A stretch of DNA of 48,398 bases, from assembly GCA_944326155.1 (NCBI GenBank), contig CALVCV010000010.1, positions 1-48,398 on the forward strand, written 5' to 3'. The notes beneath the pieces were generated by a model. The model ran no database searches, was not told the DNA's origin, and worked only from the letters and a program-made list of their open reading frames with translations. The translations under genes were made by a program, and so were the position numbers. Positions 1-48,398 of this stretch are shown here, piece by piece; position 1 is the stretch's first letter; every line of letters begins with the position of its first letter. The DNA is from an uncultured Bacilli bacterium. GTDB lineage: Bacteria; Bacillota_I; Bacilli_A; ML615J-28; CAG-313.

Positions 1-23
1 TGTATTATAATTATTATAATACA
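1..23. promoter_or_regulatory. PerR-box-like palindrome
   Basis: Bases 1-11 and 13-23 are perfect inverted repeats around one central base. The core at 5-19, TTATAATTATTATAA, matches the B. subtilis PerR consensus (TTATAAT-N-ATTATAA) at every fixed position. The controlled gene is probably to the left of the window, or the amidase that starts 119 bases downstream. An AT-rich palindrome can arise by chance in such a genome, so function is inferred from the exact consensus match only. Confidence 0.5.
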
Positions 24-39
24 TTTTGGTAAAAAAATC

Positions 40-62
40 AAGAGGATTACTCAAATCCCCTT
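40..62 (-). terminator. Rho-independent terminator, minus strand
   Basis: On the minus strand a 9-bp stem (AAGGGGATT with AATCCTCTT, one G-U pair) and a 5-base loop are followed by GATTTTTTT (T-run at 31-37). No minus-strand gene precedes it closely. The nearest is coaD, ending at 1718, so it may end a transcript running antisense through ylbJ and the amidase. Confidence 0.5.
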
Positions 63-141
63 AAGTTGATGATATTAACTGTAAAGTAGATTGTTATTTC
101 ATATTTTTAAAATATTAAACATATAATATGTTGGTGATTAT

Positions 142-843
142 ATGATAATAATTGATGCAGGTCATGGTGGTTGGGATCCAGGTGGTGGATCAAATGCCTA
201 TTTTAAAGAAAAAGATTTGACTAAAAAAATTAGTGATTATCAAAAACGACGCTTTGATGAATTAAATATTCCTTCACAATTGACACGAATCGGTGATGAA
301 ACCCTTAATCCCACTGATCGTATCAATCAAATTAATCGTTTAAATCCAAAAGAATCAGATATTTTAATTTCTAATCATATTAATAATGCTGGAAATGGTG
401 GAGGAGAAGTTATTTATTCCATTAAAAGTAAAGATACTTTGCCTAAAATGATTGGTGATGCTCTTGAAGATGCTGGTCTACCAATTAGAAATGTGTACCA
501 AAAATTGGGGTCAAGTGGAAATGATTTTTATTACATTTTAAGAAATACTAAACCGAATACTTCAATGATTATTGAATATGGTTTTGCTAATATTGAGGAT
601 GATTCAAATCGTCTAAGATATGAATGGCCAAAACTTGCAGAGGCAGTTGTAAAAAGTGTTGCCCAATATTATGGTGTTCCTTATCAATTGCCTAAATATC
701 AGTCTTATATTGTACAAAATAATGATTCTTTATTTAAAATTGCAAATCAATTTAATACCACAATTGATAAAATTAAATCATTAAATAATCTAAATACTGA
801 CGTTATTATGCCAGATACGCTTTTACTAATACCTAATGATTAA
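142..843 (+). CDS. N-acetylmuramoyl-L-alanine amidase with C-terminal LysM
   Basis: Predicted zinc amidase that cuts the bond between N-acetylmuramic acid and the peptide stem of peptidoglycan. The N-terminus IIIDAGHGGWDPGG is the Amidase_3 zinc-binding start. SNHINNAGNGGGEV (about residue 76) supplies the second conserved His, and SMIIEYGFANIEDD (about 140) holds the catalytic Glu. The last 45 residues (SYIVQNNDSLFKIANQF onward) form one LysM peptidoglycan-binding domain. There is no signal peptide, as in the mother-cell amidases of spore formers; export or release by lysis is unknown. Its end overlaps the YlbJ-like gene by 8 bases, so the two are translationally coupled. The start has a weak GGTGA site. 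The family call is firm; the exact role in the cell cycle is not. Confidence 0.88.
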   Translation: MIIIDAGHGGWDPGGGSNAYFKEKDLTKKISDYQKRRFDELNIPSQLTRIGDETLNPTDRINQINRLNPKESDILISNHINNAGNGGGEVIYSIKSKDTLPKMIGDALEDAGLPIRNVYQKLGSSGNDFYYILRNTKPNTSMIIEYGFANIEDDSNRLRYEWPKLAEAVVKSVAQYYGVPYQLPKYQSYIVQNNDSLFKIANQFNTTIDKIKSLNNLNTDVIMPDTLLLIPND

Positions 844-1729
844 AAAATTAATAACTTGTTTCTTTTTTCTTTTATGTTTATTTGAAATTGTTTTTTTTCT
901 TATTCACACACCTTTATGGCGTAACTATTTCATTGATACTACTCAATTATGGCTTTATAAAGTTGTTGTTGCTATTATTCCCATGTATATTCTTTCTAGT
1001 TGTTTAATCAGCATTCCTTTTTTAGCGAAAATAAGTTATCAGTTTTTAAAACCTCTTCATCTTTTTGAAAATCGGAAAGCTTTATCTTTATTTCTAATTA
1101 GTTTTTTAACTGGCAACCCTACTTCCACTATTTTAGTTAAAAAAGCATATTTAAATAAAGAAATATCTTTGCTACAAGCAAGTAAAATTATAAATAGTTC
1201 TTCACATGTGTCTTTTCTATTTATTTTAGTCATGTTTCAATCCAAAGATGCAATTGTATTAATTGTATCCCAAATTATTGCTACACTATTTTTGTATTTA
1301 TTACATGGAAAAATAGAGTTAAAGGATAATTACATGCAAAATAACATAGACCCATGCCCTATATTAGAAAATATCAATATGATTATGGAAGATTTGCCCA
1401 TAATTTTATTAAAAATTTTAGCATCAATGTACCTAATTACAGTTTTTAAGTTACCTTTTTTATCATTTGATAATTCTTTTTTAAATCTGTTACTTGGTTA
1501 TTTAGAAGTTACAACGGGTATAAATAGTTTTATTGCTCTTAATCTAAATCATTTAGTAATAATTCTTTTATGCAGTAGTTTATTGTCTTTAAATGGTGGT
1601 GCTATTTTGTTACAAGTATTTAATATTATAAAAAAAACAAGACTAAGTTTTTGTAAATATTTGATTGGACGTTTTTACCATCTTATCCTATCTACAATTA
1701 TTAGTCTTGGACTTCTATTATTTATTTAA
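836..1729 (+). CDS. ylbJ: YlbJ-like nucleoside-recognition (Gate) membrane protein
   Basis: Polytopic membrane protein of 297 residues, with hydrophobic segments from about residue 8 to the C-terminus. It carries the Gate-family motif SFLTGNPTSTILVKKAYLN (about residue 88) and a second glycine-rich motif, SLLSLNGGAILLQVF, near 250. In B. subtilis ylbJ lies next to coaD (ylbI) and rsmD (ylbH) and is needed for efficient sporulation. Here the same three genes are adjacent, which supports the name. It is shorter than the roughly 400 residues usual for YlbJ. It overlaps the amidase start side by 8 bases, and its 3' end overlaps coaD tail-to-tail by 12 bases. The transported substrate is not known. 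Confidence 0.7.
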   Translation: MIKKLITCFFFLLCLFEIVFFLIHTPLWRNYFIDTTQLWLYKVVVAIIPMYILSSCLISIPFLAKISYQFLKPLHLFENRKALSLFLISFLTGNPTSTILVKKAYLNKEISLLQASKIINSSSHVSFLFILVMFQSKDAIVLIVSQIIATLFLYLLHGKIELKDNYMQNNIDPCPILENINMIMEDLPIILLKILASMYLITVFKLPFLSFDNSFLNLLLGYLEVTTGINSFIALNLNHLVIILLCSSLLSLNGGAILLQVFNIIKKTRLSFCKYLIGRFYHLILSTIISLGLLLFI

Positions 1730-2197
1730 TTTTCTTTGCAAGGCAACTTCAACATCTTTAGGAACAAATTTACTAACATCACCTTGAAAGGTTGCAATTT
1801 CTTTTACACTGCTTGATGATAAAAATGAATATTCATGTGAACTCATAATAAAAATTGTTTCTATTTCTTTTTCTAAACATTTATTTAACGTAGCAAGTTG
1901 CAATTCATATTCAAAATCACTAACCATACGTAGTCCTCTTATCATTGCTTCAGCTTTTACACTTTTTGCAAATTCAACTGTTAATAAATTGCTTGTTACT
2001 ACTTCTATATTAGGATATTCTCTTAAAATTTTTTTTAAAAGTGCTACTCGTTCTTCAGTTGTAAATAATGTTTTTTTATTCATATTATTGGCAACTAAAA
2101 TATATAACTTATCAAATAAATGGCTAGATCTTTTGATAATATCTAAATGGCCATTGGTAACAGGATCAAATGTTCCTGGATAAACACCTATTTTCAT
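1718..2197 (-). CDS. coaD: Phosphopantetheine adenylyltransferase
   Basis: Transfers AMP from ATP to 4'-phosphopantetheine, the fourth step of coenzyme A synthesis, in the cytosol. The nucleotidyltransferase motif GTFDPVTNGH lies at residues 9-18. The product also has the conserved RGLRMVSDFEYELQLATLN and the second ATP-site motif near SFLSSSSVKEIA (S-S-x-x-V-[KR]). Its length of 159 residues is typical. It begins two bases after the rsmD stop, with an AAAGGG ribosome site inside rsmD, so the two form an operon as in other Bacilli. Its 3' end overlaps the opposite-strand ylbJ by 12 bases. Confidence 0.97.
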   Translation of the reverse strand: MKIGVYPGTFDPVTNGHLDIIKRSSHLFDKLYILVANNMNKKTLFTTEERVALLKKILREYPNIEVVTSNLLTVEFAKSVKAEAMIRGLRMVSDFEYELQLATLNKCLEKEIETIFIMSSHEYSFLSSSSVKEIATFQGDVSKFVPKDVEVALQRKLNK

Positions 2198-2198
2198 C

Positions 2199-2747
2199 TT
2201 ATTTTTCCCTTTCTAAAATTAATATTTCACTACTAGCATATTTTCGGCAGAGTTTTATACGATAACCATCATAATTTTTATTCACAATATCCGCTTTAGG
2301 ATATTCACAAACAATATATCCACCAATCACAATCATCTCATTTTCAATTAAAAATTGACATATTTCGTCTATAACCTTCATTCGAAAAGGGGGGTCTAAA
2401 AAGACAACATTAAACTGTTGTTTGGTGAGTTGTTTTAATACCATATTATAAGATCCATGAATAATCGACAATTGTTTTTGCACTCCCAAATTGCTAGCAT
2501 TTTTTTTGATAATTTCAATCGCCGCATAATTCGCATCAATAATGGTTGAGTGGCTTGCTCCTCTACTAATTGATTCTAATGATAAAGCTCCACTGCCTCC
2601 AAAAACATCAAGTATAATATCGTTTGTAAGATAACCACCAAGACTACTAAAAATAGCTTCTTTTACGTAATCTAATGTTGGTCTTGTTGCTAAACCATCA
2701 AGGGTAACTAGTTTTCTACTACGAAATTTCCCGGCAATAATTCTCAT
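2199..2747 (-). CDS. rsmD: 16S rRNA (guanine-966-N2)-methyltransferase RsmD
   Basis: Methylates N2 of G966 in 16S rRNA using S-adenosylmethionine. The N-terminus MRIIAGKFRSRKL and the TRPTLDYVKEAIFSSL segment are hallmarks of the family. The SAM-binding motif ILDVFGGSGALSLESISRGA and the catalytic VVFLDPPF are intact. An in-frame ATG lies 18 bases further upstream, but AGAGGAAAAAAT fits the ATG at 2747, which gives the canonical MRIIAG start and 182 residues. It is cotranscribed with coaD. Confidence 0.95.
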   Translation of the reverse strand: MRIIAGKFRSRKLVTLDGLATRPTLDYVKEAIFSSLGGYLTNDIILDVFGGSGALSLESISRGASHSTIIDANYAAIEIIKKNASNLGVQKQLSIIHGSYNMVLKQLTKQQFNVVFLDPPFRMKVIDEICQFLIENEMIVIGGYIVCEYPKADIVNKNYDGYRIKLCRKYASSEILILEREK

Positions 2748-2867
2748 ATTTTTTCCTCTTTTCATGTATAAAAGATTTTAAAATGTTCATACTATTATTG
2801 TAAAGGATTTATCCTTTGGATTAAAATCTTTTTCTTCTCCTCTATTAATCGTTTATATATTTTATCT

Positions 2868-2901
2868 AAAAAAGCAATATACTCCCATATATTGCTTTTT
2901 T
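2868..2901 (-). terminator. Terminator after the HNH-like gene
   Basis: Inverted repeat AAAAAAGCAATAT / ATATTGCTTTTTT with an 8-base loop, just 3' of the minus-strand gene ending at 2908. A-T runs on both sides would let it work in both directions. Confidence 0.8.
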
Positions 2902-2907
2902 ACTTTT

Positions 2908-3222
2908 TTAGTCTTCTAAAATTTTTTCAATATAATAGAAATCATCTATTTTATCATGACAAATTAAATAACGAACCCCTACAACTTCAAATTCAGGATA
3001 ATTATTGGCTTTTTCATATTCAGTATTGTGATTTAAAATAATTGTATTGCCCTCATTTGGTTTTCCACCAAGTTCAAGTGGTAATACATAGGATACAACC
3101 CAACCCACTTGATTTTTAACTAAATAATCAGTACGTTTAATTTTACGACCAGTAAAGTCATATGCATATTCGACATCACCAAATTCATGCGCCCAAATCT
3201 TTAAAGCTTCATCTTTTGTCAT
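2908..3222 (-). CDS. Small HNH-like protein with degenerate catalytic motif
   Basis: 104 residues. EFGDVEYAYDFTGRKIKRTDY followed by GWVVSYVLPLELGGKPNEGN and a late HNTEYEKANNYPEF resembles small Bacilli HNH proteins, where the equivalent stretch reads GW.IDHI.P.S.GG....N and then TN..K. Here the DH of the first catalytic motif is replaced by SY, so it may no longer be a nuclease. A TTG three codons upstream lies between the AGAGG ribosome site and the ATG at 3222, so I use the ATG. It is a monocistronic gene with its own terminator. The HNH link rests on my motif recognition, not on a search. Confidence 0.6.
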   Translation of the reverse strand: MTKDEALKIWAHEFGDVEYAYDFTGRKIKRTDYLVKNQVGWVVSYVLPLELGGKPNEGNTIILNHNTEYEKANNYPEFEVVGVRYLICHDKIDDFYYIEKILED

Positions 3223-3326
3223 TAAATTCAACCTCTTTCATATTTTATAATCACATTAATACAACTATATTATAGCAAAAAATGATTAAACTGTCAAATT
3301 TTATTGAATATTGAAAACATTATTTT

Positions 3327-5237
3327 TTATACATTATCGATTTGTGAATTTTCTATTTCTTGAATAAATTGATTTTTATATAGATTAAAATAGTAGCCTT
3401 TTTGTTTTAACAATTCTAGATGTCTACCTTTTTCAATAATTTTTCCCTCTTTTAAAACAACAATTAAATCAGCATCAACGATTGTTGATAAACGATGTGC
3501 AACCACTAAACTTGTACGATTTTTAAGAATAGTTTGAATGGCATTTTGAATTAGTTTTTCATTTTCAGTATCAATGGATGAAGTTGCTTCATCTAAAATT
3601 AAAATTTTCGGATTGGCCAAAATAGCTCTTGCAAACGATAATAATTGTTTTTGACCAATAGATAATTTATTGCCTCCTTCGCCAATATCAGTTAAATAGC
3701 CATCTGGTAATTTTTTAATAAATTCATCAGCATTTACAATTTTACATGCTTTTTCTACTTCTTCATTACTAGCATCTAATCTACCATAACGAACATTTTC
3801 TAAAATATTACCACTGAATAGATGAGGCGTTTGTAAAACATAACCAATATTAGAATGTAACCAACCAATTGATCTTTGTTTATAATCTTTATCATCAATC
3901 AGAATTTCTCCTTCAGTTGGCTCATAAAAGCGACTAATTAAGTTAATAATTGTTGATTTTCCAGATCCTGTTTCCCCAACAAAAGCAATCATTTTTCCTT
4001 GTTTAATTTCTAAGTTAAAGTCTTTCAAAATATATTTATCTGTACCCTTGTATTTAAAAGAAACGTTTTTAAATTCGATTTTACCAAATAGCACTTCCCA
4101 ATTTTCTTTTTTAGGGTAATATAAATCACCATATTTTTCTACAACTTCTAGACTATCTTTAACATCGGGTTCAGTTTCAATTAAGGATATTACACGTTCA
4201 GCTGATGCTTGTGCCTGTTGAAAATCCGAAATAATTCTTGCAATTGACATAACAGGGTCAAAAAAACGCATTGCATAATCTAAAAATAAATATAATGTAC
4301 CTGTTGTAATCACTAATTTTAGATTGTCACTCATTACGAACTTGCCACCCTCAATAGCAATAATAGCAACACCTAAATATCCGATAACTAAAATTGTAGG
4401 CCAAAAGATAGAAGATAAAATTGCAGCTTTTACTGAGCGCTTTTTCATTCGTGTAATTACATCATCAAATTCTAATTCATTCTGTTTTTCTAATACTAAG
4501 GTCTTAGTTGTATTTGAACCCATAAAACTTTCATTAAATGAAGCGGTAATTTCAGAATTAATTCTTCGTACGCCACGATATTCTTTTAAAATCTTTTTAC
4601 GGAAGTACATCGTCAATAATAGAAAAATGGGTACTAAAATCACTAGTGTTAACGCAAGTCGCCAGTTAATAATTATACTGACAACTAAAATTCCAATCAT
4701 CAACATAAATCCCCAAAGTAAATCCACAATCCCCCATGAAATAATTGCTGCTAATTTTCTAGCATCTGATGTCATTCTAGCCATTATCCAACCAGATGAG
4801 GTTGTATCATAATAAGAAAAAGATAATTTTTGAAGTTTATCAAATGCTTGTTTACGTATTTCAATAGTTGTGTTTTCCTCAACAATTGATGCTGCTCTAA
4901 TAAAACACCAAACAGTTAACCCAAGCGTAATTGCAACACACCCATATGCAATAATAAAAGCCCATTTAGATGAGAAATCTGGAGTATCATTAAAAAAATG
5001 TTCTAACGCATATTTATTTAAAAGTGGATAAATTAAATCGTTTGCAGCAAGTAAAATAACCGCTATAATCATTTGAATAATAACTTTTTTATCTTTTATT
5101 AAAATTTTAAAAATCTTCCGCCAAACTTTTAAGTCTATTTTTTCAAATTCATCTTCTGTTTCTTCATTTTTTATATTTGTAATAATTTGTTTTTCTTGCT
5201 TTAATTTTTTATTTTGCTTTTTCTTCTTAAACATCAT
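3327..5237 (-). CDS. ABC exporter half-transporter, canonical ATPase subunit (pair 1)
   Basis: 636 residues: a charged N-terminus (1-45), six predicted membrane helices (about 50-340) and a nucleotide-binding domain. Walker A GETGSGKST is at about 421-429. The signature is altered to LSIGQKQ, and Walker B LILDEATSSID keeps the catalytic Glu. It pairs with the partner at 5234-7069, which has a normal signature but an Asp for that Glu. This is the heterodimeric exporter pattern (LmrCD, BmrCD, TM287/288), in which one ATP site is consensus and the other degenerate. The ATG overlaps the partner's stop (ATGA), so they are coupled. The exported substrate cannot be told from the sequence; drugs or lipids are typical. 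Confidence 0.88.
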   Translation of the reverse strand: MMFKKKKQNKKLKQEKQIITNIKNEETEDEFEKIDLKVWRKIFKILIKDKKVIIQMIIAVILLAANDLIYPLLNKYALEHFFNDTPDFSSKWAFIIAYGCVAITLGLTVWCFIRAASIVEENTTIEIRKQAFDKLQKLSFSYYDTTSSGWIMARMTSDARKLAAIISWGIVDLLWGFMLMIGILVVSIIINWRLALTLVILVPIFLLLTMYFRKKILKEYRGVRRINSEITASFNESFMGSNTTKTLVLEKQNELEFDDVITRMKKRSVKAAILSSIFWPTILVIGYLGVAIIAIEGGKFVMSDNLKLVITTGTLYLFLDYAMRFFDPVMSIARIISDFQQAQASAERVISLIETEPDVKDSLEVVEKYGDLYYPKKENWEVLFGKIEFKNVSFKYKGTDKYILKDFNLEIKQGKMIAFVGETGSGKSTIINLISRFYEPTEGEILIDDKDYKQRSIGWLHSNIGYVLQTPHLFSGNILENVRYGRLDASNEEVEKACKIVNADEFIKKLPDGYLTDIGEGGNKLSIGQKQLLSFARAILANPKILILDEATSSIDTENEKLIQNAIQTILKNRTSLVVAHRLSTIVDADLIVVLKEGKIIEKGRHLELLKQKGYYFNLYKNQFIQEIENSQIDNV

Positions 5238-7069
5238 GCTTTAACCTCTTCATTATTTAGAATCTTAAAGAACTCTTGTTCAGCTTTACCTTGAATATCC
5301 CATAATTTTTTGTATAAGCCTTCTTTTTGAATTAATTCTTCATGGGTACCAATCAAGGAAGCTCTACCATTTTCTAATACAATAATTTTATCTGCTTGTT
5401 TTGCTGTGGTAATTCGATGTGTAATAATGATTGTTGTCGCATGACTATTTTCTTTTAAGGCTTTCCTAATTGCTAAATCGGTTTCGGTATCAACCGCACT
5501 TAAAGAATCATCAAAAATAATAATTGGTTTATCCTTAAGTAGCATCCTAGCTATTGCTAAACGTTGCTTTTGACCACCAGAAAGCGTTGTTCCTTTTTCA
5601 CCAACCATCGTATCATAACCATTTTCAAAATTGGTAATATCTTTATCAATAGAGGCAATTTTAGCAACTTGGATGATATTTTCATTGCTAGCAAAGCGGT
5701 CAGTAATTTTAATATTATCATATACACTTCTTGCAAAAAGAAATGGTTCTTGTAAAACAAGGCCTATTTTTTCTCTAATATATGATTTCTTAAATTTTTT
5801 TAACTCATTGCCACTTATTTTTATACTACCAGTTTCATAATCAACCAATCTTGTTAAAATTTTGGCAATAGTTGATTTTCCTGAACCTGTTTTGCCGATA
5901 ATCGCTACTGTCTGTCCTGGTTCAATTGAAAAACTAAGATGTTCAAGTAAATGTTCATTTGTATCATTAAATTTAAAACTGACATCATCAAAAACAATAC
6001 TACCATCTACATCATAGCACCCTACAGCATCATTTTCATATTCACTTTTTTCATCTAAAATCTCTTTGATTCTTCCTGCCGCAACGCCACATTTTCCAAG
6101 ATCGCTTACAATACGACCTAAACTTCTTACTGGCCAAATATATGAACTTAAAAGCATCATAATAGCAACAACATCAGACCCTGTAATAATACCAGGATTA
6201 TTTAGCAATAAGAAAATAGAAGTTGAAATTGTAATTAAATATTGAAATAAAGTTGAAGCATCACTTATACCCCAAAAAATAGCCGAAAGTTTATTTAATT
6301 TAAGATTTTTACTAGAATATATTTCATTTTGTTTTTCAAATTTTTCTTTTTCGAAAAGTTCATTTGCAAATGCTTTAACAACTCTTACTCCTGAAACATT
6401 TTCTTGAATAATGGACATTAATTTAGCTTCTTCTTTTTCAATAATCGTAAACTTCTTTTCAACATAAATACAAAATATAATTGATGTAATTGCCGCAAAA
6501 GGAACTATAATCAATGATACCAACATTAAAAGTGGATTGATTTTATACATTTGCATAACCGCCGTTATGAGAACAGCAAAAATTGATATTAATTCAGGTA
6601 GTTGTGAACATAGTGAATTACGAATGGTTTCATTATCAGTTGTACAACGTTGAATTAAATCTCCTGTATCAGCATTATTATGATAATTATATGGTAATGA
6701 CTGAATATGTGCATACATATCTTTTCTAATTTTTTTTGCAAGCGTTTCTCCAAAAAATTGGCGATAGAAACCCATTAAAAATTTAAAAATTCCTCTTGCG
6801 AATTGAAACACAAACAAACCAATAGCAGCATAAGTAATCATTTGAATTTTTGTTTCGCCTTGATTAAATAAATTAATTACAAAACTCGGCAAATTATTAA
6901 CCGAATTAAAGTTGTTTTCTAGTACCGCAATAATATACTTAATAAACATCGAAACGTATGTATAAGCTGCTGAATCGATACCAGACATAATCATTATAAT
7001 AATTAACATTGGTAAGTATCTCACTACCAAATAACTTAAATATTTTATTCCTTTCTTATTATGTTTCAT
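5234..7069 (-). CDS. ABC exporter half-transporter, degenerate-site subunit (pair 1)
   Basis: 611 residues with six predicted membrane helices (about 15-310), then an ATP-binding domain with Walker A GKTGSGKST, a full signature LSGGQKQR, and Walker B IIIFDDSLSAVD. Asp replaces the catalytic Glu, marking it as the degenerate-site half of a heterodimeric exporter. The KEEAKLMSIIQENVSGVRVVKAFA segment is the usual coupling-helix region. It starts 21 bases after lysA on the same strand and overlaps its partner by four bases, so lysA and the two exporter genes look like one operon. Confidence 0.88.
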   Translation of the reverse strand: MKHNKKGIKYLSYLVVRYLPMLIIIMIMSGIDSAAYTYVSMFIKYIIAVLENNFNSVNNLPSFVINLFNQGETKIQMITYAAIGLFVFQFARGIFKFLMGFYRQFFGETLAKKIRKDMYAHIQSLPYNYHNNADTGDLIQRCTTDNETIRNSLCSQLPELISIFAVLITAVMQMYKINPLLMLVSLIIVPFAAITSIIFCIYVEKKFTIIEKEEAKLMSIIQENVSGVRVVKAFANELFEKEKFEKQNEIYSSKNLKLNKLSAIFWGISDASTLFQYLITISTSIFLLLNNPGIITGSDVVAIMMLLSSYIWPVRSLGRIVSDLGKCGVAAGRIKEILDEKSEYENDAVGCYDVDGSIVFDDVSFKFNDTNEHLLEHLSFSIEPGQTVAIIGKTGSGKSTIAKILTRLVDYETGSIKISGNELKKFKKSYIREKIGLVLQEPFLFARSVYDNIKITDRFASNENIIQVAKIASIDKDITNFENGYDTMVGEKGTTLSGGQKQRLAIARMLLKDKPIIIFDDSLSAVDTETDLAIRKALKENSHATTIIITHRITTAKQADKIIVLENGRASLIGTHEELIQKEGLYKKLWDIQGKAEQEFFKILNNEEVKA

Positions 7070-7090
7070 GTTTTTACCTTATTTCCCATT

Positions 7091-8377
7091 TTACTTAAAA
7101 AGCCTTAGTAAGTCACTTAACTGTTCTTTTTTACTCATCACAGTTATTTCTTCACCAACCAAAATAACAGCTGGTTTTAGTAAATTATTATAGTTTGATG
7201 ACATGGAGTAATTATATGCACCAGTAGCATAAACCATCATAATATCACCATTATCAATGTGAGGCACATATACATTTTTACGAATAATATCACCTGATTC
7301 ACAACATTTACCTACAACATCGACAAGAATATCTTTTTTTTCTTGCATTTTATTGACAATGTCACATTCATATGTAGCATTATAAAGCGCTGGTCTTATA
7401 TTATCAGTCATACCACCATCAACAAATAAATAATTGGTACCACCATAAGTTTTTTTAATTTGCGAACAAGTATATAAGGTAATCCCGGCTGGTCCTACAA
7501 TAGAACGACCTGGTTCAATCATAATTTCTTTAATTTTATTATTTTCCTTTAGGACTTCATCTAGTCTTTGACTGATGTGCATCATCATATCTTTAATAGA
7601 CATATTTTTTTCATGATGTTCATACTGAATACCAAAACCACCACCTAAATTCAAAATAGGTAAATCATATTGATACTTAGTAGATATTTTTTCTTGAAAT
7701 TTAACCATTTTATTAATTTCTGCTCTAAAGGCACCAAATTCATGGATTTGTGAACCAATATGAGCATGAAATCCTTTTAAATGCATACATGTAGATGCTT
7801 TAATTGTATTCATAATCTTATCTATAATCTTTTCATCATACATACTTTCGCCAAACTTCGATGTATATTTTGCTGTCTGAATATATTTATGCGTATGAGC
7901 ATTAATACCAGGATTTAACCTAAATAAAATATTTTGTGTGGTTTTTTTTGCTTCACAAATTGCGATTAATTGCTGTAGTTCATGATAATTATCAACTACA
8001 ATCAATCCTATTTTATTGTCAATTGCAAAATTTAATTCCTCAAATGATTTGTTATTACCATGAAATACTAAATCTTGTGGAGGAAAGTTGCTTTGTAATG
8101 CCACATACAAGTCGCCAATACTTACAGCATCCATATAGAGATGATACTCATTTATGATTTCAACTAATTTTGGTACTAAAAAGGCTTTAGACGCATAGAT
8201 AATTGAAGATTTAAAATAATTCCCTTTAAAATAAGTTTGATAGTCTTCAATGGCACTCCTAATGCTTTTTTCATCCATAACATATAATGGTGTTGTGTAT
8301 TGTTTTACTAAAGATTCTAATTTATATCCATTTAAATAGGCATCATTACCAATAATTTCTAATCCCTTAGGCCCCAT
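7091..8377 (-). CDS. lysA: Diaminopimelate decarboxylase
   Basis: Pyridoxal-phosphate enzyme that decarboxylates meso-diaminopimelate to L-lysine, the last step of lysine synthesis. The PLP lysine is in IIYASKAFL (about residue 64). Further conserved motifs are FHAHIGSQ, NLGGGFGI, MIEPGRSIVG, KCCESGD and ATGAYNYSMSSNYN. At 428 residues it is full length. The AAGGAG ribosome site sits 8 bases before the ATG at 8377. It is the only lysine-branch gene in the window besides lysC and asd, and it heads a run that continues into an ABC exporter pair. No lysine riboswitch fits in the short gap upstream. Confidence 0.96.
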   Translation of the reverse strand: MGPKGLEIIGNDAYLNGYKLESLVKQYTTPLYVMDEKSIRSAIEDYQTYFKGNYFKSSIIYASKAFLVPKLVEIINEYHLYMDAVSIGDLYVALQSNFPPQDLVFHGNNKSFEELNFAIDNKIGLIVVDNYHELQQLIAICEAKKTTQNILFRLNPGINAHTHKYIQTAKYTSKFGESMYDEKIIDKIMNTIKASTCMHLKGFHAHIGSQIHEFGAFRAEINKMVKFQEKISTKYQYDLPILNLGGGFGIQYEHHEKNMSIKDMMMHISQRLDEVLKENNKIKEIMIEPGRSIVGPAGITLYTCSQIKKTYGGTNYLFVDGGMTDNIRPALYNATYECDIVNKMQEKKDILVDVVGKCCESGDIIRKNVYVPHIDNGDIMMVYATGAYNYSMSSNYNNLLKPAVILVGEEITVMSKKEQLSDLLRLFK

Positions 8378-8428
8378 TTTCCATACTCCTTAATTATTAA
8401 CTAATATTGATTATTATTTACATAAGAA

Positions 8429-8452
8429 AAAGCATTAGAATACTAATGCTTT
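8429..8452 (-). terminator. Terminator after the TM2-domain gene
   Basis: Perfect 10-bp stem AAAGCATTAG / CTAATGCTTT with a 4-base loop, followed on the minus strand by TTTTTCTT. It closes the gene ending at 8459 and separates it from lysA. Confidence 0.85.
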
Positions 8453-8458
8453 GTGGTT

Positions 8459-8779
8459 TTACATTTTCATTATCTTTCCTTGAGAATCAGTGAACTTTTC
8501 ATCAGTTAATATTACTATTCCATCAATAAATCCCCAAATTGAACCTACACCAAACGTAAATATTGAAACTAATAATTGGGCAATAGCAATTTTTGTATGG
8601 CCAGAATAAAAGCGACCAACACCTAAGCTACCTAAAAAGATTTGTAATAATCCGCATGCCAATCTAGATTTACTACTATATTCAATATTTTCTCCTTGGT
8701 AAATGAATTTTTGACCACATTTATCACAAAATTGTGCATTGTCTTGACATTCTTTTCCACAATTTTCACAATATTTCAT
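8459..8779 (-). CDS. Zinc-ribbon TM2-domain membrane protein
   Basis: 106 residues. The N-terminus carries a zinc ribbon with two CxxC pairs (C4/C7 and C18/C21). The rest is a TM2 domain: two membrane helices, LACGLLQIFLGSLGVGRFY and IAQLLVSIFTFGVGSIWGFIDG, the first ending in the typical G-x-x-R-F-Y-x-G. The fold is common in Firmicutes, but its function is not established. It is a single gene with its own terminator. Confidence 0.85.
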   Translation of the reverse strand: MKYCENCGKECQDNAQFCDKCGQKFIYQGENIEYSSKSRLACGLLQIFLGSLGVGRFYSGHTKIAIAQLLVSIFTFGVGSIWGFIDGIVILTDEKFTDSQGKIMKM

Positions 8780-8851
8780 AATTATTCTCCTATTATTATC
8801 TTATTTCTAATTTATTATATATTAAAAAAACTTTTTTTTCAAATAATATAA

Positions 8852-9388
8852 TCATAAATATTTATTTTTTAATGCTTTTTTCATATATTTAAAGGTTTCT
8901 TTTTCCCCTTTTTCGAGAAAAATTTCTAGTAGTTTTTCAAATTTCTCTCTTGTTTTTTCATGAACTGGCATATAAAATCTTTCTTTATCATAATAATATT
9001 CGTAAACTAATTTCGGTTCAAAATTCTTTTTGTTATAAACTTTAGATGCTGCCAAGTGATCACAAAAACTTTCAAAAATATATTTATCAGGCATTGGTAT
9101 AGGTTTATATGTATAATCAGTTATATCTAAATCGATCCAATATTCCGGATGATGTTTATTGCGTCCTTTATGATGTAACCAAGCTTTACTATAACCTTGT
9201 TTTTTTCTTTCGGCACTAATCGGGCTACCTATTCCTCTATAGTATTTAGCACCATTAAAAAACTCAATAAAACTATATTTTGATAAATCATGAATTAGCC
9301 CTTGCCAATAAAGACCTATTTTGAAACAATATTTCATAACTTTTAATCGATGATTCGTAATTGTTATGAAATGCTTAATAATGTGCAT
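8852..9388 (-). CDS. DUF5662-type protein with HD-like motif
   Basis: 178 residues, soluble, with IHDLSKYS (His33, Asp34) followed by WLHHKGRNKHHPEYW (about 70-84). These His/Asp pairs are laid out like a metal-binding HD-type site. The sequence matches what I remember of the DUF5662 family, found in many Firmicutes and in phages and lacking a known substrate. A TATA-rich region separates it from its neighbours, so it seems to be transcribed alone. The family name comes from recall, not from a search. Confidence 0.65.
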   Translation of the reverse strand: MHIIKHFITITNHRLKVMKYCFKIGLYWQGLIHDLSKYSFIEFFNGAKYYRGIGSPISAERKKQGYSKAWLHHKGRNKHHPEYWIDLDITDYTYKPIPMPDKYIFESFCDHLAASKVYNKKNFEPKLVYEYYYDKERFYMPVHEKTREKFEKLLEIFLEKGEKETFKYMKKALKNKYL

Positions 9389-9473
9389 TATCTTTTTCTC
9401 CCTATTTTTATTTAATTCTATATTTTTATTTTATCATATTTTATAACAATTGGCAATATATCTATTTAAATTG

Positions 9474-9501
9474 AAAGTAGCATAATAATTTATGCTACTT
9501 T
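9474..9501 (-). terminator. Hairpin at the end of ABC pair 2
   Basis: Perfect 12-bp stem AAAGTAGCATAA / TTATGCTACTTT with a 4-base loop. It overlaps the last codons of the exporter gene ending at 9495. Only a short T stretch follows, so it is a probable but not ideal terminator. Confidence 0.6.
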
Positions 9502-11567
9502 TCTTGATTATTGTATTGGGCTTCATACATTGATCGATATTTGCCATTTTTATTATATAATTCATCATGTGTTCCTGACTCAACAATTTTACCATCGTCT
9601 AAAACATAAATATTATCTGCATATCGAATTGTTGAAAGTCGATGCGCCACAACAAAAGTTGTTCTACCAACCGCTAAAACTTTTAAGGCATTTTGAATTA
9701 AAATTTCCGTTTCAGTATCAATATTAGCCGTTGCTTCATCTAAAATCAAAATAGCTGGATTTCTAAGTAAGATTCTAGCAAATGATAATAATTGTTTTTC
9801 ACCAGTAGATAAATTACTTCCTAAATATTCAAGTTTTGTATGAATGCCATCTGGATAATCTTTAACAAATTTTTTAGCACCAATCATCTCTAAAACATGT
9901 TCTACTTCTTCATCTGATGCTTCAACTCCAAAAGTTATATTTGACTTGATTGTTCCACTAAAAAGCGCTGGTTCTTGCAAAACATAACCAATATTACTTC
10001 TTACTTCTTGTTTGGTATATGTCATAAAATCAACATCATCTATTAAAATATGTCCATCAACTAAATCATAAAACCTTTGTAATAAAATCATTAATGTTGA
10101 TTTTCCAGACCCTGTATGGCCGACTAATCCAATAAATTGTCCTGGTGTAACATGCATATTTATATTTTTTAAAACAAGACTTTCATCATAAGCAAAACTC
10201 ACATCTTTAAATTTAATATCACCTTTGAAATGAGGCTTTTCATTAAATCCTAAATATTTATCCTCTTCTTGATCTAGTAAATCAAAAATCCTACTTGAGG
10301 CCACAAAGGAGTCTTCAAGGGAATTCAAGTTAGCAAATATTTCACGTATTGGATCAAAAATTTTCGTAATGTAGGTTACATATAAATATAAAGCACCAGC
10401 GGTAATAGCTCCTTCTTGATTTAAGAATTGACGACCAAAATAATAAATGATTAAAGCAAGTAATCCATTTTGGATGAGTAATAAAAGTTCTCCACCAAAA
10501 ATAGAATTAATCTTTAATGCATTCATTTTGTTATGATAATTAGTTGTTAGTAAATTGTCGTATTCCGTTGTCATCGCATCTTCTTTATTAAATTGTTGAA
10601 TGATTGCAATACCATCAACATATTGTGCCATTGCCGCATTAATGACAGAATTCATCTCTCTTATGCGATGCTGATATTTATTATTAACACGACGATATAC
10701 TGTCATCCACAATAGAATAAGTGGTGTTGCAAGTAAAGTCAAAAGCGATAACATTAAGTTTACTCTAAATAATTCTACATAAACCATCACAAGCGAAATA
10801 CCTGCAGTTAAAATAGAAAAGATAACTTGATATAATCCTCTTACACCTTCTGAATCACTTGTTATCTTAGTTACAACTTTACCACTTGGTTCTGATATAA
10901 AGTATTTCATAGGCAGTCGATTGAGTTTAGCAAAAGCATCCTTTCTAATATCTAAAGTTAAACGCATTGATGCAGTTAAGAAAAAAACATGTTGAAAATA
11001 TCTAAATATAATGATAAAAATTGTAAGACTACCATAAATGATAATAAGTCTAGTAATCGCAGGAATGCTAGGATCATAGAAAGATTTTAATTCTTCTTTT
11101 GATAAGCGATTTGTGGCAATTTTTGTATCATCGCTCAAAATTAGCAAACTCGTCTCCTCATCGTAGCCAGTAATTTCACTACTATTATAAACACCACTAG
11201 ATACATAATAATGACCATCAAAATATAAAACTGAAATTACTTCATCTAAAGTAGTAAGATTTTCAATTTCATCTTTTGGTAATTTATCATACTTATTGCC
11301 TTGATATATTACACTACCAGTATCTATTTTTTCCCAAACGGTTTGAACACCTAATAAATAATCATCTAAAACACGATTGATTAATTTTGGTTGATATAAT
11401 TCTAAATACGTATACCCAATCAAGAATAAAAGGGATAAAATAATTAAAATACGACTTTTCCAAGCATATTTGACAACTCTTTTTAAAACAACCTCTGGTG
11501 GATAATTATAATATTTATCAAAAGTGTTTTTCCCTTTAATAACTTGCTTTTTGTTTTTATTACTCAT
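9495..11567 (-). CDS. BmrD-like ABC exporter subunit with extracellular insert (pair 2)
   Basis: 690 residues. Between the first and second membrane helices lies an unusually long hydrophilic stretch (about residues 80-175, containing DGHYYVSSGVYNSSEI), which would face outside. BmrD (YheH) of B. subtilis has an extracellular domain at the same place. The nucleotide-binding domain has Walker A GHTGSGKST, a degenerate signature LSTGEKQ, and a catalytic LILDEATANID. An upstream in-frame start exists at 11597, but GGGAGG sits 7 bases before the ATG at 11567, so I use that one. This start overlaps the upstream partner by 8 bases and places the ribosome site inside it. Confidence 0.87.
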   Translation of the reverse strand: MSNKNKKQVIKGKNTFDKYYNYPPEVVLKRVVKYAWKSRILIILSLLFLIGYTYLELYQPKLINRVLDDYLLGVQTVWEKIDTGSVIYQGNKYDKLPKDEIENLTTLDEVISVLYFDGHYYVSSGVYNSSEITGYDEETSLLILSDDTKIATNRLSKEELKSFYDPSIPAITRLIIIYGSLTIFIIIFRYFQHVFFLTASMRLTLDIRKDAFAKLNRLPMKYFISEPSGKVVTKITSDSEGVRGLYQVIFSILTAGISLVMVYVELFRVNLMLSLLTLLATPLILLWMTVYRRVNNKYQHRIREMNSVINAAMAQYVDGIAIIQQFNKEDAMTTEYDNLLTTNYHNKMNALKINSIFGGELLLLIQNGLLALIIYYFGRQFLNQEGAITAGALYLYVTYITKIFDPIREIFANLNSLEDSFVASSRIFDLLDQEEDKYLGFNEKPHFKGDIKFKDVSFAYDESLVLKNINMHVTPGQFIGLVGHTGSGKSTLMILLQRFYDLVDGHILIDDVDFMTYTKQEVRSNIGYVLQEPALFSGTIKSNITFGVEASDEEVEHVLEMIGAKKFVKDYPDGIHTKLEYLGSNLSTGEKQLLSFARILLRNPAILILDEATANIDTETEILIQNALKVLAVGRTTFVVAHRLSTIRYADNIYVLDDGKIVESGTHDELYNKNGKYRSMYEAQYNNQEK

Positions 11568-13311
11568 GGGCACTACCTCCCATCTCTTGGATGACATATT
11601 GTTCGTAATACCAACCTTTTTGATCCATTAACTCTTGATGCGTTCCGCGCTCAACAATTTTTCCATTTTCCATGACAATAATTTCATCACAATCTTCAAC
11701 AGCTGTTAGGCGGTGGGCAACAATAATATTGGTTTTATTTTTTCTAATTTCTTTTAAGTTTTTAATGATATTGGCTTCAGTAGTACCATCTACTGCACTA
11801 AGTGAATCATCAAGTATCAAAATTGGTGCATCTTTGATAAGGGCCCTTGCAATAGATAATCTTTGTTTTTGACCACCTGATAAGGTTACACCATATTCAC
11901 CAACAATTGTATCTAAACCATTTTCTAAGAAAGCTAAATCTTTTTCAAAATCTGCCATTTGAATTGCATATTCTAACTCTACATTAGATTCTTCATTTTT
12001 ACCCATTAAAATATTCTCTTTTACACTCCTTGCAAATAAGAGATGTTCTTGAGGAACATAGGAAACTAGTTTACGAATATCCGTTTTCTTATAATAACTA
12101 ATTGGATAACCATCAATTTTTAAACTATTGCCATTTTGAATTGGAAAACGCCTCAATAATTGTCTAATCAGTGTTGTTTTCCCACTTCCTGTTTTACCAA
12201 CAATACCTAGTGATTTTCCACTTGTAATGGTTAAATCAAAACCTTTTAAAATTTCTAGTCTTGTTTTAGGATAACTAAAGGTATAATCAAAAAATTCAAT
12301 CGTATGAAATTGATTAATATCTTTGGCATTAGGATAGTCAATAATTTCAGGTTTTGCTTCTAAGACTTCCGTTACACGATCAAATGAAATAGCACTTTGG
12401 GCAAATTGTGATACTTGGTTACCAAGTTGCATCATTGGACCAGAAAATTGTGCAAGTAGTAAACTAAAAGTTATCAATTCACCAACAGTTAACTCTTGAT
12501 TGATAATCAAATAAGCACCATATCCATAAGCAATCAACTGACTTATATTTGTAAAAAAACGAAATGTTGGACCAAAAGTTGATTGCATTAAAACCGATTT
12601 TTTTTCTGTATCATAACACTCTTGAGCTGAACCTTCTAATTTCTTATAGTCTTCTTTTTCATTTACAAAAGCTCTTATTAATTTAACATGTTGTACACTT
12701 TCCATCGCTAAATTACCCATAGTTGAGTTTTTCTTACGAACCAAGCGCCAATTAGCACTAATTTTTGGTCTCATAATGACAACTACAATAAAAATAAAAG
12801 GAAGAGGTATGATAGAATAAATTGTTAAAGTAAGATTTAGTTTTATCATCGAAACAGCTGTCATAATAATAGTTAAAATTACCGTAATTAAACCAAAAAT
12901 CAAATGAGTCGAAACATTAGCCATTGAAAATGTATCAGATGTAGCCCTAGTCATCAAATCACCTGGATGATAAATAGTAAAATAATCTGCATCTTGAAGT
13001 AAAATATTTTTCATAAAGCGAATTTTAATTTGATAAAATAAACGATGAAATAAGTTACCTAAAAAAATGCTTTTACCAATACTAATTATAAATTTTGTCA
13101 AAACAATAGTTGTTAGCAAAATTAATAAAGAGAACAAAGTTTCTTCTTTAATTTGACCAAGACCAATTAAATCTACTGCTTCGCCAATAATCTCTGGTTT
13201 TTTTATATCACAATAAATAATACCAATCGATAATACTAATGTTAAAGCATATTGCCACCAATATTTTTGTATATACCACTGTATCGCTTTAAACCGTTTC
13301 ATAGTACTCAC
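11560..13311 (-). CDS. BmrC-like ABC exporter subunit (pair 2)
   Basis: 583 residues, close to the 585 of BmrC (YheI). Six membrane helices (about 15-290) precede an ATP-binding domain with GKTGSGKTT, LSGGQKQR and LILDDSLSAVD, where Asp replaces the catalytic Glu. It therefore forms the degenerate site together with the BmrD-like partner. Upstream, TGATATAAT is an extended -10 candidate. In B. subtilis, bmrCD is induced by ribosome-targeting antibiotics through a leader peptide; no such leader ORF is obvious here. Substrate unknown, multidrug export likely. Confidence 0.87.
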   Translation of the reverse strand: MSTMKRFKAIQWYIQKYWWQYALTLVLSIGIIYCDIKKPEIIGEAVDLIGLGQIKEETLFSLLILLTTIVLTKFIISIGKSIFLGNLFHRLFYQIKIRFMKNILLQDADYFTIYHPGDLMTRATSDTFSMANVSTHLIFGLITVILTIIMTAVSMIKLNLTLTIYSIIPLPFIFIVVVIMRPKISANWRLVRKKNSTMGNLAMESVQHVKLIRAFVNEKEDYKKLEGSAQECYDTEKKSVLMQSTFGPTFRFFTNISQLIAYGYGAYLIINQELTVGELITFSLLLAQFSGPMMQLGNQVSQFAQSAISFDRVTEVLEAKPEIIDYPNAKDINQFHTIEFFDYTFSYPKTRLEILKGFDLTITSGKSLGIVGKTGSGKTTLIRQLLRRFPIQNGNSLKIDGYPISYYKKTDIRKLVSYVPQEHLLFARSVKENILMGKNEESNVELEYAIQMADFEKDLAFLENGLDTIVGEYGVTLSGGQKQRLSIARALIKDAPILILDDSLSAVDGTTEANIIKNLKEIRKNKTNIIVAHRLTAVEDCDEIIVMENGKIVERGTHQELMDQKGWYYEQYVIQEMGGSAHE

Positions 13312-13397
13312 CTTTTATTAGACTTTTTGCTATATTATATCACATAAATATCCATTTTTCTTATAATTAACATATAAATGTAAAATATTGATAAAAA

Positions 13398-13432
13398 AAA
13401 TCTAATAGCAACAAAATATTGCTATTAGATTT
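13398..13432 (-). terminator. Terminator after dut
   Basis: Perfect 14-bp stem AAATCTAATAGCAA / TTGCTATTAGATTT with a 7-base loop. On the minus strand it runs into eight T. It ends the marR-ABC-ABC-dut transcript and stands just before the BmrC-like operon. Confidence 0.9.
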
Positions 13433-13434
13433 TT

Positions 13435-13950
13435 TTACTTCTTATTTGTGCTCCCTATTCCGCCACTTCTTGTAGTGAATGTTTGATCATCAATCGTTTT
13501 GCCATATGATAAAAAGATTCCTTGAACAAAAGCTTCACCTTTTTTAAGTTCTACAATTTTATTTTCTAAAGATAAATTTGATATTTTAATCAAAATATGA
13601 CCTTCATTTTGAGCATAATAGTAATCACTATCAATGATACCCACAATATTATCTAATTGAAGACGATATTTAAAACCTAAACTACTTCTTGGATAAATTT
13701 GAAGTACAAATTCTTCATTCATCATGCATCTTATACCTGTAGGAATAACAATTGAAGTATTAGGTTTTAATTCTAAATCGATTGGTAAGAAAAAATCATA
13801 TCCGGCAGAGCCTTTGGTTGCTCTTTTTGGTAACAAAATATTTGTGTAGATTTCTTTCATATTTGCCACCACACCAAAATTTTGAATAAAATCCTTTTGA
13901 AATTGTTCAAATGAAACTTTGTCAAAATGTGTTATATTTTTCATCTTCAT
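13435..13950 (-). CDS. dut: dUTP diphosphatase
   Basis: Trimeric dUTPase that hydrolyses dUTP to dUMP and pyrophosphate, keeping uracil out of DNA and supplying dTMP synthesis. The family motifs occur in order: KGSAGYDFF (motif 1), PRSSLG (2), GIIDSDYY (3), EGHILIKISN (4) and RSGGIGST (5). The 171 residues include about 28 extra at the N-terminus relative to the compact form. The gene begins 23 bases after the exporter gene upstream with AAGGAT as ribosome site, so it is probably the last gene of the MarR-controlled exporter transcript, with no clear functional link. Confidence 0.93.
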   Translation of the reverse strand: MKMKNITHFDKVSFEQFQKDFIQNFGVVANMKEIYTNILLPKRATKGSAGYDFFLPIDLELKPNTSIVIPTGIRCMMNEEFVLQIYPRSSLGFKYRLQLDNIVGIIDSDYYYAQNEGHILIKISNLSLENKIVELKKGEAFVQGIFLSYGKTIDDQTFTTRSGGIGSTNKK

Positions 13951-13973
13951 TTTATATCCTTATCAATAGTTAA

Positions 13974-15956
13974 CTATTCCAGTTCAAAGGCACCAGTATA
14001 TAATTGGTAATAAACACCTTTTTGTTCAATAAGACTTTCATGTGTACCTCTTTCAATAATTCTACCATGATCTAAAACCATAATAGCATCACTATTCTGA
14101 ACAGTAGATAAACGATGAGCAATAACGAAAACCGTTCTTCCCTTCATCAATTGGTCAGTACCTTTTTGTACTAAGGCTTCTGTTCTTGTATCAATAGATG
14201 ATGTAGCTTCATCCAAAATCATGACTGGCGCATCGGCAATTGCAGCTCTTGCAATTGAAAGTAATTGTCTTTGCCCTTGAGAAAGATTTGCACCATCACC
14301 TGTAAGCATCGTATTAAATCCTTCAGGCAATCTAGTAATAAAATCATATGCATTGGCAATTTTAGCAGCTTTATACACTTCTTCATCAGTAGCATCAAGT
14401 CTGCCATAACGAATATTTTCCATTACTGTACCTGTAAATAGATTAGTATCTTGTAAAACTATACCAAGTGATCTTCTAAGATCATCTTTTTTAATCTTAT
14501 TAATATTTATACCATCATAGCGAATTTTACCATCTTGAATATCATAAAAACGATTAATTAAATTGGTAATAGTTGTTTTACCTGCACCAGTTGCTCCTAC
14601 AAAAGCAATTTTTTGACCTGGTCTTGCATAAATGGATACATCATGCAAAACTATCTTTTCAGGTACATAACCAAAATCAACATGGTCTAAAACGATATCA
14701 CCTTTCAATTCTGTGTAAGTTAACGTACCATCAGAATGTGGATGTTTCCAAGCCCAAATACCTGTTCTTGTTGGCGATTCAACAATATTGCCATTTTCAT
14801 CTTTAATAGCATAGACTAATGTAACGTAGCCATTATCTTCTTCTGATTTTTCATCAAGAAAATCAAATACTCTTTTTGCACCTGCTAATGCCATAGCAAC
14901 CATTGCAACTTGTTGAGATACTTGACCTATGCTTTGCGAAAATTGTCTACTCATATTTAAGAAAGCAACAATAATACCAATGGTTAACGTATTCATTCCG
15001 ATAAAAACAAATTGATTATTGCGATTTGTAATCAATACACCAAGATTTGGCACATTATTAATTGCTAAAAAACATCCTACAATGGCTAGTAAAACAAAGA
15101 AAACATTACCAATATTGTGTAAAATTGGCATCAATGTATTACCATACTGATTTGCTTTAGTTGCGGCATGACACAATTCATCATTTAATTCATTAAATTT
15201 TAATTTTGATTCATCTTCATAACAAAATACTTTAACTACCTTTTGACCATGCATCATTTCCTCAATGTAACCTTCTACTTTTGCTGTTGTCTTTTGGTTT
15301 TGGATAAAATATTTTGTACTTCCACCACCTACTTTTTTCGTAACAAGTAACATTAAAGTTGCACCAATAAATACCAATAATGTTAACCATAAACTATAAT
15401 GAATCATTAAACAAATAATAAAAGTTAATGATAAGAAAGTAGAAATAAACTGGATTAAACTTTGTGTTACAAATTGTCTAATAGCATCAACATCGTTGGT
15501 ATAATAACTCATTACTTCACCATGTGGATGACTATCAAAATAACTAATTGGTAAGGATTGCATTTTATTAAATAAAGATTTACGAATTTTATTTAAGAAT
15601 CTTTGACCAACTCTTGCTAGAATTTGTGTTTGCACTGTTGTTGCGAGTAAACAAATTGAATAAATACAAACCATTAAAACAATTAATGATGTAAGTTTAG
15701 CTTGCCATTCAACTAATGCAATTTGACCCTTTAATGTAGGTTCAATTACTTCATCTGTGATTCTTTGTAGAAAGATGGGACCGGTAATGCCCGCAACGGC
15801 TGATACAACAAGACAAAGTAATATAATTGTCATAGCAAGACCATATTCTTTAAACAAACGTTTTAAAATTTTTGGTAGGATACCCTTAATATCCTTTGAT
15901 TTTATACCCATTCCTCTAAATGAATTACGAGTTTGAATTTTCTTTGCTTCAGGCAT
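13974..15956 (-). CDS. ABC exporter half-transporter, canonical ATPase subunit (pair 3)
   Basis: 660 residues with six membrane helices (about 35-340), then an ATP-binding domain with GATGAGKTT, an altered signature LSQGQRQ and MILDEATSSID, where the catalytic Glu is present. A linker of about 45 residues before the nucleotide-binding domain (DENGNIVESPTRTGIWAWKH) is longer than in the other pairs. The start codon overlaps the stop of the partner (TAATG), with GGAGG nine bases upstream. It is cotranscribed with the partner and the MarR gene, a layout typical of inducible multidrug exporters. Confidence 0.88.
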   Translation of the reverse strand: MPEAKKIQTRNSFRGMGIKSKDIKGILPKILKRLFKEYGLAMTIILLCLVVSAVAGITGPIFLQRITDEVIEPTLKGQIALVEWQAKLTSLIVLMVCIYSICLLATTVQTQILARVGQRFLNKIRKSLFNKMQSLPISYFDSHPHGEVMSYYTNDVDAIRQFVTQSLIQFISTFLSLTFIICLMIHYSLWLTLLVFIGATLMLLVTKKVGGGSTKYFIQNQKTTAKVEGYIEEMMHGQKVVKVFCYEDESKLKFNELNDELCHAATKANQYGNTLMPILHNIGNVFFVLLAIVGCFLAINNVPNLGVLITNRNNQFVFIGMNTLTIGIIVAFLNMSRQFSQSIGQVSQQVAMVAMALAGAKRVFDFLDEKSEEDNGYVTLVYAIKDENGNIVESPTRTGIWAWKHPHSDGTLTYTELKGDIVLDHVDFGYVPEKIVLHDVSIYARPGQKIAFVGATGAGKTTITNLINRFYDIQDGKIRYDGININKIKKDDLRRSLGIVLQDTNLFTGTVMENIRYGRLDATDEEVYKAAKIANAYDFITRLPEGFNTMLTGDGANLSQGQRQLLSIARAAIADAPVMILDEATSSIDTRTEALVQKGTDQLMKGRTVFVIAHRLSTVQNSDAIMVLDHGRIIERGTHESLIEQKGVYYQLYTGAFELE

Positions 15957-17722
15957 TAATGAGCACCTCCAATCTTATTTTGAATTGAATATATTTCTTT
16001 ATAAATATCATTAGTTTTAAGAAGTTCTTCATGTGTGCCAATACCAGAAATTCTTCCTTCATCTAGCACAATAATTTTATCAGCATCTTCTACAGAAGAA
16101 ATACGTTGTGAAATGATTATTTTAGTAATATTTGGAATATTTTCCCTAAATGCTCTCCTAATTGCCGCATCCGTTCTTGTATCAACCGCACTAGTTGAAT
16201 CGTCTAAAATTAAAATTTTAGGATGTTTCAATAAGGCTCTTGCGATACATAATCTTTGTTTTTGACCACCTGAAACATTTGTCCCCCCTTGATCAATCAT
16301 TGTATCATATTTATCAGGAAAAGTTTGAATAAACTCATCTGCACATGCAAGTTTACATGCTTGAATCATTTCTTCATCAGTTGCTTCCTTATCACCCCAA
16401 CGTAGGTTATCTTTGATTGTTCCACTAAATAAAACATTTTTTTGTAGTACAACAGATACTTGATTTCTAAGCGTTGTTAAATCATAATCTTTAACATTGA
16501 CACCACCAACTAAAATCTCACCTTCAGTTGTATCATAAAGACGACTAATCAAATTAACAAATGTCGTTTTTGATGAACCAGTACCACCTATTACACCTAT
16601 TGTTTGGCCAGATTTAATATTTAAATTGATATTTGCTAAAGCATATTTTTCGGCATTCTTAGAATATTTGAATGAAACATTATTAAATACAATATCCCCA
16701 TTTTTTACTTCCATTACAGGATTTTCGGGATTTGTAAGAGTACTTTTTTCATTTAATACTTCTGATATTCTTCTCATACTTGGAATCGACATCGAAATAA
16801 TAACAAAAACCATGGAAAGCATCATTAAACTAGCTAAAATTTGAATACCATATTGTAATAATGCAGTTAAATCACCAACAGCAAGGCTAACTGCATTGCT
16901 ATTAATAATCATTCTTGAAGCAAACAATGATACTAAAATAGTAGCTGTATATATTGAAAATTGCATAATTGGTGAATTCCAAGCAACTGTTTTTTCGGCA
17001 CTTACAAAATTATCACATACTTCATCTGATGCTTTAGCAAATTTTTGCTTTTCAAAGTCTTCACGTACATAGGTTTTTACAACTCTGATACCATTAATAT
17101 TTTCTTGAACAGAAGAATTTAATAAATCATATTTTGTAAATACTTTATTAAATTTACCCATTGCAAGTCTAACAATTGTAAATAGACCAACTCCTAAGAA
17201 TGGAAGTAAAGCAATATAAATAAGTGCTAATTTTGCATTAATTATAAAGGTCATAATACAAGAGAAAATCATCATTAGTGGTACTCTAATAGCTGTTCGA
17301 ATTCCCATGTTATAAGCCATTTGGACATTGTTTACATCGGTTGTAAGTCTAGTAACTAAGCTTGATGAAGAAAATTTATCAATATTTTCAAAAGAAAAAT
17401 CTTGTACTTGATAATATAAATCATGTCTTAAATTTTTTGCTAGGCCACATGAAGCAATCGCACAATACTTTCCTGCAAGATATCCAAATATCAACGATAA
17501 AATAGCACAAACGACTAATGCAATGCTAACAAAAATTAAAAAGTTCATATCACTTTTTTCTAAAATTTCGTTTTCATCGGATTTATTTTGTAAAAAATTG
17601 ATTAGTAGAGAAATCACAAAAGGCATTATACATTCCATCAAACTTTCAAGTCCAACAAAAAAGGGTGCAAGAAGCGATGGCGTTAGGTATTCTCTTACTC
17701 TTTTTAAAATTGTCTTTAACAT
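15956..17722 (-). CDS. ABC exporter half-transporter, degenerate-site subunit (pair 3)
   Basis: 588 residues with six membrane helices (about 15-300). The ATP-binding domain has Walker A GGTGSSKTT (Ser where Gly is usual in the fifth position), signature VSGGQKQR and Walker B LILDDSTSAVD, again with Asp for the catalytic Glu. It is thus the non-catalytic-site half of the third heterodimer in this window. It lies 10 bases downstream of the MarR regulator on the same strand, which suggests that the regulator controls it. Confidence 0.88.
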   Translation of the reverse strand: MLKTILKRVREYLTPSLLAPFFVGLESLMECIMPFVISLLINFLQNKSDENEILEKSDMNFLIFVSIALVVCAILSLIFGYLAGKYCAIASCGLAKNLRHDLYYQVQDFSFENIDKFSSSSLVTRLTTDVNNVQMAYNMGIRTAIRVPLMMIFSCIMTFIINAKLALIYIALLPFLGVGLFTIVRLAMGKFNKVFTKYDLLNSSVQENINGIRVVKTYVREDFEKQKFAKASDEVCDNFVSAEKTVAWNSPIMQFSIYTATILVSLFASRMIINSNAVSLAVGDLTALLQYGIQILASLMMLSMVFVIISMSIPSMRRISEVLNEKSTLTNPENPVMEVKNGDIVFNNVSFKYSKNAEKYALANINLNIKSGQTIGVIGGTGSSKTTFVNLISRLYDTTEGEILVGGVNVKDYDLTTLRNQVSVVLQKNVLFSGTIKDNLRWGDKEATDEEMIQACKLACADEFIQTFPDKYDTMIDQGGTNVSGGQKQRLCIARALLKHPKILILDDSTSAVDTRTDAAIRRAFRENIPNITKIIISQRISSVEDADKIIVLDEGRISGIGTHEELLKTNDIYKEIYSIQNKIGGAH

Positions 17723-17732
17723 ATTTTCTCCT

Positions 17733-18167
17733 TTATTTTTTTAAATTATTCTTTATTCGTTCAAAATATGCATAGAGTTGTTCTACTTCTACTTCTTGAA
17801 AACCTTCTAAAGCTTTTTTTTCAACTTCATCTAATGTTGAACGAACTGATTCATTGATGGCAAGACCTTTTTCTGTTAAAACAATTTTCTTTAATCTACC
17901 ATCATTGTCAACACCTATTCTAGATATTAATCCATTTTGCTCCATTAATTTTAAAATTTTTGAGGTAGTTGATTTTGTTATCAAAAATTTTTCTTCAATA
18001 TTTTTTTGATAAACATCCATATCTTGATGCCGTTCTAAAAATCCAAGAATAAATGAGTTAGTACTAGTTACCATGTTAACATAACGAAAAACATCACTAT
18101 TTTCTATATTGCGATTGAAAAGATTTTTAATAGAAGATATTTCACCGCCTAATTTTTTTTGTTTCAT
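17733..18167 (-). CDS. MarR-family transcriptional regulator
   Basis: 144 residues. The winged-helix core reads KNIEEKFLITKSTTSKILKLMEQNGLISRIGVDNDGRLKKIVLTEKG: recognition helix, then the DxR wing motif common to MarR proteins. It is probably a ligand-responsive repressor of the ABC exporter pair downstream. The ORF could extend to a TTG at 18179, but that codon overlaps the GGAGG ribosome site, so the ATG at 18167 is the likely start. The inverted repeats directly upstream are a good candidate operator for autoregulation. Confidence 0.9.
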   Translation of the reverse strand: MKQKKLGGEISSIKNLFNRNIENSDVFRYVNMVTSTNSFILGFLERHQDMDVYQKNIEEKFLITKSTTSKILKLMEQNGLISRIGVDNDGRLKKIVLTEKGLAINESVRSTLDEVEKKALEGFQEVEVEQLYAYFERIKNNLKK

Positions 18168-18179
18168 ATGGACCTCCAA

Positions 18180-18216
18180 AATAGTTTTATCTCAAATAGT
18201 TCTATATAAAACTATT
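18180..18216. promoter_or_regulatory. Inverted repeats overlapping the marR promoter
   Basis: AATAGTTTTAT (18180-18190) and ATAAAACTATT (18206-18216) are perfect 11-bp inverted repeats 15 bases apart. A third half-site, AATAGTT (18195-18201), forms a shorter palindrome with the second. A TATAAT -10 candidate (minus strand, 18214-18219) overlaps the outer arm. The arrangement fits MarR-type autorepression; binding is inferred. Confidence 0.6.
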
Positions 18217-18258
18217 ATACTATTTTTTTTAATAAAATAGAAGTTTTTTGCAAATGAA

Positions 18259-18279
18259 AACGCTTCTAAATGAAGCGTT
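18259..18279 (-). terminator. Terminator after the thr/lysC operon
   Basis: 8-bp stem AACGCTTC / GAAGCGTT with a 5-base loop, 26 bases beyond the lysC stop. A TTTTCATTTG tract follows on the minus strand. Confidence 0.65.
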
Positions 18280-18304
18280 ATTATAAAAAAGAAATATGTA
18301 AAAT

Positions 18305-19612
18305 TTAAACAATTAAGCAATCGTAGACGGCTTTAATTGCTTTTTCAAATTGATTATTTGCTACACCAATAATAATACTTAGTTCTTGAGATGCTTGAGC
18401 AATTACTTTTATATTAATATCGTTTTGACCAAAAATTGAAAAAATTTTTGCACTAATACCAGGTTTTGTTGCCATATTTCTTCCAACTATAGCAATAAGC
18501 GCAATATCATTATCCACAATTACATCTTGAACATTATCATTTTTTTTAATTTCTGCAATAATTTCATACTTTTGCTTAGCAAGCGATGTCCTTTCTATGA
18601 TTAAACTAAAAGTATCAATACTTGAAGGAATATGTTCAATATTAATATTATATTTTTCTAAAATATCTAGTACATTTTGTATTACTTGTATTTTTGATGC
18701 TTTTGGTTTTTTAATAATTGTAATTGATTCATATAATTTTTTCCCTGTAATACCAGTAATAATTTGTGATGCATCTTGACATTTAGAAGAAATAACGGTT
18801 CCTTCCTCATCAGGGCGATTGGTATTCTTAATATTAATTGGAATATCTAATTCTTGGACAGGGAAAATCGTATCTTCATGAAGGACATTCGCACCCATAT
18901 AAGATAGTTCTCGCAATTCTTCATAAGATATTTCACGAATTTTTTTAGGATTATCTACAATTTTAGGATCAGCAACTAAGAATCCTGAAACGTCTGTCCA
19001 ATTTTCATAAATCGTTGCAGCCGTAAATTTAGCTAGAACAGCTCCTGTTACATCTGAACCCCCTCTAGAAAAAAGATGAATACTCCCATCAGGGTATGCG
19101 CCATAAAAACCGGGAACAACAATTTTCTTACTTATAAGAAATAGTTTTTTAACCGCGTCTGTCGTTTTTTGTTCATCTATTTTACCTTCATAATTAAAAA
19201 ATACGATATCTTTAGCATCAACAAAATCATAATTTAAATATTCAGCCATTAGTTTGGCACAAAAGTATTCACCACGACTGACCAAAAATTCTTCACTCAT
19301 GGTTTTAGAGAAACTTTTTTCAAGAGCTAAAAATTCTTCTTCAATAGCAGTCTTTAAACCTAAATTGTTTTTAATTTCTAAATATCTTTCTTTTATAATG
19401 TTGAAGATTTTTGTGCAATCAACACCATATTTTATATGAGCATAAATTAAATATAGTAAATCGGTTATTTTATGGTCACTGTCATCTTTTTTGCCTGGTG
19501 CTGAAACTACAATTACACTTCGCGTCTTATCTTTAAAAATAATATCTTTAATTTTTTTAAATTGTTCACTAGTTGCAAGACTAGATCCCCCGAATTTTGC
19601 TACTTTAATCAT
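18305..19612 (-). CDS. lysC: Aspartate kinase
   Basis: Phosphorylates L-aspartate, the first step toward lysine, threonine and methionine. The kinase domain begins VAKFGGSSLA and includes FLVSRGEYFCAKLMAEYL and HLFSRGGSDVTGAVLAK. The C-terminal third holds tandem ACT domains (about 300-435: ITGKKLYESITIIKK and IALIAIVGRNMATKPGIS), the usual site of amino-acid feedback. At 435 residues it is a monofunctional enzyme. It is the last gene of the threonine operon and overlaps asd by four bases, so threonine or lysine feedback is plausible. Confidence 0.95.
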   Translation of the reverse strand: MIKVAKFGGSSLATSEQFKKIKDIIFKDKTRSVIVVSAPGKKDDSDHKITDLLYLIYAHIKYGVDCTKIFNIIKERYLEIKNNLGLKTAIEEEFLALEKSFSKTMSEEFLVSRGEYFCAKLMAEYLNYDFVDAKDIVFFNYEGKIDEQKTTDAVKKLFLISKKIVVPGFYGAYPDGSIHLFSRGGSDVTGAVLAKFTAATIYENWTDVSGFLVADPKIVDNPKKIREISYEELRELSYMGANVLHEDTIFPVQELDIPINIKNTNRPDEEGTVISSKCQDASQIITGITGKKLYESITIIKKPKASKIQVIQNVLDILEKYNINIEHIPSSIDTFSLIIERTSLAKQKYEIIAEIKKNDNVQDVIVDNDIALIAIVGRNMATKPGISAKIFSIFGQNDINIKVIAQASQELSIIIGVANNQFEKAIKAVYDCLIV

Positions 19613-20598
19613 ATTTTTTCTATTAGTGCCATGGCAATTTGAATAGCATTGCTAGCGGCTCCTTTCCGTACATTATCTGCAACACAATATAGCAAGATAC
19701 CATTTTTATTTGCTAAGTCTTCTCTAATTCGGCCAACAAAAATTTGATCTTGATTGTTTGCAACAATTGAATGAGGATAAATATGTTTTTTTACATCATC
19801 ATAAAGAACAATACCTTTTTGTTTTGCAAAAGCATCTCTTACTTCATCAAGGGTAAATTGCTTTGCTAATTCCACAGCAATTACAACACCATGACAATTT
19901 TTTACAGGTACTCTAATACAAGTTGCTGAAATTGGGACATTGTCTAAATGTAAAATTTTTTTTGTCTCATTTATCATTTTCATTTCTTCTTTTGTATATC
20001 CATTATCTAAAAATTCATCAATTTCAGGAATACATGTCTGACTTATATCATAAGGATAAAATTCATTTTTTAAATGTTGTAAACCTCTTTCTAAATCATC
20101 AATTCCTTTTTTACCAGAGCCACTTACTGCTTGATAAGTTGTATAAACGATTTTTTTAATACCAAATTGATCGCTTAATGCTTTTAAAGGAACAACCGAT
20201 TGTATTGTTGAACAGTTTGGATTAGCAATAATAGCACTTTTGGTAAAAGCATCTTCAATGTTTACTTCTGGTACCACTAACGCACAATTTTCATCCATTC
20301 GCCAAGCACTAGAATTATCAATTACATAGGCTCCTTTTTCTGCTGCAAGTGGTGCAAACTCTTTAGAAACTTTTGCTCCTGCACTAAATAATGCAATATC
20401 AACATTTTCAAAAGCATTTTCATCTAATGCTTTTATTTCGTATTCTTGATTTTGGAAAAGAATTTTTTTACCAACACTTTTAGGTGATGCATAAAGAGTC
20501 AACTGATTAATAGGAAACTGATATTCATCTAAAATTTTTAAAAATGTTCTACCAACAAGACCAGTAGCACCCACAATTGCAATATTATATTTTTTCAT
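19609..20598 (-). CDS. asd: Aspartate-semialdehyde dehydrogenase
   Basis: Reduces aspartyl phosphate to aspartate semialdehyde with NADPH, the branch point to diaminopimelate/lysine and to homoserine. The NADP-binding start is IAIVGATGLVGRTFLKIL. The catalytic Cys is in IIANPNCSTIQ (about 130), and the active-site His region is RVPVKNCHGV. At 329 residues it is of normal size. It lies 46 bases after hom and overlaps lysC by four. Confidence 0.96.
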   Translation of the reverse strand: MKKYNIAIVGATGLVGRTFLKILDEYQFPINQLTLYASPKSVGKKILFQNQEYEIKALDENAFENVDIALFSAGAKVSKEFAPLAAEKGAYVIDNSSAWRMDENCALVVPEVNIEDAFTKSAIIANPNCSTIQSVVPLKALSDQFGIKKIVYTTYQAVSGSGKKGIDDLERGLQHLKNEFYPYDISQTCIPEIDEFLDNGYTKEEMKMINETKKILHLDNVPISATCIRVPVKNCHGVVIAVELAKQFTLDEVRDAFAKQKGIVLYDDVKKHIYPHSIVANNQDQIFVGRIREDLANKNGILLYCVADNVRKGAASNAIQIAMALIEKI

Positions 20599-20644
20599 AA
20601 ACTAATCTTCCTTTCATTTCGTTTTATAATATAATAGTTATCAG

Positions 20645-21604
20645 TTACTGAATTTTATATAAATTTTTATTATAATAAACGTCTAAAACACGTTGATGTA
20701 AAATGTCATAAATATCACCTACAATTGCAGCAGCAGTTGGAAGACTGCCAGCTCCTTTGCCAACAAAAACGAATTTACCTGCAGGTTTTGTTTCTATAAT
20801 AACCGCATTGTATTCATCATTAATATGTGACAAAAGGTCATCATTCTCTAAAGCAACAAGTTGAACCGAAAGATGAATTTCTTGATCAATTTTAGTTGCT
20901 TCACAGATATATTTTAAGGTCTTTTTTTCTTTACTTATCTTTTTTAGATTATATTTTTTAACTTCCGTAACTGGCACATGCTTAATTTGTTTAATATCGA
21001 TTTTTGTATTCCATGCAAGATCAGATAAAATAGCAATCTTTCGCATCATATCAAATCCTTCAAGATCAAATGATGGATTACTTTCTGCAAAACCTTTTTG
21101 CTTAGCATCCAATAAAGCATCCTCAAATGAAAAATTTTCTTTCATCCTAGATAAAATATAATTTGTAGTACCATTTAAAATGCCGGTAATTTTGGTAATT
21201 TCATTGACTAGTGTTAACGCCTTAAGATTTTTAACAATTGGAATAGTTCCGCCAACACTTGCTTCGTAACAAAATGCAACACAATTTTGTCTTGCCAAAA
21301 AGCTCAATTCATCAATATCTTTGGCCACTACTTCTTTATTAGCTGTTACAAAATGTTTATGATGTGTGATTGCATCGATTGCTATTCTTTTTGCAAAATC
21401 ATAACCACCAAGCACCTCAACAATCAGTTCAATGCTATCGTCATTTAATATTTCATCGATATTATCGGTAAATAAATCTATTAATTGTTTGTCAAATTTT
21501 TCCTTACGATCAAAAATTTTTACAAGTTCAATTTCCTTTTTAGTAAGGCAAATTTCGACTACTCCTCTTCCTATTACTCCATAACCAAGTACCGCAATTT
21601 TCAT
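20645..21604 (-). CDS. hom: Homoserine dehydrogenase, short form without ACT domain
   Basis: Reduces aspartate semialdehyde to homoserine. The N-terminal Rossmann motif is VLGYGVIGRGVVE. TANKEVVA (about 108) and GILNGTTNYIL (about 162) are conserved, and the catalytic lysine and acidic residues lie in FAESNPSFDLEGFDMMRKIAIL. It stops at 319 residues, whereas the usual Gram-positive enzyme has about 400-430 with a C-terminal ACT domain. The ACT domain is missing here, and a separate ACT protein is encoded immediately upstream, with TAATG overlap of stop and start. Confidence 0.94.
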   Translation of the reverse strand: MKIAVLGYGVIGRGVVEICLTKKEIELVKIFDRKEKFDKQLIDLFTDNIDEILNDDSIELIVEVLGGYDFAKRIAIDAITHHKHFVTANKEVVAKDIDELSFLARQNCVAFCYEASVGGTIPIVKNLKALTLVNEITKITGILNGTTNYILSRMKENFSFEDALLDAKQKGFAESNPSFDLEGFDMMRKIAILSDLAWNTKIDIKQIKHVPVTEVKKYNLKKISKEKKTLKYICEATKIDQEIHLSVQLVALENDDLLSHINDEYNAVIIETKPAGKFVFVGKGAGSLPTAAAIVGDIYDILHQRVLDVYYNKNLYKIQ

Positions 21605-22038
21605 TATTCAACCCCCATAATATCAACTTCTTTGACTCCATCACATGATGCTAGAAATTTTTTAAGAGTATCCAAATTTACCTCTAATTCGCTGACATCT
21701 AACATAATTGTAATAAAAGCATTTTGGCCTATAGGAGCATCTTGATTAATAGAAATGACATTACCTCTTGAGCTATATATAATTTGTAAAAGAGAAGAAA
21801 GAATGCCTTTCTCATCAATAGTTTTAATGGCAAATAAAGCTTTACTCCCTTGATTTCTTGTAGGTCTATAGATATAGTCTTTATATTTATAATATGTCGA
21901 TCGACTAATTTTTTGCATTTTACAAGCATCACTAATTTTAATTTTTTGATTATTAATAATTTCTCTAGTCATGATAACTTGTTCAAAAAAAGGTGGTAAA
22001 ATTGATTTATGGACAATTAGATAATCATTATTCTTCAT
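21604..22038 (-). CDS. PheB/YszB-like ACT-domain protein
   Basis: 144 residues. The N-terminal half (REIINNQKIKISDACKMQKISRSTYYKYKDYIYRP) resembles a small helix-turn-helix. The C-terminal half (LFAIKTIDEKGILSSLLQIIYSSRGNV onward) is an ACT domain, a small amino-acid-binding module. This layout matches the UPF0735/PheB family. The gene lies between thrB (11-base overlap) and a homoserine dehydrogenase that lacks its own ACT domain, so it could act as a detached regulatory subunit; that is inference. Confidence 0.82.
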   Translation of the reverse strand: MKNNDYLIVHKSILPPFFEQVIMTREIINNQKIKISDACKMQKISRSTYYKYKDYIYRPTRNQGSKALFAIKTIDEKGILSSLLQIIYSSRGNVISINQDAPIGQNAFITIMLDVSELEVNLDTLKKFLASCDGVKEVDIMGVE

Positions 22039-22888
22039 ATACGTATGCTCCTTTATTGGTAACTTTTACATCTATTTTTTGCCAATTGTCAATTGGTGAC
22101 AAAAAATCTATTGGTCTATCACTAATTAATAAAAGACTAGGACCTGCTCCACTAATTAGATAGATAAGTTGATTATATTTTTTCAAGATTGTTCTTACTT
22201 TTTCTTCTGGATCAATTAAAGCGTAGCGGTAAGGTTCATGTAGTAAATCATTTTTGGCGAATTGTAATAACTCAAAATCTCCCATTTCTAAAGCTTTTAC
22301 TGTCATGATTGCATGTGATAAATTATAAACAGCAGTTTCAAGTAAAACATTTTTTGGTAAAACTGCTCTTGCTTTTGTGGTTGATAATTCAAATTGCGGA
22401 ACTAAAAGCGCAAAATATAACTTTTCGCTAATAGAAAGTCTTAAACTAAAATAATCATTTTCTTTAAAACTACATATAAAACCACCATAAATTAAAGGAG
22501 CAACATTATCTGGATGACCTTCTACCAAAGTGGCAATTTGGAACATTTCATCCTTACTTAAAATACCTCCTAAGACTTCGTTGGCCATTATGATTCCCGC
22601 TACAATACAAGAAGCACTACTACCTAATCCTCGTGATACAGGAATCAATTGTGTTTTTTGCTTAATATGAATATACTGCAATTTTTGCTTTTTCAATAAA
22701 AATACCTTTTCATAACTTTGTATAATCAAATTAGTTTGTGGTATATTAAACAATTCATTAAATCCCTCTAATGCATATGCATCTGATAAAGTAAATTCAT
22801 ATTCATTATATAAATCAAAACAAACCCCAAGGCAATCAAAACCAGGTCCAAGATTTGCTGAAGTGGCATAAGTTCTAACAATTTTCAT
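22028..22888 (-). CDS. thrB: Homoserine kinase
   Basis: GHMP-family kinase that phosphorylates homoserine on the way to threonine. TSANLGPGFDCLGV (about 8-21) is the family start, PVSRGLGSSASCIVAGI (about 83-99) is the ATP-binding glycine loop, and LISGAGPSLLLIS is the third GHMP motif. It has 286 residues. It overlaps thrC (14 bases) upstream and the ACT gene (11 bases) downstream. Confidence 0.96.
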   Translation of the reverse strand: MKIVRTYATSANLGPGFDCLGVCFDLYNEYEFTLSDAYALEGFNELFNIPQTNLIIQSYEKVFLLKKQKLQYIHIKQKTQLIPVSRGLGSSASCIVAGIIMANEVLGGILSKDEMFQIATLVEGHPDNVAPLIYGGFICSFKENDYFSLRLSISEKLYFALLVPQFELSTTKARAVLPKNVLLETAVYNLSHAIMTVKALEMGDFELLQFAKNDLLHEPYRYALIDPEEKVRTILKKYNQLIYLISGAGPSLLLISDRPIDFLSPIDNWQKIDVKVTNKGAYVYEE

Positions 22889-24326
22889 CTAATTCACCTA
22901 TTATCTTTCTTAATCTTTCTTCAGCTTCTTCTTTTTTCCAACTTTCATATTTTTCAGATGATTGATAAATTTCTTGAATACTACTTGGAAATGGCATTTT
23001 ACTCATATCAGAAACTTTTTGAATTAATGCAAAATTAGTTTGTGGTAAATGAAAGATTTCATTTACTGTATCTATAAATTTAAATGGACTTGCTGTACTA
23101 ATAATTAGTGTTTTGCCTTTTAATTCCTTTTTTAATTTTTCAAATGCACCGTAAGCAACAGCTGTATGTGGATCTATTAAATAATTATATCTTTTAAAAC
23201 ATTCATTCATATAAAAAATAGTTTTTTCTTTATCAATATAAAAAGCTTTAAAATCTTGCAATTTATTATGATATGTATCAGGTAGGTAAAAACTTTTATT
23301 TATAGCTAAATCTTGCATTAATTTTTTAACAAGTACTTCGTCTCCTTCTGTAATCATATAAAGTAATCTTTCTAAATTAGAGGAAACTAAAATATCCATT
23401 GCTGGAGAATTAGTTACGTAAAAAGGACGCTTACAATCATATATCTTTGTATTAAAAAAATCTGTTAGTACATGATTTTCATTACTTGCACAAATCATTT
23501 TATCAATAAATAATCCCATTTTTTTTGCTAAATAACAGGCTAAGATATTACCAAAGTTACCTGTAGGTACCACAACATTTATCTTATCTCCAAAATTTAT
23601 TTCTTTTTGTTTTACTAGTTGAAAATAAGCATAAAAGTAATATATTACCTGAGGAATAAGTCTACCAATATTAATTGAATTAGCAGAAGATAATTCTATA
23701 TTTTCAAATATACTTGTAGTAAAAATCTTTTTTACTAGATTTTGACAATCATCGAAATTACCTTCAATTCCTATCACTTTCGCTTGATGATTAGTATAAA
23801 AATACATTTGTTTTTCTTGAAAATTGCTTACACCATGAGTAGGATATAAAACAATAATTTGTATATTCTTTGCTTTACTAAAACCTGCTAAAGCAGCTCC
23901 TCCTGTATCACCAGAAGTAGCAGTCAAAATAACTGTTTGACGAAAATTTTTATTTTTAACTTTTGCCTTTTCCATTAAGCTGGGTAACATAGTTAAAGCC
24001 ATATCTTTAAAAGACAGTGTTGGTCCATGATATAGTTCTAAAAAACTTATTTCATTAAAATTTTTTATTTTGACTATATTTTCTTTAAAATAAGTTGATG
24101 AATAAGTTTCATCAACAATTTCTGCAATCTCATCTTTTGTAAAATCATCTAAATAAAAGTCTAAAATTGCCTTGCTCAACTGTTGATAAGATAATGAGCA
24201 AAACGACTCATCAAATTGAAAATGATTCAAATGAATTGGTATAAAAAGTCCTCCATCTTCACTTATACCTTTGATAATTGCTTTACTTGCAGTCAATTTT
24301 AATTTTTTTCTTGTACTTGTATACAT
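22875..24326 (-). CDS. thrC: Threonine synthase
   Basis: PLP enzyme that converts phosphohomoserine to threonine. YHGPTLSFKDMALTMLP carries the PLP lysine (about 112). LTATSGDTGGAALAGF and VVPTGNFGNILACYLAKKMG are the phosphate- and cofactor-binding loops. At 483 residues it is the longer class with the N-terminal STRTRGG-like start (YTSTRKKLKLTASKAI). It is the first gene of the threonine operon, directly behind a strong promoter, with AGAGGTGG as ribosome site. Confidence 0.96.
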   Translation of the reverse strand: MYTSTRKKLKLTASKAIIKGISEDGGLFIPIHLNHFQFDESFCSLSYQQLSKAILDFYLDDFTKDEIAEIVDETYSSTYFKENIVKIKNFNEISFLELYHGPTLSFKDMALTMLPSLMEKAKVKNKNFRQTVILTATSGDTGGAALAGFSKAKNIQIIVLYPTHGVSNFQEKQMYFYTNHQAKVIGIEGNFDDCQNLVKKIFTTSIFENIELSSANSINIGRLIPQVIYYFYAYFQLVKQKEINFGDKINVVVPTGNFGNILACYLAKKMGLFIDKMICASNENHVLTDFFNTKIYDCKRPFYVTNSPAMDILVSSNLERLLYMITEGDEVLVKKLMQDLAINKSFYLPDTYHNKLQDFKAFYIDKEKTIFYMNECFKRYNYLIDPHTAVAYGAFEKLKKELKGKTLIISTASPFKFIDTVNEIFHLPQTNFALIQKVSDMSKMPFPSSIQEIYQSSEKYESWKKEEAEERLRKIIGELDENC

Positions 24327-24347
24327 AAACCACCTCTATTTTTCATT

Positions 24348-24376
24348 ATTATAGCACACTTTGTTTTTATTATCAA
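24348..24376 (-). promoter_or_regulatory. Promoter of the thrC operon
   Basis: On the minus strand TTGATA (24371-24376) and TATAAT (24348-24353) are 17 bases apart, near the sigma-A ideal. The start codon lies about 20 bases downstream of the -10, so the leader is too short for a T-box or attenuator. Confidence 0.85.
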
Positions 24377-24437
24377 GACATTTGTATTTATTTTAAAGAC
24401 ATTTTGTTGCAAATAATTATTGCAAATACTTTTTTTA

Positions 24438-24446
24438 TGATATAAT
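24438..24446 (+). promoter_or_regulatory. Extended -10 promoter of gdhA
   Basis: TGATATAAT is an extended -10 (TGnTATAAT). A TTGCAA at 24420-24425 could serve as -35, although the 15-base spacer is short. The gene's AAAGGAGAG ribosome site follows at about 24468-24476. Confidence 0.7.
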
Positions 24447-24481
24447 ATTGGAGAAATCAGTTTTAGAAAAGGAGAGATATT

Positions 24482-25825
24482 ATGAAAAATCAATACTTAT
24501 GCAAAATATATGATAATGTAAAAGCCAAAAATCTAAACGAACCAGAATTTTTACAAGCTGTATATGAAGTACTTAATTCCATCGAACCATACGTAAATGA
24601 AAACAGTAACCTTGAAAAAAATGGTATTCTTGAACGTTTTGTCGAACCAGAAAGAATGATTACTTTTAGAATTCCTTGGGTAGACGATCAAGGTAAGGTA
24701 CATGTAAATCGTGGATATCGAGTTGAATTTTCTTCTGCTATTGGGCCTTATAAAGGTGGTATTCGTCTTCATCCAACAGTTAATCAAAGCATCATTAAAT
24801 TTTTAGGCTTTGAACAAACACTTAAAAATTCACTTACAGGTTTACCTATGGGAGGAGGCAAAGGCGGTAGTGATTTTGATCCTAAAGGTAAAAGTGATTT
24901 AGAAATTATGCGTTTTTGTCAGAGTTTTATGAATGAATTATATCGTCATATTGGACCAAATACTGACGTACCTGCAGGCGATATTGGTACTGGGGCAAGA
25001 GAAATTGGTTATATGTTTGGTCAGTACAAAAAATTAAAAAATGAATTTACCGGGGTTTTAACTGGTAAAGGACTATCCTATGGTGGAAGTTTAGGTAGAA
25101 CCGAAGCTACAGGATATGGATTATGTTACTATACAAATAAAATGCTAGAGGTGATGAAAAATACTTCATTTAAAAATAAAAAAGTAATTATCTCAGGTTC
25201 TGGCAATGTAGCTTTATATGCAATGCAAAAAGCTCAAGAACTTGGAGCAATAGTCATCGCTATGAGTGATTCAAATGGGTATATTTATAATGAAAAAGGT
25301 CTTAATTTTAAATTCTTAAAAGAGTTAAAAGAAGTAAAACGTTTAAGAATTAGCGAATATCTTAAATTTGATGATAGTACCACATATGTTTCATGTTCTA
25401 AAGATATTTGGAAAGTTAAATGCGATATTGCTTTACCTTGTGCTACACAAAACGAACTTACCTTAGATGATGCTAAAATTCTTGTTTCCAATGGTGTAAT
25501 TGCAATTGGTGAAGGTGCCAATATGCCTTGTACACTAGAAGCTACAGATTATTTTATTAAAAATGAAATTTTATTTGGTCCCGCAAAAGCTGCCAATGCC
25601 GGTGGTGTAATGGTATCTGGTTTTGAAATGAGTCAAAATTCTATGCGTTATGCTTGGAGTTTTGAAGAAGTTGATAATAAACTTAAAACACAAATGGAAA
25701 ATATTTTTCTTGAAGTATTAGAGTGTGCAACACATTATAATGATAAATATAATTTTGTGCTTGGCGCAAATATTAGTGGTTTTAAAAAGGTTGCTAATGC
25801 TATGATTGCCCAAGGTGTATGTTAA
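24482..25825 (+). CDS. gdhA: NADP-type glutamate dehydrogenase
   Basis: Catalyses reductive amination of 2-oxoglutarate to glutamate, assimilating ammonium. GYRVEFSSAIGPYKGGIRLHPTVN (about 80-103), with the conserved lysines, and GLPMGGGKGGSDFDPKGKSD (about 120), with the catalytic lysine, are hallmarks of the hexameric family. VIISGSGNVALYAMQKAQELG is the nucleotide-binding Rossmann motif. At 447 residues it matches the hexameric NADP enzymes. It stands alone between its own promoter and terminator, divergent from the threonine operon. Cofactor preference is inferred from overall similarity. Confidence 0.95.
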   Translation: MKNQYLCKIYDNVKAKNLNEPEFLQAVYEVLNSIEPYVNENSNLEKNGILERFVEPERMITFRIPWVDDQGKVHVNRGYRVEFSSAIGPYKGGIRLHPTVNQSIIKFLGFEQTLKNSLTGLPMGGGKGGSDFDPKGKSDLEIMRFCQSFMNELYRHIGPNTDVPAGDIGTGAREIGYMFGQYKKLKNEFTGVLTGKGLSYGGSLGRTEATGYGLCYYTNKMLEVMKNTSFKNKKVIISGSGNVALYAMQKAQELGAIVIAMSDSNGYIYNEKGLNFKFLKELKEVKRLRISEYLKFDDSTTYVSCSKDIWKVKCDIALPCATQNELTLDDAKILVSNGVIAIGEGANMPCTLEATDYFIKNEILFGPAKAANAGGVMVSGFEMSQNSMRYAWSFEEVDNKLKTQMENIFLEVLECATHYNDKYNFVLGANISGFKKVANAMIAQGVC

Positions 25826-25855
25826 AAAACTTAAATATTTATTTTGTTATTATCT

Positions 25856-25891
25856 AAAAAATATCCTATTGATAAAATAGGATATTTTTTT
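25856..25891. terminator. Bidirectional terminator between gdhA and the lipoprotein gene
   Basis: Stem AAAAAATATCCTATT / AATAGGATATTTTTT with a 5-base loop and T-runs on both strands. It serves gdhA (plus) and the minus-strand gene ending at 25900. Confidence 0.92.
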
Positions 25892-25899
25892 TATTCATA

Positions 25900-26895
25900 T
25901 TATTTTTCTTCAATTGTAAAGCCTTTAGGTAATTGATCAACAAATTCTTGATAATTATCTTCACTTTTAAAATTTTTTGAAACAATAACCTTGCTGTTTG
26001 TTACATCTACATTAATTTTTGCTCGTGAATTATCAAAACCCCAATACGTAGATTCTTTAGTAGTATCATCTAAGTATGCTCCAGCAAAATCAATCGTAAC
26101 ATTTTTTAATGTTAAAGTTGAACCTGCTGCACCAGTAGTAGTAATTCGCCCATATTTAAGATCAACATTTTCTATTACTGTATTTCCTTCTTTAGTGCTT
26201 AAATAAATGCTACCAGCAAATTTTAATGTATCCATAGGTTCTATTGAAATATTTTTTAAAGTTGTATTTTTACCAAGTATTTCAATTACTTTATTTGGTT
26301 CTTTTTTGCATTGAAAGTCAATTCCATCAATTACAACATTGTCTCCTGCTATGGTAACAAAATTTTGATTTGCCCATACAGTATTAGGTGATTCTATTGT
26401 ACTTTTTACTATAACATCACCAATACCTTTTAACTTTAAGTTATTAGCAGTTATTAGAAAATAATATCCGGTTTGATCTTCATACTTAGTTGTTTCGTCA
26501 CGATCAATATTATAAGTACCACTTTTTAGGGCAATTGCTTGTCCATCTTTTTGATTTTGTAATGTTGCTCTTAACTCAGTCGCATTATTGACAATTTTAT
26601 CGGCTACAAAAATTGTATATTTAAATTCTTGATCTTCATAAGTTATTTTTACTTCTTGATCGCCAGTTTTATTTTTATCATAGCCTGAAATCATATTTGC
26701 GACAACATCTACTAAATCACCTTTTGAGTTATCATCAAAAATTGTATTTACTTTCATACCAGTTAAATCTGTACCTTTTAATACCACAAGTTGATGATTA
26801 GTAACTTCAATGCCAGTTATTTTTTGTTTCTTACATCCTGAGTTCATTACCATTAGAGTAAACAAACATAACGAACATAATAAAAATTTTTTCAT
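25900..26895 (-). CDS. Lipoprotein with Ig-like and beta-helix regions
   Basis: 331 residues. The signal peptide ends in MNSGC, with the lipidated Cys at 21, so it should be anchored to the outer face of the membrane. Residues about 28-95 (ITGIEVTNHQLVVLKGTDL to KYTIFVA) look like a Big_3-type Ig-like domain. Residues about 100-300 contain repeating hydrophobic strands (NNLKLKGIGDVIV, DNVVIDGIDF, KNTTLKNISI, GNTVIENVDLKY, STLTLKNVTIDF) typical of a right-handed parallel beta-helix as in pectate-lyase-like proteins. No catalytic residues could be assigned. Function unknown; binding to a polysaccharide or surface is possible. Confidence 0.75.
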   Translation of the reverse strand: MKKFLLCSLCLFTLMVMNSGCKKQKITGIEVTNHQLVVLKGTDLTGMKVNTIFDDNSKGDLVDVVANMISGYDKNKTGDQEVKITYEDQEFKYTIFVADKIVNNATELRATLQNQKDGQAIALKSGTYNIDRDETTKYEDQTGYYFLITANNLKLKGIGDVIVKSTIESPNTVWANQNFVTIAGDNVVIDGIDFQCKKEPNKVIEILGKNTTLKNISIEPMDTLKFAGSIYLSTKEGNTVIENVDLKYGRITTTGAAGSTLTLKNVTIDFAGAYLDDTTKESTYWGFDNSRAKINVDVTNSKVIVSKNFKSEDNYQEFVDQLPKGFTIEEK

Positions 26896-27049
26896 AGTTT
26901 CCTCCTTTTTTTAAAATTCATAAAAGTTCTATTTATTAATAAAACATTTTATTTCATAATTATTTTTTACAATTGAATTTATAATATTCAAAAATTTTTT
27001 TCTATTTTTTAGTTTAATAGATTTTTATTAACAAAAAAAATATAAAAAA

Positions 27050-27072
27050 GACTATAGAATTTATCTATAGTC
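27050..27072 (-). terminator. Terminator after the MscS gene
   Basis: 9-bp perfect stem GACTATAGA / TCTATAGTC with a 5-base loop, flanked by A and T runs. The minus-strand T tract (TTTTTTATA) follows the gene ending at 27092. Confidence 0.88.
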
Positions 27073-27091
27073 AAAAAATTACAAAATAAAA

Positions 27092-28054
27092 TTACTTTTC
27101 GTTGTTCTTTTTCCTCTCATCCATATTTGCTTGATGAATAACAATTTGCGAAAAAGGAATATTAATATTATTTTTGTCAAATAATATTTTTATTTGTCTA
27201 TTCATTTCTCTTTCAACCTGAAATTTATCCATTTCTAAACATTTTGCGATAAATCTCAACGTTACTCCTGATGCTCCTAATTTTTGAACACCCATATAAA
27301 AAGGCCCTTCGGTAATTGTTGGAATATTATTTTTAATTATTGAAAGATTAGCATTGATAATACTTTCTACTTTTTCAAGTGATTCACTATATTCAATATC
27401 AACTTCCGATATCGCAATTGAAAGTTGGCTTGTCATATTGACAATCGTTCTAATATCTGAATTATTGATAACTTTGATATCGCCACCAGCATCTTCAATT
27501 TGCGTAGTACGAATTCCAATTTCTTTAACAGTACCACGGAATCCATCTACAACAATAATATCTCCAACATCAAATACTTGTTCAAAAACAATAAATAATC
27601 CAGCAATTATATCTTCAATTAGCGGTTGCGCCCCAAGACCTACAACAAGACTTAAAATTCCGATTCCGGCAAGAAGAGCAGTCGTATTTACACCCCATAC
27701 ATTTAATACAGCAAAGATTAATGCAATCACTGCAATATATTTAATAAAACTAGCAAGCAAATTCACAAAAGCGCGTCCTTTTTTCATTAGTGAAGCAATT
27801 TTTTGTAAAATAAATCTTATAATATAGGATAAAGATAAGAAAAAAATGATATAACTTAATGTTCGAATCCATATATTAAATTCTTCAGCTGTATTAAAAA
27901 TATTAACACCTTTATAAAATACATTTTCTGCATTAAAAATATACTTACCAAAAATTAAAATGATAAAATATCCTAAAATAATAAAAATAAAAATTATTTC
28001 TAAAATTATAGCCATAGTACTTCTTTTACTTTTTTTATCAACCTTTTTTTGCAT
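27092..28054 (-). CDS. Small-conductance mechanosensitive channel (MscS family)
   Basis: 320 residues with membrane helices at about 15-35, 60-80 and 95-115. The pore-lining TM3 follows (LLAGIGILSLVVGLGAQP, then LIEDIIAGLFIVFEQ), with its characteristic Gly/Ala pattern. The beta domain contains FDVGDIIVVDGFRGTVKEIG, the MscS signature. The channel opens when turgor rises and releases solutes on osmotic downshock. GAGGAAATATC precedes the ATG. It lies 22 bases downstream of the split surface-protein gene and ends at its own terminator. Confidence 0.93.
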   Translation of the reverse strand: MQKKVDKKSKRSTMAIILEIIFIFIILGYFIILIFGKYIFNAENVFYKGVNIFNTAEEFNIWIRTLSYIIFFLSLSYIIRFILQKIASLMKKGRAFVNLLASFIKYIAVIALIFAVLNVWGVNTTALLAGIGILSLVVGLGAQPLIEDIIAGLFIVFEQVFDVGDIIVVDGFRGTVKEIGIRTTQIEDAGGDIKVINNSDIRTIVNMTSQLSIAISEVDIEYSESLEKVESIINANLSIIKNNIPTITEGPFYMGVQKLGASGVTLRFIAKCLEMDKFQVEREMNRQIKILFDKNNINIPFSQIVIHQANMDERKKNNEK

Positions 28055-28076
28055 GATATTTCCTCTTTTCTTTTAT

Positions 28077-28724
28077 TTATATTGAAACTATTCCTTTATA
28101 TATTGTATATTGTCCATATCCGTCATCAAATATAATCTCTATTTCATAATTTGCACTTACTTCGATTTCAATTATCTCATATGATTGTAATGGTATACTA
28201 CTAAAATCTGAACTTTGGATATAATTTTCAACTAATATGTCAGAATCAAGATAATATATTGCTTCATTATTTTCATTAACCAATAAATTACCATCAAGAT
28301 GTTCAATCTCAAGTTGCATTGCTCCATCTTCGGTATATGCTATATTTATATCAAAAGTTGGATACTCAACTACATTTGTATCATCTTCAATTGTTATTGC
28401 AACAGAATCAATAATTTGTTTATTCATATTTTGATCAAAAGCGTACATTTGTAATTCATATATTTCATTACTTTTTGCATATTGTGTCATAATATATAGT
28501 TCATATTCATATTCTACAGAAACTGAATAAGAATAAGTTCGCGTCATGTTATTAAAAAGCGGTAAAGTATAACCATTATCTGAAATACATTCAAAGCCTA
28601 CATCGGCTATATTAGTATTAGCAGGCAAAGTAAATAATGCATAGTTTAAATCACTAGCTGCATCATCTATACGTTTAAGTACAGCAAGTGATTCTCCAGT
28701 TTCAGTATAAGTTTCTTCTACCAC
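28077..28724 (-). pseudogene. C-terminal part of fibronectin-like surface protein, after in-frame stop
   Basis: 215 residues from a GTG at 28724, in the same frame as the 440-residue ORF upstream and separated from it by one TAA and three codons. It has no signal peptide, no membrane segment and no ribosome site of its own. It contains strand-rich sequence like the upstream domains (for example YEYELYIMTQYAKSNEIYELQMYAF). The simplest reading is that both pieces are one original gene of about 660 codons, broken by the stop. Independent translation from GTG or low-level read-through cannot be excluded. Confidence 0.65.
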
Positions 28725-28733
28725 ATTTTGTAT

Positions 28734-30056
28734 TTAAAAAGAATTTGCAGTAGTAAATACTGTATAATAAATAATATCACCATTTTTTAAATTCATTATT
28801 TCTAAAGCATATTCTGTTCCAGATTCCAAATTTTCAAAATATACCTCTGAATCTTCAACTAAGCTACCATCATTCTTAATTGTCGTTAATAAATATTCAT
28901 CAACAAATTGATTATCCTTTTTTAAGGTAATACTAATTTCTTGTATATCTGAACTAACAAATCTTGGATAAATAGATACATAGTCTACTGAAACATTCAC
29001 ATCCCATCTTTCAATAGTAATATCTGAAGTAGTAATTTTATTTTTCATTAAATATATATTATTAACGGGATCATATACTTGAATATCATATTCAGTTGTT
29101 TTTTCTAAATCGCTAAAAGTGTATACCAAATTATCTATATTTAATTTTTCGTTTTGTAAAGTATTATTAAAATATACTTCTAATTCATAATCAATATTAT
29201 TGGCTATTAACACTTCATCATCAAATCGAATACTAATTTCATTAGCATTAATATATTGTGGATAATAATATAACAAATCTCCTGTAGTCATGATTTCACT
29301 ATATACCCATTCACCATTTATGGGATTAACAACTCTAACATCATATGGTGTATTTGCCAATAGATTTTCAATTATTATGTAACTTGCACTTTCACTTATT
29401 GTTTCTGTTTGTAGTATACCATTAACATATACGTCAAAAACTTTGTCCCCAATATCTTTGTCATCAAATTGTAATAGCAACGAATCACCACTTCCACCTT
29501 TTTCAACAGGTAAAATTTTAGGCTCATATGCTAATGTTTGGTAATCATTTGTAAAATACAATTTTCCTTCTTCATCACTAATTGATAATGTATAATTCAT
29601 ATCAGGAACTAAATGGTCAAAATAAACTTCAACATTTGACGTAGAATTCTCAATAGTAAAATCATACACCTTTATTCCATTAGTTAACTCGGCAGTTAAA
29701 ATATGACTTTCAATGTTTTCGATTTGAAAATCAACTTGTAAACTATATGATGTAATATCAGATGACAAAACATGAATTACAATTTCTTTAACTGCTATTA
29801 AAGTTATGGTTGTAACAGTAACTATTATTGTTGCTGCAGCATATACGATAGAAAAAGCATTACTGATAATTAAATTTTTTTGTACATTTTTCTTTTCATT
29901 TTTTATAGTAGATATTTTTTCATCATTATTAGAATTAAATTCATAACTTTTAAATAATTCAGCATAGTTATCGTCTTGATTTATATGATTATATTCATAA
30001 TTTTGATGTGTTTCTAAATACCTTTGATACTCCTGAGAATTAAATTTTTCTGACAT
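28734..30056 (-). CDS. Membrane-anchored protein with fibronectin-like repeats (5' part of split gene)
   Basis: 440 residues. The cytosolic N-terminus of about 60 residues is rich in Asn, Tyr and Glu. One membrane helix (about 63-93) follows, with the rest outside. The outer part has four related beta domains of about 85 residues; their ends read DYQTLAYEPK, SEIMTTGDLL, NKITTSDITI and YTVFTTANSF, and their middles share a NTPYDVRVVN / KTTEYDIQVYD / GTEYALEIMN pattern like fibronectin type III. It ends at TAA 28734-28736, after which the same frame stays open for another 218 codons. AAGGAG precedes the ATG. Function unknown; adhesion or envelope structure is possible. Confidence 0.7.
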   Translation of the reverse strand: MSEKFNSQEYQRYLETHQNYEYNHINQDDNYAELFKSYEFNSNNDEKISTIKNEKKNVQKNLIISNAFSIVYAAATIIVTVTTITLIAVKEIVIHVLSSDITSYSLQVDFQIENIESHILTAELTNGIKVYDFTIENSTSNVEVYFDHLVPDMNYTLSISDEEGKLYFTNDYQTLAYEPKILPVEKGGSGDSLLLQFDDKDIGDKVFDVYVNGILQTETISESASYIIIENLLANTPYDVRVVNPINGEWVYSEIMTTGDLLYYYPQYINANEISIRFDDEVLIANNIDYELEVYFNNTLQNEKLNIDNLVYTFSDLEKTTEYDIQVYDPVNNIYLMKNKITTSDITIERWDVNVSVDYVSIYPRFVSSDIQEISITLKKDNQFVDEYLLTTIKNDGSLVEDSEVYFENLESGTEYALEIMNLKNGDIIYYTVFTTANSF

Positions 30057-30235
30057 TTATCTTCTCCTTAATATTACGATGTGCTATATTTTTAAATCTA
30101 TTGATAATTTCAAAAAAATTATAACATAAAAAAAACATCTGTCAATAAATTGTAAAATAATCATAACTACTTCTTTTTGCCTAATAATTTTACAAAATTA
30201 TTGAATTTATACGATAAATTTATAATTTAAATTAA

Positions 30236-30269
30236 AATAAAAGATCCTCCTAATGGAAAATCTTTTATT
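30236..30269 (-). terminator. Terminator after the small membrane protein
   Basis: Stem AATAAAAGAT / ATCTTTTATT, extended by TCC/GGA pairing, just beyond the gene ending at 30278. A-T runs lie on both sides. Confidence 0.75.
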
Positions 30270-30277
30270 TTTTGCAT

Positions 30278-30655
30278 TTATTCACTTTCTGGATTAGTTA
30301 ACTCTTTAGTAGTTTGATGATTATCTTTTTTTGCTAATTCTATAATGATAAACACTGCATAGACAACAATTTCAGCAATATTTACTAACTTATAAAAAAT
30401 ATTATAAAAATCATAAGCACCGCTTAAAACGTATGAATCACCCATACTCAAAAAATTATAATAAATGCTGACAAATGCGTTGATTGCGGCAAAAATTAAT
30501 GTCACAACAAAGGCCAATTTTGTTGTCTTTTTTAATTCCTCATCATCGTTTTTAATTATTACATAACCACCAACTATAGCAAATGCAATAAAACTAATGT
30601 AAGAACTAAACCAAATTAAACATTTTTTCCATTTTTTCGACCAATTACTATTCAT
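30278..30655 (-). CDS. Small membrane protein with three predicted helices
   Basis: 125 residues. The basic N-terminus NSNWSKKWKKC is followed by hydrophobic helices at about 12-34, 47-69 and 90-108, and by a charged, Glu-rich tail. I do not recognise a family. It is a single gene with its own terminator at the left edge of the accessory region, next to a GC-rich intergenic block. Confidence 0.6.
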   Translation of the reverse strand: MNSNWSKKWKKCLIWFSSYISFIAFAIVGGYVIIKNDDEELKKTTKLAFVVTLIFAAINAFVSIYYNFLSMGDSYVLSGAYDFYNIFYKLVNIAEIVVYAVFIIIELAKKDNHQTTKELTNPESE

Positions 30656-30752
30656 ATATTTCCTCCCATATACAAATTAATTATATCACATTTTATTTTA
30701 TTTATTCAAGAATATACATAATATATACTTTTTTTCTTTATATTTTGCATAG

Positions 30753-30816
30753 TGATTTTTGATTGTTTGATTTTCTGTAAGCGAAGTTGAGGCCCCGCTC
30801 TAGTGTTCAAAAATCA
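30753..30816. repeat. Inverted repeat around a GC-rich block
   Basis: TGATTTTTGA (30753-30762) and TCAAAAATCA (30807-30816) are perfect 10-bp inverted repeats. They enclose a block (30781-30800, GCGAAGTTGAGGCCCCGCTC) far richer in GC than anything around it. A second pair, TAGTGTTCAAA (30801-30811) and TTTGAACACTA (30892-30902), reaches to the stop codon of the retron operon. The rest of the 244-base gap holds no gene. It may be the scar or end of a mobile element, but no known end was recognised. Confidence 0.45.
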
Positions 30817-30872
30817 AAGTCAATTATGTATAATTTTTAAAGCCAATAATAATCAATTCATATAAACAAAAA

Positions 30873-30899
30873 TGTTCAATCCAACTTATGATTTGAACA
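30873..30899 (-). terminator. Terminator of the retron operon
   Basis: 7-bp stem TGTTCAA / TTGAACA immediately after the TAG at 30900-30902, with TTTTTG following on the minus strand. Confidence 0.6.
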
Positions 30900-31091
30900 C
30901 TATGATATTTGTTTTGCTTTAATTAATCTAGCAGAAATTTCATCTTCTGGTTTCAACATAATTCCACCAGCTAAATAGCTTTCTAACTTTTCATAACAAA
31001 TATAATTATTAATATTATATGCTTTAACATATCTGCCTCTAAAATCTGTAATTATGCCATTTTCTTTGGATTTTTTAACTAAATTTATCAA
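30900..31091 (-). pseudogene. Out-of-frame C-terminal HTH end of the retron effector
   Basis: 63 codons open from a TTG at 31091, one frame off the effector gene and overlapping its last 17 bases. There is no ribosome site. If one base is removed from the TTT before AGTTAAAAAATCC, the joined product reads IIRYMNISSNKFDKLVKKSKENG and continues to VKAYNINNYICYEKL. That is a plausible winged-helix end, like the DNA-binding tails of PRTase retron effectors. I therefore read this as the frameshifted tail of the gene at 31075-32049 rather than a separate gene. Confidence 0.5.
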
Positions 31092-32049
31092 ATTTATTTG
31101 AAGATATATTCATATACCGAATAATTGTTTTCTTTTTATATCCACACAACAAAAGCGTTACAAAAAATGGATATTTACTATTTATTTTCACCTCTAGTGA
31201 TTTAAAAAATGATTTAATCCTAAATGATAAATTTCTATCATTTGCCACATCAATATATCCTTGCTTACGTTGAAATAATGAATAAAATCTATTTTTGCAC
31301 CAAAGGCATCCTAATGTATTATTAGGAACAAAATAATTAAATACTATTGTATCTTCAATATTTTTAAATCCATATATGTATTTATTGGGGATGTTAAGGA
31401 ACTCACTAAATTCAATAAATTTCTGACATTCAGTTTTTGATAAACATCCTCTTGTTATAAACTTTGCAGGTCTTATGTTTTCAAAATATTTAATGTCCAA
31501 ATTAAATAAGCTATAATTATTTTTTATTGTATTAAATCTTTCAAATGCATAATTCGTAATAAATATGGGATAAAATAAAATATTAATTTTTCTTGTTAAT
31601 GGTTTTTCTATTTTTTTTAAAATATCATTATGTAATTTATTTAAATATTTTTCAAATGTTGATAAACTTCCTGCATAATCATCAACAATAATTAATTCCA
31701 CACCATGTTTTATTTCATTAATAAAAGTTTGATCAACACTATTTATTTGAAAAATATTTATATTACCTTGTAAAAATGCTAAAAATGCATGGCTTTTATG
31801 AGTTATATTATCTGTAATTAAGGAAAGTATTTTTGTTTTTTTATTAGCCATTGATTCTAAATTAGATCTATATAAATCAATCATATTTTTAAAATTATTT
31901 AAATCATAAAAATCAAGATTTGTTAAAATTTTAATAAGTAATTTTTGATAATCTTTATCAGCAAATTGATTAATATATAAATTAATCGCAATATCAAAAG
32001 ATTTTTGTAATCTAACATCACTCGTCCATTTTTCTATAAAATCATACAT
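31075..32049 (-). CDS. Retron effector: phosphoribosyltransferase-like (PRTase-CE) protein
   Basis: 324 residues. GVELIIVDDYAGSLSTF (about 116-132) matches the PRPP-binding loop of phosphoribosyltransferases (hydrophobic-DD-x-x-G-[ST]). The later VPNNTLGCLWCKNRFYSLFQR (about 243-263) corresponds to the NNTLP..W......LF.R element that I associate with PRTase-CE conflict-system effectors. The N-terminal 110 residues are helical. The C-terminus TIIRYMNISSNKFDKF begins a helix-turn-helix that seems to continue in another frame. The gene starts 3 bases after the reverse transcriptase stop, in the same operon. Retron effectors of this type are thought to be held inactive by the RT-msDNA complex and released on phage attack. 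The family call is from motifs only. Confidence 0.68.
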   Translation of the reverse strand: MYDFIEKWTSDVRLQKSFDIAINLYINQFADKDYQKLLIKILTNLDFYDLNNFKNMIDLYRSNLESMANKKTKILSLITDNITHKSHAFLAFLQGNINIFQINSVDQTFINEIKHGVELIIVDDYAGSLSTFEKYLNKLHNDILKKIEKPLTRKINILFYPIFITNYAFERFNTIKNNYSLFNLDIKYFENIRPAKFITRGCLSKTECQKFIEFSEFLNIPNKYIYGFKNIEDTIVFNYFVPNNTLGCLWCKNRFYSLFQRKQGYIDVANDRNLSFRIKSFFKSLEVKINSKYPFFVTLLLCGYKKKTIIRYMNISSNKFDKFS

Positions 32050-32052
32050 ATT

Positions 32053-32697
32053 CTACTCACCAAATGAACCTTCATATAAATTTAATTCATTAAGCTGTTC
32101 TAAAAACTTCTTGCCTTTTTCAGAATCTACCATTTTAATATAAAAAGCTAGACCATATAAGTGATTCACATAGTCTATATGTTCATTAAATTCAATTCTA
32201 TCTAAATGACTCTCTAAACCATATCTTGATATGTATCTTATAGCATTTTCTAATTCACGAATAATTTTCTTATCAACATTCATTTTTGTATTAACTGTAA
32301 TCCCTGTGACTTTCAGAGATTGGCCATTAACAAATTTTCTATATTTTTCTTGATTTGGTGTAAATCCTTCTTCTGTAATAACCTTATCTATAAAATTTTT
32401 TATATATTCACATCTTGATGTTGACAATTTTTCCTTACTCGATATTGTAATATCATCAGCATACCTTGTATAACTTAAATTTAGTTTTTTGCAAAAGGCT
32501 TCTATTCTATTATCTAGTCTTATACAAACTAAATTTGATAACATTGGACTAGTAGGTGCACCCTGCGGTAAACTATAATCTTTATTAACACACAAATATC
32601 CTAAATATTTAGAAACATTAGGGCCATATCCAAAGTATCTAAATTGTCCTACAACTTTGGGCAATTTAATAGACGGAAAAAAAATCTTTAATATCAA
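32053..32697 (-). pseudogene. Retron reverse transcriptase, C-terminal part (frame 2)
   Basis: 214-codon frame carrying RT motifs 4-7. SLPQGAPTSPMLSNLV is the template-grip region; TRYADDITIS, with the YADD catalytic pair, is also present. LKVTGITVN corresponds to the VTG motif typical of retron RTs, and the C-terminal thumb follows. The first residues, KIFFPSIKLPKV, repeat the junction DIKDFFPSI expected in motif 3. The true protein is therefore produced by joining it to the upstream frame at the T8 tract (32676-32683). Removing one T gives a single 334-residue RT, the usual size. Confidence 0.8.
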
Positions 32698-33058
32698 ACT
32701 TCCTTAAAGTTTTAGCTTCCAAATGAGGAATTGCATTATCAACTATTGATTTACCTCTCATATATCCAATACAACTATTTGGCATATTAAAATTTGACAA
32801 TATTACTCTATTAATTGCTTTTTGAATAAATTTTATTTTGTCATCGGGAATCTCAAGTTTACGAATTCCACCATTTTTTTTAGGAATATTATATTCGTGA
32901 TATAAATTCTTTTTTCGATTATCTGGATATAAATACTTCTTTTCATCTTCAGGGCTTATATCTAAAAGTTCCAATAAATGATTAATAGATTTAATTATAG
33001 GTAAATTAAAACTTTGTAATTTTTTTAAATTACAATTATCACTATCTTTAATAATCAT
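32666..33058 (-). pseudogene. Retron reverse transcriptase, N-terminal part (frame 1)
   Basis: 130 codons from the ATG at 33058, with a GGAG site 9 bases upstream. YNIPKKNGGIRKLEIPDDKIKFIQKAIN is RT motif 1. CIGYMRGKSIVDNAIPH is the motif 2 region, and LRKFDIKDFF holds the first catalytic Asp. The frame then runs into a T8 tract and stops after SVY, while the continuation is one frame away. The gene follows the retron RNA directly. Whether the frame is corrected by slippage, is off in this cell, or is a base-call error is discussed in the findings. Confidence 0.8.
32676..32683 (-). repeat. T8 homopolymer at the retron RT frameshift
   Basis: Eight T on the coding strand inside the codons for DFF. 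Seven would keep the RT in frame (GAT TTT TTT CCG, DFFP). Tracts of this length are prone to replication and transcription slippage. Confidence 0.85.
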
Positions 33059-33235
33059 GTCTATCTACTCCTTCAAAAAATCCTGTAAGTTATGAGGCAA
33101 CGCATCATAACTTCATTAACTTACATTACAATAATTGGACCGCTCCAATTATTGTAATTGCTATATCCTCTTAATGATACTAGAACGCCAGTATCATGTT
33201 TTATTTTCAACAAATAAAACCTTCGCTAAATAGAC
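33059..33235 (-). ncRNA. Retron msr-msd RNA
   Basis: The transcript begins at the a1 sequence GTCTATTT (33228-33235), which pairs with a2 AGATAGAC (33059-33066; one G-U) directly before the RT start. Next comes TTTAGCGAAGG, close to the TTAGCGAGAGG of Ec86, placing the branching G at 33226. Two msr hairpins follow: GTTTTATTT / AAATAAAAC with a 5-base loop (33198-33220), and ATGATACT / AGTATCAT with an 8-base loop (33174-33197). The msd has a perfect 15-bp stem (33125-33139 with 33144-33158) with loop GCGG, and a second 9-bp stem (33087-33095 with 33105-33113). All expected retron RNA parts are present in order. Confidence 0.85.
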
Positions 33236-33241
33236 AATATT

Positions 33242-33270
33242 ATTATATCAAATTTAACAAATAAATACAA
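33242..33270 (-). promoter_or_regulatory. Promoter of the retron operon
   Basis: TTGTAT (33265-33270) and TATAAT (33242-33247) are 17 bases apart on the minus strand, and the -10 is extended by TGA. The expected start, seven bases on at about 33235, coincides with the first base of a1, which supports both calls. Confidence 0.8.
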
Positions 33271-33321
33271 TTTTTTTATACTTTTTCAATAAACCCATTT
33301 ATAAATTTATTAGAAATTTAT

Positions 33322-34674
33322 TTAAATTATATTATTGACATTGCAAATTGTTTTTTCTAATCCATCTTTATCTATTATATCTGCAAACTTTAATAAAAAC
33401 TCTTTTAATTTTGTCGAATCTAATTTTGTAATCTTATCAATGACTTCATTATTACCTTCAAACAAATCTAAAAATGAAAAATTATACATTGCTGCTGGCT
33501 TATCGGCAAGCAATCTAATATACGGACTCCAATTAATATATCTTGCTCCAGGTTTTGAATTCATTCTAGGTACAGTCATTATATATTTTCCATTTTCATA
33601 ATATATTTCTATTTGTTCAGGTAAATATTTAACTTGAACCTTTTTATATGCAAGAGATGGTGCTAAATAATAATAATGTCTATTGTCAGTGGTTAGTCTT
33701 CCGTAATTATCTAATCTTCTTGAAGAAACAGAGGATGCTTCAAATGGTGTAGGTGGCAATGGATTTAATTCAGTAATATCTTCAAAGTGTAAATCTATTA
33801 TTGGCTGTTTCAATACATAATGTTCTCTTTTCATCAGTTGTTTACTTCTATCTAATAATTCTGAATTATATTTATCAAAATCATCAAATGATGGCAATGG
33901 TACAAGTAAGTTTCTTCTCATATACCTTACACCTTGCTCCACAGTCCTTTTTTTATATCCTCTATTAACATTTAAAAATACTTCTTTGAAATCATAATGC
34001 AATTTAAATCTATTAAATGTATCTCCAACAATTCTTCTTATTCTACCATGTTCTAAATTTCCTATTTTTACTAAAGCACTATCATTATCAAACCATATCG
34101 TATGTGGAACACCATTTAGATATTCAAAAATATGTCTTATTGCTAAAGTTATACTTTCAGCATTTTTATTTTTTAATAATTGTATATAAGAAGCATTTGA
34201 ATGAGTAAAAGCAAGTACTAAATATTTACCATATATTTTTACACCTTTTTCAATAAAAGAACATTCACCTAAATCTACTTGTGCTTCTCCTGCCTTATGA
34301 TCTAACGGTAGAAAACCATTATGTTCATAATAAAACTCTTTCTTTAATTTTGTAAAATATTTAATTGTTGAAGTTTTCGCATATTTAAAATCAGGATAGT
34401 TTTCTACTAAATAATCATATGCACGAGAACCTGTATATCTTTGTTTATGATGATGTATACTATCTTTTTTAATTAGTGATAATAATACTTCTTTATATTG
34501 ATCTAAATAATGTGCTCTTTTATTTTCTTTAATTTAAGCATTGAAATTTACAAACTTTAAATATTTATAACATGTATTTTTAGATATTTTTAATAGTCTA
34601 GTTATTTCAGTAACTGTATAATGTTGTTCATAATACATTTTTCTTATCTTTTCTATATCTTTATGTGTTAACAT
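33322..34674 (-). pseudogene. istA: IS21-family transposase IstA, interrupted and truncated
   Basis: Starting at the ATG at 34674 the frame reads MLTHKDIEKIRKMYYEQHYT, then the HTH TEITRLLKISKNTCYKYLK, and meets TAA at 34534-34536. The same frame then runs to 33322 without another stop but has no start codon until a TTG at 34002. The DDE residues remain: AQVDLGECSF, IWFDNDSALV and RTVEQGVRYMRRN. The C-terminal domain (DKYNSELLDRSKQLMKREHY onward) is recognisably IstA. The total of about 450 codons is shorter than the roughly 500 usual, and no istB follows; the retron promoter begins within 60 bases of its end. It should be inactive. Confidence 0.85.
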
Positions 34675-34703
34675 AATTATTTCCTTTCATATAATTAAAA
34701 TAA

Positions 34704-34729
34704 AAGACCACTATTTGTATAGTGATCTT
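34704..34729 (-). terminator. Terminator of the dnd-side transcript
   Basis: 11-bp stem (minus strand AAGATCACTAT / ATAGTGGTCTT, one U-G pair) with a 4-base loop, followed by TTTTATTTTAATT. It lies beyond the broken zinc-ribbon gene that follows dndE. Confidence 0.85.
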
Positions 34730-34764
34730 AAAATGCTTTTATAATTCAAATTTTATATTAATTA

Positions 34765-35715
34765 TTATTTTCTGCTATATTTTTCTTTATTTTCATTATT
34801 TGATCTGAATATTTCTTTGATTGATTCATTTTTTTCTTCTTCAGTAAACTCATATTCTAATTGCATATCAATTATTGCTTTAAGAGTTTCATAGTAATCT
34901 TTACTAGTCTCTTCATCCAACTCATGTATACTTACACTTAAAATAGAATATAAACTTTTCATATAATCTCTAATTCTTGGATCTATATAATCCTTAATTT
35001 TATCTATTTTCTCATCCATATGTCCTAAAACAATATCAAGTTTTTTTTGTTTTAAATAGAAACAACCCATCTTCTCAAAGATTCTTCTTAAATATGCATA
35101 TGACCAACATAAAATTTATCAACGTATGACAGATCAGCTTTTTTATAATCTTGATATGCATTTATTTTCTCTAATTGTTTTTTATATTTTTCAAAATCAA
35201 ATCCATGAACATCTATATTAGATGGATATTGTCCAACCTTTATGACTGTAAATTCTCCTAATTCTTGCTGAATCATTATATCCATAAAATAAGAATGTGA
35301 ATTTACATTTATACAATTAAACTTACACGATACCAACCAGCTATTATTAATACACATTTGATCCTGATATATGGATTGACAATTTGAAGATACATTTGAT
35401 TTATCAAAAAGTAGTTCTCTACGCAAACTTACTCCTGTAATATATAGGGGATGCAATTGTAATACAGTGACCATTTGTATAATCCATATAATCACCTTTA
35501 CAATCTAATATTTGATAATCAACTTCAAAGGGATATTCTTTTCCACATTTTATGCATTTTGTTATTAACCTTTTATCAGCTAATCCTAAATAATTAAAAA
35601 AATTGTCTAGTATTTCCTTGTTTAATATATAATTATTTTGGTCATCTTTTTCGAAAATTTTAAATTTCTCTTTCGAATATAATGATACATCATTAAATAA
35701 ATTAGTAATACTCAT
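34765..35715 (-). pseudogene. Twice-frameshifted zinc-ribbon protein gene
   Basis: Three ORFs in two frames make one protein. Part 1 (35715 to about 35430) holds MSITNLFNDVSLYSKEKFKIFEK and a zinc-ribbon-like CIKCGKEYPF, and ends PIYYRSKFA. Part 2 (to 35088) continues as SLRRELLFDKSNVSS to ADLSYVDKFYVGHMHI. Part 3 (to 34765) continues as AYLRRIFEKMGCFYLKQKK to IHELDEETSKDYYETLKAIIDMQLEYE. At the second junction GGTCATATGCATATT would become in-frame GAYAYLRRIFEK if one G were restored. I do not know the family. It is the last gene of the dnd transcript, so it may be an extra component that has decayed. Confidence 0.7.
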
Positions 35716-35742
35716 TTTATTCTTCCATCCTATTAATATTAA

Positions 35743-36123
35743 CTATATCAAATTATCCAAGTTCATAATATTTTTATAAAAATTATTTGGATTATATCTA
35801 TATTCAGCAAATAACAACTTTGCTCCACGATCTAAATGTGCTTTAATATATTTTGGAAAATAATCATCATCATTAAGCCTTTTATTATTTTTAGATATAA
35901 TTAAGGCTTTAAATAATTCATCATATTCTCCTGTAATTGTTTGTCTATTTAATTCCAAACCATCATTGTCAGTTGAAAAATCATATTCATTTAAACATTC
36001 ATTATTATTAATAGATAAAGCAATTGCAATTTTAGCTAGAATAAAAGGTTGTAAATGTATACTATTTCCTAAATCTGCAAATATTGTCATTGTTTCTTTT
36101 GAAGTTTTTAATTTAAAATTCAT
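35743..36123 (-). CDS. dndE: DNA sulfur modification protein DndE
   Basis: 126 residues starting MNFKLKTSKETMTIFADLGNSIHLQPFILAKIAIALSI, the conserved DndE opening. The middle part and the RGAKLLFAEYRYNP end also fit the family. DndE is a small tetrameric protein required for phosphorothioation, reported to bind nicked DNA. An ATG eight codons upstream would precede the AGAGGAG ribosome site, so the start at 36123 is preferred; it leaves one base between dndD and dndE. It is the last intact gene of the dndBCDE operon. Confidence 0.9.
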   Translation of the reverse strand: MNFKLKTSKETMTIFADLGNSIHLQPFILAKIAIALSINNNECLNEYDFSTDNDGLELNRQTITGEYDELFKALIISKNNKRLNDDDYFPKYIKAHLDRGAKLLFAEYRYNPNNFYKNIMNLDNLI

Positions 36124-36124
36124 T

Positions 36125-38176
36125 TTATTCTCCTCTAAAATATTCATTTTGAATAATTAATGTTTCTCCATGATTATCACTATCTAATAAAAACATTTTA
36201 TTAATACTATCATCAATTTGTGCTTTATATTTACCATAAATTTCTGAGTCAGTTGATAAAATGAATATTTGGTTATTAATACCTTTAAAGAATACCTCAA
36301 TAATTCCTTCTTTATGAACTGTATCAATTCTTGCAAATGGGGTATCAATAAAGAACGGTATATCCCTTTTACTTGTTTGTAATACTGCTAAATATATTGA
36401 CATAATATAAACTTGTTTTTCACCATTAGAAAATGGAGACTCAATTTTAAATGGAATTTTAGCAGTTTTAGTTTTACCAGTCAAAACAGACGCAATTTTC
36501 TTGCCATATGTTTTATCAAACAAGTTAATAAACTCTTTGTTTTGTGGATTACTAATATAATTTTCTAATTTTTCTTTATTAAAACTTTCAATTTTGTATG
36601 GTATCAAGTTAATATCTTTATCAATTATAATTCCGTCCACAAAATTGTTTTTGTTAATAATTTTATTAAAAATTTCTATGAACTGCTTTTCTAATAATCT
36701 ACTTTGTCTTTCTATCAACTTTTCTTCTAATAATTCAAATTCAATTAAAGCACGTTCTGAAATATTAGAAACAGATTCATTTTTTAATAATGATTGAATC
36801 TTTTCTTTTAATTTCATATATTCATTTAATTTAGCCTCAGAAGCAAACAATACTTTTTGATGCTCATTTTGTAAAAGCAACAATTCTTTTTCCATTTTTA
36901 ATCTTTCAATTTCTAATTTATTAGTTTCTACTGTAATTGTTGAGTATCCATCGTAAGAGGTACTATTTAATATAGTTCTAATTTTTTTAGTAATTGCTAA
37001 AGACTTATCTACTTCTTTCAAAATTACTAATAACTCTTTTTTATTAAACTTTAATTTATCATGTAATTGATGATTAATTTTATTAAATTCATAATCAGAA
37101 AAGTCAAAAATATTTTCACCTTTATTATGATTATCATAATTTTCTAAAACATTTATAATGCTATTTAAGTTATTTTCTTTTAAATAATTTAAATATTCAG
37201 TACTGGATATAATTTCATGATAATGTTTTACTTTTTGGTTGTTTTTAAATGAATTAAGTTTTGATTCTAATTCAATCAATTCATTGTTAAGAATTATAAA
37301 AGGTAAATAATTATTTGCTATATCTTTTATTCTCTTAGATAATTCTTCTCTTTTTAATTCTTCATAGTCTAACTCTTTATTTAATTTCATCCATTCATCA
37401 ATAGTAACTCCACCACTATTTTTAAAATCCATAATAATTGATTCTTTTTTTGCAGATAATTCATCAATATATTTATTTAATTCTCTTATTTGTCTTTCTA
37501 AATGTCTTTTATATTTAACTATTTCTTCATAATTATTCTTAATTTCGTAATACTCATCAAATACTTTTTTATTATTAGAATTATTTATATTTCTTTTAAA
37601 ATTATCTTTCATTATTGAAAAAGTATCTAAACTATATAATTTTAAAAATGCATCTCGAAAATTTTGTTCACCATTACTTCCTAAAAAGAAATCAGTTATT
37701 TCTTCACCATCAAAAAAATAAAAATTAAACATTGCTGGCGGTATAATTGATAATAAGTATGAATTAAAATCATTCTTTTCTGATTCATCAATTTCTGCAC
37801 CATTCTTTAATACATTTAATTTTTCTGCAAAAGATTTATTTGTTTTATGCCATTCTCTTTTTATTGTATATACATTATCTTCTTTCCCATCGTTAAATAA
37901 TAATTGAATTTCAATATAAGCCAATGAATTATTATTCATTTTTTCTTCATTGTTTATTAAAGTACTTATTATATCATAATATGGTTTACAATTAGCATCA
38001 AATCCCCATATTCTACATCCGTATAAACACGTTTTAATAGCTCTGAAAAAAGTGGTTTTTCCTGCACCATTTTTCCCACCAATTAAGATTATGTGCTTTT
38101 CATTATCATCAATTTCAAAAGCATTCTCATTTTTATATGGGCCTATATTATATAAAGTAATTTTTCTAATCTTCAT
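36125..38176 (-). CDS. dndD: DNA sulfur modification ATPase DndD
   Basis: 683 residues, SMC/RecN-like. ILIGGKNGAGKTTFFRAIKTCLYG (about 30-53) is Walker A. FYFFDGEEITDFFLG (about 150) is the DndD signature, a long coiled coil spans about 200-480, and ESPFSNGEKQVYIMSIYLA with IPFFIDTPFARIDTVHKEGI (about 560-625) forms the ABC signature and Walker B. DndD supplies ATPase activity for sulfur insertion into the DNA backbone, probably by DNA nicking or remodelling. The gene overlaps dndC by 11 bases, with AAAGGAGGG inside dndC. Confidence 0.95.
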   Translation of the reverse strand: MKIRKITLYNIGPYKNENAFEIDDNEKHIILIGGKNGAGKTTFFRAIKTCLYGCRIWGFDANCKPYYDIISTLINNEEKMNNNSLAYIEIQLLFNDGKEDNVYTIKREWHKTNKSFAEKLNVLKNGAEIDESEKNDFNSYLLSIIPPAMFNFYFFDGEEITDFFLGSNGEQNFRDAFLKLYSLDTFSIMKDNFKRNINNSNNKKVFDEYYEIKNNYEEIVKYKRHLERQIRELNKYIDELSAKKESIIMDFKNSGGVTIDEWMKLNKELDYEELKREELSKRIKDIANNYLPFIILNNELIELESKLNSFKNNQKVKHYHEIISSTEYLNYLKENNLNSIINVLENYDNHNKGENIFDFSDYEFNKINHQLHDKLKFNKKELLVILKEVDKSLAITKKIRTILNSTSYDGYSTITVETNKLEIERLKMEKELLLLQNEHQKVLFASEAKLNEYMKLKEKIQSLLKNESVSNISERALIEFELLEEKLIERQSRLLEKQFIEIFNKIINKNNFVDGIIIDKDINLIPYKIESFNKEKLENYISNPQNKEFINLFDKTYGKKIASVLTGKTKTAKIPFKIESPFSNGEKQVYIMSIYLAVLQTSKRDIPFFIDTPFARIDTVHKEGIIEVFFKGINNQIFILSTDSEIYGKYKAQIDDSINKMFLLDSDNHGETLIIQNEYFRGE

Positions 38177-39545
38177 CTGATAGGCCCTCCTTTATTTTAT
38201 TGTAATGTATCCACTCTTGATTTATTATGGAGTCAAACTCTTTTTGTAATTTAGTATTTCTATTATTATATTTATTATTATTTACAGAAACCATAAGTTT
38301 TGAAAGCAACTCAAATGGGACATCAATTTTATGTGCTATATTCTTTATATTATCAATTATGTCATCTTCATACAATTGTTGCTTATATTTATCCCATGGT
38401 AATTTTTCTTCAAAAATTTCAAAGTATAAGTCAACTAAACTTCTTCTAGTTAAATCTCCTTCTAAGTCCCATAAAGTATCTATTATTTTCAACTCATCAA
38501 ATGTTATTAATTCATATTTTGTTTCTTTTTGTAAAGTTAATAATCTTTTTAATATTTCATATCTTGCCCAAAGTGTAAAAGGTCCAAAACCAAAATCTCC
38601 ATTTTTCTTTTGATAAACCTTTCCATTTCGACGTTTATTATCTCTATAATCTGGATTTTGTCTAATACTTACTAACCAGTTTCTAAAATCTCTTAATGGA
38701 ATTAATTCTTTTGCTCCATTATCAATAAATTTTTGTAATGACTTATCTTCTTTTACTATTGTACAACACCAACATCCAAAACGTGAATTTCCTGTTACTG
38801 GAATCTTAGAATTATCAATTTGTCCAACAACACTTTGTTCTTCCCCCATATCCTCGCCTTGATACAAACTAAATAAATATTTCATATCAACACCCCATTG
38901 ACTTTTACCATTATCTTTTAATAAGTATTCCCATACTCTTTCATTTTTAATTTCAGTCAGAGGATTATAAACAAATGCATTTTTAAAATCACTATGTGGT
39001 ACTAAAATTTTTCCTTCGATCTCACGATTAGTAATTGATCTACTTCGTGAGTTACTTTCTGCTTTTCTAACACCAAGTAACAAAATAACTTCACCATATT
39101 TATCAATTAACTTTTGTGTATAATTATTCATTGGATTAATTTTTAATCTATCTGTACACCAGCGAAACCCAGGTGGTTCTGGAGTTGGGTATCCTAAACC
39201 AATAACTAGTGTCCAATATGTTTTTCTTATTTCTGGATATATTATTTCTGCTTTAATGTTACAATGATTATTTTTTGAAAATTCATTTATTTTGTTAGAT
39301 GAAGAATGCATATATTTCTTAATAATTGGATTTTCAACGCCAGTATCTGAACTAACAATATAAATATCTTTAGTTCTACTTTCCTCTGGTATTCTATTTA
39401 TTGTTTCAATAACAAGTGATACTAATAATGATGAGTCTTTTCCACCACTATATCCAATTATCCAAGGTCTATTGTCATGTTGATATACTAATTGCATTTC
39501 CTCAATTACTTGTTCAAATTCTGGAAATTCATTATTTTGTTTCAT
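38166..39545 (-). CDS. dndC: DNA sulfur modification protein DndC (PAPS-reductase fold)
   Basis: 459 residues. IGYSGGKDSSLLVSL (about 32-46) is the PP-loop for ATP hydrolysis. SSDTGVENPIIKKY and GFRWCTDRLKINP are typical of the ATP-sulfurylase/PAPS-reductase fold. FGCWCCTIVKEDKSL (about 256) supplies the cysteine cluster that should bind an iron-sulfur centre. It activates the target and passes sulfur to DNA. The sulfur donor DndA is not in the window, so a chromosomal cysteine desulfurase such as IscS would have to serve, as known in other dnd loci. It overlaps dndB by 14 bases. Confidence 0.95.
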   Translation of the reverse strand: MKQNNEFPEFEQVIEEMQLVYQHDNRPWIIGYSGGKDSSLLVSLVIETINRIPEESRTKDIYIVSSDTGVENPIIKKYMHSSSNKINEFSKNNHCNIKAEIIYPEIRKTYWTLVIGLGYPTPEPPGFRWCTDRLKINPMNNYTQKLIDKYGEVILLLGVRKAESNSRSRSITNREIEGKILVPHSDFKNAFVYNPLTEIKNERVWEYLLKDNGKSQWGVDMKYLFSLYQGEDMGEEQSVVGQIDNSKIPVTGNSRFGCWCCTIVKEDKSLQKFIDNGAKELIPLRDFRNWLVSIRQNPDYRDNKRRNGKVYQKKNGDFGFGPFTLWARYEILKRLLTLQKETKYELITFDELKIIDTLWDLEGDLTRRSLVDLYFEIFEEKLPWDKYKQQLYEDDIIDNIKNIAHKIDVPFELLSKLMVSVNNNKYNNRNTKLQKEFDSIINQEWIHYNKIKEGLSDED

Positions 39546-40590
39546 TTTCTTTTACCTCTTCTTCACGAGATAGTATAATACCTAGTTTTTGCTTAATTAA
39601 ATTTGTCCCCTTAATAATTGCATCTTCATTATTTTGAATTTTACCATTATCTTTAATAATTCTTTTTTGCCATTCAATGTTTGCTCTTGACCAATCAATT
39701 TTTCGTATACCATTTAATAGTTTTAAATCTAATTTTTCTTCATAAAAAAACTTTCCTAATCTACCAAAAATTTGTAACGTAACTGATAATGTTAATATAT
39801 AATCTTCTCTTAAATCACACTTATATAATTGTTTTTCTTGAAGCATTTTAAATTCTTCTATATTGTTTATTAAGGCATTCCAATAACTTAATAAAAATGC
39901 TTTTGTTTTTTCTATATTTATATTTTCATTTTCCTTAATAATTCTTTTATTTGCACGAAGAAAATTAGCCAATGTAAAAAGTTTCATCGAGTTCTTTCCA
40001 AGGGTATCTTTTTCTTTATCAACATATTTATTTAAAAATTGATTATTAGCAATAATGTACTTAACAATATTTGCAAACTCATCTCTGTCATCATATAAAG
40101 TCGACAATGACATTGTTGATTTAACTGCATGTTTATTAAGGTCAGCAAACATTTGTTGTGATCTTTTTAATCCTTCATCTTTGAAGAATACTATTGATAT
40201 AGTCTCATCACCAAGTTCTGGTTTTTCTTTCAATGCTGCTTCTAAAGCTGCTTTTCTATGTTGGCCATCATTTATTAGAAAAACTGCTTGCATATCGACT
40301 TCTAAAATTCCAATATTTTCATCCTTATTATCAGTTTTAAAAACAAATTCTCCATCAATAGAAGCTGATAATGCTGAAAAAACGTAATTTTCTAAATTAT
40401 TCAAAATATAATTTTTCATTTCTGGAATTCTTGTTTCATTAATACATCTTTGTGCACGATACTCAGGAGAAATATATTCATCCTCATTAATAAAAAGTTT
40501 ATTTAATAATTTTATAGGAATCATTGTAATATAGTATTCTCTTTTTGCTTGAACTCCTCTTACTGCTGGGAAATTATAATTAAAACTCAT
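39532..40590 (-). CDS. dndB: DndB, DGQHR-domain regulator of phosphorothioation
   Basis: 352 residues. NYNFPAVRGVQAKREYYITMIPIKLLNKLF is the DndB opening. VFLINDGQHRKAALEAAL (about 113-130) is the DGQHR motif, and MFADLNKHAVKSTMSLSTLYD follows as in DndB. Loss of DndB homologues raises the level of modification elsewhere, and the Salmonella homologue represses its own operon by binding a palindromic site. The ORF extends to a TTG at 40602 that overlaps GGAGGA, so the ATG at 40590 is the likely start. It is the first gene of dndBCDE, behind a strong promoter overlapped by a 42-bp palindrome. Confidence 0.93.
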   Translation of the reverse strand: MSFNYNFPAVRGVQAKREYYITMIPIKLLNKLFINEDEYISPEYRAQRCINETRIPEMKNYILNNLENYVFSALSASIDGEFVFKTDNKDENIGILEVDMQAVFLINDGQHRKAALEAALKEKPELGDETISIVFFKDEGLKRSQQMFADLNKHAVKSTMSLSTLYDDRDEFANIVKYIIANNQFLNKYVDKEKDTLGKNSMKLFTLANFLRANKRIIKENENINIEKTKAFLLSYWNALINNIEEFKMLQEKQLYKCDLREDYILTLSVTLQIFGRLGKFFYEEKLDLKLLNGIRKIDWSRANIEWQKRIIKDNGKIQNNEDAIIKGTNLIKQKLGIILSREEEVKENETK

Positions 40591-40604
40591 GTTCTCCTCC
40601 AAAT

Positions 40605-40646
40605 AAAAATAGTATACGTAAGTATATACTTAAGTATACTATTTTT
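40605..40646. promoter_or_regulatory. 42-bp palindrome at the dndB promoter (candidate operator)
   Basis: AAAAATAGTATAC (40605-40617) and GTATACTATTTTT (40634-40646) are perfect 13-bp arms. The centre TAAGTATATACTTA (40619-40632) is itself a perfect palindrome, so only one position pair (40618/40633) breaks the symmetry. It covers the -10 box and the expected start of the dnd transcript and reaches to 15 bases from the start codon. It could act as operator, as terminator of the upstream operon, or both. Confidence 0.75.
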
Positions 40647-40661
40647 CTGTTATTTTGTCAA
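40633..40661 (-). promoter_or_regulatory. Promoter of dndBCDE
   Basis: TTGACA (40656-40661) and TATACT (40633-40638) are separated by exactly 17 bases on the minus strand, a near-ideal sigma-A promoter. It sits in the 81-base gap between the 188-residue gene and dndB, so dndBCDE can be expressed separately from the upstream module. Confidence 0.85.
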
Positions 40662-40671
40662 ATAAAAGTGT

Positions 40672-41238
40672 TTATTCTAATTTAGAAAATTGATTTATTA
40701 AATCACTTAAATCTTCGTCTTCTTCTAAATCTTCTATTTCAACATCTTCATCTGGTATTTTATTAATATCATAATTATATCCTTCAACTGATGAAGTAAG
40801 AAATTTCTTTAAATTTTCCATCATTTCTACAGGTTCATCACTTGATAGATCTAATAATTTTGTAACACCAAAATTAGCAAATTTAGTCAAAAACTCAAAA
40901 CGATTGAATTTAATATCACAATTGGTATCAAATGCTAGTTTTAATCTATCTTCATCTTTAAATTCTACTAGTTTAGAAGTTAATATAGCAGTTTGAAACA
41001 TAAAATCTAAATCTGAATTATGAGGTTGTAAAACTGTTCTTGGAACATTCAAAGGTTGCTCATAATCATTTTCTATTGTTAAATCATCAAGTTGCTTATC
41101 ATACATAACACCTATAGAAATACTTAATGCATATAAATTGTAAATAGGTTGTGATCTTTGTTGCCAAAAATATTGAAATTTTTCAAAAGTTCTTCTCCAT
41201 ATAGTACCTTTTAAAACTATATCACTTCTTATTTCCAT
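40672..41238 (-). CDS. 188-aa protein of the Dnd-associated module
   Basis: 188 residues. The N-terminus GTIWRRTFEKFQYFWQQRSQPIYNLYALSISIGVMYDKQ is followed by a helical middle (RFEFLTKFANFGVTKLLDLSSDEP) and a strongly acidic tail (about 165-180, EDVEIEDLEEDEDL). It resembles small proteins encoded beside phosphorothioation-linked ATPases, which may be the PbeD-type member, but I cannot confirm the family. It overlaps the SMC-like ATPase gene by 10 bases, with GGAGGG six bases before its ATG, so its synthesis is coupled to that ATPase. Function unknown. Confidence 0.6.
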   Translation of the reverse strand: MEIRSDIVLKGTIWRRTFEKFQYFWQQRSQPIYNLYALSISIGVMYDKQLDDLTIENDYEQPLNVPRTVLQPHNSDLDFMFQTAILTSKLVEFKDEDRLKLAFDTNCDIKFNRFEFLTKFANFGVTKLLDLSSDEPVEMMENLKKFLTSSVEGYNYDINKIPDEDVEIEDLEEDEDLSDLINQFSKLE

Positions 41239-43184
41239 AAATAGCCCTCCTTAATCTCAGCAATGTTTTGTTCCTCATTACTAGTAATAGTATAAACACG
41301 GCCTATATTATTTTCTTGGAAATCATTATGTAAATTATCTTTAGTAAATATGATGATTTGAGGTGCATAATTTGGTAATACATTAATTACCTTTTGACGT
41401 GGTTCATCTCCTAATTTTGAAAAAGGTGCATCTAAAACTAACGGAAATTCCTTATTTTCTAATAATTTTTCACTCTTTAAAACTTTGAAAATACCACCAA
41501 TGTATGCAAATGAAACTGTCGCAAATTGACCTTCAGATTTCGATTCGTCACCATAGCTATCATAAACTTTCAAAGTGAAATCATTATTAATTTCCACAGT
41601 ACGTTTTGCCTCAAGCATTTCATCTAATAATTGTTGAATTGTATCTTGTAATTTTTCACTATATGATTTTGATTTTTCAATTAATAATTGATCAAAATAA
41701 TCTTTTACTTGTTCCATTATAGAAATTTTTAAATCTATAGTCTTGTTAACTTCTAAAGTAGAACTTAGTCTTTCTATTTCTTTTAAAAGTTTATCAACAC
41801 GTAATCCAGCTATTCGTAATTCTCCAGAACATTTTGACGCATCTTCTTTTAAATCCTCTAAAGCTTGTTCTGCCTCTTTTCTTTCATCTACTAATTTTTC
41901 ATATTTTTTATCTTCTTTGATTTTTTCATCAATTTTAGCAATTTCCTCTTCTTCTTTTTGAGCTAATAAAATAAGTTTTGTTACCTCAGAAATATGTTTT
42001 TCTACTTTTTCTCGAGAATATTCTTTTCCCCAATTTTTTGCTATCAAAGTAAAATTATTATATAAATTAGCATATCCATATGGAGGTAATTGACTATACA
42101 ATTTAGTTAATTCTTCTCTTTCTTTATCAGTTATTTTATTACCACATATACATTTTTCTTCTTTTAGTAATGCATCAATTAATGGGACATCAACACCAGG
42201 CAATACTTTTTGCATACTACTTTGTGATTCAATTACTTGTGAAGCCCTTTTGATTGCTGTTGATAAGAAAAACTTTGGAAATGACTCTATCATTGTATCA
42301 CCAAACAAATGGTATTGTTCTTCAACTAACGATAAATAATTTGCTTTAGTATTCTTATGGTATTCTCTCATTTTATTGTATTCTTTTTGAGAATTAGCAC
42401 CGCCTATTAACTCTGATAATTCAGTAATACGGTCTTGTTTTTCTTTAATTTGTCTACTAATTTCATCTAAATTAGCTTGTAAGGAATCCCTCTTTTCAAG
42501 GGCACTTTCATATTGATTTCCTAACGTTTGCAATTCTGTAGATGATCCACTATCAGTTTTTCTTAAAGTCAAAGTCTTTAAAACAGAATTTGAAGTTGTT
42601 GGTGATCCAATAACACTGCTTGCTTTATCATAAATATTTAAATCCAAAATTAAATATAAAGCTTTTTTTAAATTTTTCGCAGAATCTCTTCCTTTCAATT
42701 TTAAATCAGCAATCATACTTTCTCCATCAAAGAAGAAATAATCTGCCAATCCAGAAGGTAAAATTTGCTCTACAAATTCTTCAGGATTATTAATTTTTAT
42801 CCAATCATTACTATCATTTTTCTTAATAATTGAAAATTTTTCATTCAAAAGTTTAATGTCAAATAGAGACTTTTTATATATCCATTCTCTCCTGATTGAA
42901 TATTCCTCATTATCATGAGTAAAATCAATTTTACCAAATACAGAAAATTGACTATTTACTGCACAAGTTTTTTCCATTTCTAAATTATACAACAATTTAT
43001 CATTAGTTGTTTTATTAAATTTTACCTTACCATAAATAATCCATTGGAACAATTGATGAAATGTAGTTTTACCTGCTCCATTATTTCCATATATTATCGT
43101 TGGTTTACCATCAATTGAAAATTCAACAAATCCTCTATTTTTAAAGTTTCTAAAATTTTCATATTCTATACTCTTAATTTTCAT
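41229..43184 (-). CDS. SMC-like ATPase of the Dnd-associated module (DndD relative)
   Basis: 651 residues. Walker A IIYGNNGAGKTTFHQLFQWIIYG (about 31-53) is followed by DYFFFDGESMIADLKLKGRD (about 147), the same FFDGE element as in DndD. Coiled coils interrupted by KCICGNKITDKER (about 340, a CxC that may act as a zinc hook) and Walker B FPLVLDAPFSKLGDEPRQKV (about 590) complete it. It is a second, diverged DndD-type ATPase, likely part of the restriction arm; PbeC of archaeal Dnd systems is a possible counterpart. A TTG two codons upstream is less likely than the ATG at 43184, which has AAGGTGA in front. Confidence 0.8.
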   Translation of the reverse strand: MKIKSIEYENFRNFKNRGFVEFSIDGKPTIIYGNNGAGKTTFHQLFQWIIYGKVKFNKTTNDKLLYNLEMEKTCAVNSQFSVFGKIDFTHDNEEYSIRREWIYKKSLFDIKLLNEKFSIIKKNDSNDWIKINNPEEFVEQILPSGLADYFFFDGESMIADLKLKGRDSAKNLKKALYLILDLNIYDKASSVIGSPTTSNSVLKTLTLRKTDSGSSTELQTLGNQYESALEKRDSLQANLDEISRQIKEKQDRITELSELIGGANSQKEYNKMREYHKNTKANYLSLVEEQYHLFGDTMIESFPKFFLSTAIKRASQVIESQSSMQKVLPGVDVPLIDALLKEEKCICGNKITDKEREELTKLYSQLPPYGYANLYNNFTLIAKNWGKEYSREKVEKHISEVTKLILLAQKEEEEIAKIDEKIKEDKKYEKLVDERKEAEQALEDLKEDASKCSGELRIAGLRVDKLLKEIERLSSTLEVNKTIDLKISIMEQVKDYFDQLLIEKSKSYSEKLQDTIQQLLDEMLEAKRTVEINNDFTLKVYDSYGDESKSEGQFATVSFAYIGGIFKVLKSEKLLENKEFPLVLDAPFSKLGDEPRQKVINVLPNYAPQIIIFTKDNLHNDFQENNIGRVYTITSNEEQNIAEIKEGYLWK

Positions 43185-43344
43185 TTCCAATCACCTTGTC
43201 CAATTCAGCAACAATGCTTTTTACAATGGTTTTATTTACAGTGTTTTGCTTACTAGAATCAAATTGCTCTTTATCATTTTCTTTTACAATTTCTTCTACT
43301 ACTTTAATCATTTTTTCTACTATTTCATTTTGATTATTATTCAT
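43174..43344 (-). CDS. 56-aa protein between helicase and SMC-like ATPase
   Basis: The ORF reads MNNNQNEIVEKMIKVVEEIV, continues KENDKEQFDSSKQNTVNKTI and ends VIGNEN. It starts inside the last codons of the helicase gene (8-base overlap) and ends 11 bases inside the ATPase gene, so it fills the gap exactly and is flanked by coupled starts on both sides. It is charged and predicted helical, with no membrane segment or cysteine. No family recognised. The tight packing argues strongly for a translated gene, and it would fall below many length cut-offs. Confidence 0.65.
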   Translation of the reverse strand: MNNNQNEIVEKMIKVVEEIVKENDKEQFDSSKQNTVNKTIVKSIVAELDKVIGNEN

Positions 43345-45388
43345 CTAAATGATCCTCCACTTCTACTTCTGTATATAATACTATTTCTTCTAATGACAAA
43401 TCATATCTACTTAATAATTCATCAAGTTCTGCTAATTTTTCTTCTCTATTTATCGCTAATTTAGCATATTCATAAAATCTTCTTAATTCTATTTTTGCAA
43501 AATTAAACATTTCAATTTTAGGTAAAACAATTACATCATAAATATTAGCAAATTTTTTATTTGGATATTTTCTTAATATTCTACCACGTCTTTGGACAAA
43601 TTCACGATAATCATCATTACTCGCAAGAATTAAAGCACTTTTAATAGATGGAATATTTATGCCTTCATCTAAGCAACGAATTGCTACTAGTGATGATATT
43701 TCATTATTATTAAACATTTCAACTAATTCCATTCTACGAGACATATTTTCTTGTGCTGTGAATTGACTAGCTTTAATACCTAATTCATCTAGATTATTTT
43801 TTACAAATTGAATATGTCGAAGAATATCTTTTTCAGTTTTTTCACTAAATACTTTCCCATCTCCACAATAAACAACAAAATGATCTTTATCTGGAACTGT
43901 ATTCAACAGATCCTTAATTCGTGTCATTTTTTCTTCTGCCATAGCTATCAATCGAAGTCTAGCTTTTGTTAATTTAATTAGTCTTTCTTTGTCTAAAAGT
44001 ATACCCTCTTTAGAAAAACACCCTATAATTTTACTAGTTAAATCTGCAAATGATTCTTCTTCAGTTTCACTTGCAGCAACATAGATTGGAAAATAATTGT
44101 AATTTACTAAAAATCCTTTTTCTAGTGCATCTTCTATTGGTAAATTAAAAACTTGTCCTCCAAAATATCTAACTAACGCATTACCTTCTTCATTATTTTT
44201 ACCATTAATTGGAGTAGCACTTAATCCTAACATATATTTAAAAATTTGTTTAGTCTCGTCAGTCCTAGTTGTAAATCTATGGGCTTCATCAACAATCAAC
44301 AATTTTTCTTGACTAGACATTTTTAAAATATTTAAAAATCTGTCTGAATAGAAAGATTGAATTGTTGATATTAATATAGTTTGCCTTTTATCATCATATT
44401 TTTGTCCTATAATACTATGTACAGCATCTGAATACCAAGATGGATTCTCTGAAGAAACTAATATTATGTCTGCCTTTGGGAACACTTTTACAACATCTTC
44501 GTGCCATTGCTTAACCAAATGTTTGTATGGTGCCGTTATAACAATTAAGCTCTTATGATCTTCATATAATCTTTTAGCAGAATATATTGCAGTCCATGTT
44601 TTACCTGTACCTGTGGCCATAACATAGAAACCTTTATATCCATTTTCAACCCATTTATCAATTGCATTTTTTTGATAGTCATATAACGTAATAGGTTCTT
44701 GACTTGTTTTTTTTGTTTTAGCTTCTTCTACAGCTTTTAAAATACTTTTTTTAATAGATTCCGTAAATTTGTATACTTCAACATATGGATTAACATTATT
44801 CCATAACGACTCAAATTCATTTATTTCTCCATTGACAACTTCTTCATCACCAAGATCCCAACTTTTTACAACTCTAATTTTTTCATAATTAGTTGAATAT
44901 CCACTAAATGAAGAATTAGCCGAACCATAGAACACTACAGAATTATTATCTTTATCTGTAATTATTCCTAACTTATCATGATATATTCCTATTTCATTTT
45001 TCATTGAAGCAACTTTAATATCTAAAATACCTTTTAAAACCAGTTGGTATAAAATATTTAATCTGTCTTCATCAAATACTTTAAGTTCTTTTTCAAACAC
45101 ATCAAGAAAAGATTGTTCAAGAATTCTTTCTTTATTTTCATATCCTGCTTGTATTGCTACAATATCATCCTCACTTAGATTCGGACTAACTATTAGTTGT
45201 ATTCTACCTCTATTGCTAATAAAAGTTGGTAAAGACTCTAATAGCAAATTAAAAACAGAAGACGAAAAAAATGCTGTTGTTCTTCTATATAAAGTTGCTC
45301 TTTTTAAAGCAGGATTTATTAAATTTTCAACTAAATTATTTTTGCCATGATTAATATAACTACTATTAATATTTAAATCTTTAAGCAT
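43337..45388 (-). CDS. PLD-domain SF2 helicase of the Dnd-associated module
   Basis: 683 residues. The N-terminal third is a phospholipase-D-like nuclease fold: IYHDKLGII (His137, Lys139) and FYGSANSSFSGYS (about 153-165) form an HxK...GSxN half-site. A superfamily 2 helicase follows: MATGTGKTW (about 257-265), DEAH (367-370), LGLSATP (about 388) and the motif VI QRRGRILRKYP. Proteins of this layout cut or unwind DNA in several restriction-like systems. It lies 12 bases after the sigma-like gene with AAAGGAGGACAAA before its ATG. It is the probable nuclease/translocase of the restriction arm. Confidence 0.82.
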   Translation of the reverse strand: MLKDLNINSSYINHGKNNLVENLINPALKRATLYRRTTAFFSSSVFNLLLESLPTFISNRGRIQLIVSPNLSEDDIVAIQAGYENKERILEQSFLDVFEKELKVFDEDRLNILYQLVLKGILDIKVASMKNEIGIYHDKLGIITDKDNNSVVFYGSANSSFSGYSTNYEKIRVVKSWDLGDEEVVNGEINEFESLWNNVNPYVEVYKFTESIKKSILKAVEEAKTKKTSQEPITLYDYQKNAIDKWVENGYKGFYVMATGTGKTWTAIYSAKRLYEDHKSLIVITAPYKHLVKQWHEDVVKVFPKADIILVSSENPSWYSDAVHSIIGQKYDDKRQTILISTIQSFYSDRFLNILKMSSQEKLLIVDEAHRFTTRTDETKQIFKYMLGLSATPINGKNNEEGNALVRYFGGQVFNLPIEDALEKGFLVNYNYFPIYVAASETEEESFADLTSKIIGCFSKEGILLDKERLIKLTKARLRLIAMAEEKMTRIKDLLNTVPDKDHFVVYCGDGKVFSEKTEKDILRHIQFVKNNLDELGIKASQFTAQENMSRRMELVEMFNNNEISSLVAIRCLDEGINIPSIKSALILASNDDYREFVQRRGRILRKYPNKKFANIYDVIVLPKIEMFNFAKIELRRFYEYAKLAINREEKLAELDELLSRYDLSLEEIVLYTEVEVEDHLDE

Positions 45389-45400
45389 TTTGTCCTCCTT

Positions 45401-48055
45401 TTAAAAGTCATCATCTAATAGTTCATCTAAATTAAGCATTTCATCATAATCATCCGTGACTATTTTATGTGATTCTATACTTGCAATATCATCATCATTT
45501 AATTTTTTATTCTTTTTAATAATTACAGGTATTGCATCTTTCATAATTTTACTAGTCGTAATAACATCATATTTATTTGAACTCTTTAATATAGTACTAT
45601 ATAATACCCACTCATTCCATACTATGCCTATGTCAGGTAATTCCCAATAACTAGTAAATAAATATAATGGTTTATAATCATCATTACCTATAAATTTATC
45701 TAATATTTTTTCAAATTTTTCTACATTTAATATGCCATAATTGACTTTAGCAATACTAATTATAACTGTTTTACTTTTGAAAATTATTTTATCAATATAT
45801 TTACTTATATAAATAATATAACTATCTAAATAATATCCAACTTCATTGGCCATTTCTTTTAATTCTTCTAAAGTTACTTCTTCTTTTTCCAAAACTTTAT
45901 TAATCAATAATTCTTCATATGTGATTATATTTACATTTTTATTTGCAATAAATGGACGTTGAAAATTAAACTTATCCTTATACATTTTTTCTATTAAAGC
46001 ATAAAATTGTAAATAATGATTTAAACCAATACGATTAAATAATCCACTTATTTTTCTTTTTATTGTGTCAAACAAAAATTTTGTATGGTGCTGTAATTCA
46101 TCATTTAAGTTTTCTTTTAATAAATCAAATAAATATTTTTTTTCATCATCGGTTATTTTTAATGAATTTATATTAACATAATATCCATTCATATTTAAAA
46201 TGCCTGTTCTTTCTATTACAGATTGAACAACACCTGCTGTTATTCCAGGAAAATATTCTTTCAATTCATCAAAAGTTACTATATGTTCTGAATTAGTGAT
46301 ATATAATTCTATTTCATTATAAATTGAAGATGTTGATGTTTCTAGAATATAGTCACGTGTTATTATATACTTGTCACTAAATGTTCTCTTTAACACTCCT
46401 TGCAAAGAATATCTATTCATAATTCCTATTTCATTAAATTCATCTTCAAAGTTATCATATATTCCTGTAATAGGTATCGCATCTGATTTATAATTAGAAA
46501 CAAAAATTACAATTTTATCTATTAATTGTTTAGGTATTTCTATTAATATTTCATTATAAATTCTTTCCCCACGACCAGAAGGCATGCACGTATTTTGAAT
46601 TATTGCCCTTACAGCACGAAGGCTTTCTGATAAATCATAATTATACTCTTCTTTAGCATATCTTTTTAAATTTTCAATACTTTCATCATCATTTAAATAT
46701 ATGCCATCAGGAAAATATTTTTTCATTATTAATACAACTACTGTACTATTCTTTAATTTATTACGAAATGAATATTTATTATATTTATAATATTTTTGAT
46801 TAATCCAAGACACAAGAAAATTAGTTTCAATTTTTGTATATTGATCTTTAAAATAATCTTCTAACATATTATTTAATTCACATGTTTCAATCATTTCTGG
46901 CAAAGAATTAATATAGTCTATCAATAAACTACGATTTTTTGACTTATAAAAATAAATTTCATCATTTAAACCATAATCTAATAATTTATCATATACTTTT
47001 TTGATAAAAGAAATGCTTATTTCATATTTTTTTAAATCATCTTCTATAAAAAAATTTGTATATCCACAATGCAATAATATCGATCTGCAAAATCTATTAA
47101 AAATTTTACTTTTAGTAAGTCTTTCTAAAGCACGCATTTCGATTTGTCTTACTCTTTCTCTTGTTAAATCGAATTGTTGACCCAATTGTTCTAAAGTCTT
47201 ATTTTCACGATATCTTAAATTTATGACTGCCTCTTCTTTTGGAGTTAGGCTCTTCATGAATAAATCATAATAATACGCAGGAGTGTTCAAATCTATACTT
47301 CTTACTTTTTCATAAATTTTTACAAGAGCTGAGTAATTAATTTTAAATATATCAATGTCATTTATATCATTAATAATTTTAATTCTAGGAATAATTTGTA
47401 TATTATCTTCATCATCTAATAAGTAATCAATAGTTTTCGTTTTTAATTCATTACTAAAAAAGTGTAATCCATTTAATATTTGTCTGTATATTTGTATTTT
47501 TTCATTGTATACAATTATTTCATTAAAATATTGTTGAATAAAATCATAAAATAATTCCAAATTTATTTCACTACCATATATTTTAACACTAGAATCATTA
47601 TAGTTATTTAGAATAAAGTTACTGTTAAAATCAATTTTTAGATCTGTCATAAAAAAACTATTTTCATCTAAAAAATTATTTAATATTACTACTTGAGTTT
47701 TATTTCCTTTCATCTCAAAAACATTTATCAATTGTTTTAAATCATCAATCAACAATTCTATATTAATATAGTTACTCTTAATCTCAACAAAGTTATTTTG
47801 GTAATTTTTTATTACATCACCATGAGAAAAATAGTTAATTGAAAAATATTCATTATTTGAAAATTTAATTCCAAACAAAAAATTCATAGCTAATTTAATA
47901 TCTTCATTATCACAATCAAGTAATTTTTTATTTTCTAAAATTTCTTCTATTTCTTCAGTTGTATATAATTCTATTAGTTCATTATAAATACTCTCAAAAG
48001 TATTATTTAAATTATAATAATTTTTGAAAGTTTGAGTAATCTTTTCAAAGTTCAT
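45401..48055 (-). CDS. 884-aa protein with sigma-70 region 4 domain, Dnd-associated
   Basis: 884 residues. Residues about 268-315 (SLTPKEEAVINLRYRENKTL to RERVRQIEMRALERL) are a clear sigma-70 region 4 helix-turn-helix. No region 2 is visible, so it is not a working sigma factor. The rest is strand- and helix-rich, with further winged-helix-like stretches (for example VTFDELKEYFPGITAGVVQSV near 590). The acidic C-terminus reads EMLNLDELLDDDF. It heads the module upstream of dnd. AAAGGAGC lies about 35 bases before the ATG with an in-frame stop in between, so translation starts without a normal ribosome site. It may recognise DNA for the system; function unknown. Confidence 0.72.
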   Translation of the reverse strand: MNFEKITQTFKNYYNLNNTFESIYNELIELYTTEEIEEILENKKLLDCDNEDIKLAMNFLFGIKFSNNEYFSINYFSHGDVIKNYQNNFVEIKSNYINIELLIDDLKQLINVFEMKGNKTQVVILNNFLDENSFFMTDLKIDFNSNFILNNYNDSSVKIYGSEINLELFYDFIQQYFNEIIVYNEKIQIYRQILNGLHFFSNELKTKTIDYLLDDEDNIQIIPRIKIINDINDIDIFKINYSALVKIYEKVRSIDLNTPAYYYDLFMKSLTPKEEAVINLRYRENKTLEQLGQQFDLTRERVRQIEMRALERLTKSKIFNRFCRSILLHCGYTNFFIEDDLKKYEISISFIKKVYDKLLDYGLNDEIYFYKSKNRSLLIDYINSLPEMIETCELNNMLEDYFKDQYTKIETNFLVSWINQKYYKYNKYSFRNKLKNSTVVVLIMKKYFPDGIYLNDDESIENLKRYAKEEYNYDLSESLRAVRAIIQNTCMPSGRGERIYNEILIEIPKQLIDKIVIFVSNYKSDAIPITGIYDNFEDEFNEIGIMNRYSLQGVLKRTFSDKYIITRDYILETSTSSIYNEIELYITNSEHIVTFDELKEYFPGITAGVVQSVIERTGILNMNGYYVNINSLKITDDEKKYLFDLLKENLNDELQHHTKFLFDTIKRKISGLFNRIGLNHYLQFYALIEKMYKDKFNFQRPFIANKNVNIITYEELLINKVLEKEEVTLEELKEMANEVGYYLDSYIIYISKYIDKIIFKSKTVIISIAKVNYGILNVEKFEKILDKFIGNDDYKPLYLFTSYWELPDIGIVWNEWVLYSTILKSSNKYDVITTSKIMKDAIPVIIKKNKKLNDDDIASIESHKIVTDDYDEMLNLDELLDDDF

Positions 48056-48117
48056 AACTATTTTTTATATTGTTTGAAAATATAATTGCTCCTTTCTCAA
48101 ATTATTATCGTTTTCAT

Positions 48118-48123
48118 ATTATA
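48118..48123 (-). promoter_or_regulatory. -10 candidate for the Dnd-associated module
   Basis: TATAAT on the minus strand, 63 bases before the start at 48055, with only a weak AT-rich -35 (TTTATT) at the right distance. The leader contains AAAGGAGC well upstream of the ATG. Confidence 0.5.
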
Positions 48124-48235
48124 ACATATTTTTAGAAAAAAATAAACTATTTGACAAATATCTTGTTATTTTTCACTAATTTTTATAAAAATTTTATTAA
48201 TCAAAAACTTTTATTTATTATTTTTATAATGTGTT

Positions 48236-48321
48236 TGGTTCGAATCCCATCATCTACCGTTTTACGTTTTCAACTCTGCACAGATTCGAATCCCGTAACT
48301 CCCACCCCATTGGTTCGAATC
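48236..48321 (+). repeat. Three tRNA T-loop-like repeats (candidate att scars)
   Basis: TTCGAATC occurs three times within 86 bases: GGTTCGAATCCCATCATC (48236), AGATTCGAATCCCGTAACTC followed by CCACC (48281), and TGGTTCGAATC (48311). Each looks like the T-loop and, for the first two, the 3' acceptor side of a tRNA. The rest of the tRNA is missing, and the T-stems do not pair well. Integrases that use tRNA 3' ends leave such fragments. The remaining part of the 343-base gap is AT-rich and holds no gene. Confidence 0.6.
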
Positions 48322-48328
48322 TTATAAA

Positions 48329-48398
48329 TGTCAAGTTAAATATCCTCAATTTTGTTCATTTAACTATCCTCAGTTTGTAAAGGTTTAATTTTATCTTT
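48329..48398. mobile_element. Possible IS21-type element end (partial)
   Basis: Starting TGTCAAG at 48329, two repeats of TTAAnTATCCTCAnTTT(T)GT lie 24 bases apart (48336-48355 and 48360-48378). A 5'-TG start and multiple spaced terminal repeats are features of IS21-family ends. The element would continue past the window; no coding part is visible. Confidence 0.4.

Follow-up and report, generated by a model that had tools for sequence, protein, structure and literature searches.

A locus of nine genes, almost certainly a bacterial Dnd-Pbe defence system, was found in the analyzed stretch of DNA from an uncultured Bacilli bacterium (48,398 nucleotides, hereafter the window). Its core, a dnd gene set together with pbeABCD, is already known: PbeABCD had been described from hundreds of bacterial genomes (Xiong et al. 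2019, PMC6459918), so that its occurrence in a bacterium and its pairing with dnd both have precedents. The new element is a conserved extra lead gene, here named Sig, which encodes a large protein with the promoter-reading domain of sigma factors and accompanies these restriction genes in a number of unrelated bacteria. No description of this Sig-Pbe association was found in the literature searched, which did not cover an earlier ABC-ATPase classification paper (reference 24 of PMC10853773).

Organization of the locus

The nine ORFs are intact, lie on the minus strand from 48055 down to 35743 and are tightly packed, in the order Sig, pbeA, pbeB, pbeC, pbeD, dndB, dndC, dndD, dndE. Neighbouring genes are spaced by -23 to +13 bp, save for pbeD and dndB, which are 69 bp apart. 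The host genome assembly comprises 37 contigs and is 96% complete.

45401..48055, minus strand: Sig, 884 aa, first gene of the operon, with sigma-70 region 4 (aa 267-313) ahead of tandem winged helices
43337..45388, minus strand: PbeA, 683 aa, fusion of a PLD (HKD) nuclease with an SF2 helicase
43174..43344, minus strand: PbeB, 56 aa, between pbeA and pbeC and overlapping both
41229..43190, minus strand: PbeC, 653 aa, CxC-type ABC ATPase with FFDGE element and CICG hook
40672..41238, minus strand: PbeD, 188 aa, DndE-type protein with acidic tail
39532..40602, minus strand: DndB (DGQHR), 356 aa, TIGR03233 E=4.8e-123, PADLOC DndB E=6e-127
38166..39545, minus strand: DndC, 459 aa, TIGR03183 E=7.6e-110, PADLOC DndC E=2e-125
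36125..38176, minus strand: DndD, 683 aa, TIGR03185 E=1e-85, PADLOC DndD E=4e-92
35743..36147, minus strand: DndE, 134 aa, PF08870 E=6e-22, PADLOC DndE E=3e-14

An earlier, sequence-only reading of the window had described full-length dndBCDE preceded by five packed genes of the same direction, among them an ATPase with an FFDGE element and a 188-aa protein with an acidic tail; all of these were recovered in the same places. The same gene order beside dndBCDE, which it proposed to look for in other Bacilli, was found in Clostridia. A scan of genome contigs with PbeA as a single protein found nothing, and a scan with a PbeA alignment then led to two Clostridia MAGs, L087 (Acetatifactor, PbeA 55% identical) and L088 (PbeA 53% identical), both with the order Sig-pbeABCD-dndBCDE as in the window.

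Other elements were observed on both sides of the locus. On the minus strand at 31075-33058, a retron-type reverse transcriptase, split into two overlapping frames (130 and 214 aa) and possibly frameshifted, forms a retron-like defence gene pair with the PRTase-CE gene behind it (PF24390, E=1e-19). On the plus strand at 48237-48340, three successive tRNA 3'-end-like fragments (GGTTCGAATCCC...) occur with no complete tRNA, and the first has no other occurrence in the genome at up to one mismatch; they may be scars of attachment sites, stacked at a hotspot of integration.

Modification genes and sulfur donor

Matches to PADLOC, Pfam and TIGR models confirmed that DndB, DndC, DndD and DndE are all full length, the match of DndE to TIGR03184 (E=3e-13) lying under the equivalog cut-off. 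The modification genes dndBCDE are shared with the Dnd-DndFGH (Dpt) system, but DptF (DndF) gave no tblastn match in the 37 contigs of the genome (96% complete), in agreement with the absence of DndFGH noted previously. On Priestia megaterium plasmid pBMG4, dndBCDE, a desulfurase, pbeABCD and dptFGH are found together.

The absence of DndA at the locus, also noted previously, held as well. No dndA adjoins dndE in the window, while L087 and L088 carry dndA at that spot, after dndE. In the window this flank (33322-35715, minus strand) holds an IS21 transposase C-terminal remnant and, directly downstream of dndE, ORFs of 98, 135 and 101 aa, each in another frame, which look like one decayed gene. 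Two strong cysteine desulfurases were detected elsewhere in the genome, both unlinked to the locus, one being SufS and the other NifS/IscS/DndA-like. The latter (C14:10793-11896), with nearly equal matches to DndA (3e-78) and NifS (7e-81), could substitute for DndA; an IscS-DndBCDE system is known (PMC11662687).

The PbeABCD restriction module

Four of the five genes upstream of dndB are pbeA, pbeB, pbeC and pbeD in their published order, so that the "bacterial Pbe-type module" suggested by the sequence-only reading proved correct. Its placing of PbeABCD in archaeal loci is outdated, since both PMC6459918 and PMC10853773 give bacterial sets, the former including 235 bacterial pbeAC sets near dndCD. 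PbeA matched PADLOC PbeA (PDLC02707, E=6.6e-195) and TIGR04095 dnd_restrict_1 (E=3e-115), the NCBIfam "DNA phosphorothioation system restriction enzyme", and PLDc_2, ResIII and Helicase_C domains were found in it by HMM search. The 56-aa protein, mistaken earlier for an added small subunit, is PbeB itself: its C-terminal segment is common to the small ORFs of L087 and L088, and in the archaeal prototype, Haloterrigena jeotgali, PbeB (66 aa) and PbeD (152 aa) are encoded at matching gene positions (PMC6459918). PbeC matched PADLOC PbeC (PDLC02741, E=4e-75), and the CxC motif was found in 51 of 65 PbeC sequences vs. 2 of 19 DndD sequences. The PbeD profile matched the DndE profile (E=3.4e-6, probability 88%, 108 columns), which places PbeD as a cognate of DndE (double RHH), a kinship also argued by Rakesh et al. 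(PMC10853773). PbeD is 45% and 40% identical to its counterparts in L087 and L088, respectively; Foldseek with its model returned several DndE (4lrv) chains among the best matches, with the highest probability (0.30) among these, which agrees with that kinship although the E-values were not significant.

With the DndCDEA-PbeABCD system (PMC6459918) the window shares a PLD-SF2 PbeA, a small PbeB, a CxC ABC ATPase PbeC, a DndE-like PbeD, the gene order and the dnd neighbours, but it differs in having dndB, no dndA at the locus, and a sigma4/winged-helix lead protein. The CxC ABC-ATPase-DndE systems of Rakesh et al. (2024, PMC10853773), which occur in tandem with DndD-DndE and in 936 bacterial taxa as tandem DndD and CxC systems, have four components matching those of the window; the text consulted describes no sigma4 partner for Pbe, and a sigma-HTH only inside some DndH proteins. 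The locus had been proposed as possibly a variant of its own, and this is justified because Sig falls outside the described system yet recurs beside Pbe.

Domain content of Sig

Sigma-70 region 4 was identified in Sig by HMM search (PF04545, E=4.8e-15, residues 267-313). A sigma-like HTH in an antiphage system, which had been remarked on as unusual, is thus present, although it has precedents in MzaA, a DndH variant and BrxL. The residues T-R-E-R-x-R-Q of the recognition helix are invariant in an alignment of six Sig sequences, and we take them to correspond to R584, E585, R588 and Q589 of E. coli sigma70, which touch the -35 element. Sigma region 2 (PF04542, Sigma70_r2) gave no match at E<=1 in an HMM scan of the window Sig and ten relatives, and Sig was rejected as a true sigma factor, since region 4 is present and region 2, responsible for core binding and -10 recognition, is absent. 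An RNA polymerase alpha-CTD match (E<=3e-4) was obtained in seven of ten Sig relatives, with one more weaker, while the domain was undetected in the window Sig by HMM scan.

The AF2 model of Sig is of low overall confidence (pLDDT 56, pTM 0.32) and no model could be obtained for the first 250 residues; repeated H-H-H-E-E units are apparent, with pLDDT of 80-90 over much of residues 580-770, and only the sigma4 and winged-helix parts were used. Foldseek matched the model to SigmaA region 4/beta-flap chimeras (probability 1.00) and to tandem winged-helix proteins. The homologues in L087 and L088 were recovered with E=2e-63 and 1e-64, yet are only about 24% identical to the window Sig in the alignment.

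Among PADLOC models, none matched Sig beyond its sigma4 domain. MzaA of the MZA antiphage system (NF041931 / PDLC02203) likewise has sigma-70 region 4 in a large defence-operon protein, but at the C-terminus, whereas in Sig it is mid-protein, before the winged-helix array; identity with MzaA was rejected, as the match (46.8 bits vs. a cut-off of 800) covers sigma4 only. A single-sequence scan of viral contigs with Sig found nothing, and tblastn against plasmids and phages gave matches only around sigma region 4, mostly ordinary sigma factors, which are therefore not whole-protein homologues. A sigma/helicase pair of E. faecium was rejected as a relative, its neighbourhood being different and type I R-M-like.

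Association of Sig with Pbe cassettes

In nine of 76 pbeA-pbeC cassettes, pbeA is immediately preceded, on its own strand and at a spacing of -55 to +13 bp, by the gene for a sigma4 protein of 739-1308 aa; in three more such a protein lies behind the Pbe module, and a further Sig-Pbe case, L098, was missed by the automatic rule. A rough estimate for chance neighbours, which assumes some 15 Sig genes among 395 genomes with roughly 1500 genes each, is ~1e-5 per locus, far below 9/76. The Sig-upstream cases occupy three positions in the PbeA tree; its supported branches call for at least two changes, which puts Sig in at least two PbeA clades. When sigma4 was removed, the C-termini of the window family still matched those of L108 (3e-9, 426 columns), L112 (1e-8) and L098 (5e-9), the significant matches spanning 347-426 columns; the match to the Lactiplantibacillus plantarum (L. 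plantarum) proteins was weaker (7e-4). The proteins of L110, L114, L119 and L121 have the domain types alone in common and may belong to a different family.

Sig was also found beside pbe without dnd (L056, L081, L082, L108, L112), and in L190 (6433-12450, minus strand) Sig leads pbeB, pbeC and pbeD with pbeA missing, next to the gene for a divergent UvrD/GajB-like helicase; Sig therefore tracks the Pbe module. The L. plantarum plasmids (L056, L081, L082) carry a Sig of 1080-1141 aa ahead of PbeA, and it is precisely there that PbeA (455-458 aa) is without its PLD nuclease half; in L081 three near-identical short ORFs upstream match the Sig N-terminus.

Away from Pbe, the Sig C-terminal profile matched 15 of 395 genomes of the class, one match being the window and another L190. 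PDC-M33A/B/C genes were near Sig in six of the stretches fetched from Sig searches, and in five of them (L186, L189, L191, L194, L195) a Sig homologue leads this PADLOC candidate defence cassette, coupled to its first gene. Sig is a coupled lead gene in both settings, but PDC-M33 has M33A/B/C genes, often with an adenine methyltransferase, and no Pbe or Dnd. The remaining Sig neighbourhoods had no clear partner, and a reference search found no DndC-type gene in any of these other neighbourhoods. As the family also leads PDC-M33, Sig belongs to restriction modules and not to dnd.

A second, distinct sigma association is formed by sigma factor-like proteins of 350-535 aa, by eye with regions 2 and 4, right behind pbeD in four loci that combine Pbe with Ssp-like genes, one of them on a Methanobrevibacter MAG contig:

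L089:14890-15981, sigma factor-like gene behind pbeD
L094:14903-16063, sigma factor-like gene behind pbeD
L096:14833-15885, sigma factor-like gene behind pbeD
L105:14858-16465, sigma factor-like gene behind pbeD

Proposed role of Sig

We propose, at about even confidence, a phosphorothioate modification-restriction system in which Sig is a fifth, co-translated Pbe component. DndBCDE, with the host NifS/IscS-like desulfurase in place of DndA, would mark host DNA, and PbeABCD led by Sig would restrict unmarked DNA. PbeC and PbeD, an ABC ATPase and a DndE-type DNA binder, may scan DNA, with PbeA (helicase and HKD nuclease) as the putative effector. The sigma4 domain of Sig would most likely bind promoter-like DNA, or RNA polymerase at promoters, and Sig, with its further winged helices, would position or gate the Pbe complex. 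We thus infer that Sig is most likely a DNA- or promoter-reading subunit of that complex. It is not generally required, because a large sigma4 protein is missing from 64 of 76 Pbe cassettes and the archaeal PbeABCD confers protection in its absence (PMC6459918).

The main rival is a pure regulator, a role that would suit a first gene encoding DNA-binding domains equally well: Sig would be only a transcriptional regulator whose sigma4 binds a -35 element (perhaps that of its own promoter or the TTGACA of dndB) or RNA polymerase, balancing modification against restriction. This reading is plausible, if on the doubtful side. Besides the lead position, it is favoured by the conserved -35 contact residues, the alpha-CTD of Sig relatives, the consensus TTGACA in the dndB promoters of the window, L087 and L088, and the presence of DndB in 5/5 Sig-bearing dnd-Pbe loci vs. 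3/16 without Sig, where DndB was counted by a strong match, the figures being uncorrected for kinship and some contigs being cut. On the other hand, 884 aa and many winged helices are large for such a protein, Sig remains translationally coupled to pbeA, or near pbeB where pbeA is lost, and dnd control is already explained by a dedicated palindrome beside DndB:

40633..40661, minus strand: dndB promoter in the pbeD-dndB gap, TTGACA-17-TATACT, exact match and the only one in the window
40609..40642, no strand: palindrome, candidate operator, 34 bp, 17 pairs with a single mismatch, overlapping the promoter's -10

The dndB promoters of L087 and L088 have hexamers and spacing identical to those of the window, and palindromes, diverged in sequence, are found upstream of dndB there too; in each of the three loci, 0/40 shuffles were as good. 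In Salmonella, DndB binds TACGN10CGTA, a precedent for its autoregulation (PMC4507180). By analogy, DndB probably regulates its own operon at this palindrome; it is a presumed binder because the match to TACGN10CGTA is imperfect in the window (TAAGN10CGTA only) and absent in L087 and L088. With its own repressible, probably DndB-controlled promoter, dndBCDE would be regulated apart from the Sig-pbe genes.

It is also conceivable, though quite unlikely, that the five-gene Pbe module is independent of phosphorothioation (acting, for example, by suicide or with another modification) and that the adjacency of dnd is due to chance or loose association. DndC was found in only 21/76 Pbe cassettes (in fetched stretches, some ending at contig ends), 320/553 pbeAC sets are without dnd (PMC6459918), and decoupling is argued by Rakesh et al. 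(PMC10853773). Against this, the window, L087 and L088 all keep the order with dndBCDE, in L077-L079 dndCD(E) comes after pbeABCD, and protection was phosphorothioate-dependent in the archaeal test (PMC6459918). Moreover, dnd-less cassettes are often paired with another phosphorothioation system: Ssp-like genes are present, by gene size, in 20/76 cassettes and were confirmed by PADLOC for one (L062; SspB 5e-44, SspC 8e-73, SspA 4e-34). In about a quarter of the cassettes, SspBCD/SspA-sized genes lie upstream instead of dnd (L062, L064-L070, L089, L091-L097, L105 and others). The sequence-only reading had made the functional link depend on the five proteins not being widespread away from dnd; both Pbe modules and the Sig family do occur away from dnd, and the link to phosphorothioate is probable, not proved.

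That Sig is an unrelated neighbour carried in a defence island is very improbable: Sig-family proteins lie away from pbeA in most genomes of the class carrying them, but close coupling recurs nine times, spread over at least two PbeA clades, and three genomes so divergent that PbeA is 53-55% identical keep one gene order.

As a subunit of the Pbe complex, Sig would offer a handle on PbeABCD targeting, as a promoter-reading fifth gene predicts which DNA the complex reads, and it would connect two families of defence systems by a single DNA-binding part that can be exchanged between them. More speculatively, and rather unlikely, Sig proteins might form a family of "RNA polymerase mimics" specific to defence (sigma4, alpha-CTD and winged-helix array, no region 2), guiding restriction modules of several kinds (Pbe, PDC-M33) to promoters or the transcription machinery, in which case DNA would be examined or attacked at promoters.

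Follow-up and report, generated by a model that had tools for sequence, protein, structure and literature searches.

In phosphorothioation systems, self DNA must be modified enough to avoid damage by the cell's own restriction module, and how this balance is struck is little known beyond Salmonella and Streptomyces. In Salmonella enterica Cerro 87, DndB (DptB) binds palindromes in its own promoter, with TACG-N10-CGTA present twice (PMC4507180). In the DndCDEA-PbeABCD (PMC6459918) and CxC-ABC (PMC10853773) systems, a PbeA helicase and a PbeC ABC ATPase, together with a small partner, adjoin the dnd genes, and PbeD is described as the cognate of DndE (PMC10853773). The stretch of DNA analysed here (the window, 48,398 nucleotides from an uncultured Bacilli bacterium, contig CALVCV010000010.1) resembles the Salmonella locus in its palindromic dndB promoter and in having dndB as the first gene of dndBCDE, and it shares the three Pbe-type neighbors with the latter systems. 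Unlike the haloarchaeal systems, which lack dndB, the window has dndB and a palindrome splitting the two modules. We find that this palindrome is a real control element, common to related loci in many gut bacteria.

On the minus strand, the genes run in the order sigma-70 region 4 protein, PbeA, PbeC, PbeD-like protein, palindrome, dndB, dndC, dndD and dndE. The upstream module is headed by an 884-aa protein (45401-48055), followed by a PbeA-like helicase with a PLD nuclease domain (43337-45388, by family assignment) and a PbeC-like ABC ATPase (41229-43190), which contains CICG as in the CxC type. The last gene of the module (40672-41238) encodes a 188-aa protein that gave no family match; by its position and its relatives it is PbeD-like, the small partner of PbeC. 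With PbeA and PbeC homologues adjoining the dnd genes, the upstream genes qualify as a PbeABCD-type module. The 884-aa protein has sigma-70 region 4 as its sole recognised domain and is not among the described PbeABCD proteins; it is possibly a regulator or an effector. Downstream, the identity of dndB (39532-40590) given in an earlier note on this DNA is confirmed by the family models TIGR03233 and PF14072, and its likely start is the ATG at 40590 behind a GGAGG rather than a TTG further upstream. The genes dndC (38166-39545), dndD (36125-38176) and dndE (35743-36147) were named by family assignment. A type III-A retron adjoins the dnd locus on the same strand (31075-33058), with a reverse transcriptase divided between two frames (32666-33058 and 32053-32697) and a PRTase-CE effector (31075-32049); a disruption, a programmed frameshift or an assembly error may lie behind the division. 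The host genome comprises 1.44 Mb in 37 contigs. Because DndB occurs in only 2 of 395 genomes of the host's class (and in none of the four other genomes of its genus) and the closest relatives found carry, for the most part, the labels of Clostridia and other gut bacteria, the dnd locus was probably acquired.

The palindrome spans 42 bp (40605-40646; AAAAATAGTATACTTAAGTATATACTTACGTATACTATTTTT on the minus strand), consists of an operator core and outer arms, and is conserved in relatives. It separates the stop codon of the 188-aa gene, which lies 24 bp ahead of its 12-nt left outer arm, from the dndB ATG. The 20 of 21 symmetric pairs claimed in the earlier note are confirmed and stand above the best value of 17 of 21 in 20 shuffles of the full window that preserved dinucleotides, and the second-best even palindrome of this length within the window pairs at 16 of 21. 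The dndB promoter, on the minus strand, is formed by the -35 element TTGACA (40656-40661) and the -10 element TATACT (40633-40638) with a 17-bp spacer. It scores 11/12, the top of 110 promoter-like matches in 35500-48398. The total of these matches is not above chance expectation, so the promoter call rests on position and conservation. The -10 lies inside the palindrome, as does the predicted transcription start at about 40625-40629, in agreement with the claimed overlap. The TACGTA noticed in the left arm is present in that arm only, and the Salmonella-type TACG-N10-CGTA offered as its analogue is absent from the window's dndB promoter.

For comparison, dndB loci were drawn from genome contigs, GTDB genomes and phage records; a second draw from the same bacterial family yielded identical genomes again, and a DndB search of viral contigs found three distant loci only. 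The search for the palindrome upstream of dndB homologues that the note had proposed located the core at the same promoter position in relatives. In the window, the core (40615-40636, minus strand) contains two ACTTA(A/C)GTA-type half-sites (TACTTAAGTATATACTTACGTA) and is the putative DndB binding site. It is found at the dndB promoter in 28 non-identical loci, namely the window and 27 others with DndB proteins 48-77% identical, and additionally, in half-size form, in L085. In most related loci the ACTTA(A/C)GTA halves are inverted over 2-3 bp and the promoter reads TTGAC(A/G/T)-N16-18-TATACT, and in nearly all loci a TATACT-type -10 lies within the core. The columns of the core alignment are mostly invariant or nearly so. 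At the variable A/C column of ACTTA(A/C)GT, both halves usually change together (columns 18 and 23), as would be expected if one protein reads both. The C-type relatives show a TACG-N6-CGTA spacing, and many relatives, those of A-type, carry no CG (ACTTAAGT halves). The window core is atypical in joining one C-type and one A-type half; its second half-site, of C-type, stands in direct rather than inverted order, and this is its single mismatch. A strict core pattern matched exactly once, beside dndB, in 21 of 27 genomes, versus no match for a reversed-pattern control. At up to three mismatches, four further genomes (G396, G398, G403 and G405) hold one core site, with one control hit, in G403, and the window genome holds a single site, at dndB, with none for the control. 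In G1364 (locus L115), the core has a longer centre and one changed base. The pbe promoter contains no core, the genome's only site at this threshold being that of dndB, and control of pbe by the same operator was therefore rejected on sequence grounds.

The outer arms behave differently from the core, in that their sequence is free and their pairing is kept. In the window, the 5' arm of the putative stem (40636-40646, minus strand) pairs with the 3' arm (40605-40615, minus strand; ATACTATTTTT, then ATTTG), which ends in a T run. The paired bases are TAG/CTA in the window, GC/GC in L010, CGC/GCG in L012, CCCCC/GGGGG in L014 of [Clostridium] asparagiforme DSM 15981, ACACCC/GGGTGT in L102 and GGAT/ATCC in L103. 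At offsets 4-8, 115 of 140 positions form Watson-Crick pairs within species. Exchanging right arms among species lowers this to 64.2 +/- 5.4, and none of 20,000 swaps reached 115 pairs; the result is unchanged with anchors picked by core symmetry alone. When changes at these offsets are placed on the DndB tree by parsimony, about 27 are compensatory double changes, whereas swaps average 4.4 (maximum 12); the count is approximate, as this tree may differ from that of the palindrome where modules were swapped. The covariation score, from an alignment that omits the central bases between the halves, is 0.362 versus 0.143 in shuffled and 0.07-0.16 in slid alignments. Outer positions 4-7 (alignment columns 6-9) each hold several bases with pairing retained. 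That the arms vary in sequence yet still pair suggests a hairpin of nucleic acid, not contacts with a protein. Two loci, L011 and L009, have weak outer arms despite a same-strand gene upstream.

If the whole palindrome were an extended DndB site, with arm symmetry serving protein binding, the strong conservation of the core and the palindromic promoter sites bound by DndB homologues (PMC4507180) would be accounted for. A protein reading fixed bases would not, however, leave positions 4-7 varied with their pairing intact, and loci L121 and L124 have near-identical DndB N-termini yet different arms. We regard a purely protein-binding palindrome as unlikely.

The core stays with dndB behind unrelated upstream genes. 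These encode PbeD-like proteins, the C-terminal part of DndH (found by scan in L117 and by plain similarity in L085, L105, L121, L126 and L131), a 219-228-aa family and a 465-476-aa family that both gave no match, and, in L108, a type IV restriction-like protein. As the core is constant behind such different genes, it belongs to dndB. Moreover, TACG..CGTA occurs within 120 bp upstream in 40 of 78 distant dndB genes versus 6.2 expected by shuffling, a set in which Streptomyces and its kin make up a large share, so that the cases are non-independent. The palindrome lies in the promoter of a genuine dndB, and its site is conserved with dndB and restricted to it. Because the core recurs on the same promoter, once per genome, behind unrelated modules, it is very likely the DndB operator, as judged from sequence comparison. 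Given the DndB footprints reported in Salmonella (PMC4507180), autoregulation by DndB is likely, and the simplest reading of the core. Since it lacks TACG-N10-CGTA, the window site is classed as DndB-operator-like rather than Salmonella-type. The autorepressor site proposed in the earlier note is therefore partly supported, the core being conserved, single and tied to dndB; the Salmonella motif did not match, and the outer-arm stem and T run had been overlooked. The operator reading is likely right, and the palindrome is better supported than the sequence alone had allowed.

A different host or module protein might read the core, with the terminator and promoter otherwise as described here. 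DndB binding in this clade is deduced from sequence, and DndB has also been suggested to act as a nuclease or NTPase (PMC10853773). Against another binder, the site tracks dndB across several unrelated modules, once per genome, and the excess of TACG..CGTA upstream of distant dndB genes again ties such sites to dndB; we consider this explanation quite unlikely. The AlphaFold model of DndB (mean pLDDT 88.5, pTM 0.60) gave no Foldseek match at E<=0.001, and a sequence search of the PDB with DndB gave no match. In a second structural comparison, the N-terminal domain of the model was most similar to PadC, Noc, ParB and KorB (Z 5.7-7.2), which is consistent with the published placement of DndB in the ParB superfamily (PMC10853773).

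Several other sites were noticed during the survey. Seven proteobacterial loci (L030, L031, L032, L040, L042, L044 and L048) carry a different inverted repeat, of the type TTTGTATGT..ACAAACA, in the dndB promoter; DndB subfamilies may read different sites. Seven loci (L016, L017, L022, L047, L082, L109 and L110) have a short TACGTACGTA box that lacks long arms and lies downstream of the -10, ahead of the start codon; in most of them, no gene on the same strand is found close upstream of dndB. In two IMG/VR phage contigs (L089:4588-4607 and L090:70-89), an exact copy of the core ACTTACGTATATACGTAAGT is flanked by an endolysin-like gene on one side and an integrase on the other, with no dndB in the sequence stretch examined; a decoy operator, an attachment site and chance are the candidates. 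About 22 Vibrio phage records (H29-H50) encode a DndB/DGQHR-like protein of 27-31% identity.

The features of the outer arms resemble those of an intrinsic terminator. On the dndB strand, RNA of the palindrome is predicted to fold into a hairpin of -16.8 kcal/mol (z -5.3) whose stem ends in UUUUUAUUU. The stem-loop shows compensatory changes, and a T run follows it directly (TTTTTATTT in the window). Averaged over the loci, the longest run of T behind the stem is 4.6 (range 2-8). At right offsets 8-10, T is present in 24, 24 and 23 of 29 loci, and A at the corresponding left offsets in 19, 15 and 11; summed over the flanks, T on the right is more frequent than A on the left in 13 loci and less frequent in 12. 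Given the short T runs in some loci and the common left A runs, composition alone leaves the direction undecided. A terminator scan requiring GC pairs found none at the window palindrome. The window stem is AT-rich, unlike the GC-rich stem typical of intrinsic terminators, though such a stem is not universal in AT-rich genomes; GC is present in the outer stem of several relatives (L014, L102 and L104). In 28 of the 29 loci, the left arm follows the end of a same-strand gene at a distance of 10-71 bp. The exception is L108, where the upstream gene ends 99 bp away with another hairpin between; there the core is present, and the outer arms and T run are absent. In the arms, G-U pairs outnumber A-C pairs by 7 to 2 (P about 0.05-0.08 in swaps), which is only suggestive as a sign of the folded strand. 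Taken together with the position behind the upstream module, the outer arms and T run would form an intrinsic terminator for that module, overlapping the operator and promoter. Quasi-palindrome correction by template switching, a mutational process that acts on imperfect inverted repeats in general, would likewise give matched double changes in the arms. It is very unlikely to be the explanation here, as it accounts neither for the T run nor for the constant position behind a tandem gene, nor for the arm loss in L108 with another hairpin upstream.

Collectively, the palindrome is probably a compact boundary element, in which a DndB operator core is overlapped by the arms of an intrinsic terminator. 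DndB would bind the ACTTA(A/C)GTA half-sites of the core and cover the -10 and the start site, repressing dndBCDE, and in this way the modification genes would set their own level. The outer arms and T run would terminate RNA arriving from the upstream pbe module, so that dndBCDE would not be driven by read-through from that module. RNA made from the dndB promoter would start within the palindrome, without the 5' arm, so it could not form the stem and would escape; the terminator would act only on upstream RNA. The comparisons point to this arrangement as explaining the separation of the two modules more directly than an operator alone. We found no report of a terminator within a dndB operator in the open-access literature; what is new in the finding is the putative terminator that overlaps the operator.

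Loci L121 and L124 offer a view of how such an element may behave when modules change. Their dndB DNA is 92% identical, whereas the gene directly upstream is DndH-like in one and PbeD-like in the other. The two sequences cease to resemble each other at the palindrome's 3' edge; they share the same core, each with its own matched arms. This pair, a single case, is consistent with a boundary element that marks the point of module exchange. More tentatively, the palindrome may be a portable connector that links interchangeable restriction modules to a constant dndBCDE, with terminator, operator and promoter in about 45 bp insulating the self-regulated modification genes from whichever module stands upstream, and with bound DndB also acting as a roadblock that tightens the insulation. 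The element offers a testable rule for a broad Bacillota set, in which DndB would regulate the modification genes, its own included, and an overlapping terminator would shield them from the restriction operon. If true, it would help explain how unrelated restriction modules are exchanged before the same dnd operon.

The comparison with known control elements brings out what is particular to this site. In Salmonella, one DndB footprint reaches the start site, covering -14 to +4 on one strand (PMC4507180). In contrast to the two Salmonella sites, the window has a single site with ACTTA(A/C)GTA halves, 2-3 bp apart in most relatives; the C-type relatives have TACG-N6-CGTA and the A-type relatives no CG, and here the site is fused to terminator-like outer arms with the -10 inside it. 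The R repeat of Streptomyces lividans (PMC6186775) is likewise an inverted repeat at the dndB -10. It was reported as a positive element, which counts against an operator with overlapping terminator in the window, and no terminator role was described for it. The likeness to ParB, Noc and KorB, which act on palindromic sites, concerns the modelled N-terminal domain of DndB only, at Z below 8. Restriction-modification controller proteins, such as the Kpn2I C protein, which serves as a roadblock to elongation (PMC6237814), provide a parallel: there too, a regulator encoded by the module itself acts at an operator to adjust modification relative to restriction. The C protein belongs to another protein family, and in the window the hairpin, rather than a bound protein, would halt the polymerase.
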